A DNA stretch of 32,525 bases from a bacterium (GTDB lineage Bacteria > Armatimonadota > Zipacnadia > Zipacnadales > UBA11051): assembly GCA_030604405.1 (NCBI GenBank), contig JAUVVY010000013.1, positions 67,267-99,791 on the forward strand, in the 5' to 3' direction. The first letter of the stretch is position 1, and each line of letters begins with the position of its first letter. The translations under genes were made by a program, and so were the position numbers. A model generated the notes under the pieces. The model saw nothing but the letters and a program-made list of their open reading frames with translations, was not told the origin of the DNA and did no database searches. This document shows, in pieces, positions 1 through 32,525 of the stretch.

Positions 1-742
1 CCGCGATGACGTTTTCGGCCTGCGTATCGAGCCAGAACGCTGCGCTATAATCGCGCCCGCCGCTGTACTGCTTGACGACCAGTTCGCCGATGTGTGCGGC
101 GACCTTCCAGTGCACGTCGCGCAGCTCGTCTCCCGGCTCGTGGGGACGTATGCCCGTGGTATCACCACGCCGCTGCTGCCGTGAGGCCGTCTGCAGCCTG
201 GCGTGTGCGGACAGCATGTTGGTGACATCCTCCCGGGAGATGGCGACCGTCTGTGGCAGGCAGAGGAAGGAAACAGAACCGGCAGGCGGGCCAGGACGAT
301 TGAACATGCCGAGCGGGTCGCCGCCGAGAACACGCGGCGCATCGATCTTGTATTCGCCCCGAAGAGTAGCAGTGATCGTACCGACGCTGTACACGCTCTG
401 GCCGGCCGAAAGCCCGGGCATGGGAAACAGGTAAGAGGATTGCACAGTGGGGACAGTCAGGTTTGTCAGCTCGACTGTTACCGGGACAGCGGGACGTGGG
501 ATGATGCCGACGTTGGCCAGCTCTATTTCGACCTCGGCCTTTCGCCCGGACCAGACGATGCCCGGTTTCACATCCAACTTCAAGGCCAGGCCAGCCGCAG
601 CCATGCGCGATATGACATAGCAGCCCAGGATACAGGCCAGACATACCGCAGACATGACATAGAGCGCGGGGGCCTCATTCATGCTGCCGGCCAGATAGAA
701 CAGCACGGCAGCGCCCGAAAACAGCTTGAAGTTACGAGACAT
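1..742 (-). CDS. DUF58 domain protein, C-terminus cut off by window edge
   Basis: The first 247 codons are visible and the 3' end lies outside the window. Two hydrophobic segments near residues 8-20 and 26-45 should anchor the protein in the membrane. A beta-rich stretch follows at about 55-165. The DUF58 signature is at residues 199-213: an R-P-x-x-P-G-D core, then R-D-V-H-W-K, followed by a G-E-L-V-V-K stretch. DUF58 proteins are usually encoded next to MoxR ATPases and are thought to act with them in envelope or complex assembly; their biochemistry is poorly known. The ATG at 742 lies only 10 bases after the MoxR stop, so the two genes are almost certainly cotranscribed. No codon in the visible part is disrupted. 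Confidence 0.88.
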   Translation of the reverse strand, partial: MSRNFKLFSGAAVLFYLAGSMNEAPALYVMSAVCLACILGCYVISRMAAAGLALKLDVKPGIVWSGRKAEVEIELANVGIIPRPAVPVTVELTNLTVPTVQSSYLFPMPGLSAGQSVYSVGTITATLRGEYKIDAPRVLGGDPLGMFNRPGPPAGSVSFLCLPQTVAISREDVTNMLSAHARLQTASRQQRRGDTTGIRPHEPGDELRDVHWKVAAHIGELVVKQYSGGRDYSAAFWLDTQAENVIA

Positions 743-752
743 CGTTCAGCTC

Positions 753-1709
753 TTAAACTGGCACGGCGACTTCATTGACTATGTTGTTGACAATATCGGC
801 AGTATGGGTGTCGCCCAGCCGGGCCTGTGGCGCGAGTAACATGCGGTGTGCCAGGGCGCTCACCGCCAGCCGCTTGATGTCATCCGGGCTGACAAAGTCG
901 CGTCCCTGCAGCGTCGCCAGCGCCTGGCCGGTGCGCACCAGTGCCAGCGTGCCACGGGGGCTGGCGCCCAGTTGCAGTTGCTCAGACTCGCGGGTGCGCC
1001 CCACGATCTCCAGTATATAGTCATATACCGCCTCATCAACGTGGCACGAGGCGGTGACACTCTGCAGCCGAAGAACATCGGCGGGCTCGCAAACCGCCTG
1101 TAAGTCGTCAATCGGATGGCCCTCGAGTTGGGTCTTGACCACAGCTTTCTCGTCGGGAGCCGAGGGATAGCCGATGCTGATCTTCATCATGAAGCGGTCA
1201 AGCTGCGACTCAGGCAGGACATAGACCCCCTCATATTCGACCGGATTCTCCGTGGCGATCACCGCGAACGGCTGGGGCAAGGGATAGGTTTCGCCGTCAG
1301 CAGTGACCTGCCGCTCCTCCATGCCTTCCAGTAGCGCCGACTGCGTGCGCGGATTGGCGCGATTGATCTCATCAGCCAGCAGCACATTGGCAAAGACCGG
1401 GCCCTTACGGAATCGGAAGCTGGCGGTTCGCTGGTCATATATGGATACACCGGTAACATCGGATGGCATCAGGTCGGGGGTAAACTGGATGCGCGCAAAG
1501 TTGCCGCCGATGCTAAGCGCGAGAGCTTTGGCCAGCATGGTCTTACCGACTCCGGGGACATCTTCCAGCAGAATATGACCATTGGCCAGCAGAGCGACGA
1601 GGATTTCCTCGATCACTCCACGCTTCCCGATGATGACATTCTCAATGTTTTGCAGGATGCGCATACAGACCTGGTGGGCCTGCTCAAAGCCGCTCTCGCT
1701 CATGTTCAT
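753..1709 (-). CDS. MoxR-family AAA+ ATPase
   Basis: A 318-residue AAA+ ATPase of normal MoxR length. Visible motifs are Walker A (E-D-V-P-G-V-G-K-T, residues 49-57), Walker B (L-L-A-D-E-I-N-R, 110-117), sensor 1 with the MoxR-typical A-T-E-N-P (152-156), L-P-E-S-Q-L-D-R-F (165-173), and a late G-A-S-P-R-G sensor 2 region. MoxR ATPases act as chaperone-like factors, often with a DUF58 protein and VWA-domain partners encoded alongside. Here the DUF58 gene follows after 10 bases. A good promoter lies about 50 bases upstream (1760-1788). ATG at 1709 is used; a second ATG two codons later is also possible. Confidence 0.95.
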   Translation of the reverse strand: MNMSESGFEQAHQVCMRILQNIENVIIGKRGVIEEILVALLANGHILLEDVPGVGKTMLAKALALSIGGNFARIQFTPDLMPSDVTGVSIYDQRTASFRFRKGPVFANVLLADEINRANPRTQSALLEGMEERQVTADGETYPLPQPFAVIATENPVEYEGVYVLPESQLDRFMMKISIGYPSAPDEKAVVKTQLEGHPIDDLQAVCEPADVLRLQSVTASCHVDEAVYDYILEIVGRTRESEQLQLGASPRGTLALVRTGQALATLQGRDFVSPDDIKRLAVSALAHRMLLAPQARLGDTHTADIVNNIVNEVAVPV

Positions 1710-1759
1710 TGCCTCGTCTGGAGTATGCGCGCTCAGCCGGGCGTCCTGTTCTCGACAAT

Positions 1760-1788
1760 ATAATATGACAAATGCCTGGCACGGTCAA
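1760..1788 (-). promoter_or_regulatory. Sigma70-type promoter of moxR-DUF58
   Basis: On the minus strand TTGACC is at 1788-1783 and TATTAT at 1765-1760, with a 17-base spacer. The -10 box ends about 50 bases before the MoxR start codon. Confidence 0.65.
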
Positions 1789-1861
1789 TCTAACTCTTCG
1801 CTACCACTTCTGGTGATGGCCTGTTGTGGCAGGCCTTTTGTGCGGCTGCGCAACGGCGCAA

Positions 1862-1897
1862 AAAAGACGGGGACGGCACCTGGCAGGCGCCGTCCCC
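1862..1897 (-). terminator. Intrinsic terminator / REP-like hairpin after the 2056-2412 gene
   Basis: Arms 1869-1880 and 1886-1897 pair over 12 bases with one wobble (GGGGACGGC start) and a 5-base loop. On the minus strand the stem is followed by GTC and a run of six T. It lies 160 bases beyond the stop of the small exported gene. The GGGGACGGCACC arm resembles palindromic repeats that I recall as dispersed in several bacterial groups, so it could be a mobile REP-like unit serving as a terminator. Confidence 0.7.
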
Positions 1898-2055
1898 ACG
1901 GAGGGTGGATGGCTGTTGCTGTGAGCTCCACGGCAGGTTACGCCGTGAACTACAGATTGTATGTCGGCATAGTGGTCTTTCTGCAACTGCTACGGTTACC
2001 GTTGACTACTGCTAGCACTTATACTGTAGAATGGCTGGCGATCTCTGCACCCTCG

Positions 2056-2412
2056 TCAGTAGTGGTTTTCATAGCGACTACCGCGGCCCCTGCGCGTATC
2101 ATCGCTTCCATAGCCGCGGCCGGTGTTTCTCTCGTCGCCGCGCCTGCTGTTATTGCTGCCGTAGTTTCGAGAATCCGAGGGACGGTAGATCATCATGTTC
2201 TGACCTGGGAGGGCTTGGCCACCGAAGATCTCTGCTGCGAGTGTGGCGTCCATGTACTTGAGTTGAATAAAGGCTATGTACAGTGTCTGACCATCTGCGG
2301 TTTCGCCGACCTTCACGTACTTGATGGTGCGGGTCGGGCTGGCGTTGGCAGCTACGGCTGCAGCTACCAGGAGCACTGCTGTTGCCAAAGTTACCAGCAT
2401 GATTCGTCGCAT
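2056..2412 (-). CDS. Small exported protein with Arg/Gly/Tyr-rich tail
   Basis: 118 residues from the ATG at 2412, chosen because CTGAGGAGGAG precedes it; the open frame runs 43 codons further upstream, but without a ribosome site or the signal peptide at its end. Residues 1-24 form a signal peptide (basic M-R-R, hydrophobic core, A-N-A-S cleavage region). The middle part contains Q-L-K-Y-M-D-A-T-L-A-A-E-I-F-G, which loosely resembles the beta-alpha motif of secretin N-domains (phi-L-K-Y-x-x-A). The last 45 residues are rich in R, G, S, N and Y and probably disordered. I do not recognise a family. The tail resembles that of the exported protein at 24697-25194. A terminator follows at 1862-1897. 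Confidence 0.7.
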   Translation of the reverse strand: MRRIMLVTLATAVLLVAAAVAANASPTRTIKYVKVGETADGQTLYIAFIQLKYMDATLAAEIFGGQALPGQNMMIYRPSDSRNYGSNNSRRGDERNTGRGYGSDDTRRGRGSRYENHY

Positions 2413-2611
2413 ATATTTGCTCCTCCTCAGGTCTGCTTGCTGCCAGAAAGTCTCGGAGAGGGCGGCAGCCGGGCTCAATTGGAAGGGAGGGAGGGTTGAA
2501 CCTTCCACGAATGGCTTACTACCCGCCCTCTCCACGTTCATGTATTAGACGCGGTAGTAGTTAGAAAAGTTCAATGCCTCTGAAAAGAATTCTCACCATC
2601 TGCCGCCCGAA

Positions 2612-2641
2612 TTGTCGGAAAACGCCGCCAGGTGCTATAAT
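2612..2641 (+). promoter_or_regulatory. Candidate promoter of mtaD-miaA-hfq
   Basis: TTGTCG at 2612-2617 and a perfect TATAAT at 2636-2641 are 18 bases apart. The -10 box is about 43 bases before the mtaD start. Confidence 0.55.
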
Positions 2642-2684
2642 GAGCGGCAAATTGGTCCAGGTACATTTATTTCGGAGTTGATGT

Positions 2685-3980
2685 ATGCCAAGCTTGCGAG
2701 TGTACAACGCCATCGTTTTGACCATGGTTTCCGGCGACGAGCCCATATCGCCGGCGGAACTTGTCAGTGCGGACGGGCAGATTGAGTATGTCGGACCCCA
2801 GAGAGCGGATATTGAAGAGAGCTATGATGAGACCATTGACGCCGGCGGGGGAGTGCTGCTGCCCGGGCTTGTCAACGCCCACACGCACCTGGCGATGACG
2901 CTTATGCGCGGTTATGCCGATGACATGCCCCTGCAGGAGTGGCTGACGACCAAGATATGGCCCACTGAGGCGAAGCTGCAGGAGCAAGACGTCTATTGGG
3001 GGGCGATGCTGGGGATCCTGGAAATGCTGCGGGCGGGCATAACCTGCTTTTGCGACATGTACCACTTCTTCAACGCAGGCACCAGGGCTGCCATAGACGG
3101 TGGCATTCGCGCTCTGCCTTCCGGGGTACTGCTGAGCTTTGCCGACAAAATCTACAATGTGGAGCAGGCTGTGGAATTCGCTCTGGAGGTGCGCAAGAAT
3201 GCTCCTTCGCGCATCGTGCCCATGCTGGGCCCGCATGCGCCGTATTCGTGTACCGATGAGATGTTGCGGCAAGCCGCCGCTGCTGCCGCCGAGCATGGCC
3301 TTGGCATTCACATACACCTGTCAGAGACCGCCGACGAGGTGCAGCAGGTGCTGGATGCGACCGGCATGAGGCCGGTGGCGTATCTGGACAAGCTCGGCCT
3401 CCTGGACAATCATGTCACCGCCGCCCACTGCGTGCACGTGGACGATGCTGAGCTCGAGATGCTGGCCGACAAGCAGGTCGGTATCGTACACTGCCCGACC
3501 AGCAACATGAAGCTGGCTTCGGGATTTGCGCCGGTGTTGAAGATGTTGGCTGCAGGTGCGTGTGTGGGCCTGGGTACGGACGGTGCGGCTTCCAACAATC
3601 GCCTGGACATGCTGCAGGAGGCGCGAATGGCCGCGCTGGAACACAAGGCCCACAGCGGCGACCCGGGCGTGGTGAAGGCCGAAGAAGCGTTGCGCATGGC
3701 CACGGTCGGCTCTGCCCGGGCGGTGGGGCTGGGCGACCGGGTCGGCATGTTGCAGGTCGGCAAGCGGGCCGATTTTACGATGATCTCGCTGCAGGAGGCC
3801 CATAACCAGCCGCTACACAACCTGTACTCACAGCTAGTCTACGCCGCCGAGGCCGCCGATGTGGTATGTACCGCAGTGGACGGCGTGGTGCTTTATCGCG
3901 ATGGAGTTTACCCTCATTTGGACGCCAAGCACATCATCGCGCGGGCCAACGAGTGCGCCCACCGCCTGGTTAACTCGTAG
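2685..3980 (+). CDS. mtaD: 5'-methylthioadenosine / S-adenosylhomocysteine deaminase
   Basis: A 431-residue amidohydrolase-superfamily enzyme that removes the 6-amino group of methylthioadenosine or S-adenosylhomocysteine, giving the inosine analogues. Metal and catalytic residues are all visible: N-A-H-T-H (H66, H68), G-P-H-A-P-Y (H184), H-L-S-E-T (H211, E214), A-A-H-C (H248) and L-G-T-D-G-A-A-S-N-N (D299), the last being typical of the MtaD/SsnA/TrzN group. ATG at 2685 is preceded by GGAG; an out-of-frame ATG lies at 2681. It heads an apparent operon with miaA (8 bases downstream) and hfq. The MTAP/PNP-family enzyme at 16837-17583 could use its product. Substrate preference among MTA, SAH and adenosine cannot be read from sequence. 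Confidence 0.9.
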   Translation: MPSLRVYNAIVLTMVSGDEPISPAELVSADGQIEYVGPQRADIEESYDETIDAGGGVLLPGLVNAHTHLAMTLMRGYADDMPLQEWLTTKIWPTEAKLQEQDVYWGAMLGILEMLRAGITCFCDMYHFFNAGTRAAIDGGIRALPSGVLLSFADKIYNVEQAVEFALEVRKNAPSRIVPMLGPHAPYSCTDEMLRQAAAAAAEHGLGIHIHLSETADEVQQVLDATGMRPVAYLDKLGLLDNHVTAAHCVHVDDAELEMLADKQVGIVHCPTSNMKLASGFAPVLKMLAAGACVGLGTDGAASNNRLDMLQEARMAALEHKAHSGDPGVVKAEEALRMATVGSARAVGLGDRVGMLQVGKRADFTMISLQEAHNQPLHNLYSQLVYAAEAADVVCTAVDGVVLYRDGVYPHLDAKHIIARANECAHRLVNS

Positions 3981-3988
3981 TAGGAGAA

Positions 3989-5008
3989 ATGGAAGAAGGC
4001 TCTGCCCCCTTTTCCCCAGGGAGTCTGCCAATTAGCCACCACAGTTCGATAGAGAACGCAAATGCCCCAATCCCGCTCTTGGTAATAGCGGGGCCGACGG
4101 CTTGTGGTAAGACCGAGGCGGCGCTGCGGGTCGCTGAGGCGGTGTCGGCGGAGATAGTGTCAGCCGATTCGATGCAAATCTATAAGTACATGGACATCGG
4201 CACTGCCAAACCGACACCGCAGCAGCGCGCGCAGGTGCCGATGCACCTGGTGGACTTTGCTGACCCGCACCGGCCGTACACCGTGGCTGATTTTCAACGT
4301 CAGGCGGGGGAGGCGATTGTTGATATCCACGGGCGCGGGCGGTTACCGGTTCTGTGCGGCGGCACCGGACTTTACATCCGCGCAGTACTGCAGCATTTGG
4401 ACTTCCCGCCTGATGCTGGCCCTCAGCAGGAGCAGATCTGTGCGCGCCTGCAGGCGGAGGCCGAGGCCGATGGCAGTCCGGCGCTGCACCGGCGATTGGC
4501 GGAGCTGGACCCGGCGGCGGCGCGGAAAATCGAGCCAAACGATACGAGAAGGATCGTGCGCGCTCTGGAGGTCATCGAGACCACTGGGGAGCTGTTCTCT
4601 GCACAGCAGCGGATTGACGAGACACCGGCGGTGGATTATAATTCAAGATGCTTCGTTCTCACACGGCCGCGCAGCCAGCTTTACGCTGCAATTGAGCGCC
4701 GGGTGGACGAAATGCTGCAGATGGGGTGGCTGGCGGAGGTCGAGGGCCTGCGACAGCGGGGCTGCAGCCGACAGGATCAAGCCATGCAGGCCATCGGCTA
4801 CCGGCATTTGCTCGCGCACCTTGAAGGCCAGGCCGGCTACGAGGAAACTGTACGCTTGATCGAGCGCGACACGCGCCGTTTCGCCAAGCGCCAGTTGACG
4901 TGGTTCAGAGCCGATGCCTTTGAATGGCTGGAATGGGCCACGCCGCACGGATTTGAAGATCGCGTAGAGCGAATAGTCCAGGGTGCTAAGCGCCTATATC
5001 GCCCATAA
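3989..5008 (+). CDS. miaA: tRNA dimethylallyltransferase
   Basis: Transfers a dimethylallyl group to N6 of A37 in tRNAs that read UNN codons. P-loop G-P-T-A-C-G-K-T is at residues 35-42, D-S-M-Q-I-Y at 60-65 and G-G-T-G-L-Y at 124-129; A-I-G-Y-R and a late R-x-F-A-K-R-Q-x-T-W-F match the family. At 339 residues it has about 28 extra N-terminal residues before the core compared with most homologues. ATG at 3989 follows AGGAG by only two bases, which is tight; no better start exists before the P-loop. miaA-hfq is a common gene pair, and hfq follows here after 15 bases. Confidence 0.95.
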   Translation: MEEGSAPFSPGSLPISHHSSIENANAPIPLLVIAGPTACGKTEAALRVAEAVSAEIVSADSMQIYKYMDIGTAKPTPQQRAQVPMHLVDFADPHRPYTVADFQRQAGEAIVDIHGRGRLPVLCGGTGLYIRAVLQHLDFPPDAGPQQEQICARLQAEAEADGSPALHRRLAELDPAAARKIEPNDTRRIVRALEVIETTGELFSAQQRIDETPAVDYNSRCFVLTRPRSQLYAAIERRVDEMLQMGWLAEVEGLRQRGCSRQDQAMQAIGYRHLLAHLEGQAGYEETVRLIERDTRRFAKRQLTWFRADAFEWLEWATPHGFEDRVERIVQGAKRLYRP

Positions 5009-5023
5009 GCAGGTGAAGAAGCC

Positions 5024-5242
5024 GTGCCGAAATCCAAAGACAGTATCCAGGACCGCTATCTGCAGGGCATAAAGGACCAGGGCGTGACGGTGCGAATTGT
5101 GATGACCAACGGCAAACAGCTCACTGGGACGGTTGTCGGCTTCGATACATTCACGATACTGATATCCGCCGGCGGCGTCGAAGTCATGGTATATAAAAGT
5201 GCGGTCGCTGTGATCGGGCCCGTCGGACCCGAGAAGGCCTAA
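5024..5242 (+). CDS. hfq: RNA chaperone Hfq
   Basis: A 72-residue Sm-like protein forming a hexamer that pairs small RNAs with mRNAs. It starts with GTG after AGGTGA. The N-terminal S-I-Q-D-R-Y-L-Q matches the family's Q-D-x-F-L-N element. The Sm1 motif is N-G-K-Q-L-T-G-T-V-V-G-F-D-T-F-T-I-L. The Sm2 motif reads V-Y-K-S-A where most Hfq have Y-K-H-A, so the conserved His of the proximal uridine pocket (H57 in E. coli) is Ser. There is no long C-terminal tail. A strong terminator follows at 5278-5311, making hfq the last gene of the mtaD-miaA-hfq unit. Confidence 0.93.
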   Translation: MPKSKDSIQDRYLQGIKDQGVTVRIVMTNGKQLTGTVVGFDTFTILISAGGVEVMVYKSAVAVIGPVGPEKA

Positions 5243-5277
5243 GCGACACACAGCCTCTCCAGGGACTTCCGAGACGA

Positions 5278-5311
5278 GCACGATAGGCCAAGTGCCTGTC
5301 GTGCATTTTTA
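5278..5311 (+). terminator. Intrinsic terminator after hfq
   Basis: Arms 5278-5288 and 5294-5304 pair over 11 bases (GCACGATAGGC with GCCTGTCGTGC, one G-T wobble) around a 5-base loop, followed by ATTTTTATA. It separates the hfq operon from dapF. Confidence 0.9.
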
Positions 5312-5329
5312 TAAGCAGCAGACGGGACG

Positions 5330-6205
5330 GTGTTGACCTTGCAGTTCACCAAGATGCACGGGCTGGGCAATGATTACATCTACATTGACGCTATCAGCCA
5401 GGACCTGAGCGGCTACGATCTGGAGAAGCTTGCTGTCGTGCTCTCTGACAGGCATTTCGGAATCGGCGGCGACGGCATTATTCTGATTGCGCCATCCCAG
5501 CACCACGATTTCACCATGCGCATATTCAATCCCGATGGCAGCGAGGCCGAAATGTGCGGAAACGGCATCCGCGCCTTCGCCAAGTACGTCTATGAACGCG
5601 GCCTCACGGACAAGGTCACCCTCAGTATAGAGACCGGAGCCGGGACAATCAGGCCATCGCTGCAGGTGCAGGAGGGCGTGGTCTCGCTAGTGCGGGTGGA
5701 TATGGGCCCGCCGAGGCTGAAAAGGTCTGAGATACCCATGGCCGGTGAGCCGGCGGACGGCCCCGTCAGCGGCGAGCAACTGACCGTCGGGGACGAGACG
5801 TTTGTGATAACCTGCGTCTCGATGGGCAATCCACACTGTGTGGTATTTGTGGACGAGATAACCGACGAATTGGTGCTGGGATATGGCCCGCAAATCGAGA
5901 ACCATTCGGCCTTCCCCCGGCGGATCAACGTAGAGTTTGTGCAGATACTTGGAGCACACGAGGCACGGATGCGGGTCTGGGAGCGAGGCACCGGCGAGAC
6001 GCTGGCCTGTGGCACCGGGGCGTCTGCCGGCACGGTGGCTGCGATACTCAACGGCCACTGCACCGAGGCTGTGACCATGCACCTGCTCGGCGGCGACCTG
6101 GGAATTGAGTGGCGCGAGGGCGAGAGTGTGTTCTTGACCGGGCCGGCCGCCGAGACTTTCAGCGGCACTGTGCACCCATCACTGCTCCGCCAGGCCGAAG
6201 CATGA
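5330..6205 (+). CDS. dapF: Diaminopimelate epimerase
   Basis: Converts LL-diaminopimelate to the meso form for lysine and peptidoglycan. Both catalytic cysteines are present: C76 in E-M-C-G-N-G-I-R and C227 in A-C-G-T-G-A-S-A; F-T-K-M-H-G-L-G-N-D-Y at the N-terminus is also diagnostic. Length is 291 residues, slightly above the usual 270-280. I take the GTG at 5330; TTG at 5333 or 5339 are alternatives because the ribosome site (GGGACGG) is weak and close. It sits just after the hfq terminator and before dapL, the enzyme for the preceding step. A repeat element at 6259-6317 separates the two. Confidence 0.95.
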   Translation: MLTLQFTKMHGLGNDYIYIDAISQDLSGYDLEKLAVVLSDRHFGIGGDGIILIAPSQHHDFTMRIFNPDGSEAEMCGNGIRAFAKYVYERGLTDKVTLSIETGAGTIRPSLQVQEGVVSLVRVDMGPPRLKRSEIPMAGEPADGPVSGEQLTVGDETFVITCVSMGNPHCVVFVDEITDELVLGYGPQIENHSAFPRRINVEFVQILGAHEARMRVWERGTGETLACGTGASAGTVAAILNGHCTEAVTMHLLGGDLGIEWREGESVFLTGPAAETFSGTVHPSLLRQAEA

Positions 6206-6258
6206 CTCTGGTCACAAGCCAGAGCCTATTCCATGCAGGAACATCCATTATCGCGTAG

Positions 6259-6317
6259 GTCGGGCTTTCCGGTTCGACAGGCTCACCGCCCTGAGCGAAG
6301 TCGAAGGGCAGCCCGAC
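6259..6317 (+). repeat. Nested palindromic repeat (TTCGAC family)
   Basis: Three nested inverted arms: GTCGGGCT / AGCCCGAC (6259-6266 with 6310-6317), TTCGAC / GTCGAA (6273-6278 with 6300-6305) and GCTCA / TGAGC (6281-6285 with 6292-6296). The two inner stems recur at 11919-11969 and 14133-14165, and a related long-arm version is at about 25305-25350. Confidence 0.8.
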
Positions 6318-6391
6318 ACCATAAATGCATAACTCGACTTCCAGAAAGAGATTCGCTGAGCAAAGCATCAAGCAACGAGGAGGAGGGTAGC

Positions 6392-7585
6392 GTGGACTTA
6401 CCGTGGGCCCAGAGATTGCAGCGCATACCACCGTATCCGTTCCGGGAGATCGCCCAGATCAAGGCGAAAATGCTGGCCGAGGGCAATGAGCCAATTGACT
6501 TCGGCATCGGCGACCCCGACATGCCGACACCTGACTACGTCATCGAGGCGCTATACGAGGGCGCTAGAGACCCGGCCACTCATCCCTATGACGAGAGCGG
6601 GTTCGGGACCCCGGAATTCAAGCAAGCGGTTTCGGACTTCATGAGCAAGCGGTTCGGCGTGCAGGTTAGCCCTGACGGCGAGATCCAGAGCACGATCGGC
6701 TGCAAAGAGGCGCTGGCGCACATCGCTTGGGCCTACATTGACCCCGGCGACATCGTGCTGGTGCCCGATCCGGCGTATTCGGTCTATAAGGTGCAGACCG
6801 CCTGGTGTGGCGGAGCGCCGTTCCCCATGCCGCTTCTGGTCGAGAATGGCTTCTTGCCGGATCTGGATGCCGTTCCCGCACCGGTCAGTAAGGCGGCCAA
6901 GATGATGTTTCTCAACTATCCCAACAACCCCACCGGCGCGGTGGCTGAGTTGGACTTTTTTGCAGACGCCGTCAGGTTTGCCCAGGACAATGAGATACTG
7001 ATAGTTCACGACTGCGCGTATTCGGAAGTATGTTATGACGGCTACGAGACGCACAGTATTCTTGAGGTTGACGGCGCGAAGGACGTGGCCATCGAGATGC
7101 ATTCGTTCTCGAAGACCTTCAATATGACCGGCTGGCGGGTGGCGTGGGCCTGTGGCGGCGCGCCGTTTGTCGAGGCCCTGTCCAAGGCCAAGAGCAATGT
7201 TGACTCCGGGACATTCATGGCGATCCAGCGCGCAGGAATCGCGGCCCTGGCAGGCTATGACGACTTCATTGTCGGCTTACGAGCCGAGTACCAGAAGCGC
7301 CGCGATGCCCTCGTTGACGGGCTCAACTCGCTGGGCTGGAATATAGAGCCACCCAAGGCAGCTTTCTATGTGTGGGTGCCAATTCCGAGAAATTACCTCA
7401 CCGCTGACCAGTTCGCCAGGGACCTGCTGGCCGAGTGCGGAGTGCTGGTGACTTCGGGCGCGGTCTATGGCTCCTATGGCGAGGGCTTTGTGCGCTTTGC
7501 GCTGACGATCAAAGGCGAGGACAAGCTGGCGCAGATCAGCGAGGCCATACAGAGCATCGGCGACAATCTGGAAATATCCTGGTAA
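6392..7585 (+). CDS. dapL: LL-diaminopimelate aminotransferase
   Basis: A 397-residue fold-type I PLP aminotransferase that makes LL-diaminopimelate directly from tetrahydrodipicolinate, bypassing the acylated DapD/C/E steps. Visible are N-terminal F-G-I-G-D-P-D-M-P-T-P, Y-P-N-N-P-T-G (176-182), the V-H-D-C-A-Y-S-E loop with the PLP-contacting Asp (207) and Tyr (210), and S-F-S-K-T-F-N-M-T-G-W-R with Schiff-base K241. I start at GTG 6392 because GAGGAGGAGGG lies just before it; the open frame continues upstream through the repeat at 6259-6317, which is not coding. Placement after dapF supports DapL over a general aspartate-type aminotransferase. Confidence 0.87.
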   Translation: MDLPWAQRLQRIPPYPFREIAQIKAKMLAEGNEPIDFGIGDPDMPTPDYVIEALYEGARDPATHPYDESGFGTPEFKQAVSDFMSKRFGVQVSPDGEIQSTIGCKEALAHIAWAYIDPGDIVLVPDPAYSVYKVQTAWCGGAPFPMPLLVENGFLPDLDAVPAPVSKAAKMMFLNYPNNPTGAVAELDFFADAVRFAQDNEILIVHDCAYSEVCYDGYETHSILEVDGAKDVAIEMHSFSKTFNMTGWRVAWACGGAPFVEALSKAKSNVDSGTFMAIQRAGIAALAGYDDFIVGLRAEYQKRRDALVDGLNSLGWNIEPPKAAFYVWVPIPRNYLTADQFARDLLAECGVLVTSGAVYGSYGEGFVRFALTIKGEDKLAQISEAIQSIGDNLEISW

Positions 7586-7627
7586 GCGCGGGCCGCCGCG
7601 GCGGATCAGCGCAGTTGGTGATTTACT

Positions 7628-8941
7628 ATGCAAGAGATAATTGCAGTCGGCCTTGAACGCCGGGAGCTACTGGCAGCCGAAAAAGCGATACTGGTCGGCA
7701 TATCCAGGCTGGAGGGCGAGGGCCTGCGCTCGATGCGCGAGCTGGCGCAGTTGGCCCTCTCCGCCGGCGCGGTGCCGGTTGATGTGCTGGTGCAGATGCG
7801 CCGTGCCCCGCAGCCGGCCACGTACATCGGCAAGGGCAAGGTGCAGGAGCTGCGTGCTCTGCGGCTCTCTGCCGATGCTGAGATAGTGCTTTTTGACTGC
7901 GAGCTCACTCCTGTGCAGGTCGGCAACCTGGTGGACGAGCTGGACTGCAAGGTGCTCGACCGCACCGAGTTGATCCTGGATATTTTCGCCCAGCACGCCA
8001 CCAGCAGGGAGGGCCAACTGCAGGTCGAGCTCGCGCAACTGTCCTACCTGCTACCGCGGCTGGTGGGCAAGGGCCCGATGATGGATCGCATTGCCGGCGG
8101 CGGGGGCGGCGGCACTGCTGGCGGTGTCGGGGTGCGCGGGCCGGGCGAGACGAAGCTCGAGACCGACCGGCGGGCGCTGCGTGTGAAGATGTCGCGCCTC
8201 AAACAGCAGATAGAGGAGGTACGCCGCCAGCGTGCTGTCGAACATCGCGCGCGAGCGCGCTCGGGATTGCCTCTGGTCTCGCTGGTCGGATACACAAATG
8301 CCGGCAAGTCAGCCCTGCTCAACGCACTTGTCGGCAGTGAAGAAGTGCGGGCTCACGATCGGCTCTTCGAGACCCTCGACACCACCATCCGCAGAGTCGA
8401 GATTCAGGGCGCTCAATTGCTGCTCAGCGACACGGTGGGTTTCATCCACAACCTGCCCAAAGACCTGTTTTCTGCATTTATGGCGACGCTGGAGCAGTTG
8501 CAGCAGGCCGATGTCATCATCCACGTGCTTGACGCGAGCGCGCCGTGGGCGGCTACAGAGCGCCAGGCCAGCGAGGAGATACTCGCCAGGCTGGGCGTGG
8601 ACGACAAGCCGACCATACTGGTTCTCAACAAGTGGGACAAGCTAGCCGGCACCCCACGCGCAGAGCGGATGCTGGCCGAGATGCCTGACGGCCTGCCGAT
8701 CTCGGCGGCGCAGCAGATCGGCTTGGAGAAGCTGCGCGCTCGCATCGCCGAGGCCGCTTATGCGCGGCTCGTGGCGCTGTCGCTGCAGTTGCCTTACGAT
8801 CGGATGGAGCTATTGCAGCTTTGCCGCGAGCACGGTCGCGTCCTGGACACCGAGTACGAAGAGGATCACGTGGCGGTTGATGTGGAAGTGAATTCCGAAC
8901 TGGTCGCCAGGCTCAAGCCTTTTGTCGTCGCACCGAACTGA
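7628..8941 (+). CDS. hflX: Ribosome-associated GTPase HflX
   Basis: A 437-residue TRAFAC GTPase that splits or rescues stalled 70S ribosomes. The N-terminal HflX domain contains the Y-I-G-K-G-K motif (66-71). The Gly-rich linker follows at about 157-177 and ends in R-G-P-G-E-T-K-L-E-T-D-R-R. The GTPase domain has G1 G-Y-T-N-A-G-K-S (221-228), G3 D-T-V-G-F (268-272), G4 N-K-W-D-K (334-338) and an I-S-A G5. A C-terminal domain follows. ATG 7628 lacks a strong ribosome site. The gene follows dapL by 42 bases and precedes two MFS genes in the same direction, suggesting one transcript. Confidence 0.95.
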   Translation: MQEIIAVGLERRELLAAEKAILVGISRLEGEGLRSMRELAQLALSAGAVPVDVLVQMRRAPQPATYIGKGKVQELRALRLSADAEIVLFDCELTPVQVGNLVDELDCKVLDRTELILDIFAQHATSREGQLQVELAQLSYLLPRLVGKGPMMDRIAGGGGGGTAGGVGVRGPGETKLETDRRALRVKMSRLKQQIEEVRRQRAVEHRARARSGLPLVSLVGYTNAGKSALLNALVGSEEVRAHDRLFETLDTTIRRVEIQGAQLLLSDTVGFIHNLPKDLFSAFMATLEQLQQADVIIHVLDASAPWAATERQASEEILARLGVDDKPTILVLNKWDKLAGTPRAERMLAEMPDGLPISAAQQIGLEKLRARIAEAAYARLVALSLQLPYDRMELLQLCREHGRVLDTEYEEDHVAVDVEVNSELVARLKPFVVAPN

Positions 8942-8991
8942 GATGAAGCTGGGGTCGCAGCGGGGATCGCAGAAGTCAGGAAGTTGTAGCA

Positions 8992-10362
8992 GTGGACAAA
9001 TCAACAGATGCAGCCGAGCGTGACCTGCTGGTTCCGCTGAATCGGCGCAACTATTTGTTGACCATCGCCAACGGCGTAATTTTCATCCCCGGAGCCCGCC
9101 TCGTCGCTCCCGGCACAGTGCTTCCGCTGCTTATCCTGCGGCTCTCCTCCGGCCTGACATGGCTCATCGGGCTTGCAAACAGCATCCTGTACGTCGTGCC
9201 CGTCCTGCCACAATTGCTCGCCTCGCGCTGGGTTGACACCAGTAAGCGCAAAGTCCCGATATGGCGTTGGTGCGCGGTAGTCAGGTTCATCGCCACCCTT
9301 GGCATGGGATGGGCCGTGCTATCCGCAACCAGCACGGGATATGCCTATGCGCTGGTGGCGTTCTTTGTGTGGTTGACCGTCCGGGTGCTCGCTCAGGGCG
9401 TCTCCAGCCTCGTGTTCACCGACATCGTCGCCCGCTCTGTCCCTACCACCAAGCGAGGCAGCATATGGATGTGGCGGCAACTTCTCGGCCTCTTCCTGGT
9501 CCTAACTTTCTCCGTGCCCGTGATCAACTACATGCTGAGCGAGAAGACCCTCTTCAAGTTTCCCACCAATTACGGCTTGCTCCTGGTGGGCTCGGCACTG
9601 TTCATGGGCATTGCATGGATCATCTTCTCCTTCACCGAGGAGCCGCAGGGCAAACCGGCCGGCCACAAGCTTACGATGGCACAGCATCTGGCCCGCGGAA
9701 TGCGATTCCTCAACCGCGACAAGAGCTACCGCCGGCTCATGCGCGTGCGCATACTGCTCAGTGCCGCTGCCAACGTCAGTCCCTTTTTTATCGCATTCGC
9801 CGTGCAGGAGTGGCATTTTCACGACGTGGTGGCTGCAACCTTTTTGACTGTTCAGATACTCTCGCAGATGCTGGGTTGCTGGATCGTCGGGCACGTCTCT
9901 GACCGGCTCGGCAACCGCAAGGTACTGGTGCTTGCAGCCGCCACGATGCTCGTAACCGCAACTGTGGCCTACCTTGGGGCCTCGTTTACTCCCGAGGGCG
10001 CTATTGTGCTGCTGGGCTACCCGGTCTCGTACCGCCTGATTGTGCTGATGGTCTGTTTTGTCGGCAGCGGCCTGTTTGCGGCAGAGCTGTATCCCGGATA
10101 CATCAACTACCTCATGGACATCGCTCCGCGCCGAAAACTTCCCTCATACGTGGGCTTCGCCAGCTTCTTCTTGCTGCCACTCGGGGCGGTCCCGCTGGTG
10201 TACGGGTGGCTTGCTCAGACCGTCGGCTATCGGGCCATCTTCATCATCGCCTTGCTGCTTTCCGCCGTTGGGCTCCGACTGGCATCCCGTATCGGCGAGC
10301 CACGCGACGAACTCACCAATGATGTGACAAATGACGAAAGCGACTCCCGCGCAGAGGAGTAA
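8992..10362 (+). CDS. MFS transporter, first of a tandem pair
   Basis: A 456-residue membrane protein with about 12 hydrophobic segments. An MFS-type loop S-D-R-L-G-N-R-K is present after the middle of the chain, and L-A-S-R-W-V-D-T-S-K-R-K in the first half occupies the equivalent position. Starts at GTG 8992 with AGGAA nine bases upstream. It is clearly homologous to the next gene: both begin with a 16-residue stretch ending in L-V-P-L and continue with R-R-N-Y, and both contain T-T-K-R-G-S and P-G-Y-x-N-Y-L-M-D-I-A-P. The substrate is unknown. The acidic C-terminus (last 20 residues) is not shared with the paralogue. Confidence 0.82.
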   Translation: MDKSTDAAERDLLVPLNRRNYLLTIANGVIFIPGARLVAPGTVLPLLILRLSSGLTWLIGLANSILYVVPVLPQLLASRWVDTSKRKVPIWRWCAVVRFIATLGMGWAVLSATSTGYAYALVAFFVWLTVRVLAQGVSSLVFTDIVARSVPTTKRGSIWMWRQLLGLFLVLTFSVPVINYMLSEKTLFKFPTNYGLLLVGSALFMGIAWIIFSFTEEPQGKPAGHKLTMAQHLARGMRFLNRDKSYRRLMRVRILLSAAANVSPFFIAFAVQEWHFHDVVAATFLTVQILSQMLGCWIVGHVSDRLGNRKVLVLAAATMLVTATVAYLGASFTPEGAIVLLGYPVSYRLIVLMVCFVGSGLFAAELYPGYINYLMDIAPRRKLPSYVGFASFFLLPLGAVPLVYGWLAQTVGYRAIFIIALLLSAVGLRLASRIGEPRDELTNDVTNDESDSRAEE

Positions 10363-10392
10363 CGGGGCGTGGCCGAGAAGCACCCGTAATTG

Positions 10393-11751
10393 ATGCCAGA
10401 TATGTCAGACTCCACAAGTAGTCGCGAAAGTGAGATGCTGGTTCCGCTGCACCGGCGGAACTATATCCTGGGGATCATCAACGGGATACTGTTCCAGACG
10501 GGCTACCGCCTGGCCGACCCGATGACTGTACTGCCGCTGCTACTGATCCGCCTATCGGGTGTGACGTGGATTGTCGGGCTGTTGCAGGCGATCATCATAA
10601 CCGCCCCGGCCGTGCCGGCGATATTGGCCTCTCGCTTCATAGACACCGCCGAGCGCAAGTTGCCGATCTTCAACTTCTACAGCGTCATCAGGTTCCTGGC
10701 GCTGATGGGGATGGCGCTAGCGGTGCTGGCGGGTGGCTATTTGAGCGGCGTGCTGCTGGCGGCGCTCTTGCTATCCCTCTTCGCGATATGGCTTAGCGCA
10801 CAGGCCGTCAGCACCATGGCCTTCATGGACATAGTGGCTAAGTCAACGCCTACGACAAAGCGCGGCAGCTTCTGGATGTGGCGGCAGATGATCGGCCTGT
10901 CTCTGGTGCTGACGGTGGCGGTGCCGCTTGTCCACTATCTGCTGGGAGACAACTCCCCGGCCGAATTCCCGGCCAACTACGGCCTTCTGCTATTGGGCAG
11001 CGCCTTGATCCTTGGCGCTTCGTGGCTTGTCTATTCGCGGGTCAAAGAGCCGCCGAGCAAGCCGGCCCGCCACAAGCTCACAGTGCGGCAAAACATCGCC
11101 CGTGGCCTGGGCTTTTGGCGTCAGGATCTCAGATACCGCCGGATGGTCAGAGTGGTTCTGCTGCTGGCCTCTGCAGGTGCAGTCGGGCCGTTCTTCATGG
11201 CTCTGGCCGTGCAGGAGTGGGATTTCCCCGACACGGTCGCAGCCACATTCGTGACAGTGCAGATTCTCGCCCAGATGGCCGGCAGCATCCTCCAGGGGCG
11301 CGTCTCCGACCGCCTCGGCAACCGCAAGGTGCTCATATTCGCCTCATTCACCGGCTTTCTCGCCGCACTCGTGGCTGTGTTCAGCGCAGCGTTCGCCCCG
11401 GCCGGTGGCATGGACGTATTCGGCTACACGCTCTCCTACCGGCTGCTGTTGCTGTGTATCTGCTTTGCGGGCAGTGGGTTTTACACCGCGCAGTTATGGC
11501 CGGGGTACATGAACTATCTGATGGATATTGCCCCGGAACGCAAGCGTCCCTCCTATTTCGGCTTCACCAACCTCTTCCTCCTGCCCGTAGGCGTCGTGCC
11601 TCTGATATTCGGCTGGCTCGCACAAACCGTCAGCTTCCAGATCGTATTCGGCATAGCGGCCGTTATAGCCGCTGCAGCGGCTGTACTTTCTCTGCGCATA
11701 AAGGAACCACGTGACGACCTCACCGCCGACCAGTTGCAGGCCCTCAGCTAG
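10393..11751 (+). CDS. MFS transporter, second of a tandem pair
   Basis: About 452 residues with about 12 hydrophobic segments and the MFS loop S-D-R-L-G-N-R-K-V-L. It is a paralogue of the preceding gene and starts 30 bases after it, so a tandem duplication is the simplest origin. I give the first ATG (10393), but the ATG at 10402 may be the true start because from there M-S-D-S-T lines up exactly, 16 residues before the shared L-V-P-L, with the paralogue's first Met. No strong ribosome site precedes either. Two similar transporters might form a heteromer or have split substrates; the sequence does not say which. Confidence 0.82.
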   Translation: MPDMSDSTSSRESEMLVPLHRRNYILGIINGILFQTGYRLADPMTVLPLLLIRLSGVTWIVGLLQAIIITAPAVPAILASRFIDTAERKLPIFNFYSVIRFLALMGMALAVLAGGYLSGVLLAALLLSLFAIWLSAQAVSTMAFMDIVAKSTPTTKRGSFWMWRQMIGLSLVLTVAVPLVHYLLGDNSPAEFPANYGLLLLGSALILGASWLVYSRVKEPPSKPARHKLTVRQNIARGLGFWRQDLRYRRMVRVVLLLASAGAVGPFFMALAVQEWDFPDTVAATFVTVQILAQMAGSILQGRVSDRLGNRKVLIFASFTGFLAALVAVFSAAFAPAGGMDVFGYTLSYRLLLLCICFAGSGFYTAQLWPGYMNYLMDIAPERKRPSYFGFTNLFLLPVGVVPLIFGWLAQTVSFQIVFGIAAVIAAAAAVLSLRIKEPRDDLTADQLQALS

Positions 11752-11775
11752 CGGTCGTACGTGATCGGGCAAACG

Positions 11776-11799
11776 AAAAAAGCGCTGGTCACCCGGCGC
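11776..11799 (-). terminator. Terminator-like hairpin facing minus, with no obvious gene feeding it
   Basis: Arms 11782-11788 and 11793-11799 (GCGCTGG / CCGGCGC, one wobble) with a 4-base loop; on the minus strand the stem is followed by six T. The plus strand has no T-run after it, so it would not be an efficient terminator for the MFS gene. Confidence 0.5.
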
Positions 11800-11857
11800 C
11801 CTCGGCCTTGTCTCAAAACATTGAACTGCTGCAACCACTTTCTGACGGGTAGCTCGG

Positions 11858-12058
11858 CCTGAGCTTTGTTCCGTCTGCAAAGCTCAGGTGAGAATGCCTC
11901 AGCATTCTCCGCTTCCCGTTCGACAGGCTCACGGCCCTGAGCTGAGTTCGCTTGCGAACTCCCGTCGAAGGGCAGCCCGAGGCGGCCTCTCAACAACTCG
12001 CTTCCAGTGAGCGCAAGAAATGATCTACTGGCTATTCCCGCAGTACGCGCCCTGCCAG
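11858..12058 (+). repeat. Composite multi-hairpin repeat, copy 1
   Basis: In order: an 11-bp hairpin (11858-11868 with 11878-11888), an 8-bp hairpin GAGAATGC / GCATTCTC (11890-11897 with 11902-11909), the conserved bridge GCTTCCCGTTCGAC, then the nested TTCGAC/GTCGAA and GCTCA/TGAGC stems (11919-11969). An extra GAGTTCG / CGAACTC hairpin sits inside (11944-11961). From 11969 to 12058 a further roughly 90 bases match the copy at 14165-14253 with about a dozen differences. The hairpin part shares its architecture with 25228-25350. Confidence 0.8.
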
Positions 12059-12163
12059 ATGACCAGACATTCCCGACTCTGTACTCATCGATTATCGTCA
12101 GCAGCCGCAGGGGCTGGCAGTCATGCGTCCTGGCATGCATGAAGTCATAGCGCCGCACAGGGC

Positions 12164-12192
12164 TTGACAGCGTGGCCTGGCGGTGTCATCAT
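12164..12192 (+). promoter_or_regulatory. Weak candidate promoter of the lipoprotein gene
   Basis: Perfect TTGACA at 12164-12169 with CATCAT (4 of 6 matches to TATAAT) at 12187-12192 after 17 bases. It lies about 130 bases before the start codon. Confidence 0.35.
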
Positions 12193-12324
12193 TGCGGGAA
12201 CCGAACGGACGTCGCGCTGCACTGAAGCGACCGCTGGGCGCATGTACCCTGTGCATCGCAGCGTGAAAGGGTGAGTGCGGCGCAGCTAGCGAGTAGCTGT
12301 TGATTTCAAAAAGGAGGAGTTAAC

Positions 12325-13878
12325 ATGTCCAGGATCTTACTTGCTGTAGTTGTGGTCGGCATATTGGCATTGAGTTTTTTCGTTCCAGGTTGTGGAGGGA
12401 ACGGATCTACACCAAGCCCGGACGAGGGTGCCGGAGGCACAGTGATGGTGCGAGTTACGGATCCCAACGGCACGCCACTGGCCAACGTGAGCATGTCGCT
12501 GGCAGGCACGACGAGTACCAGTGACGCGCAGGGGCACCTGCGCTTGGAGGGCATCAGCCCGACAACCGGCGCACTGGCGAACTTCGCTGTCGATGGTCAC
12601 GTATCCACGGCGAGGAGGGTGGACGTCATAGCCGGCGAGGAGCTGACGTTCGATGTGATGATGGTGCCGGTCGGGACAACTCAGACTATTGACACCGCCG
12701 TGGAAAGGGAAGTGTTACACGCCGGCGGCGGCATAATAATCCCCGCGGACGGAGTCGTTGACGCTGCAGGCAATCCTGTCAGCACGGCACAAGTTCAGGT
12801 GACTACGGCGCTCCCTAGCGATCCCGGATACACGTCATTTTTCCCCGGGCCCTTCATTGGCAGCCGGGCAAGTGATGGCGAAGAAGGCCTCCTTCTAAGC
12901 CACGGGTTCGTGGACGTGGTCCTGCAGGACGCCAGCGGGAACTCATTGCAGCTTGCGCAAGGCAAACCGGCAGAGATGATCTTCCCCATTGATGCGGATC
13001 CAGACTCAGAGCCAAGCCAGGACACCGTCCCGCTCTGGTACTATGATGTAGCCCAGGGAATATGGATTGAAGAGGGTACGGTCACGCGCGACGCTGCCGC
13101 TGGTGTCTACCGGGGCAGCGTGACCCACGTGACGCCCTGGAACGTGGACTACTGGCAGGCTCCGGCGTTCAAACGAGTCACCGTGATAGACCTGAATGGC
13201 GATCCCGTCGTCAGTGCTTGGGTGACTGTGGCACCGGCTACTGGCGGCGCCTGGTGGAGCGTGGACGTTACGGATGCCAACGGCCAAACCAGCGTGCTAG
13301 TCCGACCCAATAGTCCCATTCGAGTGTGGGTCCAGAAGGGGACGGTGGTTTCGCCTGTCACAACGGACACATCTCCTGGGATAGGTCAGACGCTGGACAA
13401 CACGATTACGATCGATCCCGCGCCAGCCGTCATAACGCTCACTTGGGGCGCCAACCCGCAGGATCTCGACCTTCATCTCACGGTGCCGACAACTCCGGGC
13501 CGCTCGCACATCTACAAGACGAGCCTGGGCTCGCCCACTCAGTTGCCGTATGCGGTTCTGGACGAAGACGTTACGACGGGTCTTGGCCCGGAGGCGATCT
13601 CGGTACGCCGCCTGCTGCCCGGCACGTATCGCTGCGCTGTCCACAACTACTCCGGCCAAACCCAAGCATTAGGGATTTGCAACTCCAACGCCGGCGTCGC
13701 CCTTGTCATGCCGGACGGCGTGAACACGTCGTTTATCCCTCCGGCACACAACGAAAATCACATGGACAACAACGTCTGGCTCGTCTTCGACCTGGTCGTG
13801 GCCGAGTCCGGCCTGTCTGTCACGGTCAATCCGCTCAACTCTTGGGGCACGACCGGTGACTACCATCCCGCTGATTGA
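12325..13878 (+). CDS. Large multi-domain lipoprotein (carboxypeptidase-regulatory-like and DUF2135-like)
   Basis: 517 residues, with an excellent ribosome site (AAAGGAGGAG) before ATG 12325. A lipoprotein signal peptide ends at V-P-G-C, with C23 as the modified residue (Pro at -2 is slightly unusual). Residues 38-115 look like a carboxypeptidase-regulatory beta-sandwich (D-P-N-G-T-P-L-A-N-V). Residues 130-276 resemble FAM171-type or cell-surface modules in other bacteria, ending in V-T-H-V-T-P-W-N-V-D. A second regulatory-like domain is at 284-365. The C-terminal part (370-510) carries T-W-G-A-N-P-Q-D-L-D-L-H, resembling DUF2135/YfaP domains. Probably a surface or periplasmic protein; I cannot assign a function. 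It is flanked by direct repeats. Confidence 0.8.
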   Translation: MSRILLAVVVVGILALSFFVPGCGGNGSTPSPDEGAGGTVMVRVTDPNGTPLANVSMSLAGTTSTSDAQGHLRLEGISPTTGALANFAVDGHVSTARRVDVIAGEELTFDVMMVPVGTTQTIDTAVEREVLHAGGGIIIPADGVVDAAGNPVSTAQVQVTTALPSDPGYTSFFPGPFIGSRASDGEEGLLLSHGFVDVVLQDASGNSLQLAQGKPAEMIFPIDADPDSEPSQDTVPLWYYDVAQGIWIEEGTVTRDAAAGVYRGSVTHVTPWNVDYWQAPAFKRVTVIDLNGDPVVSAWVTVAPATGGAWWSVDVTDANGQTSVLVRPNSPIRVWVQKGTVVSPVTTDTSPGIGQTLDNTITIDPAPAVITLTWGANPQDLDLHLTVPTTPGRSHIYKTSLGSPTQLPYAVLDEDVTTGLGPEAISVRRLLPGTYRCAVHNYSGQTQALGICNSNAGVALVMPDGVNTSFIPPAHNENHMDNNVWLVFDLVVAESGLSVTVNPLNSWGTTGDYHPAD

Positions 13879-14227
13879 GCGCGGGCGGCGAAGTAACAGC
13901 TTGGTGAAGCGGCTTTGAGGTGAGAATACCCGCTAAAAGGGAATATCAGACGGTGCGACAGGTGAGCCAGGACTATCGGCGCATCGAACGGCCACCTGTC
14001 GTCTTGCTTGGCTGCGAAAGCTGGGAGTTGCCTTGCTTGGTTGGGCGCTACCGTGCCCTGAGAGCGTTTTCCCAGGCCCATCTCGAATTATTCACCAATA
14101 CGTGGGTCAATTCTCAGCTTCCCGTTTGACCGTTCGACAAGCTCACGGTGCTGAGCAACGTCGAAGGGCAGCCCGAGGCGGCCCCTCAACAACTCGCTCT
14201 CAGTCAGCGCAAGCAATGATCTACTGG
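13879..14227. other. 349-base gene-free stretch with repeat copy 2
   Basis: Lies between the lipoprotein gene and the end of the PIG-L gene. The right-hand half is the second copy of the composite repeat. The left-hand half contains only weak inverted arms (around 13990-14080); I see no gene or promoter. Confidence 0.55.
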
Positions 14228-14253
14228 CTACTGCGGCAGTAGGCGCCCTGCCT
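14111..14253 (+). repeat. Composite repeat, copy 2 (direct repeat of 11910-12058)
   Basis: Carries TTCTCAGCTTCCCG, then the TTCGAC/GTCGAA (14133-14138 with 14160-14165) and GCTCA/TGAGC stems, then about 90 bases closely matching 11969-12058 in the same orientation. The upstream hairpins of copy 1 are degraded here. The distal 25 bases are inside the PIG-L reading frame and provide its last residues and stop codon. Confidence 0.8.
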
Positions 14254-14938
14254 GTGTCCGGCCCCATGCCTCTACTGGCCGGAACGCCTCGGCATACTTG
14301 ACGCCGCATTGCAGGCCGCGGAAGTGTGCGGTCACGGCCATGTATTCCACGTAGTCAATCCCATCGTGGTCCCGCAGCCAGGTGTACTGGCTCTGGTGGC
14401 ACAGCAGCATATCTGTTTTCTTTTCCCACTGGTCGCTGATGTCCACGTAGTAATACGGCTGGAAGTTGTGCCCCCCCAGCGGCTCCCAGTAATACACGGT
14501 TGGCATCAAGTCGTGCGCGCTGCTCCATCCGCCGGTCCTATACAAGGGTACGGCGCACCAGAAAGAGGCCTCCCATGTATTCTGCGAAGCCCCCACGTGA
14601 TCGCTCATGTAGTCGCCGGGGTAGTGGGTGAGGATGACATCGGGCTTGACCTCGCGAACCACTTCGGTGTAGATCGCCCGCTGCTCCTGGGTGTGCCAGG
14701 GGCCGGAGTCAGGCAGGTCGAGCAGGATGCACTCAGCCCCAATGACTTCGGCCGACTGCCGCGCCTCTCGCCGCCGGATGCACTGAAGGTGTGCCGAGGG
14801 AATCACAAAATGGCCCTGGCTGCCATTGCACGAGATGCACATGAAGACCTCGTGCCCCTGCTCCTTATACTTCGCCAGTGTACCGCCCACCATCAGTTCG
14901 GCATCGTCCGGGTGAGCTGAAATTGACAGTATCCGCAT
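14228..14938 (-). CDS. PIG-L family N-acetyl-sugar deacetylase
   Basis: 236 residues from ATG 14938, which follows GGAGG; the open frame extends 23 codons upstream without support. The zinc-binding A-H-P-D-D-A-E is at residues 8-14 (H9, D11, D12). The second half of the site is H-Y-P-G-D-Y-M-S-D-H (105-114), where H114 is the third metal ligand by analogy with BshB/MshB. The family deacetylates GlcNAc conjugates, in lipids or in low-molecular-weight thiol biosynthesis such as bacillithiol. No bacillithiol partner gene is nearby, so the substrate is open. The final residues and stop codon fall within the repeat at 14111-14253, so the C-terminus may have been replaced by it. Divergent from the M55 peptidase gene. 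Confidence 0.87.
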   Translation of the reverse strand: MRILSISAHPDDAELMVGGTLAKYKEQGHEVFMCISCNGSQGHFVIPSAHLQCIRRREARQSAEVIGAECILLDLPDSGPWHTQEQRAIYTEVVREVKPDVILTHYPGDYMSDHVGASQNTWEASFWCAVPLYRTGGWSSAHDLMPTVYYWEPLGGHNFQPYYYVDISDQWEKKTDMLLCHQSQYTWLRDHDGIDYVEYMAVTAHFRGLQCGVKYAEAFRPVEAWGRTQAGRLLPQ

Positions 14939-15108
14939 CAGGCCAACCTCCGGGGTAACGCAGAGTGCTTTGCACTTACGGGGTCCTTGTCGTCTCCATT
15001 GTAGCATCTTCGGCCATGATTGATAATGCCAATTTGCGAGGATTCTGCTGCGATTGAGAAGAAACTGGCCTCAACGGGCGCTAATCTGACTGCGGGGAGA
15101 GAGCTGAT

Positions 15109-15897
15109 ATGAAGGTTTACATAATGTGCGACCAGGAGGGCACCGCCGGAATGGTGCATTTTGAGAACCGCGATGACAACAACGCCTGGAACGCCTGGTA
15201 CCGGCAGCGGATTATGAAGCTGCAGACCGCCGAGGTCAAGGCGGCCGTGGAGGGCTTCCGGGAGGCCGGGGCCACGGAGATACTAATCAATGATTCCCAC
15301 GGCAGCGGTTACAATATCCTATTTGAAGAGCTGGAGGGCCCCGTGCAGGTAATTCACGGCAACCAGCGGCACGCGGAGTTCTGGCTGTCGCGTCTGGACG
15401 AGACCTTCGACGCCGGCTGCTACCTCGGCGGCCATCCGATGGATGGCACGAAGAAGGGCATCCTGCCGCACACCCACTGGGACGTCAACGGCATCGAGTT
15501 GGGCGAAGTCGGCATGGCGATGACGCTGTTCGGTTATTTCGGCGTGGCGACGGTTTTCGTCAGCGGCGATGCGGCTGTCGAGCGCGAGGTCAAGGCGCTA
15601 TGCCCTGACACCGAGGTGGCGGCCGTCAAGGAGGCCCTGGCGCCGGACATCGCGATGGAGCACATCCCGGCAAATGCGCGGAAGATGATCTACGAAGGTG
15701 CCAAGCGTGGCCTCGAGCGGGTCAGCGCGATCGAGCCGGTCCGAATAGCGCCGCCTTACCAGTTGCGATTGGGTGCTAACATCGAGCGCACCGGCGACGA
15801 CTACTACGAGGTCGTCTATGCGGCACTGACCGAGTATTACCACTACAACCGGGAGTTCAAGCGCGAAGGCCGCGAATGGGTGCCCGTGGATGAGTAG
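15109..15897 (+). CDS. M55-family D-aminopeptidase (DppA-like)
   Basis: A 262-residue metallopeptidase. It begins M-K-V-Y-I-M-C-D-Q-E-G, giving the expected metal ligands D8 and E10. H64 (N-D-S-H-G), H109 (G-G-H-P-M) and E133 (N-G-I-E-L-G-E-V-G) complete the set known from Bacillus DppA, which has D8, E10, H60, H104 and E133. The family forms decameric cytoplasmic enzymes that cut D-Ala-containing dipeptides, useful in recycling peptidoglycan fragments. ATG 15109 follows GGGGAGAGAG. It is transcribed away from the PIG-L deacetylase and both could act on cell-wall material, but that link is inference. No dipeptide transporter genes are next to it. Confidence 0.9.
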   Translation: MKVYIMCDQEGTAGMVHFENRDDNNAWNAWYRQRIMKLQTAEVKAAVEGFREAGATEILINDSHGSGYNILFEELEGPVQVIHGNQRHAEFWLSRLDETFDAGCYLGGHPMDGTKKGILPHTHWDVNGIELGEVGMAMTLFGYFGVATVFVSGDAAVEREVKALCPDTEVAAVKEALAPDIAMEHIPANARKMIYEGAKRGLERVSAIEPVRIAPPYQLRLGANIERTGDDYYEVVYAALTEYYHYNREFKREGREWVPVDE

Positions 15898-15902
15898 CCC
15901 GC

Positions 15903-16721
15903 TCAGACCAACTCCACCACGCTCTGCAGCACATAATCCGGCCGCATGTCCTCTGGAAGCGCAGCGATGTCGGCCTCATTGGTGACGCCGCTAAGCACTA
16001 TCGCGGTGGCACAGCCGGCGTTCTTGCCGCACACCAGGTCGGTTTGCAGCCGGTCGCCGGTGAAGATAGTCTGCTGCGGGGTAACGCCCATGCGCTGCAT
16101 GGCGGCGTGGGCCAGAGCCGGGTACGGCTTGCCGGCGATGTGATCCGGCTTACGTCCACTGCAGGCCTCGATGTAGGCCATTGCCGCGCCGGCGTCAGAC
16201 ACCTCGCCGGTCTCCAGCGGGCAAGTGACATCAGGGTTGGTCACATAGAACTTTGCGCCCTGCCGCAGCGCCTGAAATGCTTCCTCCAGCCTATCGTAGG
16301 TGACTTGGCGGTCCCACGATATGACCACGATGTCGGTCTCGGCCGCCTCGTCAACGATCCGGCAGCCGACAGCCTTTAGCTCGCCGATAACTGGCTCTTC
16401 GCCGATGACTAACACGCGGGGCGCGTCGTGGTTGGCGACGATGTAATCGGCCAGCGCCAGCGGACTGGTCAGCACATCATCAACTTCGGCGGGGATGCCG
16501 AGTCTGGTCAGCTTTTCCGCGTAGGTCTGGCGCGTGGCGATCGGCTTATTGGACACGAACATGACTTGCGCGCCACGCTCACGCAGTGTTGCGACGGTCT
16601 CATCAGCGCCGGGAATCAGGGCCTCGCCCAGATACAGTGTGCCATCGAGGTCGAGTACGTAGCCGCCATACGCCGGCACTGCTGCATTCTCCCGTGCTGC
16701 TCTTGCATTCTGGTATGGCAT
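15903..16721 (-). CDS. HAD-IIA sugar-phosphatase-like hydrolase (NagD/AraL type)
   Basis: 272 residues. Motif I is D-L-D-G-T-L-Y-L-G (nucleophile D24, acid D26), motif II S-N-K-P (57-60), motif III includes A-G-K-P-Y-P (K198) and motif IV G-D-R-L-Q-T-D (222-228). The large C2 cap between motifs II and III is typical of HAD subclass IIA, which dephosphorylates nucleotides or sugar phosphates. ATG 16721 follows GAGGA with a 6-base gap. Its 3' end faces the M55 gene with only five bases between the stops. The true substrate cannot be assigned. Confidence 0.88.
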   Translation of the reverse strand: MPYQNARAARENAAVPAYGGYVLDLDGTLYLGEALIPGADETVATLRERGAQVMFVSNKPIATRQTYAEKLTRLGIPAEVDDVLTSPLALADYIVANHDAPRVLVIGEEPVIGELKAVGCRIVDEAAETDIVVISWDRQVTYDRLEEAFQALRQGAKFYVTNPDVTCPLETGEVSDAGAAMAYIEACSGRKPDHIAGKPYPALAHAAMQRMGVTPQQTIFTGDRLQTDLVCGKNAGCATAIVLSGVTNEADIAALPEDMRPDYVLQSVVELV

Positions 16722-16760
16722 TCTAGATCCTCGCGTAGCTCAGGCTTCATAATAATTAGC

Positions 16761-16790
16761 CCGTGGGTCGGGCTTCCAGCCCGACTCCGT
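16761..16790 (+). repeat. GTGGGTCGGGC hairpin repeat
   Basis: CCGTGGG followed by the hairpin TCGGGCT / AGCCCGA (16768-16774 with 16778-16784, loop TCC) and CTCC. Same family as 20903-20920, 20974-20990 and 25384-25400, with different but still pairing arms. Confidence 0.8.
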
Positions 16791-16836
16791 CCCGATGTTC
16801 ATCCTTTCCGTTTTCTCCTTCGGCCACTGCAGCGCA

Positions 16837-17583
16837 TCATGCAGGTATGCGCCCCAGCACGTCCACGATGAGTGCTCTCAGTGTGTCTATCCGCTGGCTC
16901 ATCATTTCGACTACTTCGGCTTCGGTCAGCGGCTGCCCGGTGATGCCGGCGGCGTAGTTAGTGATGATGCAGATGCTGGCATAGCAGATCTTCAGCTCGC
17001 CGGCCAGCGCGACTTCCGGCACGCTGGTCATACCGACCACATCGGCCCCCCACTGCGCGAACATGGCGATCTCGGCGGGCGTTTCGAACCGCGGCCCCTC
17101 AGTGCAGACATAGACACCCCGGGGATGCACCGTCACTGGTATATCAGCGCCGGCGGCGATGAGCGCATCGCGCAACTCCGGGCAGTATGGCGCGCTCTGG
17201 TCAGTGTGAACTACGCCTTCGCCACGCCGGTCGAAAAACGTCAACGCGCGCGTCTTGGTAAAGTCAAGGTAATCGTGCGGTATGAGCAGGTCGCCGGGCG
17301 GCATCTCCAGGCGCAGGCTGCCCACGGCGTTAGTGGCGATAACATGCGTGCACCCGAGCTCATGAAGGGCCATCATATTAGCGCGGTAGTTGACCTGGTG
17401 CGGGGGTATGGCGTAGCCGGCACCGTGGCGCGGCAGAAAACAGAGCTCATGCCCCTCACGTTCGCCGCGCAAGAGCTCAACAGTACCGTAGGCGGTATCG
17501 TGCCTCAGTTCCACCAGCCGCGTGCTGGTTTCCATGGCCGCAAACTCGTACACTCCTGTGCCTCCGATTATACCTATCACCAT
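16837..17583 (-). CDS. mtnP: MTAP/PNP-family nucleoside phosphorylase, possibly methylthioinosine phosphorylase
   Basis: 248 residues from ATG 17583, where M-V-I-G-I-I-G-G-T-G begins the family's usual N-terminus and GGAG lies nine bases upstream; a further 13 codons upstream are open. Phosphate-site and fold motifs are present: G-G-T-G (7-10), P-R-H-G (51-54), N-Y-R-A-N (65-69), T-N-A-V-G-S-L (84-90), T-E-G-P-R-F-E-T (161-168), G-M-T-S-V-P-E (184-190). In the base pocket the sequence is I-I-T-N-Y-A-A-G with N209. Adenine-specific MTAPs have Asp here, whereas 6-oxopurine enzymes such as human PNP have Asn. With MtaD elsewhere in the window, methylthioinosine is a plausible substrate, although inosine or guanosine are also possible. 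Confidence 0.88.
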   Translation of the reverse strand: MVIGIIGGTGVYEFAAMETSTRLVELRHDTAYGTVELLRGEREGHELCFLPRHGAGYAIPPHQVNYRANMMALHELGCTHVIATNAVGSLRLEMPPGDLLIPHDYLDFTKTRALTFFDRRGEGVVHTDQSAPYCPELRDALIAAGADIPVTVHPRGVYVCTEGPRFETPAEIAMFAQWGADVVGMTSVPEVALAGELKICYASICIITNYAAGITGQPLTEAEVVEMMSQRIDTLRALIVDVLGRIPA

Positions 17584-17702
17584 ATCAACACTCTCCGTCA
17601 AGTCACTTGGAGTAGCATTCATTCATCGCAGGGACAATACCTGCATTTCTCGGCGTGGGGGCGAGGGCGGATTTGCGCACAGCAGCGCAATATTTTTCGC
17701 CC

Positions 17703-17732
17703 TTGACACGGCGCGGGGTCTTTGCCTAATAT
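17703..17732 (+). promoter_or_regulatory. Sigma70-type promoter of the APC permease gene
   Basis: Perfect TTGACA at 17703-17708 and TAATAT at 17727-17732, spacer 18. The -10 box ends 50 bases before the GTG start at 17783. Confidence 0.65.
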
Positions 17733-17782
17733 TGGCGAGGTTACAGGCAACCGAGCTGAAATCTCACAGGGAGGGCTTGTCT

Positions 17783-19351
17783 GTGTCGGACGCCGACAGC
17801 CGCTCGCAGGTACGACTATCTGGCAGCTCTTTGGTCCGGGGCTTGGGTGTGACGGCACTGGTGGCTACCGGTGTGTGTACGGTCATCGGCGGAGGCATCA
17901 ACGTGCTTTCCGTACAGGTTCAGACGACGACACCGGGCATCGGCGGCTCGGTGCCGCTGGCCTTCGCATTGGGCGCGGTCCCGGCGTTTGTGACGGCGCT
18001 TTGCTATGCCATTATTGCCACGGCGATGCCGCGGGCGGGCGGAGATTACACATACATATCCCGAGCTTTACACCCCTTTGTGGGTTTTCTGGCAGCTTTT
18101 TCGAAATGGTTTGGCCTGTCGGCGGCCTGCGGGCTGATCGGCGTCATGTCCGTGGCGCTGTTACAAGCCGCGGCTGAGTACATGGGCGCTGCCGGGGCGG
18201 CCGAATTGCTTCGCGCCAACACCGGCGTACTGATCCTTGGACTGGCCATGGTCTGGCTCTTCTGGCTGGTCAACATCCTTGGGGTCCGCACTTACGGGGC
18301 GGTAGTAATCGTGTTAATGGTGCTGATGCTGGCCGGCGGGGCGGTGCTGGTGGTGTACGCGTTGGCCGGTAGCCATGAGGCCTTCGCCGCCGCATGGCAG
18401 GCCCGCTATGGCACCGACGTTCATGCGACCATTGCCAGGACGAGCGTGCCGCGCGGAGGCATTTCCAACCTCATACGCGCAACTACCTTTCTGTTCTTCG
18501 CTTACATCGGCTTTGCCACCATTTCGCAAGCAGGCGGGGAGGCAAAAGACCCCCGCAGGACACTGCCCAAGGCCTTCGTGTGGTCGCTGGTGATAATATC
18601 CGGCTACTACATGATCTTTTCGTTCAGCCTCTACAAAGCGGTGCCGTGGAAGTTCGTATACCATTTGCTGCAGACCCCACAGTGGCAGGACACGCTTTCG
18701 GCACCGCACGTGGTAGGGGTTCTGATGCCTCCGGCACTCACCGTAGTGGTGGCGCTGGCGGCTGCACTGACCTTGGCCAACGACATCCCGCCGATGCTGC
18801 TTGCGGTATCGAGGTTGTTCTTTTCGTGGGCTCGGGACGGGATCTTCCCGCCGGCGCTGGCCGCGGTGAACCGCCGCTTCGGCACGCCACACTGCGCACT
18901 GACGATAAGCGCGCTTGTGAGCAGTGCTGTGGTACTGCTGTGCGTGTATGGGCCGCAGAGGTTTGGCAGCGCGGTTGACATCGTGAATGTGGCGCTGTTG
19001 ACGACCTATTGTCTTGCCGGTGTGAGTGTGCTATCATTTCCGCGCCGTGCGCCCAAGCTATACCAGCAGGTCTCGTTTATAAGAGCCCGCTGGGCGCAGA
19101 TTATGCTCGGGCTCCTGTGTATTCTGACCATAGCCCCACTACTTCTGACCCAGATCTGGGCGGATCTGTCGGCAAGCGACTGGACGTTGACGGACCTGGC
19201 GTGGCGGCCGACGGTGTGGTGGCTGATAGTCATGGTAGCGGGCTCGATAGTATTTGGTGCGATGTGGTGGCGCAGGCGGCGGCAGGGCTGGGACCTGCGG
19301 GCGATGTTTGAGAGCCTTCCGGACGAGACCGAGACCCAGCCGGCGCTCTGA
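17783..19351 (+). CDS. APC-superfamily amino acid permease
   Basis: 522 residues from GTG 17783, which has AGGGAGGG seven bases upstream and a promoter at 17703-17732; the frame is open for 87 codons upstream, through the promoter. About 12 hydrophobic segments follow a polar N-terminus. Family marks are the broken first helix with V-I-G-G-G-I, P-R-A-G-G-D-Y-T-Y-I-S-R-A, and F-F-A-Y-I-G-F, followed by E-A-K-D-P-R-R-T-L-P-K-A. The C-terminal 40 residues are basic then acidic and cytoplasmic. APC carriers move amino acids or polyamines across the inner membrane. gcvH follows after 70 bases on the same strand. Divergent from the phosphorylase gene. Substrate unknown. Confidence 0.88.
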   Translation: MSDADSRSQVRLSGSSLVRGLGVTALVATGVCTVIGGGINVLSVQVQTTTPGIGGSVPLAFALGAVPAFVTALCYAIIATAMPRAGGDYTYISRALHPFVGFLAAFSKWFGLSAACGLIGVMSVALLQAAAEYMGAAGAAELLRANTGVLILGLAMVWLFWLVNILGVRTYGAVVIVLMVLMLAGGAVLVVYALAGSHEAFAAAWQARYGTDVHATIARTSVPRGGISNLIRATTFLFFAYIGFATISQAGGEAKDPRRTLPKAFVWSLVIISGYYMIFSFSLYKAVPWKFVYHLLQTPQWQDTLSAPHVVGVLMPPALTVVVALAAALTLANDIPPMLLAVSRLFFSWARDGIFPPALAAVNRRFGTPHCALTISALVSSAVVLLCVYGPQRFGSAVDIVNVALLTTYCLAGVSVLSFPRRAPKLYQQVSFIRARWAQIMLGLLCILTIAPLLLTQIWADLSASDWTLTDLAWRPTVWWLIVMVAGSIVFGAMWWRRRRQGWDLRAMFESLPDETETQPAL

Positions 19352-19421
19352 ACGCATCTCCCAGGCTGACTGCAACAAGTACGTTGATTTACATTGCTCA
19401 AAGTCAAGGAGGCACACAGAC

Positions 19422-19853
19422 ATGGATCTTACGGAGTACCGTTTTTCTGAAGCACACACCTGGGCCAAGCAGGAGGGCGACGAAGTGCTCATCGGGCTGA
19501 CCGACTTCGCCGTCAACGAACTGGGCGACATTATCTTCGTAGAGCTGCCGGATGTTGGCGTGGCGGTTACCGCCGACGGTGCACTGGGCACTGTTGAATC
19601 CGCCAAAGCCGTCGAAGACATAGTTGCTCCCCTCAGCGGCGATGTAGTCCGAGTCAACGAAGAGGTAATAGACGCCCCGGAGCTTCTCAATGAGGACCCC
19701 TACCAGGCCGGTTGGCTCATCGCGGTAAAGGTTAAGGACACTCAGGAGTTTGACGAGCTGCTCAGCAATGACCAGTACACGTCGTTGGTTGAGGAGAGCG
19801 ACGAACAAGACGAGGAAGAGGAAGAAGAGGACCTCTTTAGCGACGGGGAATGA
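19422..19853 (+). CDS. gcvH: Glycine cleavage H protein with acidic C-terminal tail
   Basis: A 143-residue lipoyl carrier protein. ATG 19422 follows AAGGAGG. The lipoylated lysine is K62 in V-E-S-A-K-A-V, and Y-R-F-S-E-A-H-T-W near the N-terminus is typical. H proteins are usually 125-130 residues; here an extra tail of about 20 residues is almost entirely Asp and Glu, with a run of six Glu. No gcvT or gcvP lies nearby. The stop TGA overlaps the ATG of the LipM-like gene (ATGA at 19850-19853), which implies translational coupling. That fits a role as acceptor of octanoyl groups in lipoate synthesis as well as, or instead of, glycine cleavage. Confidence 0.93.
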   Translation: MDLTEYRFSEAHTWAKQEGDEVLIGLTDFAVNELGDIIFVELPDVGVAVTADGALGTVESAKAVEDIVAPLSGDVVRVNEEVIDAPELLNEDPYQAGWLIAVKVKDTQEFDELLSNDQYTSLVEESDEQDEEEEEEDLFSDGE

Positions 19854-20761
19854 CTCCGCACCGCGCCGATGCAGCAAGCCCGGATGACGCCGGCCATCGC
19901 GGCCGCCTGGCGGACACACCCGGCAGATGGCGACTGTTGATTACCGGCCCTGCTGACGGGGCCTACAACATGGCCCTTGACGAAGCCTTGTTGCACGGCG
20001 CAATTGCCGGCGGGCAGCCGGTGCTGCGAATCTACGCATGGCAGCCGCCGGCGGTATCTCTCGGCTATTTTCAACAACTCGATGAGTCCATAGACCGCGC
20101 CGAAATCACCAGGCGCGGTTTTGGCTTGGTGCGCAGGCCGACCGGCGGACGCGCCATCTTGCACAAGGACGAAGTCACCTACTCAGTCGCCGCCCGCCAT
20201 CAGGACATTACTGGCGGAAGCAGTCTGATGGGTTCCTACCGCACCATCTCGCGCGCCATTGAAGCCGGATTGCAGATCCTGGGCGTCGCTGCCGAACTGG
20301 CCGAGCGCTCCGGCCACGCCAGACAGCAGAACAAGCACAGCCTGCCGACGGTATGCTTCGCGCAGCCTGCGAAGGTTGACATGGTCGTCGGCAGTCGCAA
20401 GATCGTCGGCAGTGCGCAGACCCGTCGCGCCGGAGCGCTCCTGCAGCATGGCTCGATACCGCTGAGCATTGACCCACAGGAGCACTTGGCCGTGATGCCC
20501 GGCGGGTTGAAGACCGAGGCGGAGCCGGAGGCCGGTGGAGAGCAGTTGGGCGAGCTGGCCTGCGGAATCGCCGACATCCTGGGCCGCACGCCGAGCTTTG
20601 ACGAGACGGCCCAGGCGCTGGCGGCCGGATTCGCTCAGGCGCTGGCGATACGGCTCACGCCCGGGAAGGTCTCAGAGGTCGAAGAGGAGACTGCCCGGCA
20701 GTTGATGGCAGAAAAGTATGCCAACGATGCGTGGACTGCCAAGCCCGGCAGCCGCAAGTAA
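19850..20761 (+). CDS. lipM: LipM-like octanoyltransferase (BPL/LplA/LipB fold)
   Basis: 303 residues. The fold signatures are R-R-P-T-G-G-R-A-I-L-H (95-105), P-T-V-C-F (166-170) and S-R-K-I-V-G-S-A-Q-T-R-R (182-193), followed by L-L-Q-H-G-S-I-P. C169 matches the catalytic Cys of LipM (C150 in B. subtilis) and K184 the conserved Lys. LipM moves octanoate from acyl carrier protein to GcvH, from which it is later relayed to other lipoyl proteins. Sharing ATGA with gcvH strongly supports LipM over a lipoate-scavenging LplA. The first 25 residues are polar and not part of the fold; a later start is possible but I see no ribosome site for one. Confidence 0.82.
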   Translation: MTPHRADAASPDDAGHRGRLADTPGRWRLLITGPADGAYNMALDEALLHGAIAGGQPVLRIYAWQPPAVSLGYFQQLDESIDRAEITRRGFGLVRRPTGGRAILHKDEVTYSVAARHQDITGGSSLMGSYRTISRAIEAGLQILGVAAELAERSGHARQQNKHSLPTVCFAQPAKVDMVVGSRKIVGSAQTRRAGALLQHGSIPLSIDPQEHLAVMPGGLKTEAEPEAGGEQLGELACGIADILGRTPSFDETAQALAAGFAQALAIRLTPGKVSEVEEETARQLMAEKYANDAWTAKPGSRK

Positions 20762-20800
20762 AGTCCTCAGTCCGTCGAAAGCCTCAACGCACCCAGGCAA

Positions 20801-20997
20801 CGCCATCTATTCATCGCGTGGCTCGGGCATCCCAAATATATTTGCGTGGGAATGTCTTTCTGTTATGGGGTGGCTCGACCATCTCAAGCATATCTCCGTG
20901 GGTCAGGCTTTCCAGCCTGACAATGCCGTCTATTTGTCCCGTGGCTCGGGCATTCCAAATATATTCCCGTGGGTCGGGCATCCTGCCCGACTCCGTT
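20801..20997 (+). repeat. Cluster of three 33-base repeats with paired hairpins
   Basis: Three 33-base units starting GTGGCTCG and ending CGTGGG lie at 20818-20850, 20870-20902 and 20941-20973. Units 1 and 3 are nearly identical and share the preceding CTATT; unit 2 is more diverged. Units 2 and 3 are directly followed by hairpins, TCAGGCT / AGCCTGA (20903-20920) and TCGGGCA / TGCCCGA (20974-20990). Spacing between units is irregular (19 and 38 bases between ends and starts). The cluster fills the gap between two convergent genes. Confidence 0.8.
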
Positions 20998-21034
20998 GCC
21001 GTTGCGCCCGACTCCCTGTACCCACCCCTTCTGC

Positions 21035-22018
21035 TTAAACCACCGCCAAATCCAGCACCGTCAACAGCCCTGCCGCCGCTTTCTTGGTCTGCGCTATAAT
21101 GTTGGCCGTACAGCCCGCCGTCGCGCTATCGCCGTGGATACCGCCCTCGATGCGCACAACCAGCGGCGGCACGCCGTCAATGCGGACCTCGTCGTACTCC
21201 TCCGGCTCGCCCAGTCGCATGCGCAGGTGCAGTTCGATGAACGTATCCGGCGTGGGGGAGAGCTTGATCTTCTCTTCTGCCCCCAGCACCTGACCCGGCT
21301 CGACGGAGACGTAATCTGATGCGATCGGCTCTTCGGCCACAACCGGCTCCAGCGTGCGCTCGACATTGTCCATATCAATGGGCCAGCCGAGTCCCCGCGC
21401 GATCAGTGCTGCTGATTCGAGCAGCCCGACGTGACCGATCTTACCCTCTGCTTTTCGCGCCGCGAATTCTTCTACCTCGATGCCGGCGCCGAGCTTGAGT
21501 TGCAGCTGCTTGCGCCGCCGCATGGTGTTGACGATTCGCGCGCACCGGACCGAACTGACCTCCACACATGGCCGGGTCATGATCACAGGCAGCAGGTCGA
21601 GGACGAAGCCGGGGTTCACGCCGGTGCCGACGACGGTTACTCCTGCCTCAGATGCGGCCGCATTTAGCTCCGCATAGGCTTCTGGGTGCTGCAATTCGGG
21701 ATACGCCAGTTCTTCGGCGGTTGAGACGACGTCAATGCCGTGTGCGATGAGCTTTTCCAGGTCCGCGCGGATGGCCGACAGGGACGAGGCGGTGCACAGG
21801 AGGGCGACATCCCACTTGCCGGCCTCGAGCGCCTCGTCGAGACAGCCATAGACTATGGCGTGATCCGGGACACCGGGCACGAACTCGGCCAGCGGCTTGC
21901 CGGCCATTTCCGGGTTGATGTCCACCGCGCCGGCGGGCGTGGCGGTATTGCGTGACAGGCAGGCTTTGATGACTTCCTGTCCGATGGTGCTGACACCGAT
22001 GTGTAGGCTCTCAATCAT
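21035..22018 (-). CDS. 2,4-diaminopentanoate-dehydrogenase-like NAD(P) oxidoreductase
   Basis: 327 residues from ATG 22018, preceded by AAGGAA; 15 upstream codons are open but unsupported. It has an N-terminal dinucleotide-binding region beginning I-G-V-S-T-I-G-Q-E-V and a DapB-like C-terminal domain. The stretch G-T-G-V-N-P-G-F-V-L-D-L-L-P, followed by R-R-x-Q-L-x-x-K-L-G-A-G, matches the Ord family, which oxidises 2,4-diaminopentanoate in ornithine fermentation, and related amine dehydrogenases. DapB's E-x-H-H and K-x-D-A-P-S-G-T motifs are absent, so it is not dihydrodipicolinate reductase. No other ornithine-fermentation gene is nearby, so the real substrate is uncertain. Divergent from tRNA-Gln. 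Confidence 0.8.
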   Translation of the reverse strand: MIESLHIGVSTIGQEVIKACLSRNTATPAGAVDINPEMAGKPLAEFVPGVPDHAIVYGCLDEALEAGKWDVALLCTASSLSAIRADLEKLIAHGIDVVSTAEELAYPELQHPEAYAELNAAASEAGVTVVGTGVNPGFVLDLLPVIMTRPCVEVSSVRCARIVNTMRRRKQLQLKLGAGIEVEEFAARKAEGKIGHVGLLESAALIARGLGWPIDMDNVERTLEPVVAEEPIASDYVSVEPGQVLGAEEKIKLSPTPDTFIELHLRMRLGEPEEYDEVRIDGVPPLVVRIEGGIHGDSATAGCTANIIAQTKKAAAGLLTVLDLAVV

Positions 22019-22074
22019 GGTTCCTTCTTTCTTTTCAGCAGGCCGCACACTGTACGGCGGCACTGCAATTGCAG

Positions 22075-22103
22075 TTGACTTGCAGGGCTTGTTGGGCTAC
22101 TAT
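22075..22103 (+). promoter_or_regulatory. Promoter of tRNA-Gln
   Basis: TTGACT at 22075-22080 and TACTAT at 22098-22103, spacer 17; a TATTAT three bases later is an alternative -10. Predicted start about ten bases before the mature tRNA. Confidence 0.5.
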
Positions 22104-22121
22104 TATAGCCATAATTCGGGT

Positions 22122-22196
22122 TGCCGGGTAGTCTAGGGGTAAGACGACTGACTCTGGATCAGTAGATCGCAGGTTCGAATCCTGCCCCGGCAGCCA
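22122..22196 (+). tRNA. tRNA-Gln (anticodon CTG)
   Basis: A complete cloverleaf: acceptor TGCCGGG / CCCGGCA, D stem GTCT / AGAC, anticodon stem ACTGA / TCAGT around CTCTGGA (anticodon CTG at 22154-22156, reading CAG), T arm GCAGG-TTCGAAT-CCTGC, discriminator G, and encoded CCA at 22194-22196. A terminator hairpin follows immediately. Confidence 0.96.
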
Positions 22197-22207
22197 AGCA
22201 AGGATCA

Positions 22208-22234
22208 GACGGGTGGCACATGCCACCCGTCTTT
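22208..22234 (+). terminator. Intrinsic terminator of tRNA-Gln
   Basis: GACGGGTGGCA (22208-22218) pairs with TGCCACCCGTC (22221-22231), then TTTCTGT. It begins 12 bases after the tRNA CCA end. Confidence 0.85.
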
Positions 22235-22300
22235 CTGTGTGCCCCGCAATTGCAGCCCATTCGAGGCCGCGCCACCGAGCTCTCAATGATGTTATAGCTT

Positions 22301-23740
22301 CTATCTATTTCCGTAGGTACTTGCCGGATATACTTTGTGTACTCCAGACCAGGCTTTAGCGCGGATACGCCCATCTGGCAAATCCGGGAACAACGGCTTA
22401 ATCTGCTGATATATCTCGTCGGACAACTTCTTCCGAGCTGGCTTAAAGTCGCTATGTGCTGGCACGCGCTTGCCACGGACTTGGAAGCTCTTGCTCTCGT
22501 CAGGAAGATAACGGCAATCCATGACGAAAGCGCCGTCCTCATCCATTTCGAGCACCCACTTAAACTGTTGCTTTGTCCCAGTTGCTGGCCTATCAGTCTG
22601 CGAACGCTCGGCGGGTGCAGTCCGTTGGGCTTTTGCCAATACGCGTTCTGCCATTCCCTCCGCCGTAAGATTATCGGCGATTCTGAAATAATCAGTATGC
22701 TGTCCCTCGGCGAACAGAATAGCACCAGCAAGGTACAATGCTCCCAGTGCCCTTTGCGTCGGGTAGCCGGATGGAGGTCCGCCAGGGTGTGTGCGTATTG
22801 CCGGTAGGCTTATCATGTTTCCCGCTTGCGCAATTGCATACGCAGCCTCAGCCGTCCGCCGGATGTGGTTCAGCGATACCCGCACGGCTCTCGTCGTCTT
22901 CAGAAACTTTCGGTACTTGTTAAGGACGATTGTCTTGCCATCTATCAACAATGGCTCTCCGAAGCTCCGGACACCCCACTCAGCATCCGTTTGTGGCTGG
23001 TATTCTCCCCTTTCTGGATCTCCACCATCTGTCGGGCCTCCCGGAGGAAGCTCAGGAAAGTCAACAATAACCTTTGCTCGTTTCAAGGAATCTCGGATTT
23101 CCGCAGGTTTCAGCTCAGGTGTTCTTTTTCGAATCAAATTAACGAGGCCGCGATGTTCACCTTCGAAGATCTCATCTAGGGCTACCTGGACCTGTCGGTC
23201 AATGAACTGGGCTGTCCAAAGAACGCTGATGAGGTTGTCGCTGAGTTTGACTTTGGAGAGCAGTTCCAGAGTATCAAGTGTATAATCTGCCTTCGCGGTA
23301 TCAGAGATGGCGACGCTGCGGAAGAGCTTCCGGTCCACGTCAACTGGAGCATGGGAGTTGTAGATGCAGTATCTGTCGCCATCAGTCAAAACACACCACT
23401 CAACACCGGCGGCATTCGCGTAGTTCACCACCTGGGACTGCCACTTGTGATCATCTAGGTTAGTGTCCAAGGCCTTGGCTTCGATAAAGAGGCAGGCCTT
23501 TCGCGGCAGGAAGAAAGCGTAGTCAACCGGGTTGTCCTTCGGTTTGTGTCGATATTCCAGCGACACTTCCTCCAGGTCTGTCGTATCCCACCCGAGAGAC
23601 GCCAACACTGGGGCAATGAGAGACGTCTTCGTCTGCGTCTCGCCTATGTGCTCTCCCTTGTCGCGAACCTGCTTTATGCTTCTCGTTACCTTGACGAATG
23701 CAGCTTGCAGCCTCTGGCGCGTCTCTGTTGTGTTAGTCAT
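22301..23740 (-). CDS. Stand-alone HsdR-N-like PD-(D/E)XK nuclease domain protein
   Basis: 479 residues from ATG 23740, preceded by GGGAGGAAGG; 34 more codons are open upstream. The N-terminal 140 residues carry the type I restriction R-subunit nuclease pattern: E34 in G-E-T-Q-T-K-T-S-L-I-A-P-V-L, then D73 in V-D-Y-A-F, then E87-A-K89 in F-I-E-A-K-A-L, then V-L-T-D-G-D-R-Y. No helicase (Walker) motifs follow, and no hsdM or hsdS is in the window. The C-terminal 100 residues form a separate domain that I do not recognise. The base composition looks more AT-rich than the neighbours and it sits next to a tRNA, suggesting acquisition by transfer. May be a defence or regulatory protein. Confidence 0.75.
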   Translation of the reverse strand: MTNTTETRQRLQAAFVKVTRSIKQVRDKGEHIGETQTKTSLIAPVLASLGWDTTDLEEVSLEYRHKPKDNPVDYAFFLPRKACLFIEAKALDTNLDDHKWQSQVVNYANAAGVEWCVLTDGDRYCIYNSHAPVDVDRKLFRSVAISDTAKADYTLDTLELLSKVKLSDNLISVLWTAQFIDRQVQVALDEIFEGEHRGLVNLIRKRTPELKPAEIRDSLKRAKVIVDFPELPPGGPTDGGDPERGEYQPQTDAEWGVRSFGEPLLIDGKTIVLNKYRKFLKTTRAVRVSLNHIRRTAEAAYAIAQAGNMISLPAIRTHPGGPPSGYPTQRALGALYLAGAILFAEGQHTDYFRIADNLTAEGMAERVLAKAQRTAPAERSQTDRPATGTKQQFKWVLEMDEDGAFVMDCRYLPDESKSFQVRGKRVPAHSDFKPARKKLSDEIYQQIKPLFPDLPDGRIRAKAWSGVHKVYPASTYGNR

Positions 23741-24178
23741 GGTCAAAGCCTTCCTCCCGCGACTCTCTCCAAGCTGAGCAAGTGGGTGAAACACTGTGTT
23801 GTCGATAACCCAAGGAATTTCAAAGCAACTCACGCAGCGCATGTTGCTCAGTTGCTTCGCGCAATCTGTAGATTACCATTCTCGCACCGTTTCCGCAAGG
23901 GCTGTAACGAGTACGGCTGCGCCCACGAATTGTCGGTACGATAGGCGTATCGCCTGTTGCAAATCACGCCCCTGCAAAGAGCCACAGCCCGCCGAATGCC
24001 TACGTGATGCAAAAAAAGATGCTTGATTTCTTGCGAAATTGGATAAAATACTATTGACAGTAGTAGATAGCAACTATATAATGCAGTATGACGCGACGTA
24101 GTAGAAAGCACTCGGGGCCTGGTCAAACGCACAAAACGCTGCTGAGGCCCCAGGCGAAAACAACAAGGGGAGAGTTGC
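23741..24178. other. 438-base gene-free stretch with a strong promoter
   Basis: Lies between the divergent nuclease and exported-protein genes. Contains the consensus promoter at 24054-24082 and, at about 23962-23980, half of the AATCACGCCCC palindrome seen whole at 28012-28031. The section from 24000 to 24090 is strikingly AT-rich. The mRNA leader downstream of the promoter is about 90 bases and holds no obvious hairpin regulator. Confidence 0.5.
24054..24082 (+). promoter_or_regulatory. Perfect consensus sigma70 promoter
   Basis: TTGACA at 24054-24059 and TATAAT at 24077-24082 with exactly 17 bases between. It should drive the exported-protein gene at 24179 and perhaps the next gene at high level. 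Confidence 0.85.
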
Positions 24179-24616
24179 ATGCACACCAAGCACGCGCTAT
24201 TTGGACTGATCGCAGGCCTGCTCATCGGCTTATTGGCGAACTGCGGGTGGGCTGATGGCACGCGGATGTGGTATCGCGGCTATTTTGATGGGCCGGTGGA
24301 TGTGCGAACCCGCCCGCAGCCGGGCTACTACTATCGCCCCTCGCCCAACACTACCATGCCGCTTTTCGAGCAGAGCTATAGCTATCCACTGATATGCTCG
24401 CACTGTGGCGCATACTACTATCCCGGCAAAAGGTGCTGCCCGTACTGTGATGCAAAGCTGCCCGGCAGGCGGCAGGGAATTGATGCCAGGACGGTTTACG
24501 CTCCGTATCCGATGCCGGGGCAGTACTACTACAAGGAGCAGCCGCATTACCGAACTCTGACTGCGACCCGAAATCTTGGGCCCAGGATCATAAGATACAA
24601 GCACCCGTGGGATTGA
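24179..24616 (+). CDS. Small exported Tyr/Pro-rich protein with zinc-ribbon motif
   Basis: 145 residues. AAGGGGAGAG precedes ATG 24179. A signal peptide covers residues 1-25 (H-T-K-H, then a Leu/Ile/Gly-rich core and W-A-D). The rest is rich in Tyr, Pro and Arg. C73-x-x-C76 and C87-x-x-C90, separated by ten residues, look like a zinc ribbon, which is unusual in an exported protein; C86 next to C87 could also allow disulphides. No family recognised. A perfect consensus promoter lies 97 bases upstream. The next gene, also exported and Tyr-rich, starts 80 bases after its stop. Confidence 0.72.
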   Translation: MHTKHALFGLIAGLLIGLLANCGWADGTRMWYRGYFDGPVDVRTRPQPGYYYRPSPNTTMPLFEQSYSYPLICSHCGAYYYPGKRCCPYCDAKLPGRRQGIDARTVYAPYPMPGQYYYKEQPHYRTLTATRNLGPRIIRYKHPWD

Positions 24617-24696
24617 CGCGTCATGATGGCAGTACTGGCGAATACGCTCGCCTTAGAATACTACAATGCCGCAGAGACACAAAGGAGGTGTTGGTA

Positions 24697-25194
24697 ATGT
24701 TGACCAGAAGTGCGTACTTGCCGTGGATTGGGCTTCTCGTGTTGGTGGTACTTGCCAATGGTGCGCTGGTAGCCCCGGCGCACGCAAGCGGCAGGACCGC
24801 TAAGATCCTGACGGGCCTGGCAGTGGGCGCGCTGGTTTACAGCGCACTCGACAGCGACCGCGGCACATCTTCATCCCGACAGTACAACTACGGCTACGAT
24901 CGCCAGCGCGGTTACAGCCCATCGCCAAATCCCAGGTACGATCCGCCCTCACGATATTCGCAGCGCGGTCACTGGGAGTCCCCGCGGCAGACCTACGACC
25001 GCGGCTACTCGGACGGTTGGGACGACGGCTATGGCTATGGCAAGAGCGAGGGCCGCCGTGAGGGTTACCGTCGGGGTTACGGCCATGGCTACGGAGACGG
25101 CCGGCACGACCAGTGGGTAGTTGACAATATCGGGTCACCTTACCGCCGTGGCGGACGCTATGCCGAGAAGTCCTACGGTGGCCGCCGGTACTAG
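24697..25194 (+). CDS. Small exported Gly/Tyr/Arg-rich protein
   Basis: 165 residues from ATG 24697; the full anti-Shine-Dalgarno match AAAGGAGGTG decides this start. The signal peptide ends near A-H-A-S (residues 28-31). A short hydrophobic, Gly/Ala-rich segment at about 36-50 could be a membrane or glycine-zipper helix. From about residue 60 the chain is low complexity, with repeated G-Y units spaced three to four residues apart (R-G-Y-S-D-G-W-D-D-G-Y-G-Y-G, then R-E-G-Y-R-R-G-Y-G-H-G-Y). No family recognised; such repeats occur in envelope or surface proteins. The R/G/Y tail resembles the protein at 2056-2412. Confidence 0.72.
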   Translation: MLTRSAYLPWIGLLVLVVLANGALVAPAHASGRTAKILTGLAVGALVYSALDSDRGTSSSRQYNYGYDRQRGYSPSPNPRYDPPSRYSQRGHWESPRQTYDRGYSDGWDDGYGYGKSEGRREGYRRGYGHGYGDGRHDQWVVDNIGSPYRRGGRYAEKSYGGRRY

Positions 25195-25495
25195 TTTGCC
25201 CGCATCATTCGCAAATACGTGGCTCGGCTTGAGTTGTGCCCAACGCACAGCTCAAGGGAGAACGGAGAAAGCCTGGCTTTCTCCGTTCTCAGCTTCCCGT
25301 TCGACCCTTCGACACGCTCAGGGCAGGCAGCGTGGTGAGCTTGTCGAACCGCAGCCTGACAATGCCTCTTATGGTTTCCGTGGGTCGGGCATCCTGCCCG
25401 ACTCCCTTACCCAGCATGCATTTTTTGCCTGGTTGATTACGAGGGCAGGTGAAGTGGCCTGGCAGAACGAAAGGCTGTACGGGAGTGAACGCCGG
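25195..25495. other. 301-base gene-free stretch filled by repeats
   Basis: From 25228 to 25405 it is a chain of repeat hairpins (see next entry). The last 90 bases are the leader of the coiled-coil gene with no clear promoter. An open frame runs through, but only from 25496 does it encode a plausible protein. Confidence 0.55.
25228..25405 (+). repeat. Composite multi-hairpin repeat plus GTGGGTCGGGC hairpin
   Basis: Hairpin 1: 25228-25239 with 25245-25256, 12 bp with one wobble. Hairpin 2: 25258-25271 with 25277-25290, 14 bp perfect (GAGAACGGAGAAAG arm). Then AGCTTCCCGTTCGAC and a third hairpin with TTCGACACGCTCA / TGAGCTTGTCGAA arms. Finally GTGGG and TCGGGCA / TGCCCGA (25384-25390 with 25394-25400). 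The order of the first three parts is the same as at 11858-11969. Confidence 0.82.
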
Positions 25496-25789
25496 ATGAG
25501 TTTTTGGGATAAAGCGAAGAAGGCGGTTGATGACGCGGCGGCTAGTGTCAACAGAGAGGCCAAACAGTTAGCCAAGCACGGCGAGATCGGGCAGTTGGAG
25601 GAAGAGATCCAGCGGCAGTATGCTGAGATCGGCAAACGTGCGCGGGAATTGTACGGCCAGCGGGAGTTGCTTGACCCTGAGGTCGGCGTGCTGGTCAAAC
25701 GCATCCAGGAGCTTGAGCAGCAGATCCAGAAGTTGCGCGAGGAGCTTCAGGCCCTCAGAAGCTCAGGGGATGACCCGCCTCAGGGCTGA
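25496..25789 (+). CDS. Small coiled-coil protein
   Basis: 97 residues from ATG 25496, with GGGAG ten bases upstream. It begins M-S-F-W-D-K-A-K-K-A-V-D-D and is almost wholly helical, with heptad-like patterns at about 25-45 and 62-90 (E-L-E-Q-Q-I-Q-K-L-R-E-E-L). There is no signal peptide or membrane segment. Similar short N-terminal helices occur in cytoplasmic proteins that continue into a zinc ribbon; this one lacks any Cys. Function unknown. Confidence 0.7.
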   Translation: MSFWDKAKKAVDDAAASVNREAKQLAKHGEIGQLEEEIQRQYAEIGKRARELYGQRELLDPEVGVLVKRIQELEQQIQKLREELQALRSSGDDPPQG

Positions 25790-25830
25790 GCCACGACGGC
25801 CGGCTGCCAACGGTGCTGTGCGATGATCGG

Positions 25831-26109
25831 TTATTCGGCTTCCGGCTCGGCCTGCGGCTCTTCCGACTCGGCTTCTGCGTCCTGTGCTTCGGCGATTTGT
25901 GCGGTAGCGGCTTTGACTTGGTCGCCAACCTGTTCGGCGACCTGCTGAAGCTTCTCGATGGCTGCTTGAGCCGATGACTTAAGGTCCTCGCGCAGTTCGG
26001 AGCCGGGCTTGGGCGCCATCAGCAAGGCTACTCCAGCGCCGATCAGTGCGCCGATAGCGGCAGCACCCACGACACCAATAATACCTCGGCCACCATTATT
26101 GTCACTCAT
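25831..26109 (-). CDS. YtxH-domain small membrane protein
   Basis: 92 residues from ATG 26109, preceded by GAGGAGGC. A Gly/Ala-rich hydrophobic segment at residues 9-31 is followed by L-M-A-P-K-P-G-S-E-L-R-E-D-L, the YtxH/gas-vesicle-like signature, then an amphipathic helix and a Glu/Ala-rich acidic tail. YtxH proteins are common, often stress-induced, single-span proteins of unknown role. It follows tyrS on the same strand after 52 bases that contain a GGGGCCG / CGGCCCC hairpin (26124-26141). Confidence 0.83.
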   Translation of the reverse strand: MSDNNGGRGIIGVVGAAAIGALIGAGVALLMAPKPGSELREDLKSSAQAAIEKLQQVAEQVGDQVKAATAQIAEAQDAEAESEEPQAEPEAE

Positions 26110-26123
26110 CGTGTGCCTCCTCG

Positions 26124-26141
26124 GGGGCCGTCGGCGGCCCC
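26124..26141 (-). other. GC hairpin between tyrS and the YtxH gene
   Basis: Perfect 7-bp stem GGGGCCG / CGGCCCC with a 4-base loop, just upstream of the YtxH ribosome site. It lacks a T-run on the minus strand, so it is not a standard terminator; it could stabilise a processed transcript or partly terminate. Confidence 0.45.
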
Positions 26142-26161
26142 TTATAATGTCTGGCTGTTTG

Positions 26162-27373
26162 TTAGCTCACAACTAGTTTCGCTATCCGTCTCTTCCCAAC
26201 CTTCAACACTTCGCCGCCACGGACCTGCACTGCCAGCGTCTCGTCGGTAATCGGCTCGTCGTTGAGACGGACTGCGCCCTGGCGCACGAAGCGCCGCGCC
26301 GCGCCGTTGCTGGAGGCAAATCCGGCGGTGGTGATGAGGTCTATGATCCAGATTCTGCCCTCGGCGTCGAGCTTGTCAGGCGGGACGGCAACCTCGGGGA
26401 TGTCACTGGGCAGTTTGCCCTCGGCAAAGACCCGCTCGAACTCCGCCGCGGCTGCCTCGGCCGCCTGCGGGTCGTGATAACAGGCGACCACCTCTTTGGC
26501 CAGGGCGCTCTTGGCACCCTTCGGGTGCAGCTTGCCGGCGGCGATGTCCGCCATCAGCTCTGCTTCCTCTTCCGTTGTCTTATCCAGAAGCAGGCGGTAG
26601 TACTGTCCCATGGCATCATCGGGGATGGACATCAGCTTCCCGTACATCTCCTGTGCCGGCTCCGCTATGCCGATGTAGTTGCCCACAGACTTGCTCATTT
26701 TCTCGCGCCCGTCGGTGCCGACCAGCAGGTCCCAGGTCATGACGACCTGCGGGGGCAGATCGTAAGCACGCATGATGTCGCGGGCCATGAGGAAATTGAA
26801 AGTCTGGTCGGTGCCGCCGATTTCCACATCGGCCTTGATCGCCACCGAGTCGTAGGCCTGGATGAGCGGGTATAGCAACTCCACCAGGGAGATAGGCGTC
26901 TCCTTCTCCAGGCGCTTGGAAAAATCATCGCGCTCCAGCATCCGGGCCACCGTGTAGTGGGAGGCGAGTTCGAATAGGCCGGCAGAGCCGAGCGGCGCCA
27001 GCCACGCGCTGTTATAGACGATCTCGCATTTGTCTATGTCGAGGATGAGATCAACCTGCTCGGCATAGGTCTTGGCGTTTTGCTCGATCTGCTCGGGGCT
27101 CAGCATGGGGCGAGTCTTGGTGCGGCCGGAGGGGTCGCCGATGCGGGCCGTGAAATCGCCGATGATGAAGATAATCTGGTGGCCGAGGTCCTGAAAGCGG
27201 CGCAGCTTGCGGATCGGCACACTGTGACCCAGGTGCAGGTCGGGCGCGCTGGGGTCGGCCCCGTACTTGATGCGCAGCGGCCGGCCGGATTTCAGCTTTT
27301 CGAGAAGTTGATCTTCGGTCTCAACTACAATGGCATCGCCGCTCAGCAATGCCAACTGCTCTTGTGGCGTCAT
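26162..27373 (-). CDS. tyrS: Tyrosyl-tRNA synthetase
   Basis: 403 residues from ATG 27373, which follows AGGAG; eight more codons are open upstream. Class I synthetase motifs are H-L-G-H (47-50) and K-M-S-K-S (225-229), with the tyrosine and ATP site region Y-G-A-D-P-S-A-P (37-44) and G-G-T-D-Q (186-190). A C-terminal S4 RNA-binding domain (about 340-403) has R-R-F-V-R-Q-G-A-V-R-L-N. The arrangement is that of the TyrZ-like longer subgroup. It lies four bases after the GNAT gene, so they are cotranscribed. I see no T-box leader. Confidence 0.95.
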   Translation of the reverse strand: MTPQEQLALLSGDAIVVETEDQLLEKLKSGRPLRIKYGADPSAPDLHLGHSVPIRKLRRFQDLGHQIIFIIGDFTARIGDPSGRTKTRPMLSPEQIEQNAKTYAEQVDLILDIDKCEIVYNSAWLAPLGSAGLFELASHYTVARMLERDDFSKRLEKETPISLVELLYPLIQAYDSVAIKADVEIGGTDQTFNFLMARDIMRAYDLPPQVVMTWDLLVGTDGREKMSKSVGNYIGIAEPAQEMYGKLMSIPDDAMGQYYRLLLDKTTEEEAELMADIAAGKLHPKGAKSALAKEVVACYHDPQAAEAAAAEFERVFAEGKLPSDIPEVAVPPDKLDAEGRIWIIDLITTAGFASSNGAARRFVRQGAVRLNDEPITDETLAVQVRGGEVLKVGKRRIAKLVVS

Positions 27374-27377
27374 AACG

Positions 27378-27935
27378 CTACTCCTCTTGCGCCTCATACT
27401 CTGATTTGAGGATGGCGTAATCCACGCAGTCCTCGAATACGCCCCACTTGCAGAAGTGCTGCCTGCGACAGCCTTCGTACGTCATTCCGATCTTCTGCAG
27501 CACGCGCCCGGAGGCGGGATTGCCGCCAAAATGACATGCGTGAATACGGTTCAGCTTCAGCACCTCGAACCCATATTGTACTACGGGCCTGGCGGCTTCC
27601 GTGCAATAGCCCTGACCCCAGTAGTCCTTGCCCATCCAGTAGCCAAGTTCGGCTCTTGCGGCGTCCTGGCTCACCGTCAGGGCGATTGCGCCGATCAGAG
27701 AGTTGTCGCAACGAAGCAGGATTGCAAAATGGATAGCTTCGCCCTTTTCGTATTGCTCCTGGTGACCTGAGATCCATTCTTCGGCCATTCCATCTTCGTA
27801 CGGGTGGGGTATGTTGCCGCCGGTGGTAGCTGCGATGGCGCGATCGCCGGCCAACCGCTGCACGTCCGCGGCATTCGCCAGGGCGAATGGTCTCAGAACC
27901 AGGCGCTCGGTTTCAAGTGTCGGCTGTTGATTCAT
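27378..27935 (-). CDS. GNAT N-acetyltransferase (RimJ/RimL type)
   Basis: 185 residues from ATG 27935; upstream codons are open for 63 more but run through repeat sequence. It begins with L-E-T-E-R-L-V-L-R-P-F, the RimJ/RimL signature, and has a G-Y-W-M-G-K-D-Y-W-G-Q-G-Y segment at the acetyl-CoA site, followed by N-x-A-S-G-R-V-L-Q-K-I-G-M. These enzymes acetylate protein N-termini or small molecules. No clear ribosome site precedes ATG 27935. It ends four bases before tyrS. Substrate unknown. Confidence 0.87.
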   Translation of the reverse strand: MNQQPTLETERLVLRPFALANAADVQRLAGDRAIAATTGGNIPHPYEDGMAEEWISGHQEQYEKGEAIHFAILLRCDNSLIGAIALTVSQDAARAELGYWMGKDYWGQGYCTEAARPVVQYGFEVLKLNRIHACHFGGNPASGRVLQKIGMTYEGCRRQHFCKWGVFEDCVDYAILKSEYEAQEE

Positions 27936-28011
27936 CGTAGAAAAGGGGGGCAGACCCTTTTTCTCAGAAGGACCAGCGTGCGCCAGAGTGCGTGCGTTTG
28001 TGCATTTGTAG

Positions 28012-28031
28012 GGGCGTGATTTATCACGCCC
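28012..28031 (+). repeat. Perfect palindrome GGGCGTGAT-TT-ATCACGCCC
   Basis: Nine-base arms separated by two bases, about 80 bases upstream of the GNAT start. It could be an operator, but half of it recurs at about 23962-23980, so a dispersed repeat is likelier. Confidence 0.6.
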
Positions 28032-28143
28032 TCCACACCGCTCCTGAGTGGGCCTTGTTGTAGGGCGCGGGCTTGGCGTAGGCCCTGAGCTTGCCGAAGG
28101 GTACCGCGCCGGCCCTGGATGCACAAGGTGAGTAGTCTAAGAA

Positions 28144-28177
28144 CTTGCATAACTAGACTGGAAGCCCGAGCCACGCG
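28144..28177 (-). repeat. Dispersed repeat, inverted copy of 32395-32426
   Basis: On the minus strand it reads GTGGCTCGGGCTTCCAG followed by TAGTTATGCAA. The same blocks appear on plus at 32395-32426 with a few differences. The first half is shared with the 33-base units at 20801-20997. Confidence 0.7.
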
Positions 28178-28300
28178 ATTCAGGAGAGAGTCAGAAGGCC
28201 CGGGGCGATAGGATTGCGGCCCACAGGCCTTCGCTAGGCAAACCTGCGGGCGACCTGAGCCAATGCTGCAGGTCGCAAAGCTTGTATGTTCTGGCTGGCT

Positions 28301-29116
28301 CTACTGCGGCGCTGGCACGACCGGGCTCACGGACACGCCGCTGGCACCGGTAGCCAGGCCCTGCAGAGCCGAAACCCTGATTAGTAGCGTGATCGCCTGT
28401 CCGCAGTTGGGGCAGTGCAGGGTTATCACCACATCCTGCGATGGCAGGACATGGACCTCACCGACCCCGGTGGCGGGAGTTGTAGGCGCTGGCGTGACCG
28501 TGACGCTGGGCGTCTCGGTGACCGGCTCAACTGGCGTTATCGTCACGACGGGCGTGGGCGGCGTAGTTGGCGGTGTTTCAGTGACAGGAGTGATCGGTGT
28601 CGGTGCGGGCGCGACGGCACCCAGTTCGATCTTGACCAGCAGGTCGTCGGGTGAGAAATCCGTGGCCAGCGGGAATGCGTGGATGCGCTTGACCTGCCCG
28701 GGGTCAGTTTCGACGGCCACGGAACTGGCGTGCATAGACCAGTCGGGGGCACCGGCGACAACGGTTCCGTCACTCTTGGTGACCTTCAATTCCACAACCT
28801 GCCACGGGTTTCTCCGCTCCTCCAGGACATGTTCCCATTTGGCCTCGATTACCGCGATATCGGCGGCAGGCACATTGATCACAGCGCCGTCGGGCATCTT
28901 GATTGCTATAGCGCCGTTACCGGGAAACTCGGTGCCTACGCCGGTGCCGGTGCCGTCGCGGAAGCCCAGTTCGGCGCTCTGGATGTTGCCGGTAATGACC
29001 TGGCCGCCGCGCAGATAGACGGTGCCCTGGATTTGGGCCGCCTGCTGGGCGTAAGCCAGGCAGCCAAAGACCGTGATGGCAAGCATTAGCATCAGACAGC
29101 GTGTCCACATTCTCAT
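28301..29116 (-). CDS. Exported protein with Thr/Pro linker and C-terminal CxxC
   Basis: 271 residues; GAGGTGATC precedes ATG 29116. The signal peptide ends around A-Y-A-Q (residues 21-24). Residues 28-166 look like beta-rich globular domains with G-T-V-Y-L-R-G-G-Q-V-I-T-G and I-K-M-P-D-G-A-V-I-N-V-P. A Thr/Pro/Val-rich linker spans about 168-218. The C-terminal part contains L-H-C-P-N-C-G-Q-A-I (C235, C238), half of a zinc ribbon, so a metal site would need a partner. No family recognised. It lies beyond the end of the dehydratase-like gene on the same strand, 108 bases away. Confidence 0.72.
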   Translation of the reverse strand: MRMWTRCLMLMLAITVFGCLAYAQQAAQIQGTVYLRGGQVITGNIQSAELGFRDGTGTGVGTEFPGNGAIAIKMPDGAVINVPAADIAVIEAKWEHVLEERRNPWQVVELKVTKSDGTVVAGAPDWSMHASSVAVETDPGQVKRIHAFPLATDFSPDDLLVKIELGAVAPAPTPITPVTETPPTTPPTPVVTITPVEPVTETPSVTVTPAPTTPATGVGEVHVLPSQDVVITLHCPNCGQAITLLIRVSALQGLATGASGVSVSPVVPAPQ

Positions 29117-29224
29117 GTCAGATCACCTCTGGTTTAGTTGGCCGCAGCAAATTACGTTCGCACTCCAGCGGCCAGTCATTTGCAAACGAGCCAGCCCGCA
29201 CATGGCGCGTTATCAGGCTCAGCT

Positions 29225-30208
29225 TCAGCGCCGCGCTTCCAGTGTTTCGGCGAACGCCTCCAGCCGCAGCTTGTCCCGTCCCGTCAGGCCACCGGGCCTG
29301 TCACCCTCGAGGGCCAATACCGGGCAATCCAACGCCTCGCGCAGGATATGGTCGTAAATCTGCCGGAAGCAGAAGGACTGCACGTAGTGAATTATGCCCT
29401 CAAGTTTCCTATTCGCCGTCTCGGTGGCAATATCCTCCAGGCGAGCGAAGATATCGTAAGGGTAAGTGTAGCACTGGTATTGAGTCAATAGGTCGCACTC
29501 CAGCGCCGGGGCCATGGTGAACTGCCGCTGTATTTCATTGAAGGCCACATGCAGGCCGAGTTCTTCCAGGCACTGGTAGAGATTACAGTAAATGGGCGGC
29601 ACCCCGACGAACCCGACGCGGGCCCGATAGCTGCGTGGCGTGCGGCCGAATGCCTCCTGCAGCAGCCCGTCCACTTCGGCCTCAAAGCGCTCAACGTCGC
29701 CGGTGAAGTCGCTGCAGCTTACCTGGTAGAGGTGGTTTTCGTAGCCGGTGACCGTGCCCTCGCGCCAGGTCATCTCATCCAGCCGCGCGATCTTGGCCCG
29801 CAGCGGGCGCAGGCGCTCCTGGACCGCCACCGCTGCATCCCAGTCGCTGTCCAATGCTTCTATCAGGCGGCGCATTTGCTCTTTGACCTGGGCACGGTCG
29901 CGGTCATAGGGATAGGCAAACGGTATGAAGCGAATATCGTGGTCGGCCAGCGTTTCGATCATCGCCTGCATCTGGCTGCAGTCGCCCTGGGTTACGACCA
30001 CAACGGTGTTGATGTCGTGCTGCAGGATAGTTGAATAGATGCCCTTGACCCAGGAGCAAGCATTGCGGGGATAGCCGGCGGCTTCGGCATCGCGGACGAG
30101 CTGGGCGGCCTGTGGACTGACGACAAAAATATTATTTAAGTCCACAGGCGTATGGCCGGCGGCCAGGATGATCTCGACGGGGATGGTGCTGGTCAGCCCG
30201 ACCTCCAC
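29225..30208 (-). CDS. 2-hydroxyacyl-CoA dehydratase-like (HgdB/BcrC family) protein
   Basis: 327 residues. I start at GTG 30208, two bases after the queE stop, because the protein then begins M-E-V-G-L-T-S-T-I-P-V-E, typical of the family, with GGGAG ten bases upstream; a longer GTG start at 30238 is less likely. D-L-N-N-I-F is at 24-29. Three cysteines sit where family members bind [4Fe-4S]: C51 (N-A-C-S-W), C77 (G-D-C-S-Q) and C280 (Q-S-F-C-F). Known relatives are dimeric subunits that dehydrate hydroxyacyl-CoAs or reduce benzoyl-CoA, activated by an ATPase. No second subunit or activator is in the window, so this may be one of the uncharacterised single-gene members. Confidence 0.83.
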   Translation of the reverse strand: MEVGLTSTIPVEIILAAGHTPVDLNNIFVVSPQAAQLVRDAEAAGYPRNACSWVKGIYSTILQHDINTVVVVTQGDCSQMQAMIETLADHDIRFIPFAYPYDRDRAQVKEQMRRLIEALDSDWDAAVAVQERLRPLRAKIARLDEMTWREGTVTGYENHLYQVSCSDFTGDVERFEAEVDGLLQEAFGRTPRSYRARVGFVGVPPIYCNLYQCLEELGLHVAFNEIQRQFTMAPALECDLLTQYQCYTYPYDIFARLEDIATETANRKLEGIIHYVQSFCFRQIYDHILREALDCPVLALEGDRPGGLTGRDKLRLEAFAETLEARR

Positions 30209-30210
30209 GG

Positions 30211-30963
30211 CTATCTCGCTCCCAGCAGGCGATGGCACTGAGGGATAACTCGCACGCTATCGAACCAGTGATCCGCCTCGTGCGCCAGGGACCACAAAAG
30301 CTCGAAAGAGGGCGCTTTGGCGGCTGCTGTGGGAGTACACGGCTGCAGCACCGCCGTCAGCGGCCCGATGATTTCCCACAACTCATCCATCACAAGCCCC
30401 GCTATCTCCCCGCGCTCAACCGCGTCTGTGATGACGAATTTGACGAACGCATCGGTACCTGCGGCTACCGACCAGAAGTCGTATATGTCCTCATAAGCCA
30501 CCGGCGTCTTCATCGTGCTGGGGAGTTTGATGTCGCCGGCGATTGAGTCCACGTACTCGATGACCTGCTCAAGCGCTTCGGGCAGATGTCCCGCCGTCTC
30601 GAGATATACCAGGAACTTGTCCTCGGAAAGCCTCGAGGCAAGTTGGGCGACATACTCCGGATAAAGCAGCGGCTCGCCGCCGGTCAGCGCCACCCACTCA
30701 ACATTGGGATCGGGAAGAGCGATCTCATTGATGACCTTCACTAGCTCGTCAAGGGAGAGCGGGTTGACTATCTTGCGCACATCTCCCCTGGCACTGTAGA
30801 TCTTGCAGTGCTCGGGGATTGCTTTGGCGTATTCGGTGTCGCAGTACAGGCAGTCGAGGTCGCAGCCGGCAAAGCGCACGAACACCTGCGGAGTGCCCAC
30901 CAGCACCCCCTCGCCCTGGAACGAAGCGAACACTTCGACGATGGGAGCGGGTTCTCCGTTCAT
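30211..30963 (-). CDS. queE: 7-carboxy-7-deazaguanine synthase
   Basis: A 250-residue radical SAM enzyme that converts carboxytetrahydropterin to 7-carboxy-7-deazaguanine for queuosine or related bases. V-F-A-S-F-Q-G-E-G (11-19) is the family mark; the cluster motif is C34-x-x-x-C38-x-x-C41 in F-A-G-C-D-L-D-C-L-Y-C-D-T, and A-L-T-G-G-E-P-L-L follows. ATG 30963 overlaps the DUF366 stop (ATGA), implying coupled translation. No queC, queD or queF is in the window. It is slightly longer than the usual 210-240 residues because of inserts after the cluster motif. Confidence 0.92.
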   Translation of the reverse strand: MNGEPAPIVEVFASFQGEGVLVGTPQVFVRFAGCDLDCLYCDTEYAKAIPEHCKIYSARGDVRKIVNPLSLDELVKVINEIALPDPNVEWVALTGGEPLLYPEYVAQLASRLSEDKFLVYLETAGHLPEALEQVIEYVDSIAGDIKLPSTMKTPVAYEDIYDFWSVAAGTDAFVKFVITDAVERGEIAGLVMDELWEIIGPLTAVLQPCTPTAAAKAPSFELLWSLAHEADHWFDSVRVIPQCHRLLGAR

Positions 30964-31520
30964 TGCACACTACGCACCTTGGTCCGCGCAAAGTCCGCGG
31001 AGCAGATTTCCTCGACATAAGCATCAGCAATGACTTCAGCGAGCCGGCAGTGGTCAATTCCGAAGTCCTGCAAGCCGCAGGCGGCCACAGGCGCGCCGCC
31101 GGCATCAATATTAACGCCGGCATGAATGAGTGTCGAAACCGGCGAAATGGTGGCGATCGAGACCGTGAGCTTCTTATCGCCGCAGAAGATGTCGTCGCCC
31201 TTGCGGGTGATGTCGGGGAGCTTGCCGGTCTCCTGCAGCAGGTCCTTGATGATAGCCATGAGCAGCCGCTGGCGCAGCACCGCGCAGGGCAGAGTATCGG
31301 CGAAATGCTCGATGATGAAATGCAGCATCATGGCGGCTTTTATGGTCTCGCCGGCGCGGCGGTCCTCAGTGTCAACGAGCGCCTCGGTCGGCACGTTGCA
31401 AGGCCCGACAAAAGCGGCGATGGCATCACCGGCGATGTCGAACGTCTCGTGGATCCACAGAGAGCGCAACTGGTCGCCCGTGTATTGGATCTGGCGGTCG
31501 GTGACCACGACGCGCTGCAC
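30960..31520 (-). CDS. DUF366 family protein
   Basis: 186 residues, GTG start at 31520 three bases after the preceding stop. The sequence shows the DUF366 pattern as I recall it: an N-terminal Y-T-G-D-Q-L-R-S-L-W, G-P-C-N-V-P-T-E-A-L-V-D, H-F-I-I-E-H-F, F-C-G-D-K-K-L-T-V-S-I-A-T, and H-A-G-V-N-I. The family has no assigned function. Conserved polar residues (Cys, His, Asp) suggest an enzyme. It sits in a tight operon and its stop overlaps the queE start, so a role linked to 7-deazaguanine metabolism is possible but unproven. Confidence 0.75.
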   Translation of the reverse strand: MQRVVVTDRQIQYTGDQLRSLWIHETFDIAGDAIAAFVGPCNVPTEALVDTEDRRAGETIKAAMMLHFIIEHFADTLPCAVLRQRLLMAIIKDLLQETGKLPDITRKGDDIFCGDKKLTVSIATISPVSTLIHAGVNIDAGGAPVAACGLQDFGIDHCRLAEVIADAYVEEICSADFARTKVRSVQ

Positions 31521-31523
31521 TGG

Positions 31524-32165
31524 CTACGCCTTCTTTCTGGAGCTCTTGTACCGGAGGTATTCCAGGGCCACCAGGCCGCCTGGCATCCCGCAGAGAGACG
31601 CAATTCTATCGAAGATGCGGTCGAGCTGGGTCTCGTGCAGCTCCCCCGCCTCCGGGTCTTCAGCGCGCATCTCATCCTCGGTCTTGGCAATCAGCGGGAT
31701 GGCCTTAATCAGGAAGCGGGCGTGGCTGAGCGGCTGCTCGCGGCCGCCGATCTCGTAATAGAGCTGGCGGATCTGCTGGCCGAGCTCCTGCCAGCCGGCC
31801 ACAGCGGCCTTGTGGTGGATCGAGACCTGCGCGGTCTGCTCCGTGTGATCCGCAGCCGCTGCGGCACGCTCCTTAACCCCCTCCCACGATTCGATGGTGT
31901 CGCCTTCGATGAGTTCGATTTGCAGGCGCTTGCCGGCTACAGCTTCGACTGCGCGGCGGACGGTACCCGCATTGGCGGGGTTGGTCAGATAGCCCGAGTG
32001 TTTCATGTTAGCCGGCGTGAATCCAATCACAAGCGTATCGTCTTCAATGATGAGGGGTACACCAGCTTCGAGGGCCTCCCACAAGCTGACGTTGATGTCG
32101 CCCTCCTTGACTTTCTCAATAACCTGGGCCCAGAACTCCTTCAGGTCGGTTTGCTGTTCGCTCAT
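31524..32165 (-). CDS. Unknown protein with DnaA-I / DnaX-tau-C-like N-terminal region
   Basis: 213 residues from ATG 32165 with AAAAGGAGG upstream; a GTG at 32189 precedes the ribosome site itself. The first 90 residues (F-W-A-Q-V-I-E-K-V-K, D-D-T-L-V-I-G-F, R-R-A-V-E-A-V-A-G-K-R-L-Q-I-E) resemble the small alpha/beta domain at the N-terminus of DnaA and C-terminus of DnaX tau; this is a pattern impression only. The C-terminal 100 residues are helical and charged, with K-S-S-R-K-K-A at the end. It is the first gene of the operon and has a strong promoter. Confidence 0.6.
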   Translation of the reverse strand: MSEQQTDLKEFWAQVIEKVKEGDINVSLWEALEAGVPLIIEDDTLVIGFTPANMKHSGYLTNPANAGTVRRAVEAVAGKRLQIELIEGDTIESWEGVKERAAAAADHTEQTAQVSIHHKAAVAGWQELGQQIRQLYYEIGGREQPLSHARFLIKAIPLIAKTEDEMRAEDPEAGELHETQLDRIFDRIASLCGMPGGLVALEYLRYKSSRKKA

Positions 32166-32261
32166 GGCCTGGCTTGCCTCCTTTTGCACAACGCCGTGGT
32201 CCTGCCGGACAAATGCACAGTTGACAGCGCATCATGGCTTTAGTAGGATTTGCCCTGAGGA

Positions 32262-32290
32262 ATTATAGCATACCGATTCCGGACTGTAAA
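32262..32290 (-). promoter_or_regulatory. Sigma70-type promoter of the DUF366-queE operon
   Basis: On minus, TTTACA at 32290-32285 and TATAAT at 32267-32262 with a 17-base spacer, about 97 bases before the first start codon of the four-gene unit. Confidence 0.75.
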
Positions 32291-32373
32291 CGCGCTTGCG
32301 GAGTGCTGCTGGCGGGCATCAAGTGAGAGCTCGGACTCGCGACGACGCACTCTAGCGCGAATTACTTACCGAC

Positions 32374-32426
32374 GCGTGGGCACCCACGCCAAAGGCGTAG
32401 CTCGGGCTTCCACTGTAGTTATGCAA
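32374..32426 (+). repeat. Dispersed repeat with GCGTGGG / CCCACGC hairpin
   Basis: A 7-bp perfect hairpin (32374-32380 with 32383-32389) followed at 32395-32426 by a plus-strand copy of the repeat found inverted at 28144-28177 (GCTCGGGCTTCCA, then GTAGTTATGCAA). Confidence 0.65.
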
Positions 32427-32461
32427 AAAATTGTTGGTAGAAGCAAGATAAGAGGGGGCAT

Positions 32462-32525
32462 ATGGCGAACACAGGCTTAAATGCAGCAACATTCAATGCC
32501 GAGCTCGCCAAGGATGCCGCCGATG
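32462..32525 (+). CDS. Start of an unknown gene running off the right edge
   Basis: AGAGGGGG lies four bases before ATG 32462, and 21 codons follow without a stop, beginning M-A-N-T-G-L-N-A-A-T-F-N. Too short to assign; the ribosome site and the lack of other features support a real start. Confidence 0.5.
   Translation, partial: MANTGLNAATFNAELAKDAAD

Follow-up and report, generated by a model that had tools for sequence, protein, structure and literature searches.

The window, by which we mean the whole 32.5-kb stretch of the 4.37-Mb genome G000 analyzed here, contains two full copies of a palindromic element, at 11846–11981 and 25216–25360, and a truncated third at 14099–14177. Two adjacent, related MFS-type transporter genes occupy 8992–10362 and 10390–11751 and are tandem paralogs (9775–9926 and 11182–11333 are 73% identical). 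The adjoining section, 11810–14240, is absent from the sister species G001, where the PIG-L gene directly follows the MFS gene; it is composed of a lipoprotein-like ORF (12325–13878, with a CarboxypepD_reg domain) lying between two elements, and it includes 94-nt direct repeats (11963–12056 and 14159–14252) that are 90% identical.

The two full copies share one layout (Table 1), in which an unpaired head (CGxGTAG or CGTGG) is followed by outer arm CTCGG, hairpin 1, hairpin 2, the sequence GCTTCC, a TTCGAC insert, and a closing arm. Both fold as a four-way junction in which the outer stem and the two hairpins are joined by a third arm, GCT-TCC-AGC, with a separate TTCGAC palindrome inserted in it. 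The calculated single-stranded DNA folding energies are −40.6 kcal/mol (z = −5.4) for copy 1 and −42.2 kcal/mol (z = −5.3) for copy 2, with none of 200 shuffles as good, and the minimum-energy single-stranded DNA fold of both these copies and of a copy that flanks a RAYT (REP-associated tyrosine transposase) gene is the junction with its head free. In copy 3, hairpin 1 is missing and only the 3′ arm of hairpin 2 is left, a kind of truncation that L225 also shows.

An earlier note on this DNA had described hairpin 1, a GAGAA/TTCTC hairpin 2, a bridge, and a TTCGAC hairpin in the same order in two places. That order is indeed present at both loci, but the outer stem and the head were overlooked, so that the element begins 12 nt earlier than was described, and the truncated third copy was also missed. 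The statement that the hairpin arms differ almost completely was too strong, since the junction-proximal bases TGAG/CTCA (hairpin 1) and GAGAA/TTCTC (hairpin 2) are common to both copies and only the outer parts of the arms differ; the hairpin 2 stem of copy 2, given as 14 bp, is one base pair longer (Table 1).

Table 1 Features of the element copies and simple REPs in the window
Feature	Start	End	Strand	Basis
Copy 1, unpaired 5′ head CGGGTAG (GTAG tag)	11846	11852	+	All 25 aligned copies have GT[AG]G
Copy 1, outer stem 5′ arm CTCGG	11853	11857	+	
Copy 1, hairpin 1, 11-bp stem CCTGAGCTTTG/CAAAGCTCAGG	11858	11888	+	
Copy 1, hairpin 2, 8-bp stem GAGAATGC/GCATTCTC (11890–11909); the family's basal T-A pair is T.C here	11889	11910	+	
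Copy 1, GCTTCC, 5′ side of third arm; TTCGAC element insertion point directly after	11911	11916	+	
Copy 1, TTCGAC palindromic insert, within which lies a GAGTTCG/CGAACTC hairpin (11944–11961)	11917	11973	+	
Copy 1, closing arm AGCCCGAG: AGC plus outer stem 3′ arm CCGAG	11974	11981	+	
Copy 2, MITE-1-type left terminal repeat CCCGCATCATTCGCAAA	25199	25215	+	Similarity to ends of other MITE-1 carriers
Copy 2, head TACGTGG	25216	25222	+	
Copy 2, outer stem 5′ arm CTCGG	25223	25227	+	
Copy 2, hairpin 1, 12-bp stem CTTGAGTTGTGC/GCACAGCTCAAG	25228	25256	+	
Copy 2, hairpin 2, 15-bp stem GAGAACGGAGAAAGC/GCTTTCTCCGTTCTC	25258	25290	+	
Copy 2, GCTTCC	25292	25297	+	
Copy 2, TTCGAC insert: a TTCGAC unit nested within another TTCGAC unit	25298	25352	+	
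Copy 2, closing arm AGCCTGAC: AGC plus outer stem 3′ arm (degenerate)	25353	25360	+	
Copy 3, truncated: GAATTATTCACCAA as left terminal repeat, then the TACGTGG head followed directly by the hairpin 2 3′ arm (ATTCTC), GCTTCC, TTCGAC insert, AGCCCGAG	14085	14177	+	
Simple REP (GCGTAGGTCGGGCTTTCC...AGCCCGAC) that shares the outer-stem type and has a TTCGAC element exactly in its loop	6247	6316	+	
Simple REP GTGGGTCGGGCTTCCAGCCCGAC, consisting of the outer hairpin alone	16763	16785	+	

The repeat family and its pairing

Searches by BLAST and with a 25-copy covariance model indicate that the window's genome carries about 77 copies (77 strong matches; all copy counts rest on such model searches). 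The core is 79 nt long and reaches 120–230 nt with inserts. A MAFFT alignment of the 25 copies, made without use of structure and after removal of the TTCGAC inserts from long copies, contains four helices with no unpaired base between them, namely the outer stem, hairpin 1 (11 bp), hairpin 2 (9 bp), and GCT-TCC-AGC. Standard pairs fill 98.6% of the pair cells of this alignment, two-sided changes occur in 13 pairs (3.9 on average after shuffling, sd 1.2), and registers slid out of place are all at most 46% paired. The earlier note had proposed such a model search, and genome-wide the copies do retain both the pairing and the fixed order, whose loss would have refuted its proposal, with two-sided changes above the shuffled level. 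The 94 distinct matches from outside the window's genome give 300 two-sided cells vs 78, and 49 matches from within it give the same pairing result, in alignments that were fitted to the model and are therefore biased toward it.

In the head, G4, T5, and G7 are invariant among the 25 copies and position 6 is A or G. The outer stem itself co-varies (CTCGG/CCGAG, CGCGG/CCGCG, GTCGG/CCGAC, and CACGG/CCGTG), which may reflect only a few founder events, since the two main stem types differ in their flanks as well. The element is extragenic: a simple ORF picker places 104 of 109 copies outside long ORFs. Where full copies lie in tandem, they end in GCTTCCAYAAAA ahead of the next head (L029, L142, and L159).

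Among 61 relatives, two other species of the genus are rich in the element (at least 77 and 68 matches), two more genomes of the genus lack it, and seven genomes from other families of the order carry it. The named relatives are all MAGs; some of the genomes searched are fragmented, with contamination figures of their own that reach 9%, which makes repeat assembly uncertain. A spaced-pattern scan of 84,980 species genomes matched Candidatus Zipacnadia and Armatimonadota MAGs as well as a single contig labeled Rhodobacter (L151); the latter contains no covariance-model match at E 1e-4 and is probably a chance pattern match. Judged by these searches, the four-armed element appears to be found only in Armatimonadota, plus the one unconfirmed contig.

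Site turnover and arm exchange in a sister species

The flanks of the elements in G000 and G001 are ∼90–93% identical, and 15 sites could be compared by locating the G001 site from flanking sequence alone and scoring it by reading the alignments, some of them incomplete, together with a table of aligned lengths. Five of the 15 are intact in G001 (L043, L048, L024, L026, and L027), and at the remaining ten the element is absent, truncated, or replaced. L007/L232 provides a clean empty site, where G001 has AATCTAAGCCGGGGATACAG and G000 has AATCTAA, the unit, and then CTAGACCAGG. A unit is also absent in L023/L176, and in L017/L227 a simple REP stands in G001 in place of the element.

Hairpin 1 has been replaced whole at two of the orthologous sites (CCTGACCTGCGCTAAGCGCAGGTCAGG in L048 vs CCTGCCCTGAGCCTGTCGAAGGGCAGG in L223, and CCTGACCTGTGCTTGGCACAGGTCAGG vs CCTGAGTGTGGCGCCCTTTGCCATACTCAGG in L026/L233). 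At others a palindrome has been inserted: GGGTACCCACGCC...GGCGTGGGT in the hairpin 2 loop (L043/L221), another in a loop of L024/L229, and a TTCGAC element after GCTTCC (L056/L158). The arms thus change as wholes. The earlier note had taken the covariation between its two copies as the sign of a conserved structure; the pairing is kept, but to infer selection from it is too simple, because a whole-hairpin replacement or a palindrome entering a loop yields perfect pairing without stepwise compensatory change. Since whole hairpins are exchanged at orthologous sites, we take much of the stem “covariation” to be module replacement.

MITE carriers and the RAYT link

Many copies lie inside ∼230-bp MITE-like units that have terminal inverted repeats and 4-bp YTAR-like target duplications and of which the element forms the 5′ part. 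Such a unit opens with a left end (e.g., AGCCCGAATAATTCACAAAA); the element comes next, then a body (GGTCGTTGGGGTGATTACAGTGTGTCATTTTGCG...), and last a right end (..TTCACTCATGAATAATNCAGGCTA). The ends CCCGAATAATTCAC and GTGAATAATNCGGG are particular to the MITE-1 carriers. Target duplications are clear in seven cases, CTAG (L205 and L156), TTAG (L207 and L163), CTAC (L211), CTAA (L176), and TTAA (L170), and in many of the other copies the 4-bp flanks are unequal or have diverged. YTAR target duplications resemble those of IS5-type elements. By these features the longer carrier unit is, to all appearances, a MITE.

The cross-shaped part might then be no more than the palindromic 5′ part of a terminal-inverted-repeat transposon, unrelated to REPs and RAYTs. 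The full-length units with terminal repeats and target duplications fit this explanation, as do the empty sites, which correspond to the whole MITE unit. However, the module keeps its limits (CGCGTRG ... CCGxG) in no fewer than three kinds of flanking sequence, of which two have no MITE-1 ends (the second is ..CCTCTGA / TCACCATCGGCAAGCTCCACGCTAAACA in L030 and L059, and the third is AAAGA / GAATGCCGTT), and it also lies on both sides of a RAYT gene; therefore it is not merely part of one MITE. In addition, its GTRG head and outer stem are those of the simple REPs that flank the RAYT gene of the window's genome. We consider a purely MITE origin rather improbable, although it deserves to be kept in mind. 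A literature search on cloverleaf MITEs found none.

The window's genome has a single RAYT gene (L031 1411–1896), whose product scores 110.3 bits against NCBIfam NF047646 (cut-off 80) and has the HUH and Tyr motifs PDHVHFF and YVRDNPVRA. Plain 23–24 nt REPs with the element's head and outer stem are present in the window, and the simple REPs of the genome (CGCGTGGGTCGGGCTTTCCAGCCCGAC) include two beside this gene. Behind the gene, at L031 1898–2123, a different GTAG palindrome (GTAGGGCGCGGGCTTGTACCGCGCC) forms a 33-bp tandem array that reaches the contig end. G001 has seven RAYTs, and one of these (L110 3295–3771, G001:C420; 87.6 bits, above the cut-off) lies between elements at 3797–3875 and 3068–3146, with a third element in the opposite orientation at 2936–3027. 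If the density in G001 is ∼80–100 copies in 4.3 Mb (an estimate; at least 77 matches are listed), three copies within ∼1 kb of one RAYT are very unlikely to have arisen by chance, though elements do sometimes cluster. Short tandem head-like repeats (GTCGCGTGGC..AAAACAAAC, ∼22 bp) are also present on the head side of the RAYT-flanking elements (L110 3150–3280 and 3876–3960).

When the window's genome was searched for a RAYT of the element-flanked G001 type, the best match was its own RAYT, only 35% identical and flanked by simple REPs; with no close relative found there, the cognate transposase may have been lost in that genome, may be unassembled, or may be different. No element copies adjoin the RAYT loci examined in G002, G019, G025, G026, G033, G035, and G036. 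The presence of a RAYT was also considered as a predictor of the element and proved uninformative: 45 of the 61 relatives have one, including nine of ten element-positive and 36 of 51 element-negative genomes. In G033 (L122, G033:C50), a RAYT domain lies in frame within a long ORF that resembles a DNA methyltransferase (motif DPFCGGGSIPLEAQRLG).

Mobile DNA accounts most economically for these findings, and we think it likely that the element is a mobile, non-coding palindrome built on a GTAG-type REP, with interchangeable hairpin arms, that is mobilized by a RAYT. A mobile palindromic unit was among the possibilities raised in the earlier note, and it is well supported by the many copies, their patchy distribution, the empty and replaced sites, the flanked RAYT, and the MITE ends with their target duplications. 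The outer REP-like stem (e.g., CTCGG ... CCGAG) holds two or three hairpins, so that a single strand folds as a four-way junction, and the arms are exchanged or are entered by other palindromes (the TTCGAC element or the GGGTACCC... palindrome), while the junction-proximal bases stay fixed. On single-stranded DNA, a RAYT-type HUH/Y1 transposase would recognize the foot of the outer hairpin, once folded, together with the GTRG head, as has been proposed for REPs. Self-complementary inserts would leave head, outer stem, and foot intact and so would be tolerated in an element that stays functional; such tolerance would allow the loops to collect palindromes, with each replaced arm again perfectly paired. 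Hairpins are probably exchanged when copies recombine or undergo gene conversion with one another, the conserved CCTG..CAGG and GAGAA..TTCTC sequences serving as anchors. Copies borne on MITEs would move by a transposase other than the RAYT. The clean insertions observed are of the MITE unit and not of the bare cross-shaped element, and for this reason RAYT-driven transposition of the element itself is only inferred. Tentatively, and with rather less confidence, the element could represent a class of palindromes that transpose as single strands, in which a conserved four-way-junction chassis carries interchangeable hairpin cassettes, the RAYT reads only head and junction, and evolution proceeds by whole-arm swaps.

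Stem conservation and relation to known elements

In five other orthologous pairs of G000 and G001, changes were found at 0 of 284 stem, 9 of 72 loop, and 90 of 1116 near-flank positions (8%). The G001 loci of this set were found by an exact pattern that fixes ∼23 positions per copy, so about 170 stem positions were free to vary, with no changes where ∼14 would be expected; since the pairs were chosen because both copies matched, the conservation figure is an upper bound. The absence of stem changes suggests constraint or correction beyond passive carriage, and selection, recurrent correction from the other arm, or conversion between copies are possible sources.

Correction of one arm from the other by template switching during replication could produce perfect pairing by mutation and not selection, and such events have been described for RNA hairpin genes (PMC8794818). 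A given stem can indeed carry its loop in either orientation (CAA/TTG, CTC/GAG, CAG/CTG, GTTA/TAAC, TACA/TGTA, and CGA/TCG), which hints weakly at this process, but the excess is slight (6 vs ∼2.6 expected in hairpin 1, P 0.09; 6 vs ∼2.1 in hairpin 2, P 0.07). Furthermore, arms at orthologous sites have been replaced by sequences of other copies, which switching within one hairpin does not give. As the whole explanation template switching is therefore unlikely, though it may act alongside mobile DNA with exchangeable arms. Among the distinct hairpin 2 tetraloops, 16 of 36 are GNNA, considered as possible stable tetraloops, a count not controlled for shared ancestry.

The earlier note also raised a structured RNA; this might be, for example, a 3′ UTR stabilizer, a terminator, or a small RNA, kept by selection on RNA folding. 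The strong pairing and covariation, the prediction of the hairpins by RNA folding as well, and the unchanged stems in the five orthologous pairs (vs 8% change in flanks) are all in its favor. On the other hand, the element matches no Rfam family (an Rfam scan of the window gave one tRNA only), its orientation between tandem genes is nearly balanced (33 co-directional vs 20 opposed), orthologous sites have whole-hairpin swaps and palindrome insertions, and most sites are absent, truncated, or replaced in the sister species. For a typical copy (L012) the minimum-energy RNA fold is not the four-way junction, whereas the DNA fold is. We regard an RNA function as quite doubtful. Still more improbable is a protein-bound cruciform, the third possibility in the note, or a nucleoid site kept for chromosome organization, as proposed for REP/BIME sites, since the many extragenic copies and strongly conserved stems that would suit it are set against sites that turn over fast between sister species and an element absent from two genomes of the same genus.

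The closest known kind to the mobile element proposed here is the GTAG-type REP with its RAYT. REPs are 20–40 bp long with one stem, families GTAG-3 and GTAG-14 have extra self-complementary loop sequence, GTGG tag variants are known, and GTAG-tagged REPs with RAYT genes are called “REPtrons” (Di Nocera et al. 2013, PMC3733652). The element resembles them in its unpaired GTAG/GTGG tag beside a palindromic stem, in the alternative complementary stem residues within the family, in its many extragenic copies, and in having a RAYT gene flanked by the repeat (one of the seven in G001). It differs in that its stem is not that of a 20–40 bp single stem-loop but forms the base of a four-way junction that holds two or three more hairpins, in that its arms are exchangeable cassettes, and in that it also rides in MITEs with terminal inverted repeats and target duplications. 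REPs with self-complementary loops are thus already known (PMC3733652), but the literature searched gave no description of a four-way junction with exchangeable arms.

Like MITEs, the carrier units are short, non-coding, and numerous, with terminal inverted repeats, 4-bp target duplications, and empty sites in a relative, but the REP-like element also occurs outside MITE-1 ends. Like BIMEs and REPINs (PMC3116915), it is a composite palindromic repeat, dispersed between genes and linked to a RAYT, but it has one GTRG head and one outer stem with the hairpins inside, and its 3′ end is CCGAG without CYAC or an inverted second head. As in Rfam structured RNA families, the pairing survives two-sided changes; unlike them, it shows no Rfam match, no clear strand preference, whole-hairpin exchange, and rapid site turnover. 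RNA discovery should take warning from this, as a module-swapping mobile DNA palindrome can yield strong covariation statistics without being RNA. The family also provides a natural series, with orthologous before/after pairs, that shows how complex repeats grow out of REP palindromes, and it gives biochemists a RAYT whose partner is unusual in having several arms.

The TTCGAC repeat, on which a literature search found no paper, is widespread within other palindromes both in the window's genome and in G001. At 16733–16785 and 20800–20991 of the window, half-unit arrays (head, 5′ arm, and CTTC(C)AtAAT.. repeated) are each followed by a complete simple REP.
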